From Phycisphaerales bacterium (GTDB lineage Bacteria; Planctomycetota; Phycisphaerae; Phycisphaerales; SM1A02), in contig JASMLY010000078.1 of assembly GCA_030748455.1 (NCBI GenBank), positions 1 through 53,228 on the forward strand: a DNA stretch of 53,228 nt. Reading direction: 5' to 3'. The notes beneath the pieces were generated by a model. That model saw nothing but the letters and a program-made list of their open reading frames with translations. It was not told where the DNA came from and made no database searches. Positions 1 through 53,228 of the stretch are shown piece after piece (the first letter of the stretch is position 1; every line of letters begins with the position of its first letter). The position numbers and the translations under genes are program-made.

Positions 1-2
1 CT

Positions 3-380
3 GGCGGGTGCTGCGTCGGCGAAACATGCTCAATTGATACAGAAGCAGACTGTACGACTGCGGGCGGTACGTACCAAGGCGACGATACAACGTGCGACGA
101 TGATCCTTGCGCGATTCCAGATCCGACCGGCGGGTGCTGCGTGGGCGAAACATGCTCAATTGAAACGGAAGCAGATTGTACGACTGCTGGCGGTACGTAC
201 CAAGGGGACGACACAACCTGCGACGATGATCCTTGCTCATTTATACGCGGCGCGTGCTGTGCACTCAATACATGTATTCCAGACACACCAGAAGAAGCGT
301 GTGATGCGCTAGGTGGGACGTTTCATGGGGAGGGATCAAGTTGTGAAGATGATCCGTGTCCAGCCTCGGGCGCATGCTGT
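3..380 (+). repeat. Nearly identical 126-bp tandem units inside the Cys-repeat gene
   Basis: The first two visible GACC-type units begin at 3 and 129, exactly 126 bp (42 codons) apart, and are almost identical at nucleotide level over about 110 bp. Later units share only protein-level similarity. This points to recent unit duplication at this end of the array, and more copies probably lie to the left of the window. Confidence 0.8.
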
Positions 381-3300
381 TTGGGAACTACCTGTTCAGT
401 TGTTGAAGAAGAATCATGTACCTTGTTTGGCGGTGTATTTCTAGGTGCTGACACAACGTGCGACCTAGAGCCTTGCCGGAATCCTGGCGCGTGTTGCGTC
501 AATGACATCTGCTTTATCGCATCTGAACTTGAATGCGGTGAATTTGAAACTTCAACATATCTCGGGGATGACACGTCTTGTGATGACAGCCCATGCACAA
601 CAGAGTCAACAGGTGCGTGCTGTTCTTCAGAAGATGAATGCACAATTCAATCTCGCCAAAATTGCCTTGCTGCTGGTGGAACCTATAAGGGGGACGCCAC
701 TTCATGCGAAGAAACTCCTTGCCGAGTCGTCGACGCAACGGGCGCGTGCTGTGCCACCCTTGGAGGCGTTGGATGTATCGATGACACGGCCTATGAAGCG
801 TGTGTGGCATTAGGTGGAGATTATTTCGGTGACGAAAGTCTTTGTGAATCGATTTCTTGCGATTCAACGGTTACGCTCGGATCGTGCTGCGTCGGTGAAA
901 CGTGTTCATTCGTCACATCTTCTACTTGTTCAGACCAAGGTGGCACATTCAAGGGAAACAACATTTTTTGTAGCACAGATCCTTGTGCACCCCTACCAAC
1001 ATCTGGCGCTTGTTGTACGGAGGAAGCATGCACAATTCAGACCGAAGATGATTGTCTACTCGTCAATGGCGTGTTTAGAGGCGAGAACACAACGTGTTTC
1101 AATGACCCTTGTTTGGCGGGCGCTTGCTGTGCAAACGATGCATGTTTCGAGAACCTCACCCGCGAGGAATGTCTAGGAATCGGTGGGGAATATGAGGGTA
1201 ATGGGGCAACATGTTTGGGTGCCCCATGTACCCCGTTGGCAATTGGGGCTTGCTGTTTAGGCGATGGACTCGTTTGTGAAGAAGTACCGGAACTCCACTG
1301 CGATTCATTTAGTGGAACCTATGCAGGTGATGGCGTGCTCTGTTCAGAAGTGTCTTGTGCATCAATACCATTAGGTGGTTGCTGTATAGAAGAAGCATGT
1401 TCACTGTTGAGTGAAACAGTTTGTCTCAACGAATCGGGAACGTATGTAGGTGATGGAACGACATGCTTTGGTGATCCGTGCTTCTCACCCGAAACGCCAA
1501 TTGGTGCGTGCTGCGCATCAGAGCAATGCAGCGTTGGGTTCGAAGAAGATTGTCTTGCACACAACGGATTCTATTTAGGCGATGGTACAACGTGTGGATT
1601 TACTCCCTGTGGTCCTGACGCAGGTGCTTGTTGTGTTGACAATGGTTGTACGGTTACAGAACTCGTTGACTGTAGCGTCTTGGGAGGATCGTTCCACGGT
1701 GTTGGTAGTTCTTGTGCTGATTTTTCCTGCACCCAAGGTGCCTGTTGTATTGGTGGCAATTGTGTTGAATTACTTCAAACGGAATGTCAATCACTCGATG
1801 GCTTCTATGCGGGTGGTGGATCAAATTGCGACTCGATTGCTTGTACACCACCGGACGTCCCAATTGGTGCATGCTGCTTGATGGATGAATCCTGCATTCC
1901 AAACACAACAGAATCGTCGTGTACAAACTCTGGTGGTTTGTATCTAGGTGATGGGATCCTGTGCGAGGCTGGGAGTTGCGATCTTGAAACACCTCAAGCT
2001 GAAACACCACTCGTTCCAGAAGAAGCGTGTGTCAGTGAAACAATTACGCTCACTGCAGTGAATGAATCGTATCTTGAGTACGACTGGCAGGTACGCGATC
2101 CAGATGATTTTACGTGGGACACACTCCCTGGTGGTACAGCATCCGTGCAATGGACTGTCCACGAAACGGGTTTGTGGATTTTCCAATATCGACAGCGGCA
2201 ACACGGTTCTGCGTGGTCTCAATGGTCTGTCATTGTTGGCCAAACAATGGTCACAGATTGCGCGCCCACTGGTGGCTGTTGCGTAGCAGGGGAATGTACG
2301 CAGACAACAGCAGCAGCGTGTGAGGGTGCCTATCTTGGAGACTGGACATCGTGCCAAGCAACTTCTTGTGTTGAGAGTGAAGGTGTAACTGGTGCATGTT
2401 GTGTCGACACGGTTTGCGAAGTCATTTCCCTTTCAGATTGTGTAGGGGAATACCTTGGAGATGGAACAGATTGCGTCGACTCGCCATGTATAGAAGTGCT
2501 AGGGTCTTGTTGTATAGGAGATTCTTGCGTTCGTGTACCGTTTGATGTGTGTATCGAAGAATCGGGTATATACCGAGGTGACAATTCAATCTGTTGGAAC
2601 AACCCATGTGACGCAGTTGCTCTTGGAGCATGTTGTCTTGGGTCAGATTGCTACGATTCAATCGAGCAAAACTGTATGGGGCAATGGCTCGGAGCGGGTT
2701 CGGTATGTGAAGATTCTCCTTGCGAAAGTGAAGACGAAATCATCGGACCATTCCAATGGAAGAAGGAAGAAGGTGGAAATGACCATTGGTATGCAATTGT
2801 TGTCACCGATCCTCTTTGTTGGGTTGATGCAGATGTAGTGTCACGTGGGAACAATGGGTACCTTGCAACACTTACAACAGCAGAAGAATATGCATGGTGG
2901 ATTGCAACCTTCGGTGGAACTGGACAAGAGCCATACATCGGTTTGCGACAATTGCAGGGGGCTTCCGAACCAGCAGACGGTTGGGAGTGGGTGACAGGCG
3001 AGGGCGAGACGTATAGTCAATGGGTTTCTGGTTCGCCTAACGATGAGACGGGTGAAGCGAATGTTGCGCAAATGCTATCGAGTGGGTATTGGGATGATGT
3101 CACAGGGTGCACAACGAATTCGTATGCGATTGAATTTGGTCAATGGTACAACGTGTGCGAAACATGCGAGTACACAACAATTCAAGAAGCAGTCAATGAT
3201 GCAAGCAATGTAGAAACAATCTATGTCGGAGCGGGCACATATACTTCAGTTGATGGGATATCCCTCGTTGATTTGTTGGGGAAAGACATTTCACTCGTTG

Positions 3301-4379
3301 GCGCTGGGGCTGATTCCACAATCCTTGATGGTCAATACGCTGTTTCAGGATTAGATTTTGCGTATGGGCCTACAGGAAATGCATATGTAGAGGGCGTAAC
3401 GATTCAACACTGTGTCGATCGCACGGGTTCAGCAATTGTCGTACGCGGCGGAACACTCGAAATCGCGAACTGTGTCTTTACTGAAAACCAAGCGGTTGAT
3501 ACAGGTCAAAGTGGAGGGGCACTTTCCGCTAGTGGTGGTACCGAGCTTATCATTTCAAGCAGTGAGTTTACGAACAACGTTGCAGTCGCATTCGGCGGTG
3601 GCGTAAACCTGCAAGGCAGTGGTACAAATGCAACAATTACAGATTGCTTGTTTGCAAACAACGAGTCAACTATTGGAGGAGCTATCTGTGTGGCAGATGG
3701 AACTACATGCAGCGGTGATCTCATTGAGTTTACCGAGAATATTGCTGGTGACGGCGGAGCAGTAAGTATCACAGGCGATGGATCTTCCTTACTTTCATGC
3801 TGTTTCCAAAGCAACAACGCCTTGGGAGTTGGTGGAGCAATCGACAATCGCGCAGGTGCAAACACACAGCTCACCGATTGTTTGTTCACGAATAACTCTG
3901 CAGTGTATGAAGGCGGTGCGATCTATAACGATGACAGTACTCCGGTTTTATACCAGTGCACGCTTGCGTCAAACATTTCTTACGAAGAACATGGTGGTGG
4001 TATGCACAATGATGGCGATTCGATGCCATTCGTCGAATCAACACTTTTCTGTGGTAACACAGGTCGAGGCGGATCTGAGAGCGCGCTTGAAGGGCACATT
4101 TACCCAACGGTTGCGGATTCAGATTATGAATTTGTAGGTGGCAATGAGTTCCACGCGCTGTGTTCGACTTGTCAGGGTGACATCAATGGTGATGGTGAAA
4201 TTGATCTCACCGATCTGATTGCCATTGCAATGATTTCTGTATGGGGAGAGTGCAATGAATGCTTGGCTGATCTTGATAACAATGGCGTTGTTGACCCTGA
4301 TGACATTGTGATATTGATCGAATTGCTAACGTCTCGTCTTGATCGTCCGTGCGATATTGATTGTCCGTACCGATACTAA
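3..4379 (+). CDS. Giant secreted Cys-repeat / C-type lectin / beta-helix / dockerin protein (5' partial)
   Basis: The reading frame is open to the left edge, so the start and signal peptide lie outside the window; 1458 residues are visible. Twenty copies of a roughly 36-46 residue unit are seen: 16 in 3-1980 and four in 2271-2723. Each begins GACC or GGCC, carries six cysteines and has a central GG-x-Y/F-x-G-D-G/D motif, which suggests three disulfides per unit outside the cytoplasm. Between the blocks is an Ig-like stretch with Trp-rich strands. A C-type lectin-like domain follows (about 2746-3140, with WIATFGG, GWEWVTGE and SPNDE motifs), then a right-handed parallel beta-helix (about 3157-4140, with TIQEAVNDA and repeated GGA/NN turns). 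A dockerin-like pair of Ca-binding loops ends it (GDINGDGEIDLTD; DLDNNGVVDPDD). The likely role is surface attachment or carbohydrate binding; the substrate is unknown. It converges on the ketosynthase gene 25 bp away. Confidence 0.85.
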   Translation, partial: GGCCVGETCSIDTEADCTTAGGTYQGDDTTCDDDPCAIPDPTGGCCVGETCSIETEADCTTAGGTYQGDDTTCDDDPCSFIRGACCALNTCIPDTPEEACDALGGTFHGEGSSCEDDPCPASGACCLGTTCSVVEEESCTLFGGVFLGADTTCDLEPCRNPGACCVNDICFIASELECGEFETSTYLGDDTSCDDSPCTTESTGACCSSEDECTIQSRQNCLAAGGTYKGDATSCEETPCRVVDATGACCATLGGVGCIDDTAYEACVALGGDYFGDESLCESISCDSTVTLGSCCVGETCSFVTSSTCSDQGGTFKGNNIFCSTDPCAPLPTSGACCTEEACTIQTEDDCLLVNGVFRGENTTCFNDPCLAGACCANDACFENLTREECLGIGGEYEGNGATCLGAPCTPLAIGACCLGDGLVCEEVPELHCDSFSGTYAGDGVLCSEVSCASIPLGGCCIEEACSLLSETVCLNESGTYVGDGTTCFGDPCFSPETPIGACCASEQCSVGFEEDCLAHNGFYLGDGTTCGFTPCGPDAGACCVDNGCTVTELVDCSVLGGSFHGVGSSCADFSCTQGACCIGGNCVELLQTECQSLDGFYAGGGSNCDSIACTPPDVPIGACCLMDESCIPNTTESSCTNSGGLYLGDGILCEAGSCDLETPQAETPLVPEEACVSETITLTAVNESYLEYDWQVRDPDDFTWDTLPGGTASVQWTVHETGLWIFQYRQRQHGSAWSQWSVIVGQTMVTDCAPTGGCCVAGECTQTTAAACEGAYLGDWTSCQATSCVESEGVTGACCVDTVCEVISLSDCVGEYLGDGTDCVDSPCIEVLGSCCIGDSCVRVPFDVCIEESGIYRGDNSICWNNPCDAVALGACCLGSDCYDSIEQNCMGQWLGAGSVCEDSPCESEDEIIGPFQWKKEEGGNDHWYAIVVTDPLCWVDADVVSRGNNGYLATLTTAEEYAWWIATFGGTGQEPYIGLRQLQGASEPADGWEWVTGEGETYSQWVSGSPNDETGEANVAQMLSSGYWDDVTGCTTNSYAIEFGQWYNVCETCEYTTIQEAVNDASNVETIYVGAGTYTSVDGISLVDLLGKDISLVGAGADSTILDGQYAVSGLDFAYGPTGNAYVEGVTIQHCVDRTGSAIVVRGGTLEIANCVFTENQAVDTGQSGGALSASGGTELIISSSEFTNNVAVAFGGGVNLQGSGTNATITDCLFANNESTIGGAICVADGTTCSGDLIEFTENIAGDGGAVSITGDGSSLLSCCFQSNNALGVGGAIDNRAGANTQLTDCLFTNNSAVYEGGAIYNDDSTPVLYQCTLASNISYEEHGGGMHNDGDSMPFVESTLFCGNTGRGGSESALEGHIYPTVADSDYEFVGGNEFHALCSTCQGDINGDGEIDLTDLIAIAMISVWGECNECLADLDNNGVVDPDDIVILIELLTSRLDRPCDIDCPYRY

Positions 4380-4404
4380 GAACGAGACATTTCAACAGCA
4401 AAGT

Positions 4405-5709
4405 CTACATGTACCGCTTGACAACGAGCGTGTTGTTCTGTCCACCGAAACCAAACGAATTACTCAAACAACAATCAACTTGCGCTTTACGAGCAACGTT
4501 TGGTATGTAATCTAAATCGAGTTCTGGATCTGGGTTGTCTAGATTGATCGTTGGTACAAGCATGTTTGTTTGAATGGACATGATGCAAGTGATCAGTTCA
4601 ACTGATCCCGCTGCAGCGATCAAATGCCCCATCATCGACTTGATGGAACTGATCGGAACATGGGGTGCGTTCTCGCCAAAGGCTAACTTGATTGCAAGTG
4701 TTTCGATCGAATCGTTCTCTTGTGTGGAGGTTCCGTGCGCAGAAATATATTGCACGGGTGGCCGATCGACAGGTGTGTTCGCATCAATGCCTGCTTGAGC
4801 TAGCGCGTTGTTCATGGCAGCAGCTGGGCCACGACCTTCTGGATGTAAATCTGTAATTCTATACGCGTCGGCACTTGACCCAAAGCCAACAATTTCGGCA
4901 AGTGGTGTCGCACCACGAGCAAGGGCATGCTCGAGCGTTTCTAACACAAGCATACCCGAACCTTCACCCATCACGAATCCACCTCGATCGCGAGAAAATG
5001 GTTTAGACGCTTTCTTAGGGTCGCCCTCATACGTCGAAAGCGCAGTGAGTCTATTGAAACCAGTGATCCCAAGCGCATGCAACATCGTGTGTGTACCACC
5101 TGCGAGCATGACATCGGCATCGCCCTGTAACAAGACGCTCGTTGCCTCTCCAATTGCTTGTGTGCTTGCAGCACACGCAGTGAGGCAGTTAAACGCTGGG
5201 CCGCGAAGTCCGTATTCTCTTGCTACGTGCCAAAGGGGCATGTTTGGCTCTTGTTCTACTTCGCCCCACTCGTCAAGTCGCTCGCTGGCAAATTTCGCCC
5301 ACGCAACAGGATCTACCTTACCGTCCTCTACATCCCAAGCATGCGTATCAATCATTGAGTGCGCGGAAAAATCTAGAACCCCTTCGCCCGCACCAAGATA
5401 AATCCCCGTTCGATCATGGTCAAGTTCAGCAAAGTTGGAGAGTCCAGATTGTTCCCACGCTTGTTTCGCTGCGCAGAGTGCAAACTGAGAGTTCATCGCG
5501 GGTTTGTGATGAATTGAGGGGTCGCGGACATACGTCGTCCAATCAAAATCCCTCACTTGACCAGCAATCGTTGTTGGAAAACTCGAAGCATCAAACCGGT
5601 CAATTTTGGTGATGGCAGATTCGCCATTGCACATTTTTTCCCAGACCGTTTGAAGGTCATGACCTAGTGGAGTGATCCACCCCATTCCAGTGACGACGAC
5701 TCGTGTCAT
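4405..5709 (-). CDS. Beta-ketoacyl-ACP synthase (FabF/KAS II-like), catalytically complete
   Basis: A 434-residue thiolase-fold condensing enzyme, expected to catalyse decarboxylative Claisen condensation of malonyl-ACP with an acyl chain in fatty acid or polyketide synthesis. The triad is intact: Cys179 in TACAAS, His325 in SAHGTST and His362 in KSMMGH. The glycine-rich GFGGQNN motif is near the C-terminus. The ATG at 5709 is preferred over an in-frame upstream start because GAGGAGG lies about 6 nt before it and the family starts at MTRVVVTGMG. It overlaps the stop of the upstream gene by 4 bp (ATGA), implying translational coupling. A segment of about 45 residues (about 112-157), rich in acidic and Trp residues, looks like an insertion relative to ordinary FabF. 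The partner gene is a degenerate ketosynthase, so the two may form a heterodimer like KS-alpha/KS-beta pairs. Confidence 0.9.
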   Translation of the reverse strand: MTRVVVTGMGWITPLGHDLQTVWEKMCNGESAITKIDRFDASSFPTTIAGQVRDFDWTTYVRDPSIHHKPAMNSQFALCAAKQAWEQSGLSNFAELDHDRTGIYLGAGEGVLDFSAHSMIDTHAWDVEDGKVDPVAWAKFASERLDEWGEVEQEPNMPLWHVAREYGLRGPAFNCLTACAASTQAIGEATSVLLQGDADVMLAGGTHTMLHALGITGFNRLTALSTYEGDPKKASKPFSRDRGGFVMGEGSGMLVLETLEHALARGATPLAEIVGFGSSADAYRITDLHPEGRGPAAAMNNALAQAGIDANTPVDRPPVQYISAHGTSTQENDSIETLAIKLAFGENAPHVPISSIKSMMGHLIAAAGSVELITCIMSIQTNMLVPTINLDNPDPELDLDYIPNVARKAQVDCCLSNSFGFGGQNNTLVVKRYM

Positions 5710-7031
5710 TCGTTGATCCTCCTCAGGACAATAGCAACACACTGTCCGCCTTCGCTTGGTGTAACGACAAGGACCCGTTGAATCTCCTTGTCGTGCGCTT
5801 CGCAGCGCGCTGCGTTGATCCCTTCAACATGTTCACTACCAAGTCGAGCTGGAATTTTCTGTTCTAGGATCACCTTGGCGGCAATCGCAATGCAGATCGC
5901 TCCGTTGCCAGCCATGCAATTCCCAGTGTAAGGAATGGTTGTAATTGTTGGGATCGTGGGTAATGCTTCCCCAAACACAGCAGCGAGCCCATCTCGTTCA
6001 GCTGCGTCAATTTTTAAAATTCCTGAACCAAGCGGGACAATGGCATCAATTTCATTTGGAGTGCAAGAAGCTTCGTGTAACGCTTTGTGTATTGCGGAAG
6101 TGATTGCGTTGGAGTCCACATCGAGGGGTGTCTCAGAAAATGATTGTTTGCAGCCGATCCCTTCGATCGTGCACCAAGGTGTACCGCCTCGTTTTTTGCA
6201 CAACGACGCATTTTCAATGAGAAGAATCCCACCACCTTCACCAACGAGTGTGCCACGAGCATCACTTGCGAACGGGCGAACAATACTTGCAAGGTCATCA
6301 GAACCATTGGTTTCAGCGAGCCTTCCGGTGCAGTGTTGTCGATAGAGTGCAAGTGGGTTAACTCGATCTTCGGCACCCCCAGAGAGGCACGCATCGGCAT
6401 CTCCGCGTCGTATGACCCTGCGAGATTCAGCGATTGACAAACCACTTGATGCTTCACAACACGTGATTGTATTTGATGGGCCTCTGCAATCATGCACAAT
6501 CGTCACGTGGCAGGCAAGCATGTTCGGGAGGTACTTCAACAGCCAAAGCGGTGAAAGGTTTTGCATCCCTTCGTTTCCCCAATGATGTAAATCAAACGTC
6601 CCATCTTCTTTTTTGCTTGTGACAAGCGCAGCGCCTAGTTCGTTGACTTCCGCTGAGATCAGCCCCGCACCGATGTGACACCCTATCCGATCGGGGTGAA
6701 TGGTTGGGGTTTCATCACTATTTCCAGCAGTCAAAATACAGGCAGTATCAACTGCCGCCGCCGCGGCTCCGACAGCAAGTTCAGTATCCCTGCACATGAC
6801 CTTTGTTGCTTTTCGGTGGCTTTTAGGAACAACTTTGCGAACTTTAAATGCCTCTTCATCCAATTCACCAGCAACCTGTGAAACGAAACCACTTGGATCG
6901 AATCGTTCGATTCGCTTTAACCCAGTTCTGCCCTCGACCATTGCTTCCCAGAGTGGATCAATCCCAACACCAAGAGCGGATATGACACCGACACCTGAGA
7001 TGACAATTGGGTTGGATTCTTCAAAAGACAT
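5706..7031 (-). CDS. Degenerate ketosynthase (chain-length-factor-like partner)
   Basis: A 441-residue ketosynthase homologue (N-terminal ISGVGVISALGVG; RGPSNTIT around residue 184). The nucleophile position is kept (Cys192 in TCCEAS). The two catalytic histidines are gone: the AHGTST position reads PLGSG (Leu334) and the K-x4-GH position reads IPYTGN (Asn371), which also lacks the Lys. Such a protein should not decarboxylate malonyl-ACP on its own. By analogy to KS-beta/CLF subunits it may shape or support the active ketosynthase encoded directly downstream, whose start codon overlaps this stop. Note that classical CLFs lose the Cys rather than the His, so this is not a standard CLF. No good Shine-Dalgarno precedes the ATG. 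No ACP or reductase lies next to the pair here. Confidence 0.85.
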   Translation of the reverse strand: MSFEESNPIVISGVGVISALGVGIDPLWEAMVEGRTGLKRIERFDPSGFVSQVAGELDEEAFKVRKVVPKSHRKATKVMCRDTELAVGAAAAAVDTACILTAGNSDETPTIHPDRIGCHIGAGLISAEVNELGAALVTSKKEDGTFDLHHWGNEGMQNLSPLWLLKYLPNMLACHVTIVHDCRGPSNTITCCEASSGLSIAESRRVIRRGDADACLSGGAEDRVNPLALYRQHCTGRLAETNGSDDLASIVRPFASDARGTLVGEGGGILLIENASLCKKRGGTPWCTIEGIGCKQSFSETPLDVDSNAITSAIHKALHEASCTPNEIDAIVPLGSGILKIDAAERDGLAAVFGEALPTIPTITTIPYTGNCMAGNGAICIAIAAKVILEQKIPARLGSEHVEGINAARCEAHDKEIQRVLVVTPSEGGQCVAIVLRRINE

Positions 7032-7083
7032 GGGTGGGAATTGTACTTGACTCTCTTGTCAAATGGACTTCGCGTTAGATTGG

Positions 7084-8412
7084 CTAGGAGTTGAGTTTTT
7101 GACCAACAAGCATCGCAAGTTCAATGGATTGTTCATAATTTAATCTAGGGTCTACGAGTGTTTCGTAGGAATCACCTAATCCAGATTCGTTCAACCCTCG
7201 TGCCCCACCTGTGCACTCAGTGACGTTTTGTCCACAAACTTCTACGTGGACGCCGCCAAGTGAGGAGTTCATACTCTTGTGTATATCAATCGCTTGTTCA
7301 AGCTCAGAAAGGATGGCATCAAAACATCGAGTTTTAACACCTGCTTCTGTTGTTGATGTATTTCCGTGCATTGGATCAGAGACAAAGAGCACCTGTTTCC
7401 CAGTAGCCCGTACTGCTTCAATCAATTTCGGTAACTCGTCTGCAATTTTTTCAGCGCCGTAGCGATGAATTATCGTAAGTCGCCCACGTTCATTGTTTGG
7501 ATGAAGAACGTGAAGAAGTGCAGGAATATCGATTGGATGCGTTCCAACCTTGACCGCGATTGGATTGGCAATTCCTCGAAAAAACTCTACGTGTCCACTG
7601 TTGATGTCTGTGGTTCGAGCACCAATCCAGGGAAAGTGGCAGGAAAGGTTGTACCATCCAGCACGGCGGGGAACCTGACGGGTCTGCGCTTCTTCGTAAT
7701 GAAGATGAAGCCCTTCGTGGCTTGTAAAAAATTCAACCCTGTTGATTGATCCTACAGATTCTCCTGCAAGTGTTTCCATAAATCGCAGGCTTTCGGCAAT
7801 GGAAGCAACAATACTCTGATATTCACTTGCTCGAGGTGAGTGTTCAACGAATCCCAAATCCCAATATTCAGGGTGATGTAAATCAGCAAACCCACCATCA
7901 ATCAATGCTCGAACAAAGTTAATTGTCATTGCTGATCGTTCAAATCCACGTAACAAACGGTGAGGGTCTGGAGTTCTCGCAATTTCAGAAAACTCGATAT
8001 CGTTGACTAAATCGCCTCGGTAACTCGGCACGGTGGTATCGCCGACTGTTTCTGTATCACTTGATCGTGGTTTCGCGTATTGCCCCGCAAGTCGGCCGAC
8101 CCGAATAACTCGCCGTTTCGTTGAATGCACTAACACGAGCGACATTTGGAGCAGTACTTTTAATTGGCCGGTGATTCGCTCAGGTGTGCAATCTGAAAAC
8201 CGCTCTGCACAATCTCCCGCTTGTAGCAAAAACCTTTTTCCGTCGGCAGCATCGGCAAGTTGGCTCTTGAGCGACTCAATCTCCCAAGATGAAACGAGGG
8301 GGGGATACGTGGCGAGGGTTTTGACCGCTTGTTCGAGTGCATCACGGTCGGCGTACGAAGGTTGTTGTGCGGAGGGCTTTTGTTGCCAAGATGTTGGATT
8401 CCAACTTGTCAT
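7084..8412 (-). CDS. Class II 3-deoxy-7-phosphoheptulonate (DAHP) synthase
   Basis: A 442-residue class II (plant/actinobacterial-type) DAHP synthase, catalysing phosphoenolpyruvate + erythrose-4-phosphate to DAHP, the first step of the shikimate pathway in the cytoplasm. Family signatures are MTSWNPTSWQQKPSAQQPSY at the N-terminus, LLQAGDCAERF with the metal-binding Cys, RVGRLAGQYAKPRS, NFVRALIDGGFADLHHPEYW, FFTSHEGLHLHYE, and the C-terminal SDPMHGNT and GGVHVEVCGQNVTECTGG segments. The start at 8412 is chosen because AAGGA lies 7 nt upstream and the family starts MTSW; another ATG 4 nt earlier is out of frame. The gene sits 32 nt downstream of tRNA-Leu with no separate promoter seen, and its ribosome site lies in a hairpin. 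Confidence 0.93.
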   Translation of the reverse strand: MTSWNPTSWQQKPSAQQPSYADRDALEQAVKTLATYPPLVSSWEIESLKSQLADAADGKRFLLQAGDCAERFSDCTPERITGQLKVLLQMSLVLVHSTKRRVIRVGRLAGQYAKPRSSDTETVGDTTVPSYRGDLVNDIEFSEIARTPDPHRLLRGFERSAMTINFVRALIDGGFADLHHPEYWDLGFVEHSPRASEYQSIVASIAESLRFMETLAGESVGSINRVEFFTSHEGLHLHYEEAQTRQVPRRAGWYNLSCHFPWIGARTTDINSGHVEFFRGIANPIAVKVGTHPIDIPALLHVLHPNNERGRLTIIHRYGAEKIADELPKLIEAVRATGKQVLFVSDPMHGNTSTTEAGVKTRCFDAILSELEQAIDIHKSMNSSLGGVHVEVCGQNVTECTGGARGLNESGLGDSYETLVDPRLNYEQSIELAMLVGQKLNS

Positions 8413-8420
8413 ACATGGTT

Positions 8421-8439
8421 CCTTAGCCAAAGACTAAGG
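8421..8439 (-). promoter_or_regulatory. Hairpin covering the DAHP synthase ribosome binding site
   Basis: On the minus strand CCTTAG and CTAAGG form a perfect 6-bp stem with a 7-nt loop. The downstream arm contains the AAGG of the Shine-Dalgarno for the start at 8412. It lies directly between the tRNA-Leu 3' end and the DAHP synthase gene, so it could limit translation or mark a processing site. Regulation is inferred, not shown. Confidence 0.45.
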
Positions 8440-8444
8440 TGAAA

Positions 8445-8528
8445 TGCGGGCGAGAGGACTCGAACCTCCACGGGTGTTACCCCACCAGAACCTAAATCTG
8501 GCGCGTCTGCCAATTTCGCCACGCCCGC
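8445..8528 (-). tRNA. tRNA-Leu (anticodon UAG)
   Basis: An 84-nt cloverleaf on the minus strand. The acceptor GCGGGCG pairs with CGCCCGC; the D-arm region reads TGGCGAAATTGGCAGACGC; the anticodon stem CCAGA/TCTGG holds loop TTTAGGT (anticodon TAG). A long class II variable arm (GGGGTAACACCC) and the T-loop TTCGAGT follow. The discriminator is A, and CCA is not encoded. The long variable arm and UAG anticodon identify leucine. It is probably transcribed together with the DAHP synthase gene that follows. Confidence 0.96.
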
Positions 8529-8547
8529 GGCGATGTGAGCAGTGCGT

Positions 8548-8576
8548 ATGATACGCTCGTTGCACCAATGAACCAA
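8548..8576 (-). promoter_or_regulatory. Sigma-70-type promoter for tRNA-Leu
   Basis: On the minus strand TTGGTT (8571-8576) and TATCAT (8548-8553) are separated by exactly 17 bp. The predicted transcript would start near 8541, about 13 nt before the tRNA 5' end. It is the only good promoter seen upstream of the tRNA-Leu/DAHP synthase unit. Confidence 0.6.
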
Positions 8577-8587
8577 GGTGCGAAAGG

Positions 8588-9178
8588 ATGAATGTTCCCA
8601 TGAATTCAATGATGCCATTCCTTGCTCGCCTCGTCATCGCTTCTGCAATACTGACTTCCGGTTGGGTTCATTGCTTTGTACAGGTGAAGATTTCCCCAGA
8701 GCAAGCAACAGCGATTGAAGCGATGGATCTTTCTGTATTACGAGATACAGAGTCAGGTGGCCAGACCACTCGCGGGCTTCATCGGATCGCTCTATTACTC
8801 AATCAAGAATGGCCACAACTTGGAGGGTGGGGAACGTTACTTGCATGGGCCGCTGGTGTTTTTGAACTCATCACAGGTGCGTTGTTAGTCGTAGGTTTAT
8901 TCGCAAGACTTTCAGCGTTCGTAGTTTGTTTCATCATGGGGATGGCGTTGTATCTTGTTTCTTACAAACTTAATGGCATGTTCACGATGAATCCGTTTGA
9001 GTGGCCCCTTCAACATGTCGCCTTTTCTCAACTCTGTACAGAAATGTCACTTTTCGTTTTAGCATTATGGATTGTGATAGGTGGTCCGGGTCTGTTTTCC
9101 ATCGATCACTATCATGCTTCAAACACGAAAGTACCACACAATTCTTCAGATAAGCCAGTGAAAAAAGGCAACGAATAG
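8588..9178 (+). CDS. DoxX-like integral membrane protein
   Basis: A 196-residue inner-membrane protein with about four hydrophobic segments: FLARLVIASAILTSGWVHCF near the N-terminus, GTLLAWAAGVFELITGALLVVG, LSAFVVCFIMGMALYLVSY and LFVLALWIVIGGPGLFSI. The arrangement, with G-x-FE-x-x-x-G in the second segment, fits the DoxX/SURF4-like family, often tied to redox or quinone functions but poorly defined. The start is placed at 8588 with AAGGTG 8 nt upstream; an ATG at 8600 is possible. The gene is separated by 37 bp from the VWA/Exb operon and may be transcribed with it. Confidence 0.75.
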   Translation: MNVPMNSMMPFLARLVIASAILTSGWVHCFVQVKISPEQATAIEAMDLSVLRDTESGGQTTRGLHRIALLLNQEWPQLGGWGTLLAWAAGVFELITGALLVVGLFARLSAFVVCFIMGMALYLVSYKLNGMFTMNPFEWPLQHVAFSQLCTEMSLFVLALWIVIGGPGLFSIDHYHASNTKVPHNSSDKPVKKGNE

Positions 9179-9215
9179 TAAGCACACTCAAAATCTGGTG
9201 TAGGCTTTACTTGAG

Positions 9216-10160
9216 ATGCCAGTTGAGAAAAACATTTTGCATACCAAAGGTTCAAAGGAAGCACTCAACACAACAGGGATTATTGCTTGGGTACTTTCTA
9301 TTGGTGTACACCTCGGGCTTGGGGCGTTCGCGTTTCTTATTACATGGACAGTGATACAGACTGCAGAAGAACCACCACCTGTGATCACTGCTTCTTGGCA
9401 CGAAGACACGCCTCAGCCTATGACTTTACCCTCTGCAGAGGATGAACTCGAAACGATCGAGCTTGCCATTCCACAGATTCCAGATTTGTCAAAACAGAAG
9501 CACCGAGACGGACTTGCTTTTTTGCAAAGTACGTCCGTTACAAGCCCACCGAAACTTGTTCGAAGGGAAGAGGAGACAGAAGTAGTGTTTATGGGTTGCG
9601 AGGCCGTATCAGCTCGGAACATTGTGTATGTTGTTGATGCTTCTGGCACGTCGATGTTGTTTTTTTCAGATGTTCTTCGTAGCCTTGACCGCTCCCTTCG
9701 GAATTTAGATCCAAAACAGTCCTTCGCTATTTTGTTCTTCCAAAAAAATGTAGTCATCCCTGTACCCCCTGCAAACAAATTGAATGCAGCAACACCACAC
9801 AATATAGAAAAGGCATTTCGTTGGATTGAAACAAGTAACAAAGTGATTCCAACAGGGAGAAGTAACCCGATCAGAGCGCTTACAAAAGCGATGAGCCTCA
9901 ATCCTGACCTGATTTTTTTGGTGAGCGAAGATATCCGAGGCACGGGCGAATATGAAGTGCACCCCGACCGTTTACTTTCTTCCCTTGAATCTTTGAACCC
10001 AATCGATTCTCGAAATGGGAGAAGAAGAGTCCGAATTAATTGCATCGAATTGCTCACCCAAGACCCCACCCATACGATGCAAAAAATAGCAGAAAATCAC
10101 GGGGGAATCGACGGATATACATTTGTTGATCGTAGTACAGTATCAAACGTAGGAGATTGA
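9216..10160 (+). CDS. Membrane-anchored VWA-domain protein of an ExbBD operon
   Basis: A 314-residue protein with one N-terminal transmembrane segment (about 22-48, starting IIAWVLSIGVHLGLGAFAFLI), a Pro-rich linker, and a von Willebrand A-type domain from about residue 130 (NIVYVVDASGTSMLFFSDVL). The metal site reads DASGTS rather than the usual DASGS: an ACG codon appears to be inserted, leaving a DxSxT pattern. It should sit in the inner membrane with the VWA domain in the periplasm, presumably energised by or linked to the ExbB/ExbD channel encoded directly downstream. The stop overlaps the start region of the ExbB-like gene. The exact role is unknown; such VWA-Exb clusters are frequent in planctomycetes as far as I recall. 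Confidence 0.75.
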   Translation: MPVEKNILHTKGSKEALNTTGIIAWVLSIGVHLGLGAFAFLITWTVIQTAEEPPPVITASWHEDTPQPMTLPSAEDELETIELAIPQIPDLSKQKHRDGLAFLQSTSVTSPPKLVRREEETEVVFMGCEAVSARNIVYVVDASGTSMLFFSDVLRSLDRSLRNLDPKQSFAILFFQKNVVIPVPPANKLNAATPHNIEKAFRWIETSNKVIPTGRSNPIRALTKAMSLNPDLIFLVSEDIRGTGEYEVHPDRLLSSLESLNPIDSRNGRRRVRINCIELLTQDPTHTMQKIAENHGGIDGYTFVDRSTVSNVGD

Positions 10161-10162
10161 TA

Positions 10163-10957
10163 GTGACCCATCGCAGTAGACTCGTTGTTGGAACATGCTT
10201 CCTATTCATCACGACAGTTGCACACGCAAGTGATCAATCGCATTCTTTTGCAGAAGCGTTTTTTGTTTCAAGGCGTGCGGACGGTTCCATCGAGTTACTT
10301 GGAAGTAGTGTGACTTGGCTTCTACTTCTCATGTCCATCGCAGCGATTGGCATGATGTTGTATATGTTCCTTGCAAATCGAAAACCAAGTGTTGTGCCAC
10401 TTGAACTTGTTGCTCAGATTGAGAAAAAAATCGAGAAGAAAAACTTTCGCGAGATTGTGGAACTCGTACGCCACGATCAAACATATCTCGGGAAGATTTT
10501 GCACTCCGCTTTTCGTGAAGCCAAATTTGGTTTTCCTGCAATGATGAAAGCGCTTGAACAAACTGCAGACGAATTGGCAACAGCGCGCCTTCGTCGAATT
10601 GAACTGCTCAATGTCATAGGACAAGTCAGCCCGATGATCGGCTTGTTTGGAACGGTATATGGCATGATTTTGGCGTTTGGTGCGATTGTCGCATCTGGAG
10701 GGAGTGCAGATCCAGTGGCGCTCGCCGGAGGAATTGGAACTGCCTTGACCACTACATTTTGGGGACTAGTTGTCGCAATTCCCGCGCTCTCTAGTTTCGC
10801 AATCTTAAGAAACAAAATTGATGAACTCACAGTAGAGGCAACGATTGCAGCAGAAGAGATTCTTAACAATTTCCGTCCAAGAAAAGCAGCAACGCTAAAA
10901 ACAAGCGAAGAAACACCACACGTATCAAAACAGGCATTGGCAACCTCGATCACATGA
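10163..10957 (+). CDS. MotA/TolQ/ExbB proton-channel family protein
   Basis: About 264 residues. An N-terminal signal peptide (ending near AHAS) is followed by a first membrane segment (SVTWLLLLMSIAAIGMMLYMFL) and the conserved ExbB core: VIGQVSPMIGLFGTVYGMILAF and GGIGTALTTTFWGLVVAIPAL. With ExbD subunits it should form a proton-motive-force-driven motor in the inner membrane. The GTG at 10163 is chosen because AGGAG lies 7 nt upstream; a TTG at 10157 is too close to that site. It is followed by an ATGA overlap with the first ExbD gene. Confidence 0.88.
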   Translation: MTHRSRLVVGTCFLFITTVAHASDQSHSFAEAFFVSRRADGSIELLGSSVTWLLLLMSIAAIGMMLYMFLANRKPSVVPLELVAQIEKKIEKKNFREIVELVRHDQTYLGKILHSAFREAKFGFPAMMKALEQTADELATARLRRIELLNVIGQVSPMIGLFGTVYGMILAFGAIVASGGSADPVALAGGIGTALTTTFWGLVVAIPALSSFAILRNKIDELTVEATIAAEEILNNFRPRKAATLKTSEETPHVSKQALATSIT

Positions 10958-11388
10958 AAAGAAACGCAGCAACTACGCTGAATGCAAATATGACGCCAAT
11001 GATTGACGTCACCTTTTTGTTGATTGTATTTTTTGTTGTCGTTTCACAAATTGTTGACCGAGATGTTATTGCGCTAGATTTGCCCGCACCAACAGATGCG
11101 ATGGCGTCAGTTTCAGAAACGCCACAAAAACTTGTCATCAACGTTGTTCCTTTTGGTGAGGGAGAGGTAGAACAAATCTTGATTGGTCAGAAAGCGATCC
11201 TAACAAGCCAAGAGGAGCAGATCACAACTGCGGTGCAAGAGAGCGTAGCGCGGGGTACAACCGAGATTCACCTGCGGGCTGCCAAGAAAACAAAATACGA
11301 GTACATCCATCGAATCATTGAATCGATCAGGGACGCGGGTGGAACACCCCAGCTTCATTTTGTTGTTGAAACGGATCAAGCAACATGA
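10954..11388 (+). CDS. ExbD/TolR-family biopolymer transport protein (first copy)
   Basis: 144 residues: a short cytoplasmic N-terminus, a single transmembrane helix with the essential Asp (Asp18 in MTPMIDVTFLLIVFFVV), and a periplasmic domain. This is the usual ExbD/TolR plan, where the Asp carries protons through the ExbB pentamer. Its start overlaps the ExbB stop by 4 bp (ATGA) and its stop overlaps the second ExbD by 4 bp, so the four genes are translationally coupled. Confidence 0.9.
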   Translation: MKRNAATTLNANMTPMIDVTFLLIVFFVVVSQIVDRDVIALDLPAPTDAMASVSETPQKLVINVVPFGEGEVEQILIGQKAILTSQEEQITTAVQESVARGTTEIHLRAAKKTKYEYIHRIIESIRDAGGTPQLHFVVETDQAT

Positions 11389-11840
11389 TTGTACGGAACC
11401 GAACATCATCCTCAATCGGACTTAACCTTACGTCTATGATTGATGTGGTGTTTCTCCTGCTGATTTATTTTATGGTTGCGACAGAGTTCCGGCGTGCCGA
11501 GGCCTCATTTCCAATGGATCTTCCCAAACAGGCGAGGAATGCATCGCAGGTTCTCGATGACTCGCCCCTCGTGATTCTCGTTGAAACCACTTCGATCGGA
11601 AGCGACCAGTTTCGTTTGCAACTTGAAGGACCATGGGGGCGAGTGTCAGGGCTTCACGAGTTAAAAGTTTTTCTAAAGACAAATCGCGCAGACGGATTTG
11701 GTTCAGGCGGACTGTTTACGGAAGATCATCCGATTACGATCACGCCTAGCAAAAGTACACAATGGGATCATGCTTTGGATGTATACAACGCCGTCGTGCA
11801 GGCTCGATATACCAATATCACACTTGGGGCTCCGCAATGA
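11385..11840 (+). CDS. ExbD/TolR-family biopolymer transport protein (second copy)
   Basis: 151 residues, with the same layout as the previous gene but divergent sequence: Asp20 in LTSMIDVVFLLLIYFMVATEF, then a periplasmic domain. Two unlike ExbD proteins beside one ExbB suggest a heterodimeric ExbD in the motor. It starts and ends in ATGA overlaps with its neighbours. Confidence 0.9.
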   Translation: MIVRNRTSSSIGLNLTSMIDVVFLLLIYFMVATEFRRAEASFPMDLPKQARNASQVLDDSPLVILVETTSIGSDQFRLQLEGPWGRVSGLHELKVFLKTNRADGFGSGGLFTEDHPITITPSKSTQWDHALDVYNAVVQARYTNITLGAPQ

Positions 11841-13483
11841 TTCATTTGATCTGTTCTGTATTGTGTTGTGTGTTGAGCTCTCAAGAGTTTGAAAAAGCAA
11901 ATAACACACTGTTTGAAACGTGGGGATCACAACTTTGTATTCCAGAAATTACCATTGGTGTTGAATCACTAAAAACACGAGAAAATACAGAGGCCCTACT
12001 CAGTGACTTGACGAAACAGATACTCGCATCTACGCAGGGTGATCTCTCTGCGCATCAAAGAGAGCGTTCTGTTCCCTTTGCTCTTGGAATGATCGAGGGT
12101 GTTCGAGCGGCGATGGGGAATGAAAAATCAGCCCACGCTTGTCTAGAGTATCTCTCTTCGCTCGATGAAGCGGTAGATGGATGGGCTGAGTCTCGCTTAT
12201 GGAGAATGCGCTTGCATGCGAACGCATGCTTGCATAACAAACAAGAAGTAGCTCGTTGTGCGAATCATGTTTTGGAGTTGAAAACCTCCGACATCGAAGA
12301 TCAACTAGTCGCAGTACTAGCAACTTGGGCAGAAGTCGATCATGCGGAATGGGACAAACGGCTTGCCTCTGTAAAAAGACATGATTTGCGTTGGTATTTT
12401 GCAAGTGGGCTTGTTGAGCTCAACCGAGATACATACGTATCACATGTATTTTTTCTCAGTAAAGAATTGCAAAAACTTGGTGTTGAACAATCAGAAATTG
12501 ATGAAAATTTGCAAGTGTTGTTTAGCAATCTTGCCCCACCAATTGTAGTGGACGAGCATCATGAGAACAAAGCAGTCATCGATCTCTCGCTTCGAGTTAA
12601 GGCGAGAGAAGCGATCGCACACCATAACTACGAAATCGCTGAGGATCTCTTACGTACACTTGTGAGTTCGGGATGTGCGTATTCAGCAAGTGTGCTTTTG
12701 ACAACGAAAGAATTACACTTCACTGAGCAAGATCGGCAATCCGCAATCAAATTGGTGTTAGAGCGGTTTGACGAGACACCGTACGAAGAATCATTTTGGC
12801 ACTATTTTGCTGGGTCGCACGCAATTGAACGGGGAGATTTTGAAATCGGTGTGGCTTTATTGGCCAAGATTCCCGAATCCTCAAGGTACTTTCACGTAGC
12901 GCAGCAAGTACAAAGTCGTGTGCGAAACTCAGACATCGAATCTTTGCGACACAGAATCGAGCTCGTAGCACAACATCCCGCTGAGCTTGCAAAGATCGTT
13001 GACCAAATAGAATCTCAGAATGCGTTGCAGCATCTATTGAAATACTATATTGATGTATGGCACAAAGAGGGGCTTGAGTTAAAGCCCTGGCTACGAGAGG
13101 TCGTACAAGTACTTGTCAGAAACATAGAAGAGGAATCGTTCTGGTTGTGTGGAGAAGCAAACCGTTTGCTTGGAAACAAACAAGTAGCAATGCAATTTTT
13201 TGAACGTGCTATTGCAGCGCGGGGTCGGACCGTGCAAGTGGTTGCAGCGATTGCTGATTGTAAGAGAGATGTGGAAATGACGAAGCAACTCCACCAATCG
13301 CTTACCCATGACGGCAGACACGCGTATTGGTTTTGGCTTGTGAACACCAACTTAATCCGGTGGCATTGTGAAGATGGGGGAGACCCTCTGAAAGCAGCAG
13401 CTACGGTGAACAGATTAAAAGTTCTAGACCCCTCACTTGGCGGCGCGCAATTTGCCAGTGTTATTCGTGAAGCGATGCAGTGA
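11837..13483 (+). CDS. Exported helical-repeat (TPR-like) protein of the Exb operon
   Basis: 548 residues starting at the ATG that overlaps the second ExbD stop (ATGA). An upstream in-frame ATG is rejected because it would lengthen the overlap and hide the signal peptide MIHLICSVLCCVLSS. The remainder is rich in Ala, Glu and Leu with helical repeats. The clearest TPR-like stretch is around LLGNKQVAMQFFERAIAARG near residue 440. No enzymatic motif was recognised. It is probably periplasmic and may connect the Exb motor and the VWA protein to a client. It converges on the sigma factor gene with an 18-bp gap. Confidence 0.7.
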   Translation: MIHLICSVLCCVLSSQEFEKANNTLFETWGSQLCIPEITIGVESLKTRENTEALLSDLTKQILASTQGDLSAHQRERSVPFALGMIEGVRAAMGNEKSAHACLEYLSSLDEAVDGWAESRLWRMRLHANACLHNKQEVARCANHVLELKTSDIEDQLVAVLATWAEVDHAEWDKRLASVKRHDLRWYFASGLVELNRDTYVSHVFFLSKELQKLGVEQSEIDENLQVLFSNLAPPIVVDEHHENKAVIDLSLRVKAREAIAHHNYEIAEDLLRTLVSSGCAYSASVLLTTKELHFTEQDRQSAIKLVLERFDETPYEESFWHYFAGSHAIERGDFEIGVALLAKIPESSRYFHVAQQVQSRVRNSDIESLRHRIELVAQHPAELAKIVDQIESQNALQHLLKYYIDVWHKEGLELKPWLREVVQVLVRNIEEESFWLCGEANRLLGNKQVAMQFFERAIAARGRTVQVVAAIADCKRDVEMTKQLHQSLTHDGRHAYWFWLVNTNLIRWHCEDGGDPLKAAATVNRLKVLDPSLGGAQFASVIREAMQ

Positions 13484-13501
13484 GATTTTGTGTAGGGGAT
13501 G

Positions 13502-14335
13502 TTACCCAGCTGCTCTGTGGGTTTTTGAAGGCTCTCGATGCATGTGTTCACGAAGGCGGCGAAGCGAATCAATTTCGATTTGACGAACACGTTCTCTTGT
13601 AAGACCAATCACCAGCCCAATTTGTTTGAGGGTCAGTGGATCTTGTCCCTCAAGGCCAAATCTCAACCGAAGCACCCTTGCATCTCTGCTATCGAGCTTT
13701 TCAATATAGGAGAGTGCATCTTTGATCGTTTCGCGTTGCTCTACATCTTCTTCTGGACGCGTGCAGTTTCGGTCTTCGAAGAGATCTCCAATTGGCATTG
13801 GCTCGCCTTCTGGCGTCATTGCACCTCGGGAAGCAGTTGCGTGTGCTCGCATTGCCCTACGAATGATGAGTAATTTTTTTTCTGGAATTGCCATCGCTTC
13901 GGCAATCTCTTGGTTTGTTGGACTGTGCCCAAATTTGTTGTGCAACTTTTTTTGTGTGTCTTTAAATCGATTGATTAAATCGACCATGTACGCAGGAACA
14001 TGCACGGGTTGTGTTGCGTTGATGAGCATGCGCCGAATGGATTGTTTGATCCACCAAGAGGCGTACGTTGAGAAACGAGCACCATGCGCGGGGTCGAACC
14101 CCTCCACCGCTCGGATCAAACCAACGTTGCCTTCTTCGATCAGATCTCCAAGGGTGATTCCACGTCCTAAATACCGTTTGCCTATTGCAACAACGAGCCT
14201 TAGGTTTGCACGGATCATGTGATCTTTCGCAGCAGGGCAATTGTCGTTGACTATTTGCCACCCGAGAGTTTTTTCCTCTTCCGCAGTAAGCAAGGGGACT
14301 TCGTTGATCTGGTTGAGATAAAGGTCAAGGTTCAC
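13502..14335 (-). CDS. RNA polymerase sigma-70 family factor (group 1/2-like, no region 1.1)
   Basis: 277 residues covering region 1.2 ([21 protein letters not shown]), region 2 ([55 protein letters not shown]), region 3 and region 4 ([38 protein letters not shown]). It lacks the long region 1.1 and the non-conserved insert of housekeeping RpoD, which suits a group 2 or alternative primary-like factor. It uses a GTG start with AGGAG 7 nt upstream. It is transcribed divergently from the UVR-motif gene across a 176-bp intergenic gap. Confidence 0.93.
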
Positions 14336-14511
14336 TAGTTTTCTCCTATTCGCAATATGTAGCGTCCTGTTCTAGTAATCGGTGACTTTTTCTTGCGAAT
14401 CAACCCCCCAAACCCTTTATCTCAAAGGATAGACCGCACAAACGGAACGTCTACCTATTTTTCTCTTCGCGTTGCCCAGTAGAATGTCAAACTGGGATAA
14501 AGGTACCGATT

Positions 14512-15222
14512 ATGCACGACAAAGACATCGCCCACATTTTGAATGAATGGCAGTATGAGCAAGGAACATTGAACGTCCGTATGATTGAGGCGGCAAATGG
14601 TCGGCCTCTCATTCAAATTAGGATTGAACTTGGGATCATTCAAATGGAATTGACCGATCGGCCAGATGGCGTACTTCAGGACGGATTTCCGACTCTACTT
14701 GCTCTTTTTGAAGATCGAGGAGCTTGGGGTGGTATTGATCCTGAAATGTGTCGTCGGTTACGAGAAGAAGGCGTCCAACGCTCTCACCGCGCGGCAGCTC
14801 TTTTTGCACTAGGAAAATGGGAGGAAGTTATTCTAGATTGTGATACAAACCTCAAGCTCTTTGATCTTTGTAGCGAGAACGCGCTGGAGGCGCATGACAG
14901 AGTAGCACTTGACCAATTTCGCCCCGCAGTTCTTGCAATGCGTGCCCGAGCTGGAGCGGAGTGGGCGGTCGATGAAGGGAACCCTTCTGCTGCTGTTGAG
15001 GCAATTGATCGAGGGTTGGCAGAATTGCGTGCAATCCTTGGAGAACCGTGGGAATCCTCAAATGAAGTGCAGTTGTTGAGGGGAATGAAAGAAGCGCTTG
15101 TCCCCCAACTTCCACCCTCTGAACGTGCTGATCTAAGAGAGCGACTCGCTGCGGCCATTGCTGCTGAAAACTATGAATTAGCCGCTATTTTGCGAGATGA
15201 ATTGAGATTACTTCGAGATTGA
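14512..15222 (+). CDS. UVR-motif (UvrB/UvrC-like) protein of unknown function
   Basis: 236 residues. The C-terminal about 35 residues (LRERLAAAIAAENYELAAILRDELRLL) match the UVR motif that mediates UvrB-UvrC contact and also occurs in McsA and ClpC-type proteins. The rest is acidic and helical, with no catalytic motif recognised, so a nuclease role is not supported. A possible role in repair or protein quality control is inference only. A weak candidate promoter (TTGCCC, 18 bp, GATAAA) lies just upstream of the ATG. Confidence 0.65.
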   Translation: MHDKDIAHILNEWQYEQGTLNVRMIEAANGRPLIQIRIELGIIQMELTDRPDGVLQDGFPTLLALFEDRGAWGGIDPEMCRRLREEGVQRSHRAAALFALGKWEEVILDCDTNLKLFDLCSENALEAHDRVALDQFRPAVLAMRARAGAEWAVDEGNPSAAVEAIDRGLAELRAILGEPWESSNEVQLLRGMKEALVPQLPPSERADLRERLAAAIAAENYELAAILRDELRLLRD

Positions 15223-15299
15223 CCTTGAACTTATTCATTTGTCGACATACCCTTTGTTTAGGCAATGTTATTGCATATTGCTAAAGGAGATTTTTTAGG

Positions 15300-17051
15300 A
15301 TGATAAAACAACTTATTGGTGCTCTGGGTGTGGCACTGTGTGCTGCTTCAAGTTCAGTCTTTGCTGTAGATTTGGATCCAGTGTACGTAAATTCTCCCCT
15401 CACAATCCACGAAGAAGAGGGACCTCGTGCTAGTAGAAGTTTTGCAACACGCTTGCAACTTCATGTAGATAACTTAGAGATTGCTACAGAGAGTCAGTAT
15501 GTATTTATTGAGAATTTTCCTCTCGATAAAGAACGCTTTGTGACATTACAACTCGAAGAAGCTTCTGCAGTTGCTGAAGACGCGAGGTTGGTCGTAATGA
15601 GAAGCGACGATCGAGGGAACGTGTATGAAGAAGAAATTCCTTGGCCGAAATGTCACGTGTACAAAGGTTCAGTTGTTGGTGAACCCACATCATCAGTGTT
15701 TCTTGCCATTGGCCAAGAAATAGCTAATGGCTGGATTTCAATTGATGGTACTCGATTCATTATTGGTACCCGATACGCTGATCGAATGACACTTCTTTAC
15801 GACGAAGCCAATGTCCCCGAGGGCATGATGAACTGGGCACAGTTTGATTGCAGCACCAAGGGCGGAAAGCCTTTCAAAGGCAATTCTGGTGAGAGGGCAA
15901 ACGCAATTCCTGATGAATGTCCACAGGTCAACATTGCTTTTGACAGTGATTCTGAATTCACAATGATTAACTTTGATGGCAGTGAAACAGCTGCGGCAAA
16001 CTATGTGAATACACTCGTTTCTTCCGTTTCAGACATTTATAAAGGGGCTATTACAGTCGGAGGAGCGGGCATACGATTAAAAGTGACCTACCTCCGCCTT
16101 TGGTCGGTTTCTGATGATCCTTGGACTGGAAGCGACACTAGCAGTCAACTTGAAGAGTTTTCAAATTATTGGCGTAACAATATGGGAGATATTGACAGGC
16201 ATCTCGCGCAGATTCTTTGTCAACGAAGCTTGGGTGGGGGTGTCGCGAACCTTTGGGGCCTTTGTAATGATGGATATGCGGTTTTAGGAGGCATGGCTGG
16301 TACGTTCCCAATACCTCTTGAGGGTGAACAAGAAGGTAATTGGGACCCGATTGTTTTTGCGCATGAAACGGGTCATAATTTTGGGATGATTCATACGCAC
16401 GAAATGGAAGACCCCCCGGATGAATGTGGTAACGGTGATTGCGCAAGTGCTAGTGGTGCAACAATTATGAGTTACTGCCATTTATGTGATCCAGGCATAT
16501 CGAACATCGCCTTTGAGTTTCATGACGATAACGTTGAAGCAGCTGAAGATTGGTTAGCAATAGTTGCTGGTTCAGAGGGTTGTGATCTCTCGCCAAATAA
16601 CCCCCCTCAACTCGAAGACGACCGGGCATTTACCGACATGAATACAGAGGTAGTTATTCACATCTTGGCAAATGACGCAGCAAACAATTGCAACAATTTA
16701 ACACTGGTTGATTTTGATCGACGAGCAAGAAGAGGTGGGCTTGTATCGCAAACAGCAGCCGATGAATTGACGTATACCCCAACTGGCACTTTTTCCGGTA
16801 CAGATTCGTTCACGTACGAAGCATCGAACGGAACTTATTCGGATATTGCAAACGTAGTTGTCGAGTTAAGCCGCCCACCATCAGGCGGTGGAGGCACCGA
16901 CCCTATTGATCCAAACGATGTCATTTTTGTCATTACACTTTGGGGTACAAGGACAGCTGATTGCACAGGTGATGGAACAACAAATATCGATGATTTACTA
17001 GCGGTTCTTGAAGGACGGGCGAAACCAGATCGTAGATTAGGTGGAAAATAA
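15300..17051 (+). CDS. Secreted reprolysin-like zinc metalloprotease with dockerin-like tail (copy 1)
   Basis: 583 residues. An N-terminal signal peptide (about 1-22, MIKQLIGALGVALCAASSSV) is followed by a pro-region, then a catalytic domain with the extended zinc motif HETGHNFGMIH at 355-365 and a downstream Met-turn-like IMSYC. These are hallmarks of the metzincin/reprolysin clan. A cadherin/VCBS-like beta domain follows (DMNTEVVIHILANDA to GTDSFTYEASNGTYSD), then a short dockerin-like Ca loop (DCTGDGTTNIDDLLAVLEG). The ATG has AGG 2 nt and AAAGGAG 12 nt upstream. It is probably an extracellular protease. It is paralogous to the next gene, 79 bp downstream. Confidence 0.9.
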   Translation: MIKQLIGALGVALCAASSSVFAVDLDPVYVNSPLTIHEEEGPRASRSFATRLQLHVDNLEIATESQYVFIENFPLDKERFVTLQLEEASAVAEDARLVVMRSDDRGNVYEEEIPWPKCHVYKGSVVGEPTSSVFLAIGQEIANGWISIDGTRFIIGTRYADRMTLLYDEANVPEGMMNWAQFDCSTKGGKPFKGNSGERANAIPDECPQVNIAFDSDSEFTMINFDGSETAAANYVNTLVSSVSDIYKGAITVGGAGIRLKVTYLRLWSVSDDPWTGSDTSSQLEEFSNYWRNNMGDIDRHLAQILCQRSLGGGVANLWGLCNDGYAVLGGMAGTFPIPLEGEQEGNWDPIVFAHETGHNFGMIHTHEMEDPPDECGNGDCASASGATIMSYCHLCDPGISNIAFEFHDDNVEAAEDWLAIVAGSEGCDLSPNNPPQLEDDRAFTDMNTEVVIHILANDAANNCNNLTLVDFDRRARRGGLVSQTAADELTYTPTGTFSGTDSFTYEASNGTYSDIANVVVELSRPPSGGGGTDPIDPNDVIFVITLWGTRTADCTGDGTTNIDDLLAVLEGRAKPDRRLGGK

Positions 17052-17130
17052 TTAGTTGATTGCCCCGTTAACTTTAGGGCTTGCAAGCAAGCAGTTAGTT
17101 GAGTGATTTAAAGGAATGGAGATCACGGAT

Positions 17131-19002
17131 ATGTTTGGAAAATTAATCACCGGCGCTTTGTTGGGAGCAATTACTGCGAATTTTGCTTTCGCTGCACCCC
17201 CAATTAGACTTGCCTCTCCAATATCGGTTCATCCAGAACCCGCACCACGTGATGTGCATCCTAGTGCAACTCGCCTTATGCTTAATGACATAGGGGAAGC
17301 ATTATGCAGTGAAGATGCCTCGGTAGATCTTAGCAGAGAGGGTGTTATGGTCCTCATAGAGGAGTTTCCTCTTGACGATGAGCGCGTTGTTACGCTTGAA
17401 CTAGAATCACTCAACTCACGCACTAATGGGGCCAAGCTCGTTGGATCGTCGTATGATCGCTTTGGGGGGATTGTACATCACGACCTTCCTTGGACAAAAG
17501 TTGTGATGTTGAAGGGAACAGTGCTCGGTGATTCAGATTCCCAAGTATTTCTTGGTTTTGGTGGTGGACTGGTCAATGGTTGGGTTTTTATTGATGGTAC
17601 AAGGTTCATGATTGGAACCTCGCCAAGTGAGGACCTCACACTTATTTACGATATGCAGAATATTCCGGGAAATTTTATTGATTTATCGGGGATCAGTTCC
17701 TGTGATACAGATTCATCAAAGGCCATTCACCTTCCAGCAGGTGGTAATCGAGATGGAGTGGATGGCTATGCACCATGCAATCAACTATGGATGGCGTATG
17801 AGACAGACAATGAGTTCCTAGATTTGTTTGCCGAGGCTCCAGCAGGCGCGGTTCCCGCAGCCACCGCGTATGTTCAAGTGCTTGTTGGGGCTGTTTCAAG
17901 TATTCTCTATGAACCAATTCTTGATATTGAACTAGTCATAAACTACCTTCGATTTTGGGTAGATGAAGATGGTTTTCCTGTCGCCGATCCTTGGATTGGT
18001 GCAACAACTGATGCTGGTCTCGCAGAATTTAGGCTTTATTGGGACTTGTATATGACAGATATTGAAAGAGGACTCGCCCAACTCTTCTCAGGAAGAGGTT
18101 TGGGTGGAGGCCTTGCAGGCCTTAACAACATATGTTCTGGTTCAGGAAATGCAATCATGGCAATGAATGGCTCATTTCCACAGCCACTTCAATCAAACTC
18201 AGCTGGCAACTGGGATTTCATCGTTGTAGCGCACGAAACAGGTCACAATTTTGGCATGATTCATACGTTTGATATGGATGAACCGCCCGACGAGTGCGGC
18301 GAAGAGTGTACTGATTATGACCCCATAGGTGACCCAGAATTTGATTGCGCTGATTATATCTCCACTATTATGAGTTATTGCCACCTGTGCCCGGGAGTCG
18401 ATGCCGCGTGCTGGGATAACGGCTCATGCTTTACTTGCGACCCATATCTATGGGATGCTAATATTACCTTTGAGTTTGCATTCGAAAATATTGTTCGAGC
18501 CTACAGCCATCTCGACAACCTTTCATGCGATCTTTGGCATGAAGACCCAGGTCCACCTACCGTCATCGATGATTTTGCTGAAACGGAGATGAATACTCCT
18601 GTTGATATTGAGGTTCTTGCAAACGACAGTTCAAACGATTGCACCTCCGAACTTACTATCATTCGTTTCGATTTGACATCAACTAGGCGGGGTATCGTCT
18701 CGCAAAGTTCACCATCGACATTCTTATATACTCCTCCTGCTAATGTCACGGGTACAGACTCTTTCACATATACGATTGTAAGTGAACGGGTTGAGCAAGC
18801 TACTACAGGCAATGTCGTGATTAATCTCACTCGAGACCCTGGTCCAAGTTCAGGACCCGTCGATGTTGACGATGTTGTGTTCATCATTACAGTGTGGGGT
18901 ACAGCGCGTGCCGACTGGAACGGTGATGGAACAACAGACGTCGACGATCTTCTCGCAGCCCTCGATGGCAAATTCAAACCAGACCGCACTCGGGGCAAAT
19001 AA
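17131..19002 (+). CDS. Secreted reprolysin-like zinc metalloprotease with dockerin-like tail (copy 2)
   Basis: 623 residues with the same architecture as the preceding gene: signal peptide MFGKLITGALLGAITANFAF, pro-region with the shared motif NGW-x-x-IDGTRF-x-IGT, zinc motif HETGHNFGMIH (about 368-378), a Met-turn-like IMSYC, a beta domain with ILAND/VLAND-type and GTDSFTYT motifs, and a dockerin-like DWNGDGTTDVDDLLAALDG. It has extra Cys-rich loops after the zinc site (CGEECTDYDP, CWDNGSCFTC) that copy 1 lacks. The start at 17131 is preferred to 17116 because GGAG is 9 nt upstream and it then matches the N-terminus of copy 1. It is followed by a strong terminator. Confidence 0.9.
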   Translation: MFGKLITGALLGAITANFAFAAPPIRLASPISVHPEPAPRDVHPSATRLMLNDIGEALCSEDASVDLSREGVMVLIEEFPLDDERVVTLELESLNSRTNGAKLVGSSYDRFGGIVHHDLPWTKVVMLKGTVLGDSDSQVFLGFGGGLVNGWVFIDGTRFMIGTSPSEDLTLIYDMQNIPGNFIDLSGISSCDTDSSKAIHLPAGGNRDGVDGYAPCNQLWMAYETDNEFLDLFAEAPAGAVPAATAYVQVLVGAVSSILYEPILDIELVINYLRFWVDEDGFPVADPWIGATTDAGLAEFRLYWDLYMTDIERGLAQLFSGRGLGGGLAGLNNICSGSGNAIMAMNGSFPQPLQSNSAGNWDFIVVAHETGHNFGMIHTFDMDEPPDECGEECTDYDPIGDPEFDCADYISTIMSYCHLCPGVDAACWDNGSCFTCDPYLWDANITFEFAFENIVRAYSHLDNLSCDLWHEDPGPPTVIDDFAETEMNTPVDIEVLANDSSNDCTSELTIIRFDLTSTRRGIVSQSSPSTFLYTPPANVTGTDSFTYTIVSERVEQATTGNVVINLTRDPGPSSGPVDVDDVVFIITVWGTARADWNGDGTTDVDDLLAALDGKFKPDRTRGK

Positions 19003-19018
19003 GTTGTTATTTTTATCC

Positions 19019-19053
19019 AAAGGGTCAGGCGCACACGTGCCTGACCCTTTTTA
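19019..19053 (+). terminator. Rho-independent terminator after the metalloprotease pair
   Basis: AAAGGGTCAGGC (19019-19030) pairs perfectly with GCCTGACCCTTT (19039-19050) across an 8-nt loop and runs into a T tract. This 12-bp stem starts 17 bp after the stop of the second metalloprotease. It also has an A run on the other side, so it may serve gcvT in the opposite direction. Confidence 0.85.
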
Positions 19054-19129
19054 GATTCCACATTGTTTCTACGCTACCTATTGGCTTTACACGCGACAGT
19101 TACGTTGTAATGCGTTGTCTACTGCGAGG

Positions 19130-20245
19130 TTATCGTTTGTAAAACGGGAGGGGGGCAACAGTTGCCTCGATTGATTTCTTGCCAAAATCGATCTCTACTG
19201 AATCATGATCGAAGCCTGAATCTACGAGACCAATCGCGATGGGATATCCAAAGGTGGGACTAAGGCAACCACTTGTGATTTTGCCAATATCCGTACCATT
19301 TTGAACGAGCGGCATCCCTTGCCGAGGTGTTCGTTTGCCTTCGAGTTTCAGGCCGATGAGTTTCTTGGGAAGGCCTTGCTCTTGTATCGCGATCAGAGCC
19401 TCTTGCCCAATGAATGGCTCTGCCTCGTTTTCTCCTTGACCCTTATCAAGTTTGACGGCAAATGAGAGTCCCGCAGAGAGGGGATCAATGTCTTCAGTAA
19501 TCTCATGGCCATAGAGTGGCATTCCAGCTTCAAGCCGAAGAGAATCTCTAGCCCCCAAGCCTGCTGGTTGTACAATCCCTGATTCTTCAGCATTCTCTAA
19601 TAGAAGCCCGATTGCTTTTTTGGCGAATGTGGCAGGGAGAATGACCTCAACACCATCCTCCCCCGTATACCCAGTTCTAGAAATGTGGATTTTGGCAAGC
19701 AGAAGGTTCTTGGTTGTACATCGGTATCGTTTGAGTGACGCGATTTCTGAAGAGAAGTTCCCAAGGAGATCCATGACCTTCGGACCCTGAATAGCCACCA
19801 TTGCAGTAGATTCTGTTTCATCTTTGAGCTTAAAGACCATGTCACCTCTCACAGACGAGAAGTGTTCGAGTAACTTCACTCGATTTGCCCCATTGCATAC
19901 CATGAGAAACTCAGAATCATCGATTCCATAGACCAATACGTCATCTTTACACCCACCACGTTCATTGCAGACCAAGGAGTAGCGGATTTGTCCTTTTTGT
20001 ATCCCCTTGATCTGTCTCGTGCAGACGCGATCTAAAAAATCGCACGCATCTCTTCCCTTAAACCGCAGGCGTCCCATGTGTGAGACGTCGAACAACCCGC
20101 CACTCTCCCGTACTTGCTTGTGCTCGTTAATAATTGAGCCGTAATGCATAGGCATCTCCCAGCCGATGAAATCCACCATCATGGCATCGTGTTCTGTATG
20201 GAACGAATGAAATGGTGTTTGGTGAAGAGATTGGGTCGCTTGCAT
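19130..20245 (-). CDS. gcvT: Aminomethyltransferase, glycine cleavage system T-protein
   Basis: 371 residues. T-protein transfers the methylene group from the aminomethyl-lipoyl H-protein to tetrahydrofolate, releasing ammonia. Family segments are the N-terminal TPFHSFHTEHDAMMVDFIGW, GLFDVSHMGRLRFKG, YSLVCNERGGCKDDVLVYG, and the GCV_T C-terminal barrel (GYTGEDGVEVILP; AGLGARDSLRLEAGMPLYGH). The ATG at 20245 is chosen over an upstream in-frame start because AAGGA lies 7 nt before it. The other gcv genes are not in the window. It is divergent from bamA with about 71 bp between starts; no glycine riboswitch is visible in that short gap. Confidence 0.95.
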   Translation of the reverse strand: MQATQSLHQTPFHSFHTEHDAMMVDFIGWEMPMHYGSIINEHKQVRESGGLFDVSHMGRLRFKGRDACDFLDRVCTRQIKGIQKGQIRYSLVCNERGGCKDDVLVYGIDDSEFLMVCNGANRVKLLEHFSSVRGDMVFKLKDETESTAMVAIQGPKVMDLLGNFSSEIASLKRYRCTTKNLLLAKIHISRTGYTGEDGVEVILPATFAKKAIGLLLENAEESGIVQPAGLGARDSLRLEAGMPLYGHEITEDIDPLSAGLSFAVKLDKGQGENEAEPFIGQEALIAIQEQGLPKKLIGLKLEGKRTPRQGMPLVQNGTDIGKITSGCLSPTFGYPIAIGLVDSGFDHDSVEIDFGKKSIEATVAPLPFYKR

Positions 20246-20276
20246 CGTTTCTTCCTTAGCTAGGGTGTGGTACTGG

Positions 20277-20305
20277 TTGTGGGTGGCACCCGTGGGCGGT
20301 ATCCT
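20277..20305 (+). promoter_or_regulatory. Candidate sigma-70 promoter for the bamA-lpxA operon
   Basis: TTGTGG (20277-20282), a 17-bp spacer and TATCCT (20300-20305). The predicted +1 near 20312 would leave only about 5 nt before the bamA ATG, so the message may be nearly leaderless; no Shine-Dalgarno is seen before that ATG. The match is partial and not experimentally supported. Confidence 0.35.
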
Positions 20306-20316
20306 GCCCTGCACAG

Positions 20317-22665
20317 ATGAGATTTATTATTCAGAGTATTGTAATTCTGATTGCACTTTTTAGCACGACCACGCAAGCGATGTCCTCTACCGAGCTTGAA
20401 GATCGCTTAATTTCTGCAGTGAAAATCGAGGGTCTTCTTCACGTGGAAGATCAATTCGTAGAGAACAACATCCGCACGGCTGTGGGTGATCCCTACGACC
20501 CCCTTGTTGTTGAAGAAGATGTTCGCCGCTTGACACGTCTTGGCCGCTTTAAGCCAATTGATTCAAAAGTGGTTTTGCAAGACGATGGAACTGTGCACAT
20601 CGTGTACGTACTTGTTGAACAACAGATCATCGCATCGGTCAATGTTGTGGGTAACAAACTTGTTAGTGATGCAGAGTTACTTGCAGTGGTTCCAATGGTA
20701 GCTGGCGTTGCGAGAGACACTTTTCTCATCGATAAGGGGCGGCGTGCTATTGCTGAAAAGTACCGGAAACTAGGAAACTACCTCGTCGAGGTTGAAGTAG
20801 ACGCAATGGAACTCGACGAAGCGGGCGTTTTGATTTACAAAATAATGGAAGGGCCTCGTGTTCGAGTGAAGAGTGTGCGCTTTGAAGGAAACAAATCTTT
20901 CTCATCAAAGCAATTGTCAGCAGAAATTGAAACGAGTGTTGCAGTGCCATTTTTACGTAGGGGTGAACTTGATGAGTTTGTTCTTGACGATGATGTCGCC
21001 ATCCTTGGAACGTACTATAGAGATCGGGGGTTTTTGGAAGCTAGGGTTGGGAGAGTCATCGAACGTAGTACGGACAATCGTTCTGCAAATGTCGTGTTTC
21101 AGATTGATGAGGGGTTGCAGTTCACAGTTGGTGAAGTGAGAGCTGAAACACGTTCTGGGGAACCCCTTACAGTGTTCTCTTCTGAACAAATTGCTTCTTT
21201 GATTCCACTCAAACGTGGCGATATTTACAAATCTTTAGACATCCAAGCTTCAGAAAAAGCGATCGTTGATGCCTACGGTGTACTTGGCCATATTGAAATG
21301 AACGTGCAGGCAGCTCCGATCCAAGCAGGAGATGGCCCTGTGAAGAACATCCTGTTTCTCATTCAAGAGGGTGTAGAAGCAAAGGTGGGTCTAGTCCACA
21401 TTAAAGGGAACTTACTCACAAAAGATGAAGTTATTCGTGGAAGAATTCGATTAAAACCAGGGCGTCGCTTTGACGGGGCTGAGCCGGAACGAGCGAGAAC
21501 TCGATTGCTCAAAACCCGATTGTTTAATGATGTCAAGGTCACCCCGCAACCAGAGAATCCAGACAATCCGGGGTACCGCGACCTTCTCGTTGAAGTGAAG
21601 GAAATGCAAACAGGTTCGATGAACTTTGGGATCATGGCTGGAAGTGACAATGGCATCATGGGGGAAATTTCACTGACACAACGAAACTTTGATGTTGCCG
21701 ATCTTCCAGAAAGTTGGAGTGAGTTTTGGCAAGGAAAAGCGTTTCGTGGAGCGGGACAAGGTTTCGCAATGTCATTCCAACCAGGTGATGAAGTGTTCAA
21801 CTATCAAATCAGTTTGAATGATCCGAGATTTTTACAAACAGATTATTCAGTAGGTGGAAGTGTTGGCTACACCCGTCGTGTGTATACGGATTACAACGAA
21901 GAAAAGGTGTACAGTAAATTTAGTGTGGGACGTAAATTTGGTGACATCTGGTCTGGAAAAGTGTTTCTCGCGGGCAACCGTGTAGAGTTGACAGATGTTG
22001 ATAGCGATGTTCCACTTGAAATTTTTAACGACCGTGGTCCCGCAACCGTCGACACGATAGGTCTTACTGCGACACGTACAACATTGTACCCATACGTCGG
22101 ACCACAAAAAGGTTCACGCTTAGAGTTTGGGCTGAGTCAGGCTGGCTTGTTAACGAGTGACTATACATTCACAAAATCGTTCGTGAATTACACGACCTAC
22201 TTTACAGTTGATCGAGATTTTTTGGGTCGTGCTACTACACTTCGACTTGATGGGAAATTGGGGTATATTTTTGATGGAGACGCACCAACATACGATCATT
22301 TTTACATGGGTGGTCGTTCATTCCGCGGCTTTGACTTTAGAACAATTTCTCCTAAAGGAACACCTCGAGTTGCAGGAGGATCAACAGATATTCCAATCGG
22401 CGGAGATTGGAAGATTTTTCTAGGGGCGCAGTATGAGATGCCAGTCGTGGGAACATTTTTGTCAACAGTGTTCTTTTGCGATACAGGAACAGTGACAGAT
22501 TCACCTGGATTTGATGATTACAGAGTGAGCGTTGGCACAGGTATTCGCCTTCGTATTCCACAACTCGGTCAAGCACCCCTTGCGTTTGATTTTGGTTTCC
22601 CCGTCGTAAAGCAAGAGGAAGACGAGAAAAAAGTCTTTAGTTTTAGTATCCAAATGCCGTTTTAG
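20317..22665 (+). CDS. bamA: Outer membrane protein assembly factor BamA
   Basis: 782 residues. A signal peptide (MRFIIQSIVILIALFSTTTQAM) is followed by successive POTRA domains (about 30-420; e.g. VRVKSVRFEGNKSFSSKQL, VGLVHIKGNLLTKDEVIRG) and the Omp85 16-strand barrel. The barrel holds the RGF motif of extracellular loop 6 (SFRGFDFRTISPKG) and ends with Phe (FSFSIQMPF), the usual beta-signal. BamA inserts beta-barrel proteins in the outer membrane. It heads a run of same-strand genes for periplasmic chaperones and lipid A synthesis, showing a diderm envelope. Confidence 0.95.
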   Translation: MRFIIQSIVILIALFSTTTQAMSSTELEDRLISAVKIEGLLHVEDQFVENNIRTAVGDPYDPLVVEEDVRRLTRLGRFKPIDSKVVLQDDGTVHIVYVLVEQQIIASVNVVGNKLVSDAELLAVVPMVAGVARDTFLIDKGRRAIAEKYRKLGNYLVEVEVDAMELDEAGVLIYKIMEGPRVRVKSVRFEGNKSFSSKQLSAEIETSVAVPFLRRGELDEFVLDDDVAILGTYYRDRGFLEARVGRVIERSTDNRSANVVFQIDEGLQFTVGEVRAETRSGEPLTVFSSEQIASLIPLKRGDIYKSLDIQASEKAIVDAYGVLGHIEMNVQAAPIQAGDGPVKNILFLIQEGVEAKVGLVHIKGNLLTKDEVIRGRIRLKPGRRFDGAEPERARTRLLKTRLFNDVKVTPQPENPDNPGYRDLLVEVKEMQTGSMNFGIMAGSDNGIMGEISLTQRNFDVADLPESWSEFWQGKAFRGAGQGFAMSFQPGDEVFNYQISLNDPRFLQTDYSVGGSVGYTRRVYTDYNEEKVYSKFSVGRKFGDIWSGKVFLAGNRVELTDVDSDVPLEIFNDRGPATVDTIGLTATRTTLYPYVGPQKGSRLEFGLSQAGLLTSDYTFTKSFVNYTTYFTVDRDFLGRATTLRLDGKLGYIFDGDAPTYDHFYMGGRSFRGFDFRTISPKGTPRVAGGSTDIPIGGDWKIFLGAQYEMPVVGTFLSTVFFCDTGTVTDSPGFDDYRVSVGTGIRLRIPQLGQAPLAFDFGFPVVKQEEDEKKVFSFSIQMPF

Positions 22666-22761
22666 AATGCTCTACCCGGTGTTGCTTTCCTCTCTTCTCA
22701 GATACAATCCCACAATCTTAGACCTCTATTGGCTGTGGCATTGTTTAAAAAGGGCCTTTCT

Positions 22762-23382
22762 ATGTTCAAAAGAACAACTGTAAAAAACAAATTATGGATC
22801 ATGCTTCCTCTCATCACAATTGCTGCAGTCGGTTTGGGCTATCGAGCAGTTGCAGTCGCCATCGAATCAAGACCACCAACCGTTGTCGTTGTCTTTAATC
22901 TTCAACAAGTATTCGATAGCTTCGTAGACCGAGCGGTTCTTAGCGCTGGGTATAAGGAGTTAGAGACAAAGATTGACGCAGAACGTCTTGTCAGAAAAGA
23001 GAGAGTAGATTCTTTAATTGCTTCGTATGAAGAAGCAAGTGATGAAGATCGAACACTCCTGTTTGACGAAATTCAACAAGCTATGGGTGAAGCGGAAAAA
23101 TATATTGAGTTTACGGAACGAGAAAAAGATGTAGAGAAATCGCTCATTATGCAATCCCTCTTTAGTGACATTAATGAGGCTGTTGCAACTATTGCTGAGT
23201 CGAATAATTACGATCTTGTTATTGCCAGTGACGAATCAGTTGTACTTGACCCGCGGCTACCATCTCGTGCAACGAATGAGCAAATCTCAATGCATCGAAT
23301 TTACTATGCGAACGATCAGATTGACATCACGGAACAAATCATTACACAAATGAATCTAGAGTTAGATGCCTCGGGCAACTAA
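22762..23382 (+). CDS. Skp/OmpH-family periplasmic chaperone (copy 1)
   Basis: 206 residues. An N-terminal membrane/signal segment (LWIMLPLITIAAVGLGYRAVAV) is followed by the OmpH core: beta strand VVVVFNLQQVFDSF, a long charged coiled coil (about 60-130), and the returning strand NYDLVIASDESVVL. Skp-like chaperones carry unfolded outer-membrane proteins through the periplasm. The start at 22762 is preferred over 22729 because AAGGG lies 8 nt upstream. A second OmpH-like gene of equal length follows, 24 bp after this stop. A candidate internal promoter with TACAAT at 22703-22708 lies in the gap after bamA. Confidence 0.85.
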   Translation: MFKRTTVKNKLWIMLPLITIAAVGLGYRAVAVAIESRPPTVVVVFNLQQVFDSFVDRAVLSAGYKELETKIDAERLVRKERVDSLIASYEEASDEDRTLLFDEIQQAMGEAEKYIEFTEREKDVEKSLIMQSLFSDINEAVATIAESNNYDLVIASDESVVLDPRLPSRATNEQISMHRIYYANDQIDITEQIITQMNLELDASGN

Positions 23383-23406
23383 TAGCAGGTACGAGGAATA
23401 GAACCC

Positions 23407-24027
23407 ATGGTAAACACAACCAGACAATTTTATATTTTGGCAGCAACAGTTCTACTTTCGCTTGGTGCCTTGGCGTGGAAATCTTCAGCTACAAAAAGAT
23501 TCGAACCACTACGACCCACAGTAATGGCGTTTGTTGATATTCAGGGAGTGTTTAACTCACTTGAAGAACGGGCTCGTTTGTTTTCAGACGCAGAAGCATA
23601 TGCCGAAGAATTACAAGAAGAGATTGTAACCCGCAGGCAAAAAATCACTGATATCGAGAGTGAGATCGAGTTATATAAAAAAGGGAGTGAGAAGCGAAAT
23701 GAATTGGAATACAAGCAAAAACTTGATTCGCTTTCACACAACGTGTTCATTACGTGTTGCGAAGAAAAGCTAAAGCGATTTGAGGCACGTGGCATTCGTG
23801 ATATGTACGACCATATTCGTGATGCGGCGAAAAAATTGTCTCAGGACAACGGCTGGGATGTTGTGTTTGTAAACGATGCGGCGGTTGAACTGCCAGATGG
23901 TGAGAACACAAACATTATGGGAGAGATTGCTAGCCGTAGAGTGCTCTATGCAAATACTCAGTTTGATGTGACCGACCAATTAATTGAGTATATGAATGCG
24001 CAATACGATGAAATGGCTGTTCGCTAA
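23407..24027 (+). CDS. Skp/OmpH-family periplasmic chaperone (copy 2)
   Basis: 206 residues, parallel to the preceding gene: an N-terminal hydrophobic segment (FYILAATVLLSLGALAWK), strand TVMAFVDIQGVFNSLEER, a long coiled coil (EELQEEIVTRRQKITDIESE and on), and GWDVVFVNDAAVELP. The similarity in length and layout with low sequence identity suggests an old duplication; the two could form mixed trimers. A GAGGAA site lies about 8 nt before the ATG. It is followed 3 bp later by lpxD. Confidence 0.85.
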   Translation: MVNTTRQFYILAATVLLSLGALAWKSSATKRFEPLRPTVMAFVDIQGVFNSLEERARLFSDAEAYAEELQEEIVTRRQKITDIESEIELYKKGSEKRNELEYKQKLDSLSHNVFITCCEEKLKRFEARGIRDMYDHIRDAAKKLSQDNGWDVVFVNDAAVELPDGENTNIMGEIASRRVLYANTQFDVTDQLIEYMNAQYDEMAVR

Positions 24028-24030
24028 ACA

Positions 24031-25053
24031 ATGGGTCACTCAGCAGCATCAGTCGCAAATCTCATCGGGGCGACCTTGCAGGGGAATGCAGATGTCGCCA
24101 TCGAAGGTGTTGCCGCTGCAGATATTGCAACAGAACACGAACTTACCTTTATCACTTCGCTCTCGTATGCTCAGAAATGGCTGACAACGTCTGGCCGTGT
24201 TGCAATCGTAGGCAACGATCTACCCTGTGGTGGCTTGAACTTTGATTCAAGAACAATTCTATTTGTGGAGAATCCCGATCTTGCAATGGCGAAGGTTCTT
24301 GAATTGTTTGAACTCCCAAAAGATGAACCCCCGCTAGGCGTCCATGACTCATGTGTCATTGATCCAACTGCTACAATCGGCAAGAATGTTAGAATAGGTC
24401 CCTTTGTACGAATTGGGGCGCATGCGAAAATTTCCGATGGGTGCGTTGTGCATTCGAACGTTGATATCGGGATGCACGCATCGGTTGGAACAAATACGAT
24501 TTTGTACTCCGGTGTCACCATTGGATCTTTTTGCGCAGTTGGTTCCAATTGCATCTTTCATGGGAATGTTGTGATTGGGGCAGATGGATTTGGATACAGA
24601 CCAGCAGAAGATGGGTCTCATCTCGTTAAAATGATACACATCGGGAATGTAGAGATTCACGATCACGTTGAGATTGGAGCACTGAGTAGTGTCGATCGTG
24701 GAAAATTCGCTGCAACGACTGTAGGCAAGGGAACAAAATTAGACAACCATGTGCAGGTTGGGCACAACGTACGTATTGGCAAGAATTGCGTGATTGCGGC
24801 ATATACTGGTCTTGCTGGGTCTGTACAAATTGGGGATTGGTGTCAAATTGGCGCTGGAGCTGGAATCATTCCACACGTCAAAATCGGTGCTGGTGCGATG
24901 ATAGGGGCGAAAAGTGGGGTTATGAATGATGTACCAGCGGGTGAATCGTGGTTAGGGGTTCCAGCTGGTCCTACTAAAAATACGTTGCGGCAGTGGTCTG
25001 CTATACGTAAACTACCCAAAATAATCAAAAAACTCGCCCCACTCGATTCGTAG
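24031..25053 (+). CDS. lpxD: UDP-3-O-acylglucosamine N-acyltransferase
   Basis: 340 residues. LpxD adds the N-linked hydroxyacyl chain to UDP-3-O-acyl-glucosamine in lipid A synthesis. It has the N-terminal uridine-binding domain (about 1-100), a left-handed beta-helix of hexapeptide repeats (IGPFVRIGAHAKI and on) with the HVQVGHNVRIG catalytic-His region, and a C-terminal helix with the GVPAGP motif. It starts 3 bp after the second Skp stop. Confidence 0.94.
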   Translation: MGHSAASVANLIGATLQGNADVAIEGVAAADIATEHELTFITSLSYAQKWLTTSGRVAIVGNDLPCGGLNFDSRTILFVENPDLAMAKVLELFELPKDEPPLGVHDSCVIDPTATIGKNVRIGPFVRIGAHAKISDGCVVHSNVDIGMHASVGTNTILYSGVTIGSFCAVGSNCIFHGNVVIGADGFGYRPAEDGSHLVKMIHIGNVEIHDHVEIGALSSVDRGKFAATTVGKGTKLDNHVQVGHNVRIGKNCVIAAYTGLAGSVQIGDWCQIGAGAGIIPHVKIGAGAMIGAKSGVMNDVPAGESWLGVPAGPTKNTLRQWSAIRKLPKIIKKLAPLDS

Positions 25054-25083
25054 CGTAATCAGAAGGGTGGGAAACGAGAAGCC

Positions 25084-26454
25084 ATGACCCTAGACGTAGT
25101 GGAACATAACGATACACAAACAACCAATGTCGGTTCGCAGCAAATGCAGCATACTGTCTCCAAGCCAGTCACGATCACTGGAAGGGGTTTGTTGACTGGT
25201 TGTGAAGTTGACATTGTGGTTGAACCTGCTGCGACGAATGCGGGCATCGTCTTTGAGCGAGTGGATCTAGACGCTCCTGTACGCATTGAGGCAACGGTCG
25301 ATCATGCAATCGACGACCGCCCTAGAAGAACGGCACTTGGAATCGGTGATGTAACAATTGAGACAGTTGAGCATTTGATGTCAGCACTCTCTGGCCTTGG
25401 GGTTGACAACGCGCTCATTCGAGTTGATGGACCAGAGATACCCGGTGGAGATGGGTCAGCATTACTCTTTGCAGAGAAGCTCGCTCGAGCAGGTTTCACT
25501 GTTCAGGATGAGCCTCGAAGAATCTTGAACATTAATGAACCTATTTATTTTCAAGAGGGCGATGCGATGATTGCAGCTTTTCCAAGCGACCAAAGAGGTC
25601 TACAAGTTGTGTACGATTTAGATTACGGGGAGTTCTCTGATAGAATTTCTCGTCAAACACAATCTTGGAATAGTTCAAATGGGTCCTTCCTCGATGAGAT
25701 TGCACCTGCAAGAACATTTAGTTTGCAAGAGGAAGCGACAGCCCTGCAGGCGAAAGGTATGTGTACACATCTTTCGCCATCCGAAGTTCTTGTCATTGGC
25801 GATGATGGCCCAATAGATAACGCATACAGATTCGAAAACGAGCCTGTGCGGCACAAAATTCTTGACATCATTGGTGATTTGTATCTCGCAGGTGGGCACA
25901 TTCAAGCTCGTATTGTCGCGAGCCGATCGGGGCACTCTTTGAACAGGCGGTTGTGTCAAGCAATTATCGAACAAAACAAGTTGCACGAACGTTCCTCAGT
26001 AATGCAGGATGGGTGCACAATGGACGTTCGAGAGATTCAACGCATCATGCCCCACCGATATCCAATGCTACTCGTTGACCGAGTCGTAGAAATGGATGGA
26101 GATCAACGCGCTCTTGGTATCAAAAACGTTACGATTAACGAACCATTTTTTGAAGGACATTACCCTGGGACACCAATCATGCCAGGCGTACTGATCGTAG
26201 AAGCGATGGCGCAGCTTGGTGGGTTGTTGATGAGCCGAAAGTTGGAACACACCGGCAAAATCGCTATTTTATTGAGCTTGGATCACGTAAAACTCAGACA
26301 CCCAGTGACTCCAGGAGACCAACTCCTACTTGAAGCAGTCGCGGTTCGTGCTGGCACAAGGACAGCATCGCTCAAGTGTAAGGCGTACGTTGGGTCGAAG
26401 ATAGCAGCTGAAGCCTCTGTTAAGTTTATGATGGTTGACGCAGAGCAGGAATAA
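25084..26454 (+). CDS. lpxC/fabZ: Bifunctional UDP-3-O-acyl-GlcNAc deacetylase / 3-hydroxyacyl-ACP dehydratase
   Basis: 456 residues. Residues about 20-300 are LpxC: VEHLMSAL zinc/catalytic motif, HKILDIIGDLYLAGGH with zinc His and Asp, SGHSLN catalytic His. Residues about 318-455 are FabZ: IMPHRYPMLLVDRV with the catalytic His, then EGHYPGTPIMPGVLIVEAMAQLGG. LpxC performs the committed step of lipid A synthesis, and FabZ dehydrates 3-hydroxyacyl-ACP, so the fusion ties two consumers of the same acyl pool. Such LpxC-FabZ fusions are known in Bacteroidetes and other groups. A shorter start at 25144 is possible but has no ribosome site. Confidence 0.95.
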   Translation: MTLDVVEHNDTQTTNVGSQQMQHTVSKPVTITGRGLLTGCEVDIVVEPAATNAGIVFERVDLDAPVRIEATVDHAIDDRPRRTALGIGDVTIETVEHLMSALSGLGVDNALIRVDGPEIPGGDGSALLFAEKLARAGFTVQDEPRRILNINEPIYFQEGDAMIAAFPSDQRGLQVVYDLDYGEFSDRISRQTQSWNSSNGSFLDEIAPARTFSLQEEATALQAKGMCTHLSPSEVLVIGDDGPIDNAYRFENEPVRHKILDIIGDLYLAGGHIQARIVASRSGHSLNRRLCQAIIEQNKLHERSSVMQDGCTMDVREIQRIMPHRYPMLLVDRVVEMDGDQRALGIKNVTINEPFFEGHYPGTPIMPGVLIVEAMAQLGGLLMSRKLEHTGKIAILLSLDHVKLRHPVTPGDQLLLEAVAVRAGTRTASLKCKAYVGSKIAAEASVKFMMVDAEQE

Positions 26455-26455
26455 C

Positions 26456-27274
26456 ATGGAAAATCAAATGACGACACATTCTGAAATACACCCGTCCGCA
26501 GTCATTGATGTGACTGCAGAAGTGGATTCAACTACCACGATCGGTCCAGGTTGCGTCATCGGTCCAAACGTTCGCATTGGTCCTCATAACGTCCTAATCA
26601 ATCATGTGACCGTGCAGTGCAACACAACGATAGGGAGTGGCAATACGTTCTACCCATTTTCAGTTGTGGGGAGTGACCCACAAGACAAAAAGTACAACGG
26701 AGAAATGACCACGCTTGAAATCGGCGATCGGAATGAAATTCGTGAGCATGTGACAATCCACAGAGGTACTGGAAGTGGTTGCGGAAAAACTGTTATAGGC
26801 TGTGAGAACCTCTTGATGGTCGGTTGCCACGTTGCGCATGATTGCATCCTAGGAAATGAGATTATCTTGGCAAACCAAGTTATGCTCGCAGGGCATGTCA
26901 TTGTTGATGATGGCGCAGCCATCGGGGGTGGGACTGGTGTGAATCAATTTTCAGCTGTCGGTCGGTGTGCGTACGTTGGTGGATTGGCACGAATCACAAA
27001 AGATGTTCCACCATACATGATCGTTGAAGGCACACCTGCTGAGGTGCGGGCGGTGAATGTGGTTGCGATGACAAGAAGGGGGTATTCTGAACCTCACATT
27101 GAGGCAACAAAAGAGGCATTCAGACGGCTCTTTCGGGAGAATGGCGGTTCAATTCTCGATCGAATGGAGGCTGTATTAGCCGACCTTGGAGCGCATCAGT
27201 CTGTCGTGACACTGTGCAAGGCCCTGAGAGCCTCAAACGACGGCAAACACGGTCGCTCAAACGAAAAAAAATAA
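26456..27274 (+). CDS. lpxA: UDP-N-acetylglucosamine O-acyltransferase
   Basis: 272 residues. LpxA transfers a 3-hydroxyacyl group from ACP to UDP-GlcNAc, the first lipid A step. The protein is a left-handed beta-helix of hexapeptide repeats with the catalytic region CHVAHDCILG, VGSDPQDKKYNGE early, and a helical C-terminal domain with ARITKDVPPYMIVEG. The start at 26456 is chosen over an upstream in-frame ATG because CAGGA lies 5 nt before it and it follows the lpxC/fabZ stop by 1 bp. It is the last gene of the envelope operon; a repeat array lies downstream. Confidence 0.95.
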   Translation: MENQMTTHSEIHPSAVIDVTAEVDSTTTIGPGCVIGPNVRIGPHNVLINHVTVQCNTTIGSGNTFYPFSVVGSDPQDKKYNGEMTTLEIGDRNEIREHVTIHRGTGSGCGKTVIGCENLLMVGCHVAHDCILGNEIILANQVMLAGHVIVDDGAAIGGGTGVNQFSAVGRCAYVGGLARITKDVPPYMIVEGTPAEVRAVNVVAMTRRGYSEPHIEATKEAFRRLFRENGGSILDRMEAVLADLGAHQSVVTLCKALRASNDGKHGRSNEKK

Positions 27275-27345
27275 CCTCAAATCTGACACTCTACCCTTCG
27301 TTTTTGGCTCTCCCCTCCGATTTCGATCGCCCCCCTCAAACCAAT

Positions 27346-27486
27346 ACCTCTGAGCATACCTCAGACCATACGTCTGAGCATACCTCTGTGTATACCTCTG
27401 TGTATACCTCTGTGCATACCTCTGTGCATACCTCTGTGTATACCTCTGTGCATACCTCAGAGCATACGTCTGAGCAATGCTCAGAG
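27346..27486. repeat. Array of 11 12-bp tandem repeats ending in a palindrome
   Basis: Units of 12 bp, consensus ACCTCTGWGYAT, run from 27346 to about 27476 (11 copies, the last one base short). The outer units read GAGCAT with CTCAGA/CTCTGA variants, while the inner six are GTGYAT. The array ends in a 17-nt palindrome, TCTGAGCA-A-TGCTCAGA (27469-27485), and the last ten bases, ATGCTCAGAG, are the reverse complement of CTCTGAGCAT in the first unit. The surrounding 27275-27573 stretch holds no convincing gene. Because 12 is a multiple of 3, several frames stay open, but this is low-complexity coding only. It could act as a transcription end or a DNA structure element. Confidence 0.85.
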
Positions 27487-27573
27487 CAGGGGTGTACAAA
27501 AGTCCGATAATATTTAGTTTTTAGGGGATAACTCGTCAAAAATGAGAGATTATCTGAATGGCACCTTCATACT

Positions 27574-28110
27574 GTGCGTTATCGGGTCGAAGCAAAGTGT
27601 AGAACACACTTTCGCGACTGGTCGATGGAAGATCTCAGCGTAGTATTAGATATGAAATCCTGCATACAACAGCCCGTATTTACATTGTTCTCTGAGGAAA
27701 AAAGATCTCAGAGAGTGATATGGTTGCTTGTTGGGATTGTTGCCCTGAGCCTTGCTGATCTTGTGTTAACGACGATGTATTTGACAAGTATCGGGATGGC
27801 CGAAGGCAACCCAATTGCTGCATGGCTACTGACGACAACCAACTCCCTTTGGGTACTGGCACTGTATAAGGGCATCACGGTGGCGACTTGTGTCTCGCTT
27901 TTGTTCTACATGCGGCACCGTCGTCAAGGGGAATTAGCAGCATGGTGCTCCATGTTCATACTAACTGCACTCACCTTTTGGTGGAATCAATATGCGTTGT
28001 ACCAACCAAATTTCCCTACCTCTGAAGATAAAATTGTGATGATTCGTAACGATTCCCCGCGGTTTACTCCTTATCACGACCAACAACAATCTCCTACTTT
28101 GTTACAGTGA
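27574..28110 (+). CDS. Small membrane protein, DUF5658-like
   Basis: Up to 178 residues, with a GTG start at 27574; ATGs at 27625 and 27652 are alternatives and none has a clear ribosome site. There are three predicted membrane helices (about 48-71, 91-113, 120-140). The first ends in ADLVLTTMYLTSIGMAEGNPIAAW-type sequence, and the D-x-x-x-T then G-x-x-E-x-NP pattern is what I associate with DUF5658. No enzymatic role is known. The next gene starts 4 bp after its stop. Confidence 0.65.
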   Translation: MRYRVEAKCRTHFRDWSMEDLSVVLDMKSCIQQPVFTLFSEEKRSQRVIWLLVGIVALSLADLVLTTMYLTSIGMAEGNPIAAWLLTTTNSLWVLALYKGITVATCVSLLFYMRHRRQGELAAWCSMFILTALTFWWNQYALYQPNFPTSEDKIVMIRNDSPRFTPYHDQQQSPTLLQ

Positions 28111-28114
28111 GCAG

Positions 28115-28570
28115 ATGCTAAAACTGTTTTTGTTCTCGCTTTGCTGCGTTGCAACTAGCTGCACGACATCTCGTGCTCCTATTGCAGAATACTCATCATC
28201 AACTGTAACATCTTCGCTACCAACAGCGGTATCTGTTGACGTTGCGTTTGCTTTATCAAACACGAACGACGAACCCCTACAACTCGAACAGTACAACTAT
28301 GCAGTCTCTATCGCTGGGGATATTGTCTACCGTGGATTCGCTGAAGCCGAGCAAACTTTACCAAGAGGTTCAACAGTCAACGCAACCATTCCGATTGTGA
28401 TTCCTCGAGCGTATCTTGTAGGGCAAGATACTGTTGTGTGGCGTTTACGTGGTTCACTTGAGTACATTTCGCACAATGCATTCGTGGAAACATTGGTGGA
28501 CTCAAAAATGTACCAGCCCTCTATCTCCATTGCCGCATCTGATTACATGGTTGTTCCCCCAACCGAGTAA
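28115..28570 (+). CDS. LEA14-like (WHy domain) lipoprotein
   Basis: 151 residues. The N-terminus is a short lipoprotein signal, LFLFSLCCVATSC, with Cys at the end of a lipobox-like VATSC. The rest is a single beta-sandwich resembling the LEA type 2 / WHy domain (SVDVAFALSNTNDEPLQLEQYNYAVSI; then RGSTVNATIPIVIP). Members bind or protect at surfaces, but the function here is unknown. It starts 4 bp after the DUF5658-like gene and is likely cotranscribed. Confidence 0.65.
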   Translation: MLKLFLFSLCCVATSCTTSRAPIAEYSSSTVTSSLPTAVSVDVAFALSNTNDEPLQLEQYNYAVSIAGDIVYRGFAEAEQTLPRGSTVNATIPIVIPRAYLVGQDTVVWRLRGSLEYISHNAFVETLVDSKMYQPSISIAASDYMVVPPTE

Positions 28571-28707
28571 TCGTACGACGTATTCGGTACACCCCACATA
28601 ATTAGAACACTCTGGTGCGAATAATCCTCTCATGTAGGACATCCGATGTCTCGAGCTTGGAATGCCTGTCTTTAACTCGGTTGAAAGACGATGAAGAGTC
28701 ACCCACT

Positions 28708-29763
28708 ATGTCGTACGATTTGCAAGCTATTCTTGATGCCGCAGCGAAGCACAACGCTTCTGATATTCATTTGGTAACAGGTGAAGTACCCATTATTCGA
28801 ATTGACACGAATTTATGCAGAGTAGATTTGCCAATCATACATCCTGAAGCGATGGATTCAATGTTACATGTCATGCTAGGGGAACAACAGGCAAAGACAC
28901 TTGAACAGGAACAAGACGTTGATTTTTCTTGGGCTACAGATACCTGCCGCTACCGAGTGAATGCACATATTCAACGCGGGGTTCCCGCGATTGCGATGCG
29001 CACCGTTAAGACGAAGATCCCGCCGCTTGAAACACTCAATCTACCCTCTTCGATCAGCTCGCTTGTTGACTTGCCAAGAGGTCTTGTGCTTGTCACAGGC
29101 GATACGGGCTCGGGAAAATCCACAACACTCGCCTCATTGCTCGATCAAATCAACGGTACGAAATCAAGGCACATTATTACGCTTGAAGACCCAGTTGAAT
29201 ACACGTTTGAATCAAACCAGTGCCTTGTTGAACAGCGGGAACTTGGGCGAGATATGCCAAGTTTTGCATCGGGGTTAAAACATGCGTTGCGGCAAGATCC
29301 AGACATAATTCTTGTAGGCGAAATGCGTGATCTTGAAACGACTTCTTTGGCTATTTCTGCTGCGGAAACTGGCCATTTGGTGATGTCTACGCTGCATACT
29401 GTAAACGCAGCTCAAACAGTTGAGCGAATTGTTGATATGTATCCTGCAAATCAACAATGCCAAGTTCGTTCGATGTTAGCAAATACTTTAAAGGCTGTAG
29501 TGTCCCAGACTCTGCTGCCAAAAACAGGTGGTGGAATGGTTCCAGCCGTTGAAGTGCTTCTGTGCAACCCAGCAGTTAGGAACATAATCCGAGAGTCCCG
29601 CACATTTGAGATACCAAATGTAATTGAAACAAGTGGCCGAGCAGGAATGATTTCTCGAGATGCATCTATGGCATCTCTTTTGTACAACGGGCTTGTAGAA
29701 AAGTCTGATGTTCTCGCAAATGCAACAGATCCCCAACGAATGGAAATGACACTCGCAGCATAA
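28708..29763 (+). CDS. pilT: Type IV pilus retraction ATPase PilT
   Basis: 351 residues. It has the N-terminal PAS-like domain with DIHLVTGEVP, then Walker A GDTGSGKST at 131-139, the Asp box (IITLEDPVEY), Walker B (ILVGEMRDLET) and the His box (GHLVMSTLHT). The AIRNLIRE-like retraction motif appears as PAVRNIIRE. PilT is the hexameric ATPase that depolymerises type IV pili. The start at 28708 matches the family N-terminus and has GAAGAG about 10 nt upstream; an in-frame ATG at 28615 would add an unrelated leader. It heads a pilus operon. Confidence 0.92.
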   Translation: MSYDLQAILDAAAKHNASDIHLVTGEVPIIRIDTNLCRVDLPIIHPEAMDSMLHVMLGEQQAKTLEQEQDVDFSWATDTCRYRVNAHIQRGVPAIAMRTVKTKIPPLETLNLPSSISSLVDLPRGLVLVTGDTGSGKSTTLASLLDQINGTKSRHIITLEDPVEYTFESNQCLVEQRELGRDMPSFASGLKHALRQDPDIILVGEMRDLETTSLAISAAETGHLVMSTLHTVNAAQTVERIVDMYPANQQCQVRSMLANTLKAVVSQTLLPKTGGGMVPAVEVLLCNPAVRNIIRESRTFEIPNVIETSGRAGMISRDASMASLLYNGLVEKSDVLANATDPQRMEMTLAA

Positions 29764-29773
29764 GGAACACAAC

Positions 29774-31003
29774 ATGCCAACGTACCGCTATGAATTGCAA
29801 CAAGAAGCGGGAGATCTGATGGTAGGCCACCTCGCAGCAGAGTCGGCAGCTGCCGCTTCAGAGGCATTACGAGATAGGGGTGGACGAATTGTGCGACTTG
29901 TTCCCTTTCAAACAAATGAAACAAATGTATGGAAGCGAATATGGAAAGTATTAAACGCTGGGAGCGGCCCAACAAAACGTGAAATTCTAGACTTCACGAC
30001 ACAACTCGCTGTAATGGTTCGTGCCGGAATAAATCTTCGTGCAGCCATAGACGGCATCGCAACGAATACGGAAAATAAAAAGTTTCAGGAAATATTGCGA
30101 GCGATGAAAGATGACATCGAAGCTGGTTGTACGTTTTCTGATGCGATTGCGCAATACCCAAAACTTTTTTCACAACTCTACATCAATATGGTAAGAGCTT
30201 CAGAGTTATCTGGCTCTTTTGGCCATATGCTTGATCGTATTGCAAAGATACTCACAAGGCAGATCGAGACTAGAAAAATGATGATCGGGGCAAGCATCTA
30301 CCCTGCAGTCATTGGGGGTTTGGCTACAGTTGTAACTATATTTCTTCTCACATTTGTTTTGCCACGATTTACTGGTGTCTTTGCAGGGAAGGAAGACGTG
30401 CTTCCTTGGCCAACAATTTTCCTGATGGGTTTGAGTGAATGGATGGTGCTGTATTGGTGGACAGTTCCAATAGCACTAGGTTGCCTCATCACTGGAACAC
30501 TGTTGTGGAGCAGAACGAAACGGGGTGAGGTAGTCATCGACACATTGAAACTTCGAGTGCCCATTATTCGCCACATGCTTCGTGCGCTGTATATCAACCG
30601 CTCTTTGCAAACACTTGGAGAGCTACTTAGCGCAGGTGTTCCTATGCTCAGTGCACTTGAGGTTACTGGTGATATTAGTGGGAACTGTCACTATAAAAAA
30701 CTTTGGTATGACGTAAAAAAGGGAGCGCGAGAGGGATCACGGATTGCAAAAATAGTCGAAGGAACAAACTGTTTACCTAAGCCAGTCATTCAAATGGTTG
30801 GAGCCGGTGAAGAATCAGGGCGACTAGGCGATGTGCTACAAGAGGTTGCAGACTATTACGACCGAGTATTGCGTGATGCAGTAAAAACATTTACAAGCCT
30901 TATTGAACCCGCAATGATAGTTTTTATGGGGGGAATTGTCGGGTTCATTGCGATGGCTATCATTCTTCCTATTTTCAAAATGAGCGCGGTGGTGTCTTCA
31001 TGA
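29774..31003 (+). CDS. PilC/GspF-family inner membrane platform protein
   Basis: 409 residues. It has two T2SS-F domains (about 75-200 and 275-395), with the conserved LAVMVRAGINLRAAIDGI and LGELLSAGVPMLSALEVT motifs, and three membrane segments (PAVIGGLATVVTIFLLTFVLPRF, a central one near residue 225, and the C-terminal VFMGGIVGFIAMAIILPIF). The protein sits between the cytoplasmic ATPases and the pseudopilus. Its stop overlaps the next gene by 4 bp. Confidence 0.92.
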   Translation: MPTYRYELQQEAGDLMVGHLAAESAAAASEALRDRGGRIVRLVPFQTNETNVWKRIWKVLNAGSGPTKREILDFTTQLAVMVRAGINLRAAIDGIATNTENKKFQEILRAMKDDIEAGCTFSDAIAQYPKLFSQLYINMVRASELSGSFGHMLDRIAKILTRQIETRKMMIGASIYPAVIGGLATVVTIFLLTFVLPRFTGVFAGKEDVLPWPTIFLMGLSEWMVLYWWTVPIALGCLITGTLLWSRTKRGEVVIDTLKLRVPIIRHMLRALYINRSLQTLGELLSAGVPMLSALEVTGDISGNCHYKKLWYDVKKGAREGSRIAKIVEGTNCLPKPVIQMVGAGEESGRLGDVLQEVADYYDRVLRDAVKTFTSLIEPAMIVFMGGIVGFIAMAIILPIFKMSAVVSS

Positions 31004-31536
31004 AACAACGAACAGGTACGAGTCAACAGCCTTCTTGCTCATTGGAAAGACGCAACGTGATCCGTCGCGGGTTTTGGATCATGGAATCAACTATCGCAAT
31101 CGTAGTCATTGGAATTGGCGTTGTTGGTGTTGTGGGCTCACAACAAGCATGGCATCACCAACGTATCGTTTCAGATCAACTCACAACTGGCATGCGGTTA
31201 GCGACAGAAATTCGTGAACTCTCCTTGATGCTACCAGCGAACGATCCAGTAACAGGTACAACAACGTGGGGAGTAGAAACGGGCGAGGTTTTACCTCACG
31301 ATGTAGATGATCTTGATGATTTAGATGGTGCTTTGTTTAGTACACCCATCGATGCAACGAAAACAGCGATTGTTGGGATGTCGGGGTGGAGCCAAGAAGT
31401 ACGCGTGCAGTGTGTTGACCCGTTTAATGTGCTGCAAGTCGTAGCAGACGGGACCTCTGAGCATGTACAAATAGAGGTTGGTATCGAATTCAATGGGGAA
31501 GAAATAACGAGGTTGTCATGGTTCGCTCCGCGCTAA
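31000..31536 (+). CDS. Pseudopilin (GspI/PilV-like) with divergent cleavage site
   Basis: 178 residues. After a 24-residue basic leader comes RRGFWIMESTIAIVVIGIGVVGVVG: Gly-Phe at the prepilin cleavage site and Glu at +5, followed by the hydrophobic helix. The +2 to +4 residues (WIM) depart from the usual TLI/TLL. The C-terminal domain is small and acidic. It is likely a minor pseudopilin processed by prepilin peptidase. It overlaps the PilC/GspF stop by 4 bp and the next gene by 19 bp. Confidence 0.75.
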   Translation: MKQRTGTSQQPSCSLERRNVIRRGFWIMESTIAIVVIGIGVVGVVGSQQAWHHQRIVSDQLTTGMRLATEIRELSLMLPANDPVTGTTTWGVETGEVLPHDVDDLDDLDGALFSTPIDATKTAIVGMSGWSQEVRVQCVDPFNVLQVVADGTSEHVQIEVGIEFNGEEITRLSWFAPR

Positions 31537-33899
31537 CGAATACATCAAATAATCGGCACGAATCTGGTTGGGCAACAGTTCCAGCAATCTTGATGCTTGG
31601 GGTAATTTCTGCAATCACCGCCGGCATTGCGAGTGTTTCCTGGACAAATGTACAAAGTGCAAATGCAATGATTGCAATCGCTCGCGCACAATCCGCTGCG
31701 GAATCTGGGTTAGCGTTTGCAGCAAGACGGTTGCAAAGTGAATCAAGCCGCTACGTCATTGATCAAGGAGTGATCGGCAGCGACCTTGCAGATAAATTGT
31801 GGCACGGAACATGGACCGGTGCTGATGGGATAATCACGATCTTGCCTCCGGAGGACTACACGATTACTTCATCAACTGGTTTGGGAATCGTGCACGCACT
31901 CTTTGACGTGTTCGATGAAGTAGACCTTCATTGTGTCGAGAGAGTTTCAGGAGACGCTCTGTTGCCAGCACTGACAAACGGTGATTCCCACCTCGAACTT
32001 AAACCAATCGCTCTTGACGCAAATTCAAATGGCGCAATCTTTCGATTGAGCTACGAACTTTTAAGTGGGAGTTCCACAATAGAAATCACAAGCACAGGCG
32101 AAAGTGATGGGATCTCTCGTTCGATCTCTATGCAGTTTGAATTGGACAAGAGAATTGATTATGCCATCATTGCGATGTCACGATTAATGCTAGGAAAAAA
32201 CGTACTTGTCGAAGGTCCCATAGGAACTCGGTTTGGTACAGATGCTGGGGAACTAAACAGTGGGTTTGGAGTGCCTTTGGTTATGGAAAGTGATTTTCGA
32301 GCGTTAGATCCAGCGATCCTTGGCGTAGAACTTGATTCACTAGCTTCCCTTATTCTTGCAAACGATGTCGATGGCGATTGTCGGTTGCGTACGAATCACG
32401 CTTTAGAATCTGCAGGACTTGGTGGCACCCTTGTCGATTATGACGGTGATGAGTATGTGACAGATTTTGATTTGTTTCTTTCACACTACGACTCGGATGG
32501 GGATATTGCAGTCGTATTTGATCCGGTGCAAGCCGATGCTGCCGGATTTCCTGGCCTCTGGCAAGAGTTTTCGGATGATGTCCAACTTGCTTTGCTCATC
32601 GACAATGCTAGAGCGGACCGAAATGGTGATGGAATCGTAAACACCGTTGACCAAGAACTTGGTTGGAACGATGGGATTATTGATTCAAAAGATCGATATG
32701 GAAAAATAGATGGCTCAATTGCTTTTGGGGTTTCAGTTGAAGATTGGGAATCTGCAACTGCATTGGATTGGCAAACAGATCTGCAGGGTTCAGTTGTTTC
32801 AGCACTAGGAGAGGCACCATCTTCATTTAATGTACCAGAGGAACAGTTGACAGAACTATCGACTGGTATGTTTAATGGAGCAACAACGTGGTTTGAAACC
32901 AAATCAATGACAGGTGTTACTTTTGGTGATTCAACATCTGGGCAAGTACAGTCCAATTTACAAAACGGTGGCTCCTATTTCCCTTCCGAGCAGAATAGTT
33001 GGGAAGGGATTCCATACGAGGCAGAGGGGGCATACGATTGGTACCAAAGGGCAATCTACAAAGATATGACGTTTAACAACGTTCGCATCCCCGTAGGAAC
33101 AAACGCATTGTTTGAAAATTGCATGTTTGTCGGTGTGACTTGGGTAGAAACGAATGAACAGGTCGACGATCCGAATTGGAATTATGCAGGGGCGGTTGCA
33201 CCAGATGGAGTTGGTGGATATCAAGTTCGTTTTGAAGAACTTGAAGCGACGTCTGATGGCAACGTGTATCAGGACACACGAGTTGTTTCAAACAATGTTC
33301 GATTTCACGATTGCACATTTCTTGGATCAATTGCAGGGGATGTTCCAAGCGAATACACACACTGGCGGAACAAGGTTCAAGTGACTGGAGAATCCAGATT
33401 CTTTATTGATCCAAATGATCCCAATGTAGCAAATCAACCCGACGCTGCATTGTTACAATCAACATTGCTCGCAATGGATCCATCCGACTTAGAACAGATG
33501 GCTCGAAGTTCGATTTTAATGCCGGGATGGTCGGTTGAGATTGGCGCCTTTACAAACAACGAAGCGGTCGGTGTGAATTTACAAGGAACGATCGTCACAG
33601 GATTGTTGGATTTACGAGGTGTAGTTGATGTGCACGGCGCAATACTTTCAACCTACCGACCGGTTGAAGGCGTTGGACCACTCTTTTATGGCGGTGATGC
33701 AGATGCATTTAATTCCACGATTGGATATTTTGGTCCCGAGGATGGGGATGGTGAAGGTGTTGATGATGCCATGAAACCGTTTGAGGGATATGGAAGAATT
33801 TCACTTCGTGCAAACCCAGATGCAACGCTTCCAGATGGCGTTCCTTGGCCAATCACTGTAGTTGCTGACAGCTCCAGTTATCAAGAGGGGTACGAATGA
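31518..33899 (+). CDS. Very large PilX/GspK-like pilus-associated protein with EF-hand-like loops
   Basis: 793 residues. An N-terminal membrane helix (ATVPAILMLGVISAITAGIASVSW) followed by RAQSAAESGLAFAARRLQSE resembles the PilX/GspK N-terminus, where the AxxAAESG segment is typical. Around residues 295-400 are acidic loops of dockerin/EF-hand type (DYDGDEYVTDFDLFLSHYDSDGD; DRNGDGIVNTVD). The C-terminal half has beta-rich, pentapeptide-like strands (ALFENCMFVGVTW, NVRFHDCTFLGSI). GAGG lies 5 nt before the ATG. It may be a pilus tip or surface-exposed adhesin; the function is unknown. It overlaps both neighbours (19 bp and 4 bp). Confidence 0.7.
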   Translation: MVRSALTNTSNNRHESGWATVPAILMLGVISAITAGIASVSWTNVQSANAMIAIARAQSAAESGLAFAARRLQSESSRYVIDQGVIGSDLADKLWHGTWTGADGIITILPPEDYTITSSTGLGIVHALFDVFDEVDLHCVERVSGDALLPALTNGDSHLELKPIALDANSNGAIFRLSYELLSGSSTIEITSTGESDGISRSISMQFELDKRIDYAIIAMSRLMLGKNVLVEGPIGTRFGTDAGELNSGFGVPLVMESDFRALDPAILGVELDSLASLILANDVDGDCRLRTNHALESAGLGGTLVDYDGDEYVTDFDLFLSHYDSDGDIAVVFDPVQADAAGFPGLWQEFSDDVQLALLIDNARADRNGDGIVNTVDQELGWNDGIIDSKDRYGKIDGSIAFGVSVEDWESATALDWQTDLQGSVVSALGEAPSSFNVPEEQLTELSTGMFNGATTWFETKSMTGVTFGDSTSGQVQSNLQNGGSYFPSEQNSWEGIPYEAEGAYDWYQRAIYKDMTFNNVRIPVGTNALFENCMFVGVTWVETNEQVDDPNWNYAGAVAPDGVGGYQVRFEELEATSDGNVYQDTRVVSNNVRFHDCTFLGSIAGDVPSEYTHWRNKVQVTGESRFFIDPNDPNVANQPDAALLQSTLLAMDPSDLEQMARSSILMPGWSVEIGAFTNNEAVGVNLQGTIVTGLLDLRGVVDVHGAILSTYRPVEGVGPLFYGGDADAFNSTIGYFGPEDGDGEGVDDAMKPFEGYGRISLRANPDATLPDGVPWPITVVADSSSYQEGYE

Positions 33900-34438
33900 G
33901 ACGAGGTTTTACACTTGTAGAAGTCATCATTGCGCTCGCGATCGCATCACTGTTGTTGAGCGGTTTATTCGCTTCACTCCAGGGGTCGATTCAGGCGTAT
34001 CGTGCAAGTGCAGCAGAAGGAGTCAACAGCCTGACAGCGAGACTGTTGGTCGAACGGATCGCATTACTTGTACGAACAGGGGTAGATTTTGGACCCTTGC
34101 CAACTGTTGCAACAGAAAACGAAGTAGAAAGCAATGTACTAGAGATAACAACGCAAGAGGGACAAGACATAGAGATAGAGTGGCATTCTGCAAGCAACGA
34201 ACTTACGATGACGGTTGATGGAACAAGTTCTACGGTTCTTGGTGGCGTCGTTCAAACTACCGGTGGAAGTTCAATCACTCCGTTCTTACTGCAATTTGAG
34301 CACGGGACAACGTTGCAGCGAGTAACAATTAACTTGGCCGTTGTTCCAGATCCTGAGCACGCAACGGCGATGGATGGAGGAGACCAAACCCTTCGTTTTA
34401 CAACTTCAGTAATGCCAAGGGGGCAACTCTATGAGTAA
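33896..34438 (+). CDS. Prepilin-type N-terminal cleavage protein (GspJ/PilW-like)
   Basis: 180 residues with a canonical class III signal, MRRGFTLVEVIIALAIASLLLSG: a short basic leader, cleavage at Gly-Phe and Glu at +5. The rest is a small beta-rich domain. It is a minor pseudopilin by position and form. Its start overlaps the PilX-like stop by 4 bp; it is the last gene of the pilus run. No PilB-type assembly ATPase, major pilin or prepilin peptidase is in this window. Confidence 0.85.
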   Translation: MRRGFTLVEVIIALAIASLLLSGLFASLQGSIQAYRASAAEGVNSLTARLLVERIALLVRTGVDFGPLPTVATENEVESNVLEITTQEGQDIEIEWHSASNELTMTVDGTSSTVLGGVVQTTGGSSITPFLLQFEHGTTLQRVTINLAVVPDPEHATAMDGGDQTLRFTTSVMPRGQLYE

Positions 34439-34460
34439 CAAATGAGAACAGGGAACCGCT

Positions 34461-35828
34461 TTAAAGTTTTACTCTTGACGCAATCGTATAGGCAGTCAAC
34501 GAGTCTTTTGCTTCAGAAATGACTCTAGCGATTGGTTCTGTATTGCTAGCGCGAACATGGAGCCAACCCTCTTCAAAATCAATTCGAAGACCATCACTAT
34601 TGTTTTGTTTCTCGTCCGTATATGCAACTTGGAGGCGTTTCATCTCTTCCTGAAGCGCGGGTATGCCACCGAGGTCAGCAAGGTCTATGGTTTTCTTCAT
34701 GATGTGATATCGAGGCAAGGCATCGACCAAGGTTGAGAGCCGTTCATTTCTTGTTTGCATGAAGTCTAAAATGATCGCCATCCCGCTGAGGCTATCGCGT
34801 ACCCAACAAACTTGTGGAAAAATGACTCCGCCATTCCCTTCGCCTCCAATGATTGACCCGTGAGCTTTCATCACACTTGCGACATTCGCTTCTCCAACAG
34901 CAGATCGGTACACCTTGGATTCATAGGCGTTTGCGATGTCGTCGATCATTCTACTTGTCGAGAGATTGGCCGCAATTGACGAGGCGTTGTGTTTATGTAA
35001 CCAATGTTCAGTAGCTAATGCGAGGGTGTATTCTTCACCTATGTATCGCCCATTCTCATCAACGATGGCAAGGCGATCTGCGTCTGGGTCTTGAGCAAAA
35101 CCAACATCTGCATCAAATTTCACAACAGCATCGCACAGCCCTTCAAGGTTTGCTTCTTTGGGTTCCGGTTCATGGGCAAACAAACCCGTTGGTTCGCCGT
35201 TGAGATGCAACACGTCACAGCCGAGGTGTTCTAACAGCCGCAGACCCCCAACACACCCAGCGCCATTGATTGAATCGAGCACGACCCTGAATTGCTTCTT
35301 TTGAATCGGTTGTGGTTCAATTGATCCAAAAACTTTTGCAATGTGCGTGTCGTGTCCACATTCGTTGTGCTCTAAAAACCCCTCTTGCGTACCGATTTGT
35401 TTTGGAGCACGTTTTCTTTCATGAAACCGTGCGATGATCTCTTTCGCATCTTCAACAGGTGGTGCAAGCCCGTCACCATCGAGGCATTTCAGACCATTCC
35501 ACGGAGTTGGGTTGTGGGAGGCGGTGATAATGATGCCACCATCTGCTTGCGTTGCACCAATCATCACACCTGCAGTTGGAGTTGCGACGATGCCAAGGTC
35601 AATGACTTCACAACCGCACTCTACAAAAGCTTCAGCGACGCCCCTTGCTAGCACAGGACCACTTGGTCTACTGTCACGTGCAATACACAATTTCGGGACG
35701 CGCCCGAGTCTGTCGATGAGAAATGATGCGAAAGCCGCAGCGTAACTATTTGCTACTTCTTGGGTCATTGTTTTTCCGACAATCCCACGGGCACCGGAAA
35801 CAGAGAGCATTAATGGAGCGTTCGTCAT
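34461..35828 (-). CDS. Phosphohexomutase (phosphoglucosamine/phosphomannomutase family)
   Basis: 455 residues in four alpha-D-phosphohexomutase domains: MLSVSGARGIVGKT at the N-terminus, the catalytic phosphoserine loop TASHNP, the metal-binding loop DPDADRLAI, the sugar-binding loop GEGNGG and the C-terminal phosphate loop RASNTEP. The enzyme moves phosphate between C1 and C6 of a hexose or hexosamine. GlcN is a plausible substrate because a UDP-sugar pyrophosphorylase lies 2.4 kb away, but specificity cannot be read from the sequence. The start at 35828 overlaps the PTPS-like stop by 4 bp; the longer upstream frame is unrelated to the family. Confidence 0.88.
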   Translation of the reverse strand: MTNAPLMLSVSGARGIVGKTMTQEVANSYAAAFASFLIDRLGRVPKLCIARDSRPSGPVLARGVAEAFVECGCEVIDLGIVATPTAGVMIGATQADGGIIITASHNPTPWNGLKCLDGDGLAPPVEDAKEIIARFHERKRAPKQIGTQEGFLEHNECGHDTHIAKVFGSIEPQPIQKKQFRVVLDSINGAGCVGGLRLLEHLGCDVLHLNGEPTGLFAHEPEPKEANLEGLCDAVVKFDADVGFAQDPDADRLAIVDENGRYIGEEYTLALATEHWLHKHNASSIAANLSTSRMIDDIANAYESKVYRSAVGEANVASVMKAHGSIIGGEGNGGVIFPQVCWVRDSLSGMAIILDFMQTRNERLSTLVDALPRYHIMKKTIDLADLGGIPALQEEMKRLQVAYTDEKQNNSDGLRIDFEEGWLHVRASNTEPIARVISEAKDSLTAYTIASRVKL

Positions 35829-36181
35829 GGTCGGTATGTTGCTTTGCAGTGCGGGGCTTCTGTAACAGTTACGGAGACAAGAACGGCTGGGGGTGGTATC
35901 TGCATACAACCTGCAATGTACCAAGCGACATGTTCTGCTGTTGGATTATGAGAATCCAATTCTTGAACAACATTGAGGTTTGTGTTTTGAAGAGGGGAGA
36001 TCGCTGAGGAAACTTGCCGCTCTAATTCGAGGAAGTCGACAAGCAGCCCGTCACTATCGAGCCTTTCACCAGAAACAGTGACAACGACATTCCATTCATG
36101 GTCATGTTGATCTTCTTCAACTCCAGAAATTGTCACAGCGTGCGTAGCGGTGAAGGATGATTCGACTGAAACTTCAAACAT
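35825..36181 (-). CDS. 6-pyruvoyltetrahydropterin synthase-fold protein with replaced catalytic triad
   Basis: 118 residues, the normal length for QueD/PTPS (T-fold). The zinc ligands are kept: His14 (FTATHAV), His26 and His28 (QHDHEW), as is the NPTAEHVA substrate-binding segment. By alignment from memory with E. coli QueD, the catalytic Cys of C-x3-HGH is Glu22, and the Asp-His of LDHxxLN are Gln65 and Asn66. Ordinary 6-carboxytetrahydropterin synthase activity is therefore doubtful. Glu in place of the Cys recalls the PTPS-III group proposed to replace dihydroneopterin aldolase in folate synthesis. The start at 36181 overlaps the Nudix stop by 8 bp; the upstream in-frame start is rejected on family length. 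Confidence 0.8.
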   Translation of the reverse strand: MFEVSVESSFTATHAVTISGVEEDQHDHEWNVVVTVSGERLDSDGLLVDFLELERQVSSAISPLQNTNLNVVQELDSHNPTAEHVAWYIAGCMQIPPPAVLVSVTVTEAPHCKATYRP

Positions 36182-36701
36182 CAGTTGCGGTCCATTCTTC
36201 TTGGACAGACCACTTGAATGGTTGAACTGAACAATCAATGTGTACGGCGAAGAATCCGCCTCGGTGCTTAAGAACCAATGGCCAGATGATCGAACGGTCT
36301 GTATCTGGGATATCAAGAGTTTCAACATCATCCACTGCAACCCACTCGAGTGTTCCTTCATCCATCTCCATTGCTCTAATTTCTGATTGATTCACTGGCC
36401 TTGTAACTTCGTATAAGAAAATGAGCCAATGGGTCTCACCCTCATACGCGGTTTCAGCAAGCATTCCAGAGAGGCGAACTTCGTTCATTCGTACGTTCAC
36501 ACCAGCTTCTTCATAAATCTCACGAATCGCGCAGGCATGCGGGCTTTCCCCAATCTTTGCTTCAAGTTTGCCACCGATCGGAGAGTATTGCCCTGCGTTG
36601 GGAGCCTTGCACCGGTGTAGGAGGAGAAGCCGATCTTCGTGATCGTAGAGATAACAAAGGACAGCGATTTTATATGGAAGATCGGTGATGTTTTGTGTCA
36701 T
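36174..36701 (-). CDS. Nudix hydrolase
   Basis: 175 residues. The Nudix box is GGKLEAKIGESPHACAIREI followed by YEEAG, with the expected Gly, Glu and RE-x2-EE-x-G residues. It should hydrolyse a nucleoside diphosphate linked to another group, in an MutT-like fold (about 10-140). The substrate is unknown. It lies between pdxJ and a PTPS-like gene with overlaps on both sides. A role in pterin triphosphate removal, as for FolQ, is possible from context but not shown. Confidence 0.88.
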   Translation of the reverse strand: MTQNITDLPYKIAVLCYLYDHEDRLLLLHRCKAPNAGQYSPIGGKLEAKIGESPHACAIREIYEEAGVNVRMNEVRLSGMLAETAYEGETHWLIFLYEVTRPVNQSEIRAMEMDEGTLEWVAVDDVETLDIPDTDRSIIWPLVLKHRGGFFAVHIDCSVQPFKWSVQEEWTATDV

Positions 36702-37444
36702 GTCGTCGCCTCTTGGATGTGTTCTTTCATGACTTCTACTGCTCTTTTCATACCAACAAAGATCGATCTGCTGACAATTGCGTGTCCGATGTGCAATTCA
36801 CAGATTCCAGGAATTGCTGCGATGCCACCCACATTGAGGTAGTTTAATCCGTGACCAGCATTGCATTGCATCCCTAGAGATTGAACATGGGATGCGGAGT
36901 TCTGCACACGGGAGCGTTGCGTCGCCACTTCCTCGTGTGTGATTGAAAAACCGTTTTTTTCGATCGATTCAGCGTAGGGTCCCGTATGAATCTCGCAAAC
37001 ATCGCACCCTGCATTTTTAGCAGCGTTGATTTGTTCAATCTCAGCATCGATGAATGCACTGACTCGGAGGTTTTCTCTGTGGAGGACCCCGACAATTCGT
37101 TGAATCCGATCGAAATCACCGCAAATATCAAGCCCTCCCTCGGTTGTTATCTCGTCTCTTCCCTCTGGAACCAACATCACCATCTCGGGCATCGTTTTGA
37201 TTGCCAAATCAACCATGGCATCAGTTGCGGCCATCTCTAAATTGAGGGGAGTTCCTACAGAGCTCCGCAGATTTGCAAGGTCATACTCTTGCATGTGCCT
37301 CCGGTCTTCTCTGATATGAAGCGTGATTCCATCAGCCCCCCCAAGCTCGGCCTCCGCGGCAGCCAAAACAGGATTTGGCTCGTACGTTTTGCGGGCTTCT
37401 CGAATCGTAGCGACGTGATCAATGTTGACACAAAGTTTAACCAT
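36698..37444 (-). CDS. pdxJ: Pyridoxine 5'-phosphate synthase
   Basis: 248 residues in a TIM barrel. PdxJ condenses 3-amino-2-oxopropyl phosphate with 1-deoxyxylulose 5-phosphate to make pyridoxine 5'-phosphate (DXP-dependent vitamin B6 pathway). Signatures are VNIDHVATIREAR at the N-terminus, GADGITLHIREDRRHM, VTLVPE-like MLVPEGRDEITTEGG, VSAFIDAE, EIHTGPYA and NAGHGLNYLN. Its stop overlaps the Nudix start by 4 bp. GGGAG precedes the ATG, and a TATACT -10-like box lies at 37470-37475. Confidence 0.95.
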   Translation of the reverse strand: MVKLCVNIDHVATIREARKTYEPNPVLAAAEAELGGADGITLHIREDRRHMQEYDLANLRSSVGTPLNLEMAATDAMVDLAIKTMPEMVMLVPEGRDEITTEGGLDICGDFDRIQRIVGVLHRENLRVSAFIDAEIEQINAAKNAGCDVCEIHTGPYAESIEKNGFSITHEEVATQRSRVQNSASHVQSLGMQCNAGHGLNYLNVGGIAAIPGICELHIGHAIVSRSIFVGMKRAVEVMKEHIQEATT

Positions 37445-37535
37445 GACATACTCCCACGGGGGATCGGCGAGTATACTTCGCCACAGAGCAATTGTACTCT
37501 CTACCCCATGTACGGTTTACGAAACTTTTCTTGTG

Positions 37536-38216
37536 ATGTCAGAATTTGACAAAAAACTTTCTCAGCTCCAAGCCGACCTCAACACCCAAGGCGATCGTGT
37601 TGTTGAGCAACTGTTTCAGTCAGTTGAGGCATGTTTTGGGTGTGACCATACACTCGCCCAATCCGTACTTGCAATTGAAACAACAATCGATCAAGTCGAT
37701 GTAGAAATTGAACGAGCGTGTATCGGCCTTCTGCGGCTAGGTACGACTGACGACAGAAACATTCGTTCAGTTTTAACGATCGTAAAAGTGAACAATGAAC
37801 TTGAACGGATCGCAGATTGTGCAACAACAATCGCTGAAGCTACGGTAAAAAAGGGTGAATTAATTTTACAAGCTCCGACCACGTTTCGTGTGATGGCAAA
37901 CAGTGTTGTTGGTATGGCACGGGACACAAACAAATCACTTGCAGATACCGATACGGAATTCGCAGTCCGGGTGTTGTCGTTCGACGACACGATCAACCGT
38001 TTTCGTAAGGAAATCGTCCTAGATGTCCAGCATCGAACAAGCGAAGGCACGCTCGAGCCACTTGTTGCGTTTGAAATTCTTTCCATTACCCGCGCACTCG
38101 AACGCATTGCCGATCATTGCACGAATATTTGCGAGCAAGTGATTTATCTCGGAACAGGAAAAATAGTTAGGCACCTTCCAGAAGGCTGGACGGCACCAGA
38201 AACACCAGAGTTTTGA
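37536..38216 (+). CDS. PhoU-domain protein
   Basis: 226 residues, all-helical, in two PhoU repeats (about 10-100 and 118-210). The repeats have E-x2-I-x3-D-x2-E-type metal-binding patterns: IETTIDQVDVEIE and later NNELERIADCATTIAE, then SITRALERIADHCTNICE. PhoU proteins restrain phosphate uptake through Pst and signal to PhoR; no pst or pho genes are adjacent here. The start at 37536 gives the normal family length; the longer frame overlaps pdxJ and is rejected. Its stop overlaps the TTG start of the next gene by 4 bp. Confidence 0.9.
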   Translation: MSEFDKKLSQLQADLNTQGDRVVEQLFQSVEACFGCDHTLAQSVLAIETTIDQVDVEIERACIGLLRLGTTDDRNIRSVLTIVKVNNELERIADCATTIAEATVKKGELILQAPTTFRVMANSVVGMARDTNKSLADTDTEFAVRVLSFDDTINRFRKEIVLDVQHRTSEGTLEPLVAFEILSITRALERIADHCTNICEQVIYLGTGKIVRHLPEGWTAPETPEF

Positions 38217-39592
38217 GCTCAGTTCCAACATCTATCAAAGCGATGCTTGCCAACAACGGGCAGGAACATGTTTTGCATTTTTGGGATGAGCTCAACGAAA
38301 AAGAACAAGCAGCATTTGTCCAACAAATCGAATCGATTGACTTTAACGTACTCCTCCATTTGGCTTCGTTGAATTCAAGTGATTCTTGCGGTAACGCAGA
38401 ACAGATTGCCCCTAGTCCATTGATCTCAGTAAATGATGATTCGGTCGATTGGGAACAGGTGAGGTCAGTTGGAGAATCAGTGTTGCAAAAGGGGGCAATT
38501 GGGGTTTTAACAGTTGCCGGAGGTCAAGGAACACGGTTAGGTTGGAGTGGACCAAAGGGGACGTTTCCCGCTACGCCAATTACAGGTAAATCGTTGTTCC
38601 AGTTGATTGCCGAACAAATTCTATTTGCATCAGAAAAATACCAAGTAACAATTCCTTGGTACATCATGACAAGCCAAGAAAATGATGCGGTGACTCGATC
38701 ATTCTTACTCGACAACAATTGCTTTGGTCTTGATCGGACTACGATCTTTGCGTTTCCTCAAGGAGTAGTTCCAGCAGTAGATCAAGATGGAAAAATGCTT
38801 CTAGCAAAAAAGAACCAAATCTTCATGAATCCAGATGGTCATGGCGGTGTCATTACAGCAATGAAACAGAGTGGAGCTCTCGAGGAAATGGTCTCGCGGG
38901 GCATCGAACATTTGTCGTATGTGCAAGTGGACAATCCACTCGTGAAAGCGATCGATCCAAAGTTTATTGGAATACATTGCAGCGAGCAATCTTCTTGCGA
39001 GGTTACAAGCAAATGCGTTCTTAAAAAGGAACCAGAAGAGCGAGTGGGTGTGTTTTGCAAAAAGGGCACAACTACATCGATCGTTGAATATAGCGATTTG
39101 ACGGAACAGCAGACACACGAAACAACTGTAGATGGAAACATAGCGTTTTGTTGTGGATCGATCGCTGCACACCTGATATCAACTCGATTTATTGAACGGG
39201 TTGCAGGCGATTTGCCTTGGCACGTCGCGCACAAAAAAATACCGCACATCGATATTGAAACGGGCGAATTCTGCGAACCAAAGGAACCAAACGCGTGTAA
39301 ATTTGAGCGCTTTGTTTTCGACGTACTTCCACTCGCTGAAAACTCGCTTGTGTTAGAGACTCTTCGTGAAGAAGAATTTGCGCCAATTAAAAATGCATCT
39401 GGAACCGACTCAGCCCAAACATCGATGGAATTGCAAATTCGCCGTGCGATCCAGTGGCTTCAGAACCGAGGTGTTGAAGTTTCGGAATCAGCACTCGTCG
39501 AAATAAGTCCAACGACAGCTTCTTCTGCAGAAGATATCCCAGAAGAGATACTCCCAAAACGTATAGACTCGGGCGAAACAATGGTGTTGTAA
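38213..39592 (+). CDS. UDPGP-family UDP-sugar (probably UDP-GlcNAc) pyrophosphorylase, eukaryote-like
   Basis: 459 residues of the UDPGP type 1 family (UAP1/AGX-like), not the bacterial GlmU type. It has the nucleotide-binding loop VAGGQGTRLGWSGPKGTFP near residue 102, IMTSQENDAVTR, FPQGVVPAVDQDGK, PDGHGG and VDNPLVKAIDPKFIG. The reaction expected is UTP + sugar-1-phosphate to UDP-sugar + PPi. The start is taken as the TTG at 38213, overlapping the PhoU-like stop by 4 bp; an ATG at 38243 is the alternative. Confidence 0.88.
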   Translation: MSSVPTSIKAMLANNGQEHVLHFWDELNEKEQAAFVQQIESIDFNVLLHLASLNSSDSCGNAEQIAPSPLISVNDDSVDWEQVRSVGESVLQKGAIGVLTVAGGQGTRLGWSGPKGTFPATPITGKSLFQLIAEQILFASEKYQVTIPWYIMTSQENDAVTRSFLLDNNCFGLDRTTIFAFPQGVVPAVDQDGKMLLAKKNQIFMNPDGHGGVITAMKQSGALEEMVSRGIEHLSYVQVDNPLVKAIDPKFIGIHCSEQSSCEVTSKCVLKKEPEERVGVFCKKGTTTSIVEYSDLTEQQTHETTVDGNIAFCCGSIAAHLISTRFIERVAGDLPWHVAHKKIPHIDIETGEFCEPKEPNACKFERFVFDVLPLAENSLVLETLREEEFAPIKNASGTDSAQTSMELQIRRAIQWLQNRGVEVSESALVEISPTTASSAEDIPEEILPKRIDSGETMVL

Positions 39593-39595
39593 CCC

Positions 39596-40255
39596 ATGGA
39601 AGCGTGGATCAACGAGATATTTTCGCTAGTTGACCCTACGTGGGGGCCATGGGTTGTCTTCGGGCTGCTGTTGTTGTCTGGCTTTGGAATACCCCTTGGC
39701 GAAGACATCATAGTCATCCCCGCGGGGATGATTGTTGCACATGGTGGTATGCCCTTTTGGCCAACAATGCTTGCAGCATATTGTGGTGTTGTGTTTGGTG
39801 ACTTGCTCTGGTTTCAGGTGTGCTCTACGTTTGGTACGAGGATATTGCACCAACGCTGGTTCAGACGTTTTTTTCACCCCAAGCGCATGCTACAAGTAAA
39901 GTATCAGTTCGACAAACGTGGAAGCTGGGTGATTGTGCTTGCGAGGTTTATTCCAGCGAGTCGTACAACGACAATCACCGTTGCGGGTTTGATGCACATG
40001 CCATTGTATAAGTTTGCATTGCCAACAGTACTCTGTTGTCTGATCACAGCACCAATGCAACTATTTGCAGGCTGGTGGATTGCTGAAAGTTTGCAAGCAA
40101 AAAGCAGTGTTGAATTGATTGCTCGCTTATTAGGACTAGTGATGGTAGTGTTTGCACTCATTTGGGCATACAGGTTGTGGTCAAGCCATAGAGCCACAGG
40201 AAAGCGCGTACCTCGCGCTAAAGTTTCCTGGTTGAGGCGTTTTCAAGAACGTTAA
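39596..40255 (+). CDS. DedA (VTT/SNARE-associated) family membrane protein
   Basis: 219 residues with about five hydrophobic segments and the DedA pattern GFGIPLGEDIIVIPAGMIVA, YCGVVFGDLLWF and ARFIPASRTTTITVAGLMHM. Some family members act as undecaprenyl-phosphate or phospholipid flippases, and membrane-embedded Glu/Asp and Arg are needed for activity; comparable residues are present (GEDII and ARFIPASR). It starts 3 bp after the pyrophosphorylase stop, so it is probably cotranscribed. A second VTT-type protein is encoded at 44604-45206. Confidence 0.88.
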   Translation: MEAWINEIFSLVDPTWGPWVVFGLLLLSGFGIPLGEDIIVIPAGMIVAHGGMPFWPTMLAAYCGVVFGDLLWFQVCSTFGTRILHQRWFRRFFHPKRMLQVKYQFDKRGSWVIVLARFIPASRTTTITVAGLMHMPLYKFALPTVLCCLITAPMQLFAGWWIAESLQAKSSVELIARLLGLVMVVFALIWAYRLWSSHRATGKRVPRAKVSWLRRFQER

Positions 40256-40281
40256 AAAGGCGAGTTTCGTTGTGTTTCGGG

Positions 40282-40287
40282 TATAAT
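40282..40287 (+). promoter_or_regulatory. Perfect -10 box giving a near-leaderless start
   Basis: TATAAT at 40282-40287 lies between the DedA stop and the kinase-transferase fusion gene. The predicted +1 near 40294 falls about 4 nt before the ATG at 40298. No good -35 is visible at 16-18 bp, and no Shine-Dalgarno precedes the ATG. The call depends on the -10 match alone. Confidence 0.4.
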
Positions 40288-40297
40288 GCTCAGACTT

Positions 40298-41431
40298 ATG
40301 AGAACAGTAATAACAGGTCAAATCGGAATGGACAAGAAGCCATACCTCGAGGCGGTGTCGAAGCTCGGTGGCGAACGAGGTGGCAACATTGAAATTTTTA
40401 ATGTCGGGAAAATGATGTACGATGAAGGCCCCGATATTCGAGATGGACGTATTTTAGATTTGCCGCTGAGTAGACTTCATTCGTTGAGACGTGCCGCGAT
40501 CAAGGACATCATTTCTGAGACTACACCGATTGAAGCGCATCCAAATGTAGTTATGAATACGCACGCGACGTTCCGTTGGCGGCACGGTTTGTTTCCTGCA
40601 TTTGACTTTGATCAAATCGAAGAGTTCGAACCTAACTTGTTTATTTGCCTTGTTGATAACATCGAGGTTGTACATGATCGGCTTCATTCAGAGCACGATA
40701 TTGACGCAACTCTTAAGGACTGTATGGTCTGGCGAGAAGAAGAAATTCTAGCAACCGAGTTGCTTGCCCAAGCAGTTGGGTGCAGAAACAATTTTTATGT
40801 ACTGAGTCGAGGTCGCCACCAAAGCACAACTGAAACCTGTTACAGGTTGATTGCTCGACATGACATGAAAAAAGTTTACCCGAGCTTTCCAATGAGCCAC
40901 GTTGTAGACTTGCCAGATGTTCTTGCGGAAATTGACCAATTCAGAGCAGCGTTAGCGGAACACTTTATTACATTCGATCCAGCAGATGTTGATGAGAAAT
41001 TGCTCTTAGACAGAGGAATCGAGGCAGCAAAAGAAGGCAAGGATTGGATCGAGGTGGAACCACATGCGTTTGGTGGAAAAATTGATGGCGACCCAATGCG
41101 TGTTTCTGTGAGGGAAATACTCGACATTGCTGGTGATATAGACGGGCAAATTTATATGCGTGATTTCAGGCTCATTGACCAATCGGATATGATTGTATCC
41201 TTGGTTCCAGAACTTCCAGGGGGAACTCCTGGCCTCTCAAGTGGTGTTGAGCGAGAATTACAACATGCTTGGGAACACACGAAGGAAGTCTACGTCGTGT
41301 GGAAGCCAGAGAAACCACCTTCACCGTTTATTACCGAGACGGCAACAAAGATATTTAAAACGGTTGATGAAGCGCTCGAGTTTTTCCAAGAACAAGGGTA
41401 TTTTGCAATGACCAACCTCTTTGGTCATTGA
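40298..41431 (+). CDS. Fusion of adenylate-kinase-like (archaeal AdkA type) and deoxyribosyltransferase-like domains
   Basis: 377 residues. The N-terminal about 200 residues resemble archaeal adenylate kinase AdkA: TVITGQIGMDKKPY at the P-loop position, FNVGKMMYDEG, RDGRILDLPLSRLHSLRRAA, VVMNTHATFRWRHGLFPAFD. The P-loop is altered (GQIGMDKK instead of GxPGxGKT), so ATP binding is uncertain. The C-terminal about 110 residues (YMRDFRLIDQSDMIVSLVPE and SSGVERELQHAWEHTKEVYVVW) look like the nucleoside 2-deoxyribosyltransferase fold, with the D-x-R and S-x-G-x-x-x-E patterns. It may process or sense a nucleotide; the substrate is unknown. The ATG at 40286 lies inside a TATAAT box, so the start is placed at 40298. 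Downstream truA converges, with the stops overlapping. Confidence 0.7.
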   Translation: MRTVITGQIGMDKKPYLEAVSKLGGERGGNIEIFNVGKMMYDEGPDIRDGRILDLPLSRLHSLRRAAIKDIISETTPIEAHPNVVMNTHATFRWRHGLFPAFDFDQIEEFEPNLFICLVDNIEVVHDRLHSEHDIDATLKDCMVWREEEILATELLAQAVGCRNNFYVLSRGRHQSTTETCYRLIARHDMKKVYPSFPMSHVVDLPDVLAEIDQFRAALAEHFITFDPADVDEKLLLDRGIEAAKEGKDWIEVEPHAFGGKIDGDPMRVSVREILDIAGDIDGQIYMRDFRLIDQSDMIVSLVPELPGGTPGLSSGVERELQHAWEHTKEVYVVWKPEKPPSPFITETATKIFKTVDEALEFFQEQGYFAMTNLFGH

Positions 41432-42201
41432 CCGTCCTCGTATCGAATCCATTCAAGCGACAATCCCTCTGGTGGCATCGTGGCACCAGCACGTGTTCTA
41501 TCTTTTGACAATATGATTTCTGGGATTTCGTCTGCGTTTGTTTTTCCTCTGCCGACATCGAGAAGTGTTCCAACGACAATGCGTACCATATTCCAAAGAA
41601 AACCGTTGCCAGATACGTCAATGGTGATTCTCCATGGTTCTGTTTCGGTAACGTTGCAAGTACCAATGCGACGTACAGTCGACTCTCTACCGTGATTGAG
41701 TTTTGTAAATGCAGCGAAATCGTGTTCTCCTATGAGAAATGTGCACGCTTCTTGCATGGCAACAACATCAAGATTGTAGGCAGTGTTTGCAACATATCGA
41801 CGGTCGAAGAGCGGCTTTCTTCGTGGGTCCTTGCATCCATGTGCAAGGCAATAGCGGTACCCTTTCGACGTGCAATCAGCGATTGGGTTGAATGTGTTTG
41901 CAACGATATCTACTTCTAGTATACGAATGTCAGATGGTGCTTTTGAATTTAACGCACACAACATTCGATAGGGCTCAAGGTCGGTCTCAGCATCAAAGAC
42001 GGCGATTTGCCCGTTGGCATGTACGCCTGTATCTGTCCTTGAAGCACCTTGAACAACAACGGGTTGTCTCACTACATCCCGAATTGCACGCTCAAGATCT
42101 TCTTGCACGGTTCTGAGATATGCACCGTGTGTGGGGGCCTGTTTTTGCCATCCGTGAAACTCAGTGCCGTCGTATGCGACCTTCAAACGATATCTTGCCA
42201 T
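41425..42201 (-). CDS. truA: tRNA pseudouridine(38-40) synthase
   Basis: 258 residues. TruA isomerises uridines 38-40 in the anticodon arm. It has the N-terminal YRLKVAYDGTEFHGWQKQ, the catalytic Asp in GASRTDTGVHANGQ, SKGYRYCLAHG, FTKLNHGRESTVRRI, and GNGFLWNMVRIVVGTLLDVG. The start at 42201 fits the family N-terminus; the frame is open further upstream to 42303 but that part is unlike TruA. The 3' end overlaps the fusion gene stop by 7 bp in a convergent arrangement. Confidence 0.94.
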   Translation of the reverse strand: MARYRLKVAYDGTEFHGWQKQAPTHGAYLRTVQEDLERAIRDVVRQPVVVQGASRTDTGVHANGQIAVFDAETDLEPYRMLCALNSKAPSDIRILEVDIVANTFNPIADCTSKGYRYCLAHGCKDPRRKPLFDRRYVANTAYNLDVVAMQEACTFLIGEHDFAAFTKLNHGRESTVRRIGTCNVTETEPWRITIDVSGNGFLWNMVRIVVGTLLDVGRGKTNADEIPEIILSKDRTRAGATMPPEGLSLEWIRYEDGQ

Positions 42202-42288
42202 GTGCACATCATAAGAAACCCCGTGGTTCCATAGTGCGATGCATTGCTCAGAGCGCATAAAAAATGCAAAGTCAGTTATGCTGTTCAA

Positions 42289-43446
42289 ATGCGGATCATG
42301 CACATTTCAACACGGCTCATTTTGGGCGGATCGCAAGAGAACACCATTCTCTCATGCGAAGGTCAGGCAGATGCAGGACATGATGTTTCGCTCGTGTACG
42401 GGCCGATCTATGGACCAGAAGGGTCCTTGCGAGATCGCGCGGCTGCCCATGGTGGAATTGAGCTGATCGAATCTCCCAACCTTGTTCGCAACCTCGCTCC
42501 GATTCGGGATTTCAAATGTTATCAAGATTTGAAAGAGTGTATTCGTACTTGGAAACCCGATGTTGTACACACCCACTCATCGAAGGCAGGCATTCTTGGA
42601 CGTGGGGCTGCTTGGAACTGTGCCGTGCCCTGTGTGGTGCACACGATTCATGGCTTGCCATTTCATCCGTATGAATCGGGTTGGAGAAACACGTTATACA
42701 TCGCTTCAGAACGGTGGGCGGCAAAGCGTTGCCATGCTATTGCGTGCGTTGCTGATGCGATGCGAGATCAAGCCCTTGCAAAAGGAATTGGAACGAAAAA
42801 ACAATATAAAACCATTTACAGCGGGATGGAAGTGGAGGCATATCTCAACCCACCTCGATCGAGTGAGAGGATGCGTAAAGAACTTGGGTTAGATCCCGAA
42901 GATTTTGTCATTGGTACAGTCTCAAGACTTGCAAAACATAAGGGACACGACGACATTCTTGAAGCTCTTGAACCAGTGCTTTTAGAGAATCCAACCGTAA
43001 AACTACTCTGGGTCGGTGATGGTTGGTGGAAAGAACGGCTCGAGAAACGAATTGAACGTATGGGTCTAGCAAATCAAATTCTTCTTACTGGTCTTGTGGA
43101 GCCAGATGAGGTTGCGAACTATATTTCTGCGACTGATGTGCTACTTCATGCAAGTTATCGAGAAGGACTTCCGCGGACAGTCGTGCAAGCAATGCTTGTG
43201 GGGAAACCAGTCATTGCAAACGACGTTGATGGCACAAGGGAAGTATGCATATCTGGTAAAACGGGTTTTCTTTTGGATGTTGGTGATTGTATTGGTATGC
43301 GAAACGCAGTGACGCAATTGCAAGACAACATAGAATTGCGAAAACGGTTTGGAAACGCTGGTCGAGAACTATGCAGGGAACAGTTTTCAGCGGGTAAAAT
43401 GGTCAAACATCTCGACCGTCTCTACCGCTTTATATTGGAACCCTAA
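42289..43446 (+). CDS. Family 4-type glycosyltransferase (GT-B fold)
   Basis: 385 residues. The N-terminal acceptor domain begins MRIMHISTRLILGGSQENT, the glycine-rich pattern of GT4 enzymes, with VVHTHSSKAGILGRGAAW and VHTIHGLPFHP. The C-terminal donor domain has GTVSRLAKHKGHDDILEA, the SYREGLPRTVVQAMLVGKPVIA motif with the E-x7-E nucleotide-sugar site (EGLPRTVVQA), and DVDGTREV. It likely transfers a sugar during surface polysaccharide synthesis. It is unlike BshA in its N-terminus, despite the BshB1-like neighbour 8 bp downstream. No Shine-Dalgarno is evident; an in-frame ATG at 42244 is possible. Confidence 0.85.
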   Translation: MRIMHISTRLILGGSQENTILSCEGQADAGHDVSLVYGPIYGPEGSLRDRAAAHGGIELIESPNLVRNLAPIRDFKCYQDLKECIRTWKPDVVHTHSSKAGILGRGAAWNCAVPCVVHTIHGLPFHPYESGWRNTLYIASERWAAKRCHAIACVADAMRDQALAKGIGTKKQYKTIYSGMEVEAYLNPPRSSERMRKELGLDPEDFVIGTVSRLAKHKGHDDILEALEPVLLENPTVKLLWVGDGWWKERLEKRIERMGLANQILLTGLVEPDEVANYISATDVLLHASYREGLPRTVVQAMLVGKPVIANDVDGTREVCISGKTGFLLDVGDCIGMRNAVTQLQDNIELRKRFGNAGRELCREQFSAGKMVKHLDRLYRFILEP

Positions 43447-43454
43447 GGAAGATT

Positions 43455-44135
43455 ATGACAAACATACTCGTAGTTGGACCGCACCCCGATGACCAAGAAC
43501 TTGGCATGGGGGGAACAATCGCGAAGTTCGCAAATGAAGGGCACAACGTTCTTCTGCTTGATATGACCAGTGGTGAGCCGACGCCTCATGGCTCACCTGA
43601 AATACGCGCAAAAGAGTCTGCGGCAGCAGCAACAATCCTGGGCGTCAAGCGAACAACTGTGAGTTTGCCAAACAGGTTTGTTGAACATTCAATTCCAGCG
43701 AGACATGCAGTTGCAGCAGTCATACGTGAACATCAAGCTGACATTGTGTTTACTCCATATTTTGAGGATGCACACCCAGATCACATAGCAACAACTCGGA
43801 TTGTTGAAGATGCTCGGTTTGATGCAAAACTTACCAAGATTGATCTCGCGGGTGCGCCGATCTATCCAAAGTGGTTGTTCTATTATTACTGCACACACTT
43901 GAGAATCGTTCCAAAACCAAGTTTTCTTATTGATACGACAAATTATGCAAGTAGAAAACGAGATGCGATTGTTGCGTACGAATCTCAGTTTGTTATTCCA
44001 GAAAAAAACAGACCCATTGTCGATTGGATTTCTGCACAGGATCGATATTTCGGCGGGAGGTTGCGAACCGAAACGGCGGAACCTTTTTATTCTCGCGAGC
44101 CTATTGGTTTGTCAGATTTGAAAAGTTTGGTTTAG
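43455..44135 (+). CDS. PIG-L/LmbE-family deacetylase, BshB1-like
   Basis: 226 residues. The zinc motif is [14 protein letters not shown] at the N-terminus with a second zinc ligand pair in [13 protein letters not shown]. Other BshB1-like features are [32 protein letters not shown] and AYESQF. BshB1 removes the acetyl group of GlcNAc-malate in bacillithiol synthesis; the call here is by motif resemblance, and bshA/bshC are not nearby. It could act on a glycan made with the adjacent glycosyltransferase. AAGGA precedes the ATG. It converges on dut with a 4-bp stop overlap. Confidence 0.85.
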
Positions 44136-44575
44136 TTTCCAGTCGACCCAAACCCACCAGCACCACGATCAGTCTCACTGAGTTCTTCAACGACTTCAAA
44201 TGAAGCTTGTACGACGGGTGCGATGATCATTTGAGCTATTCGCATATGTTGGACGACTACGAACGGTTTCGTTCCGTGGTTGATCAGAGGGACCGAAACT
44301 TCGCCCCGATAATCAGCGTCGATTGTCCCTGGAGCATTTGGAAGTGTGACCCCGTGTTTAAAACCAAGCCCACTGCGTGGGCGAACTTGTGCTTCGTAAT
44401 GATCAGGTAGTGCCATCGCGAACCCAAGGGGGATCATAGATATTGCACCGGCAGCGATCGTGATTGGTTCTGCGTTTGCCGAATACAAATCCATGCCCGC
44501 TGCATGCTCAGTTTGATAGGTGGGGACAACAGCAGTTTCTCTCAATTTTTTATATTTCACATTCACATGATGCAT
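44132..44575 (-). CDS. dut: dUTP diphosphatase
   Basis: 147 residues with all five dUTPase motifs: AGMDLYSA (1), [11 protein letters not shown] (2), [19 protein letters not shown] (3), [10 protein letters not shown] (4) and [11 protein letters not shown] (5). The trimeric enzyme hydrolyses dUTP to dUMP and PPi, keeping uracil out of DNA and feeding dTMP synthesis. It is divergent from the YqaA-like gene with 28 bp between the starts. Confidence 0.96.
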
Positions 44576-44603
44576 ACGAACATTGTAATTCCCTTCGGCG
44601 TAT

Positions 44604-45206
44604 ATGATGCAAGTGATGGAGACTCAAGAGATACCAAATTGGGCACTGCACCGCCGACTGTATGAGTGGGTGCTGAGCTTTGCTGCGACCAAAATCGCAC
44701 CACTTGTGTTATTTGCGATCGCTTTTATCGAAGCTTTTATGCCGTTCGTACCACCCGATGCCCTCCTTATTCCGATGTGCTTAGAAAAGAGAAAGAAATC
44801 GGCTCTGTTTGCGATACTCACAGTGATCGGGAGTGTTGTTGGCGCTCTTATTGGGTATTTTGTTATCGCCGCATTGATTTCAGGGGGTGCTGAGTGGATC
44901 CTAGGAAAAGATACAATTCAATCGATCGTGACCGAATTCGGTGTTCGTGGACACCTCTGGGTGTTCATAGCAGCGCTGACACCTGTACCATTTTTTGCAC
45001 TCACTACAGCATCTGGCGTAGCAGAGTTACATTTTGGTTTATTCCTGACAGCATGTATTGTTGGGCGATCGATGCGATACGGCATAGAAGCAGGAATCGT
45101 TTGGTGGATCGGCGAGAAAGCAAAGTTGTTTATCGAAAAGTGGTTTAACACGATCACTATTGTTGCGTGTGTGCTCGTCGTTCTTGGTTGGTGGCTTCTG
45201 CGGTAG
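44604..45206 (+). CDS. YqaA-like VTT-domain membrane protein
   Basis: 200 residues with about four to five membrane segments ([93 protein letters not shown]). The [15 protein letters not shown] and [13 protein letters not shown] stretches fit the VTT/DedA superfamily, YqaA branch. Its function is unknown. The start could be any of three ATGs at 44604, 44607 or 44616. Confidence 0.75.
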
Positions 45207-45243
45207 CACAAGTTGCAGTCATTTTAGGAATAGCCACCTGCGA

Positions 45244-46293
45244 TTAGCCGCCGATTGTGGACATCGTTTTTTCAGGGCGTTCGAAGTCATCACGATTGAT
45301 GCCATGCCCTGCTGATTTGATCCACATCGCGTTCCTAAAAAATTGCCTTAAGGTTGAATCGTCCGCGCCATTTCGCAGCAACGGGCGTATAGACCACTCG
45401 TCATCGCTAAACAAACAGGGTCGAACTGTGCCATCTGCCATCATTCGCATGCGGTCGCACGCACCGCAAAATGCATTCGAGACGGAGGCAATGATTCCAA
45501 GCCTTCCAGCACTATCCTTGAAACGATAATTCTTGGAAGTACTTGTTGGGGGATCATCTTCAGGAAGAAGTTCATATACGTCGCTGATTTTGCTGAGCAT
45601 TTCATCTGCTGTAACAACGTGCCTCTTTTCCCACCGCCTGCCTGCATCGAGTGGCATGAATTCAATGAGGCGCATGTCAACTTCATGTTCGCGAGCGAAG
45701 GTCGCAAAATCGACAAGTTCGTCATCGTTGACCCCTCGCATAACAACGGCATTTACTTTCACAGGCGTAAGCCCAATACTGTGTGCAGTATCGATCGCTT
45801 TAATGACAGTTTCTAGAGAAGTTTGCGAACGAGTTATCGCATCTTTTCGGGATGGTTTAAGTGTATCTAGACTCACGGTAATTCTGTTGAGGCCATATTC
45901 TTTCCAGCGCTGCGCCCATTGCGATCGTACGCGCGACCCATTCGTTGTGAGCGCGATATCTTTGAGCCCAAGCGTACCAACTTCCTTAAGGAGTTCGTCA
46001 AGATGTGGGTAGAGCGTTGGCTCACCACCAGTGATTCTCAACTTCTGAATTCCAAGTGTCATCGCAATTTTGATCACACGAATGTATTCTTCAAGTCTGA
46101 GTAATTGGAGTTTTGGAATGTACTTCACATCAGGAGCCATGCAATAAACACACCGAAAGTTACAGCGATCCGTCACTGAGAGGCGGAGGTCTCTAATTTG
46201 CCTACCGTGTGCATCAACAAGTGCATGCTCATGAGTAGCACTCTGCGGAGCTTCAGGTGGAACCTTGGTCAGGATGGGAAGGGGTGTACTCAT
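45244..46293 (-). CDS. moaA: GTP 3',8-cyclase (molybdenum cofactor synthesis)
   Basis: 349 residues. A radical-SAM enzyme that converts GTP to 3',8-cyclo-GTP, the first step of Mo cofactor synthesis. It has the radical SAM cluster Cys (CNFRCVYC in RLSVTDRCNFRCVYCMAP), KLRITGGEPTLYPHL, the C-terminal cluster (FCGACDRMRMMADGTVRPCLF) and the terminal Gly-Gly needed for activity (STIGG). The start is uncertain; 46293 gives MSTPLPIL, while 46308 is an alternative. No other moa/moe genes are in the window. Confidence 0.93.
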   Translation of the reverse strand: MSTPLPILTKVPPEAPQSATHEHALVDAHGRQIRDLRLSVTDRCNFRCVYCMAPDVKYIPKLQLLRLEEYIRVIKIAMTLGIQKLRITGGEPTLYPHLDELLKEVGTLGLKDIALTTNGSRVRSQWAQRWKEYGLNRITVSLDTLKPSRKDAITRSQTSLETVIKAIDTAHSIGLTPVKVNAVVMRGVNDDELVDFATFAREHEVDMRLIEFMPLDAGRRWEKRHVVTADEMLSKISDVYELLPEDDPPTSTSKNYRFKDSAGRLGIIASVSNAFCGACDRMRMMADGTVRPCLFSDDEWSIRPLLRNGADDSTLRQFFRNAMWIKSAGHGINRDDFERPEKTMSTIGG

Positions 46294-46394
46294 GATTACT
46301 TGGTACATGATACCGTTCAATACAATTTGGAAAACTTCCACGAAAAAAGGCGAATTTTTGAGCGATTTACAAAAACACGATTAATCTACCGCGC

Positions 46395-47180
46395 ATGAAA
46401 TATTTTTTAACCGTGGTCTTTGTGTCAGCGAGTGCCTTCGCAGAATTGTGGCGAGTACCAGAGGATTGTGAAACGATTACGCAGGCAATCGCAGCAGCTG
46501 AAGAAGGTGACACTATTGAGGTGGGCGTTGGTGTTTGGCGTGAGCGAATTGATTTGCTTGGAAAAGCTGTAACTTTACGAAGTTTGATGGGTGCGGAAGA
46601 GACAGTCATCGATGGTGGTGGACTTGGCCCCGTAGTTCGTTGCATCAATGGTGAGAGCTCGAGTACAGTGATTGAGGGCTTCACGATCACTGGTGGCAAG
46701 AATACACCGCATGGAGGCGGGGTACTTGCCATCAACACGTCCCCTTCAATCAGAAGGTGTTTTATTGAGTACAACGAAGCCGACAAAGGAGGTGGTTTGT
46801 ATGTGCGTGGTGGAAACCCCATCATAGATGCTTGCGTTTTTTCATCGAATGATGCAGGAGATGGAGATGGCATTTGGGCGAAACACGCGAGACCTGTGCT
46901 TACGGCGTGTATCTTTGCAGATGACACAATTGGTTGGGAGAGCGGAGAACTTGTCACCATCCGTGATACGAACAGCCCAGCTGGTGCGTGTTGTATCAGA
47001 GACGTTTGTGTGCAAACAGCCTCGGTCGCATGCTGGGAAGCAGGCGGTTTATATCGGGGCGAAAACTCTACGTGCGAGTTGGCGTGTGATGCGGTTTGCG
47101 ACGAAGACGTAACTGGTGATGGAGTTGTCAATATGACTGACCTGTTACACGTTATTTCAGCTTTTGGTTTTTGTCCCTGA
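46395..47180 (+). CDS. Small secreted beta-helix protein with one GACC repeat and a dockerin-like end
   Basis: 261 residues. A signal peptide (MKYFLTVVFVSASAFA) is followed by a right-handed parallel beta-helix (about 20-190; TITQAIAAAEEGDTIEVGVG, then GGGVLAIN and GGGLYVRGG turns). A single six-cysteine unit, GACCIRDVCVQTASVACWEA with GGLYRGENSTCELAC, matches the units of the giant protein at the left edge. A dockerin-like Ca loop ends it (DVTGDGVVNMTDLL). It shares three of the modules of the large protein in compact form. It is probably extracellular; no catalytic residues were recognised. It converges on the SUF operon. Confidence 0.8.
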   Translation: MKYFLTVVFVSASAFAELWRVPEDCETITQAIAAAEEGDTIEVGVGVWRERIDLLGKAVTLRSLMGAEETVIDGGGLGPVVRCINGESSSTVIEGFTITGGKNTPHGGGVLAINTSPSIRRCFIEYNEADKGGGLYVRGGNPIIDACVFSSNDAGDGDGIWAKHARPVLTACIFADDTIGWESGELVTIRDTNSPAGACCIRDVCVQTASVACWEAGGLYRGENSTCELACDAVCDEDVTGDGVVNMTDLLHVISAFGFCP

Positions 47181-47214
47181 CCTCTGAAACTTCTCTATGG
47201 GACAGGGTAACCCT

Positions 47215-47598
47215 TCACTGCTTCGTTTTGTCTTTGTCGATCGTCAAGCCTGTTCTGTTATCGTTGTGTTTGGCAAGCATGTGATTGATGTCAATGTCCA
47301 TGAGTTCTAGTACAGATTTCCCCCTTTTTGTTAAATCTGCAACGGACCAAGCAGGATCCCAACAAAGTTCAACTTTGACATTTGTCACGCCATCTACCAT
47401 CGACACAGCCTCGAACACTTGCGTTGGCATCATGTCTGCCACGGGGCAGTTTGGAGTTGTAAGTGTCATCTCGATATGGACAACACCTTCGTTGATATCG
47501 AGTTTCCGAATCAACCCAAGGTCGTAAATGTTGATCGGCAACTCTGGGTCTTGCACTGTTTTAATCGCAGCAACAATACTGTCGTGTAACTCACTCAT
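47215..47598 (-). CDS. SufT/MIP18-like (DUF59) iron-sulfur assembly protein
   Basis: 127 residues. The MIP18/DUF59 domain is seen in IVAAIKTVQDPELPINIYDLGLI, TLTTPNCPVADMMPTQV with the conserved Cys, and VKVELCWDPAWSVADLTKRG. SufT-type proteins help maturation of Fe-S targets. It is the last gene of the SUF operon and its start overlaps the sufU stop by 4 bp. The final about 25 residues after the domain are charged and not recognised. Confidence 0.88.
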   Translation of the reverse strand: MSELHDSIVAAIKTVQDPELPINIYDLGLIRKLDINEGVVHIEMTLTTPNCPVADMMPTQVFEAVSMVDGVTNVKVELCWDPAWSVADLTKRGKSVLELMDIDINHMLAKHNDNRTGLTIDKDKTKQ

Positions 47599-48035
47599 TC
47601 GGTTGTTACTTCTTCATCATTTTCAAGCGCAGCGATTAATGTATGCCACGCAAGCGTTGCACACTTAACTCGCATTGGAAACTCTTTGACACCCGAGAAT
47701 ACGGCAAGTTTTCTTGGAACTTCGGAATTCCCCTCTGCATCAGTAAGGAGTCCGTGGAATCCTTCGAACAACAATTTTGCGTCATCAACTGTTTTTCCAA
47801 CAAGGACTTCTGCCATTAAATCAGCGGACGCAGTTGAGATTGCACAACCCTCTCCGTCAAATTTAACTTCTCCGATCACGCCATCTTTTGCGGCGATCGT
47901 TACAACTATTTTGTCACCGCAAAGTGGATTATGCCCCGTACCAATAAAATCACTTGGATTCGCCTTTCCTCTATTCCGAGGGTTTTTGGCGTGATCGGTG
48001 ACCATTTCTAAGTAGAGTTCGCGTAGGTCAGACAT
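47595..48035 (-). CDS. sufU: SUF system scaffold / sulfur acceptor SufU
   Basis: 146 residues with the IscU-fold Cys ligands in SufU form: GHNPLCGDKIVV, GEGCAISTASADL and MRVKCATLAW. The extra insertion of about 20 residues between the second and third Cys, compared with IscU, is present (FEGFHGLLTDAEGNSEVPRK). SufU takes sulfur from SufS, usually via zinc-coordinated Cys. It abuts sufS: the shared base at 48035 is in both genes. Confidence 0.94.
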   Translation of the reverse strand: MSDLRELYLEMVTDHAKNPRNRGKANPSDFIGTGHNPLCGDKIVVTIAAKDGVIGEVKFDGEGCAISTASADLMAEVLVGKTVDDAKLLFEGFHGLLTDAEGNSEVPRKLAVFSGVKEFPMRVKCATLAWHTLIAALENDEEVTTE

Positions 48036-49252
48036 TACCCGAGCATTCTAATGGCATCTTTGATTGCGATTGCTAGCTCGTCGATCTCTTCGCGTGTGTT
48101 GTAGATAGAGAACGACGCTCTGCATGTTGCATTGAGCCCAAATCGATGCATCAGCGGTTCCGCACAATGATTCCCAGTGCGGATCGCAACACCTGAACTG
48201 TCAAGAATCGTCCCGACATCGTGGGGGTGTACGTTTTCAACAGTGAAGGCAATAACAGCAGCCTTGTGTGGTGTCGTGCCCAAAATAGAAACACCGTCAA
48301 TTTCGTTGAGTGTTCTTGTGGCATATTGCAACAGATCATGTTCAATAGCAGTAATGGTTTCAAAGCCGATCTCTTCAATAAATGAGACTGCTGCTCCAAG
48401 CCCAATTGCACCAGCAATGTGAGGTGTGCCCGCTTCAAATTTGAAGGGAACATCATTCCACGTTGTCTCATCAAAGGAAACAGTGAGAATCATGTCACCA
48501 CCACCTTGCCATGGTTGCATCTCCTCAAGTAGATCGTACCGACCGTAGAGACAACCGATCCCAGTTGGGCCAAACATTTTGTGTCCAGATAATGCGTAAA
48601 AATCACACCCAATACTCCGAACGTCCACAGGCGTATGTCCCGTTGCTTGAGCTCCGTCAATGACAGAAATGGAACCATTCTCTCTAGCAAGAGTACAAAT
48701 TTCTGCAACGTCATTTACTGTTCCAATTGCATTGGAAACATGTGCAACAGCAACGACTGCGACATTTGAATTGAGCAGTTGTTTGTATTGATCGATGTCA
48801 AGAGAACCATCATCACAAACCGGAATCACTTCGAGTGATGCACCTGTTTGTTCACAAACTAGTTGCCAAGGAACGATATTAGAATGATGTTCCATTTCGG
48901 TAACGAGGACAATATCGTCTTCGCCTAGGCGGGGTCTTGCATACGCTTGTGCGACAAGATTAATTGCTTCAGTTGCGCCGCGTACAAACACAATTTCTTC
49001 TCGCCGATCTGCATGCAAAAATGATGCGACAGAATCTCGAGCGTGTTCATACGCCGCTGTCGCCCGCTGGCTTAGCGTATGAACTCCACGATGAATGTTC
49101 GCGTTGTCTTGTTCGTAATAATTTGTAATTGCATCAATCACACTTTGCGGTTTTTGTGTAGTGGCAGCGCTATCGAGGTAGACAAGTTTTTTTCCATTGA
49201 CCTCTTGTTGCAGGATAGGAAAGTGTGTCGAGATGGAAGTCTCGGTCGTCAT
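48035..49252 (-). CDS. sufS: Cysteine desulfurase, SufS type (group II)
   Basis: 405 residues, a PLP fold type I enzyme that converts Cys to Ala and delivers persulfide. Landmarks are YLDSAATTQKP, FVRGATEAINLVA, the PLP Lys in ALSGHKMFGPTGIG, and the active-site Cys in RTGNHCAEPLMHRFG. It is preceded by sufD (one shared base) and followed by its partner sufU. Confidence 0.96.
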   Translation of the reverse strand: MTTETSISTHFPILQQEVNGKKLVYLDSAATTQKPQSVIDAITNYYEQDNANIHRGVHTLSQRATAAYEHARDSVASFLHADRREEIVFVRGATEAINLVAQAYARPRLGEDDIVLVTEMEHHSNIVPWQLVCEQTGASLEVIPVCDDGSLDIDQYKQLLNSNVAVVAVAHVSNAIGTVNDVAEICTLARENGSISVIDGAQATGHTPVDVRSIGCDFYALSGHKMFGPTGIGCLYGRYDLLEEMQPWQGGGDMILTVSFDETTWNDVPFKFEAGTPHIAGAIGLGAAVSFIEEIGFETITAIEHDLLQYATRTLNEIDGVSILGTTPHKAAVIAFTVENVHPHDVGTILDSSGVAIRTGNHCAEPLMHRFGLNATCRASFSIYNTREEIDELAIAIKDAIRMLG

Positions 49253-50403
49253 TAGAGATAGAGCTCTTTTATAAACGCACCACCAGGGAGGTTTGTAAGT
49301 AAATCTTCAACAAGGGCTGTTCGAAAGGAGGTGTCTTGAAGATCATCAAGGGATTCATTCAAAAACGCATAGATGAGAAGTGTGCGAGCAGCATCTGCTG
49401 GAATTCCGCGAGATCGTAAATACAACATCGCCTCGTCGTCAATTTCACCAGTCGTAGCACCGTGCGTACAGGCAACATCATCAGCGTAAATCTCAAGTTG
49501 GGGTCTAGAGGTAGCCTGGGCATCGTCGCTAAGCAGAATATTTTGATTAGTTTGTTTTGCATCGGTTTGCTGCGCATCTTCTTTCACGTAAATGCGACCA
49601 GTAAACACTGACTGCGCGTCTTCATCTAGAACGCCTTTGTAAAACTCTCGGCTGTTGCAATTTGGCATGTTGTGCTCAATTCGCAAGTGGTTGTCTACAA
49701 ATTGTCCTTGCCCGAGCATATACATACCATCGAAATTGGATTCACATTGCGTTCCGTCAAGATATGCATACACTTCATTTCTCGTACGTTTCCCACCGAG
49801 GGTAATAGTGTGTGTCTGGACCTTGCTTGAATCGTGTTGTTCAACGTGGAGTGTCCCGAGGTGGTACGCCTGCTTGCTCCCTCGAATAGAACGAACAAGT
49901 GTTACCTCACTGTTTTTCTCGGCAATAATTTCTGTGCATGGCATAAAGAGATGATCAACATCAGTTGTCGCAACGTGGGACTCTGCTACTGAAATAGATT
50001 CACTATCTTTTGCGTGAATGAGGACATTTCCAAAACACGCAACGGGGGTAGCGCTCGATATTATTTGTAACACATGAATAGTGTTTAGCTGGTTGCCTGT
50101 AATCGTAAGAATATCTGAGACGCCCCTTGGGATGAGTGAATCTCCTCGGGCTGAAACGGAATCATTCATACCTGAAGATACTGAAGCACCTTTGCAAAGT
50201 CTTGAGTTCTCTTTACTGAATACACCATTGATGAATACGACAAGAGGGGAATCTTTTGCGATGTCATACACATCGATGTCATCTTGTTGCTCTGCGGTTA
50301 CGACTTGAAAATCGATATCAGCAAGAGCAGAGACGTTTGTGTACATCCAAGCCTCACGTTTGTGGAGGTTTTTAAAAACAGAATGATCGAGTAGGGCGCT
50401 CAT
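49252..50403 (-). CDS. sufD: SUF scaffold complex subunit SufD
   Basis: 383 residues, weakly conserved but with the SufBD core beta-helix and the C-terminal HGATTGEIDDEAMLYLRSRGIPADAARTLLI-type motif (HGATTGEID is the family signature). It pairs with SufB and SufC. The start at 50403 forms an ATGA overlap with the sufC stop, and is chosen over an in-frame start at 50415. Confidence 0.92.
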   Translation of the reverse strand: MSALLDHSVFKNLHKREAWMYTNVSALADIDFQVVTAEQQDDIDVYDIAKDSPLVVFINGVFSKENSRLCKGASVSSGMNDSVSARGDSLIPRGVSDILTITGNQLNTIHVLQIISSATPVACFGNVLIHAKDSESISVAESHVATTDVDHLFMPCTEIIAEKNSEVTLVRSIRGSKQAYHLGTLHVEQHDSSKVQTHTITLGGKRTRNEVYAYLDGTQCESNFDGMYMLGQGQFVDNHLRIEHNMPNCNSREFYKGVLDEDAQSVFTGRIYVKEDAQQTDAKQTNQNILLSDDAQATSRPQLEIYADDVACTHGATTGEIDDEAMLYLRSRGIPADAARTLLIYAFLNESLDDLQDTSFRTALVEDLLTNLPGGAFIKELYL

Positions 50404-51176
50404 GTACAGTTGCAACTACATTCAGAAGGTTGAATAGCCGCATATCCTTTTTCTTCGAGGGCAAGTGCAAGTGATTTGTCACCACTTCGGACAATTTTTC
50501 CATCCATAAGAACGTGTACATAATCTGGGACGATGTAATCAAGCAGGCGTTGGTAGTGTGTAATGACAACGAAACCTCGTTCAGGTGCGCGTAATTTGTT
50601 GACCCCTTCAGCAACAATTTTAAGTGCGTCTATGTCAAGACCAGAATCAGTCTCGTCGAGCACACCAAGCAACGGATCAAGCATTGCCATTTGGAATACT
50701 TCGGCGCGTTTTTTCTCGCCACCAGAAAAACCTTGGTTAACATTTCGGTCAAGTAAATCGATATTTAGATTTACCGACTTGGCTTTTTCTTCGACCAAAT
50801 CGAGGAAGTCCATGGCGTCAAGTTCATCTTGCCCGCGATACTTACGCACAGCATTTACAGCAGCTTTCAGGAAAAACTTTGTCGAAACACCGGGTATCTC
50901 GACCGGATATTGGAACGCAAGAAATACTCCTGCGCATGCTCGTTGGTCTGCTTCGAGTTCTAGGAGGTCAACACCTTGAAACATGATGGACCCCTCTGTA
51001 ACTTCGTATGCCTCGTGCCCAGCGATGACAGAAGAAAGTGTGCTTTTGCCAGAACCATTTGGCCCCATAATTGAATGCACTTCTCCAGGCATCACAGTGA
51101 GATTGACACCTTTGAGGATTTCGGTTCCATCGACAGATGCATGTACGTTTTTAATTTCTAAAAGAGGTGTGGTCAT
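50400..51176 (-). CDS. sufC: SUF ABC-type ATPase SufC
   Basis: 258 residues. It has Walker A (GPNGSGKST), the ABC signature (NQGFSGGEKKRAEVFQM), Walker B (LGVLDETDSGLDID) and the switch His (VITHYQRLL). SufC drives conformational change of the SufBCD scaffold in the cytoplasm. The last residues (ECSCNCT) are unusually Cys-rich. It lies 12 bp after sufB. Confidence 0.97.
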   Translation of the reverse strand: MTTPLLEIKNVHASVDGTEILKGVNLTVMPGEVHSIMGPNGSGKSTLSSVIAGHEAYEVTEGSIMFQGVDLLELEADQRACAGVFLAFQYPVEIPGVSTKFFLKAAVNAVRKYRGQDELDAMDFLDLVEEKAKSVNLNIDLLDRNVNQGFSGGEKKRAEVFQMAMLDPLLGVLDETDSGLDIDALKIVAEGVNKLRAPERGFVVITHYQRLLDYIVPDYVHVLMDGKIVRSGDKSLALALEEKGYAAIQPSECSCNCT

Positions 51177-51188
51177 GATATATCTTCT

Positions 51189-52745
51189 TTATCCAACGCT
51201 TGCTTCTAAGCTTACTTCAAGGAGTCGTCGCGCTTCAACAGCAAACTCCATAGGGAGTTCTCTAAATACTTCTTTACAGAACCCATTCACAATCATGTTG
51301 ATCGCATCTTCAGTAGAGATCCCTCTTTGGTTGCAATAGAACAATTGATCTTCGCCGATTTTAGAAGTAGAGGCCTCGTGTTCAGCCTTTGCGGTTTTAT
51401 TCTTAATTTCGATGTACGGAAAGGTGTGGGCTCCGCAACGATCACCCATAAGCATCGAGTCGCACTGCGTGTAGTTGCGTGCGTGCTCTGCGCCTTTCAT
51501 GATTTTTACAAGGCCTCGGTAGATGTTCTGTCCCTTACCTGCACTGATCCCCTTACTGATGATCGTGCTTTTGGTGTTTTTTCCAACGTGGATCATTTTG
51601 GTTCCGGTGTCTGCTTGTTGGTAGTTGTTTGTCAATGCAACAGAGTAAAACTCGCCAACTGAATCGTCACCGAGTAAAATGCAACTAGGGTATTTCCAAG
51701 TGACGGCAGAACCAGTTTCAACTTGTGTCCAAGTAATTCGGCTCCGATTACCTTGGCACTTCCCTCTCTTTGTTACGAAGTTGTAGATACCCCCGACACC
51801 ATTTTCGTCACCGGGGTACCAGTTTTGTACGGTGGAATATTTTATATCAGCGTCATCAAGTGCTATGAGCTCAACAACTGCGGCATGCAATTGGTTTTCG
51901 TCACGCATTGGGGCCGTACACCCTTCAAGGTAACTCACACTTGCGCCTTCTTCTGCAATAATAAGTGTTCGTTCAAATTGCCCACTTGATTTCGCGTTGA
52001 TTCGGAAATAGGTTGATAAATCCATTGGGCACTGTACACCCTTTGGAATATAGACAAACGAACCATCTGTAAATACTGCGCTGTTTAATGTTGCGTAATA
52101 ATTGTCAGAGTAGGGAACGATTGTGCCAAGATATTTTTTAACAAGTTCTGGGTGTTCCTGCACCGCTTCTGAAATTGGACAAAAGATAATGCCCACTTCT
52201 TCAAGTTTATCCTTAAATGTGGTTCCAACAGAAACCGAGTCAAAGACTGCATCAACTGCAACGCCAGCAAGAGCGGCTCGTTCATGAAGTGGGATACCGA
52301 GTTTTTCGTATGTTTCTAGGAGCGCGGGATCAACTTCATCAAGTGATTTTGGACCATCTTCGAGAGATTTTGGTGCAGAATAAAAAATGATTTCATCGTA
52401 GTTTGGTTTTTCGTACTCAAGGTGCGCCCATTCGGGCTCTTCCATTGTGAGCCAGTGGCGGTAGGCCTTGAGTCGCCATTCAAGAAGCCATGTTGGTTCA
52501 TTCTTTTTAGCAGAGATAAACGCGATTGTCGATTCATCCAATCCCGGAGGTGCAGAATCAGCGTCGATGTCTGTGACAAACCCCCATTTGTACTTTTCCT
52601 TGAAGGTTTCCTTGAGCAGGGCGGTGTCTTCTTCTACTGGATTTGAACTACTTAAAAGCGTTCCAGATGAAGGCATTGGCATCGACGTGACTTGTTCGTC
52701 AACCGCCTTTTTGGGGATATCAAGGTTGTTTTTTGTTTCGCTCAT
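51189..52745 (-). CDS. sufB: SUF scaffold complex subunit SufB
   Basis: 518 residues. SufB motifs include [92 protein letters not shown] and the C-terminal [15 protein letters not shown]. It is longer than many SufB proteins by an N-terminal segment of about 45 polar residues ([15 protein letters not shown]). The ATG at 52745 is used; a TTG at 52760 is in frame but poorly placed. It is the first gene of a six-gene SUF operon. Confidence 0.95.
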
Positions 52746-52774
52746 GAGAATCAGTATCAATTACTCCGTTGCGA

Positions 52775-52803
52775 ATTATAGCACAAACATAGGCAAAAGC
52801 CAA
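52775..52803 (-). promoter_or_regulatory. Sigma-70 promoter of the SUF operon
   Basis: On the minus strand TTGGCT (52798-52803), a 17-bp spacer and a perfect TATAAT (52775-52780). The predicted +1 near 52768 leaves a leader of about 23 nt before the sufB ATG. No IscR/SufR operator could be identified with confidence. Confidence 0.7.
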
Positions 52804-52853
52804 TATATTCACATATCTAGTGAGCCCGAATAATACGGCTCAGAGCCAATAAA

Positions 52854-53040
52854 TCAAAAGCGAATTGTCGCACGAAGGTGCAGGACTTGTTTGGTGGTCA
52901 ATTGCCCACAGCGAGGTGTTGCACGTAGGTGCAAAAGAAATCATTGCATCGCGTGCCCTCAAAAGCGAATTGCTGCACGAAGGTGCAGGACTTGTTTGGT
53001 GGTCAATTGCCCACAGCGAGGTGTTGCACGTAGGTGCAAA
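52854..53040. repeat. Two 82-bp direct repeats, each with two hairpins
   Basis: Two copies (52854-52935 and 52959-53040, 105 bp apart) differ at only two positions. Each contains TGCAC-GAAG-GTGCA (GCAC/GTGC in copy 1) and TTGCAC-GTAG-GTGCAA, short perfect hairpins with 4-nt loops. The array fills most of the gap between the tmRNA 3' end and the sufB promoter, which holds no convincing gene. The 105-bp period keeps one frame open, but the resulting peptide runs into tmRNA and is rejected. Confidence 0.9.
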
Positions 53041-53054
53041 CCGAGCGCAAAAAA

Positions 53055-53228
53055 TGGAGCCGGGGAGAATCGAACTCCCGTCCCGAAACAGTCAACAATA
53101 CACGTCTACGCAAGTAGTCAGGTGTTCAATCTCGGTACTACGTCACTACACCTAACAAACTGACGCGTACCACTGCAAACTAAGTTTCTCATTCCTCCGC
53201 GGCTTGCGAGCACTTTGGAACCAGCCCG
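53055..53228 (-). ncRNA. ssrA: tmRNA, 3' portion
   Basis: On the minus strand the sequence ends in a tRNA-like domain: TGTTTCGGGAC, then the T-arm GGGAG-TTCGATT-CTCCC and the acceptor CGGCTCC with A as last base (no encoded CCA), followed by a T6 tract that may end transcription. Upstream are pseudoknot-type stretches as in tmRNA. The 5' half and the tag reading frame lie to the right of the window. tmRNA rescues stalled ribosomes with SmpB. Confidence 0.85.

Follow-up and report, generated by a model that had tools for sequence, protein, structure and literature searches.

A six-cysteine repeat unit of Phycisphaerae proteins and its similarity to a module of the iRhom homology domain

The closest known structure to the GACC unit, a six-cysteine repeat encoded in a 53,228-nucleotide stretch of Phycisphaerales DNA (contig JASMLY010000078.1; hereafter the window), is a module of the iRhom homology domain (IRHD), a relative of solved structure that an earlier, sequence-only reading of this DNA had missed. 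The unit is best explained as a self-contained module of about 38 residues, consisting of a beta-hairpin, a short helix and an irregular cysteine-bound tail, in which three disulfides would form. In the array protein at the start of the window, about 20 such units would be strung as beads on short linkers, forming within a secreted protein an acidic and flexible spacer stapled by disulfides; this spacer would hold out a C-type-lectin-like domain and a beta-helix, with a dockerin-like tail closing the protein. This explanation as a whole, an iRhom-like disulfide module with the array as a spacer, is favoured with modest confidence. The units, their conservation, the order of domains and the sequence and model matches to iRhom were computed in this study.

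Table 1 Features of the window discussed in the text
Feature	Position	Strand	Basis or remark
Array protein reading frame	3..4379	+	1458 aa within the window; 5' end lies beyond its edge
GACC units 1-16, tandem	3..1979	+	C6-to-next-G linkers of 2-7 residues
97-residue insert between units 16 and 17	1980..2270	+	by eye also in P0098-P0100
GACC units 17-20	2271..2723	+	six-Cys unit count
C-type-lectin-like region	2745..3137	+	macrophage mannose receptor match, E 3.7e-11
Right-handed beta-helix / PMP-type repeat region	3150..4157 (approximate limits)	+	Chlam_PMP 3.2e-10, POMP_repeat 1.2e-5
Dockerin-I-like C-terminal tail	4176..4328	+	PF00404 E 0.0028, 18.3 bits; curated cut-off of 22.9 not reached
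Two adjacent secreted-type M12B reprolysin-like metalloprotease genes	15300-17051, 17116-19002	+	domain search
Second GACC gene, 261 aa	46395..47180	+	one unit at 46983-47087

The twenty six-cysteine modules counted in the sequence-only reading were all recovered, with exactly six Cys in each, but they do not form a single array, since 16 units are followed by an insert, Ig/PKD-like as judged by eye, and then by four more. As the reading frame is open at the window edge, the array is possibly longer. Neighbouring units within both blocks start 37-46 residues apart, their cysteines are spaced by 0, 4-7, 7-8, 10-14 and 4 residues, and a regular expression for the unit matched 20 times, versus no more than one match in each of 1000 shuffled versions of residues 1-907. 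The GG-x-Y-x-GD core that had been assigned to every module stands as a consensus, the strict form being present in only 5 of the 20 units, GG-x-[YFW]-x-G in 10 and G-x-[YFW]-x-G in 19. In units 17, 18 and 20 (window 2271-2735) the loop is shortened to C4-x10-C5 and the GG pair is missing; none of units 1-16 shows this variant. The array is strongly acidic, with 151 Asp+Glu versus 13 Lys+Arg in 915 residues. The product of the second GACC gene has a signal-like start by eye, a beta-helix-like part, its one unit and a dockerin-like tail; its matches to PF00404 (E 0.0076) and DUF1565 (E 0.0072) are sub-threshold.

A total of 2769 distinct units came from the loci and the retrieved proteins, and all six cysteines are kept in 2522 of the 2532 distinct units that have letters in every Cys column. 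The few paired cysteine losses conflict and give only a hint of a C2-C6 disulfide. With the first search pattern, C2 and C6 were lost together in three unrelated-looking units (three further rows had a shifted C6 kept, or were not displayed), C1 and C4 in one, C1 and C3 in three related-looking units, and C2 and C3 in one; with a stricter pattern, C2 and C6 were lost together in four related-looking units and C6 alone was missing in 25. Losses of C1 with C2 under both patterns, and 1282 apparent C6 losses under the first, were discounted as pattern artefacts.

The GACC family is real and is unnamed in Pfam and NCBIfam, where no family model, of known function or otherwise, covers the unit, in agreement with the earlier statement that no named function was known. 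Family-model searches with 21 units gave no family at E <= 1 (in another run, one match at E 0.42), and with 115 units three families at E <= 0.1, with one member each and a best value of 0.023. Neither a GACC repeat nor a bacterial relative of the IRHD is named in the titles and abstract openings among the literature matches listed. A DNA pattern for the unit core was found in at least 119 stretches of genome contigs and in 15 viral contigs, and a profile at >=10 bits placed units in 115 of the 119 genome stretches and in all 15 viral ones, making 131 of 135 sources with the window included; the other four (L040, L065, L073 and L113) contain no unit by profile and were counted as chance pattern matches. 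Reversed sequences of these loci, which were themselves chosen by DNA pattern, gave two domains at >=10 bits and none at 15, versus 890 real domains at 10 bits. By record title, the pattern loci are mostly from Phycisphaerae or other Planctomycetota, bearing out the earlier statement that similar modules occur in Phycisphaerae proteins; a few are from Myxococcales, Deltaproteobacteria, Zixiibacteriota, Thermodesulfobacteriota and Acidobacteria, and four are labelled only 'bacterium'. The 15 viral contigs are from IMG/VR (L120-L134), and their source could be phage, provirus or misbinned bacterial DNA. Whole-genome scans covered the phyla of a Phycisphaerales (G001), a Myxococcales (G007) and an Acidobacteria (G011) genome, with these centre genomes included in the counts. 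Units are present in 13 of 294 genomes in the phylum of G001 and 48 of 198 in its class (at least 37 scored matches in 20 of those 48), versus 3 of 146 and 6 of 119 genomes in the phyla of G007 and G011, respectively. In the two other sampled phyla the units are sparse.

A protein search with the array protein gave 774 matches, and the statements made here rest on the best 120 of them, among whose names Eisenbacteria also occur. The best match, P0098, is 1632 aa long and aligns with the entire query at 50% identity. Its start resembles a signal peptide by eye and is followed by a domain of about 100 residues, 17 units, the same insert, four units (21 in total), a lectin-like region, a beta-helix and a tail. 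The start of P0098 suggests that the window gene probably encodes an exported, secreted protein whose first part was lost to the window edge. The best P0098 counterparts of units 17, 19 and 20 lie in the same place, unlike that of unit 18, and no preserved order was seen for units 1-16 against P0098 (Spearman -0.47, p 0.07). Because order is not kept and units 1 and 2 share 93% DNA identity over 108 nt, the long block appears to turn over by duplication. Short linkers, strong acidity, this turnover and the presence of the lectin-like domain and beta-helix downstream together argue for a spacer as the main role of the array, which we regard as slightly the better bet. The lectin-like region may bind a ligand; Pfam Lectin_C was absent from the array protein at E <= 1 and is present in the related P0192.

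In organisation, the array protein resembles the fibrillar adhesin-like proteins described in the excerpted text of PMC8286594, being a long secreted-type protein with tandem repeats and a region that is lectin-like by sequence; its sole anchor candidate is the sub-threshold dockerin-like tail, and stalk, anchor and adhesion are all putative. Unlike the stalks of those adhesins, the GACC repeat matches no Pfam model, and hence is not among the Pfam stalk families in that text; the array protein also has no known anchor, and any filament is putative. Dockerin type I / Chlam_PMP beta-helix proteins of Phycisphaerae share the beta-helix and the dockerin-like tail with the array protein, while the GACC unit lies outside their family models.

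The compact fold that the earlier reading had suggested from the cysteine spacing is supported, at the level of a model, by the structure prediction it had called for, in which AlphaFold predicted a fold for the unit, and by the near-complete conservation of the six cysteines. From an alignment of 115 sequences, one unit was modelled with a mean pLDDT of 91.1 and pTM 0.61, with strands at 2-5 and 8-11 and a helix at 14-19. Three other tandem units (alignment of 78) gave pLDDT 86.5 and pTM 0.45; confidence dropped towards the linkers, a pattern that flexible beads would produce but that falls short of proof.

Several comparisons connect this predicted module with iRhom. Against PDB sequences, a 115-unit profile matched only iRhom1 and iRhom2 below E 0.1 (1.4e-4 to 2.1e-3). 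Foldseek with the one-unit and three-unit models returned only iRhom chains at E <= 10, all weak at E above 0.001, and a Foldseek search of viral structures (BFVD) gave no match; VIA-align placed one unit, with moderate Z, on the same iRhom2 residues as the sequence match, about 569-611, which we call module 2 ('module 1' and 'module 2' are names coined here). When the cysteines were held fixed in 5000 shuffles, the real score for the iRhom2 module was 33.6 bits, whereas the shuffles reached at most 31.6 (median 9.3), and that for the iRhom1 module was reached once; for the first halves of module 1, it was reached 139 times for iRhom2 and once for iRhom1. A profile-profile alignment of GACC with 12 iRhom segments gave Prob 89.6 and E 1.9e-6 over 36 columns, and its score of 28.2 exceeded that of each of 300 decoys in which the non-Cys columns had been permuted (best decoy 23.0). 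As real scores exceed those of cysteine-fixed shuffles and decoys, non-Cys residues contribute to the match. In the reverse direction, a module-2 profile of 34 iRhom segments, run over 15,787 ORFs, placed GACC at ranks 1-8, in 14 of the top 20 and in 24 of the top 50, but weakly, with a best E of 0.009 and only two GACC units above the top reversed-sequence match (11.8 bits). A module-1 profile ranked one GACC unit first and only four in the top 20. For module 2 the support thus comes chiefly from the bacterial side; for module 1 it is weak. The iRhom proteins were the best 120 of 525 matches, vertebrate as far as named.

The IRHD, the extracellular domain of iRhom, is called unprecedented or unique in structure in the excerpted text of two papers. 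Similarity between GACC and IRHD was found in sequence at the level of the module, despite the weak reverse search, and in fold on predicted models. Module 2 (PDB 8snl, 9o58, 9xy4 and 9q7y) and the GACC unit share the frame CC-x6-C-x7-C-x13-C-x4-C, a hairpin-helix fold superposing at 1.8-2.1 A on models, an extracellular setting, and a common Gly, aromatic residue and Thr in the C4-C5 loop, whereas the conserved Gly of the GACC x-GD is Glu in iRhom. The IRHD differs in having 16 Cys and two regions of this kind, along with insertions and additional disulfides, and in lying inside a rhomboid pseudoprotease, where TM1 and TM2 flank it; the bacterial proteins in which GACC units are repeated lack a rhomboid part. 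A complete 16-Cys IRHD with the iCERES loop was not found, the units having six Cys and no such insertion. The rhomboid domain PF01694 was absent from the seen window protein (E <= 1) and from P0098 (E <= 0.01), and the window protein, lacking a rhomboid-like membrane domain, is therefore not an iRhom.

The GACC unit and IRHD module 2 very probably have the same fold, and common ancestry is the somewhat favoured origin of the likeness; these estimates, like that for the spacer, draw on the PDB-profile match, the Foldseek and VIA-align comparisons of models, the cysteine-fixed shuffles and the decoys. Short cysteine-rich modules often converge, and one small disulfide scaffold may have been reached independently in the two families. 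The weak Foldseek E-values and reverse search are consistent with such convergence, as is the lack of an intermediate, a precomputed rhomboid domain occurring in none of the best 120 of the 774 GACC-protein matches. That origin is nevertheless rather unlikely, because the non-Cys residues raise the match beyond cysteine-fixed shuffles and decoys, and because the spacings most frequent in GACC units for C3-C4, C4-C5 and C5-C6, namely 7, 13 and 4, are also those of iRhom. It is also possible, but doubtful, that the units act as multivalent protein- or glycan-binding modules and not as a spacer, with the contact at the hairpin loop that joins the CC pair to the third Cys, which at 4-9 residues is the most length-variable part of GACC units. 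In the excerpted text of PMC11248996, mutation of D475 of iRhom2 disturbs the interface with the ADAM17 prodomain, and an engineered Cys link at S477 also held the prodomain; both residues fall in the matching loop of iRhom2 module 1, CC-VQNDHSG-C (letters checked). This parallel is suggestive, but it uses module 1, the weaker match; binding remains putative and without a known ligand, and the turnover of unit order in the first block also argues against it. A combined scenario, in which the ADAM17-contacting domain of animal iRhom is built from a module gained from Planctomycetota-like bacteria around the time animals arose, and in which the units of bacteria bind proteins through the CC-to-C3 loop, like the D475 loop in iRhom2, is improbable.

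iRhom acts on an M12B protease, and GACC modules could by analogy be specific partners of ADAM-type (M12B) metalloproteases, as the IRHD is for ADAM17. Two M12B genes do lie within the window, P0201 fuses M12B with six units, and in genome G001 units are present in 3 of 8 tested M12B ORFs (of nine matches), where the catalytic match is followed by three, three and eight units (L196, L197 and L201, respectively). The M12B products of the window each carry a bacterial Ig/cadherin-like domain and, by eye, a dockerin-like tail. Over 29 genomes, however, units were found in 3 of 62 M12B ORFs versus 10 of 60 ORFs for subtilisins (S8), a difference opposite to the one predicted (Fisher p 0.042), the samples being non-random, with 62 of the listed M12B matches and 60 hand-picked S8 places. 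All three positive M12B ORFs are from one genome, and none of 19 motif-bearing ORFs in 30 shorter M12B loci, partly the same places, carries a unit. In the positive S8 ORFs (L261, L264, L265, L270, L280, L294, L296, L303, L306 and L307), one or two units follow the catalytic match; L294 is a fragment lying past an in-frame stop, and leaving it out makes the S8 count 9 of 59. Among background ORFs of >=300 aa, with the target ORFs themselves included, 21 of 814 have units. A special tie between GACC and M12B was rejected on domain co-occurrence, as in these non-random samples S8 ORFs carry units more often than M12B ORFs, and such a partnership is very unlikely; the counts suggest that the units are a general add-on of secreted-type proteins, proteases included.

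In summary, an abundant, unnamed repeat of Phycisphaerae now has a predicted fold, and it is proposed to give the IRHD, for which two groups, in the excerpted text of their reports, described no structural homologue, a first relative in structure together with a large family of bacterial sequences. If the homology is true, the origin of the iRhom-ADAM17 regulator would become testable, and the variation across thousands of bacterial units could be used to read the module.
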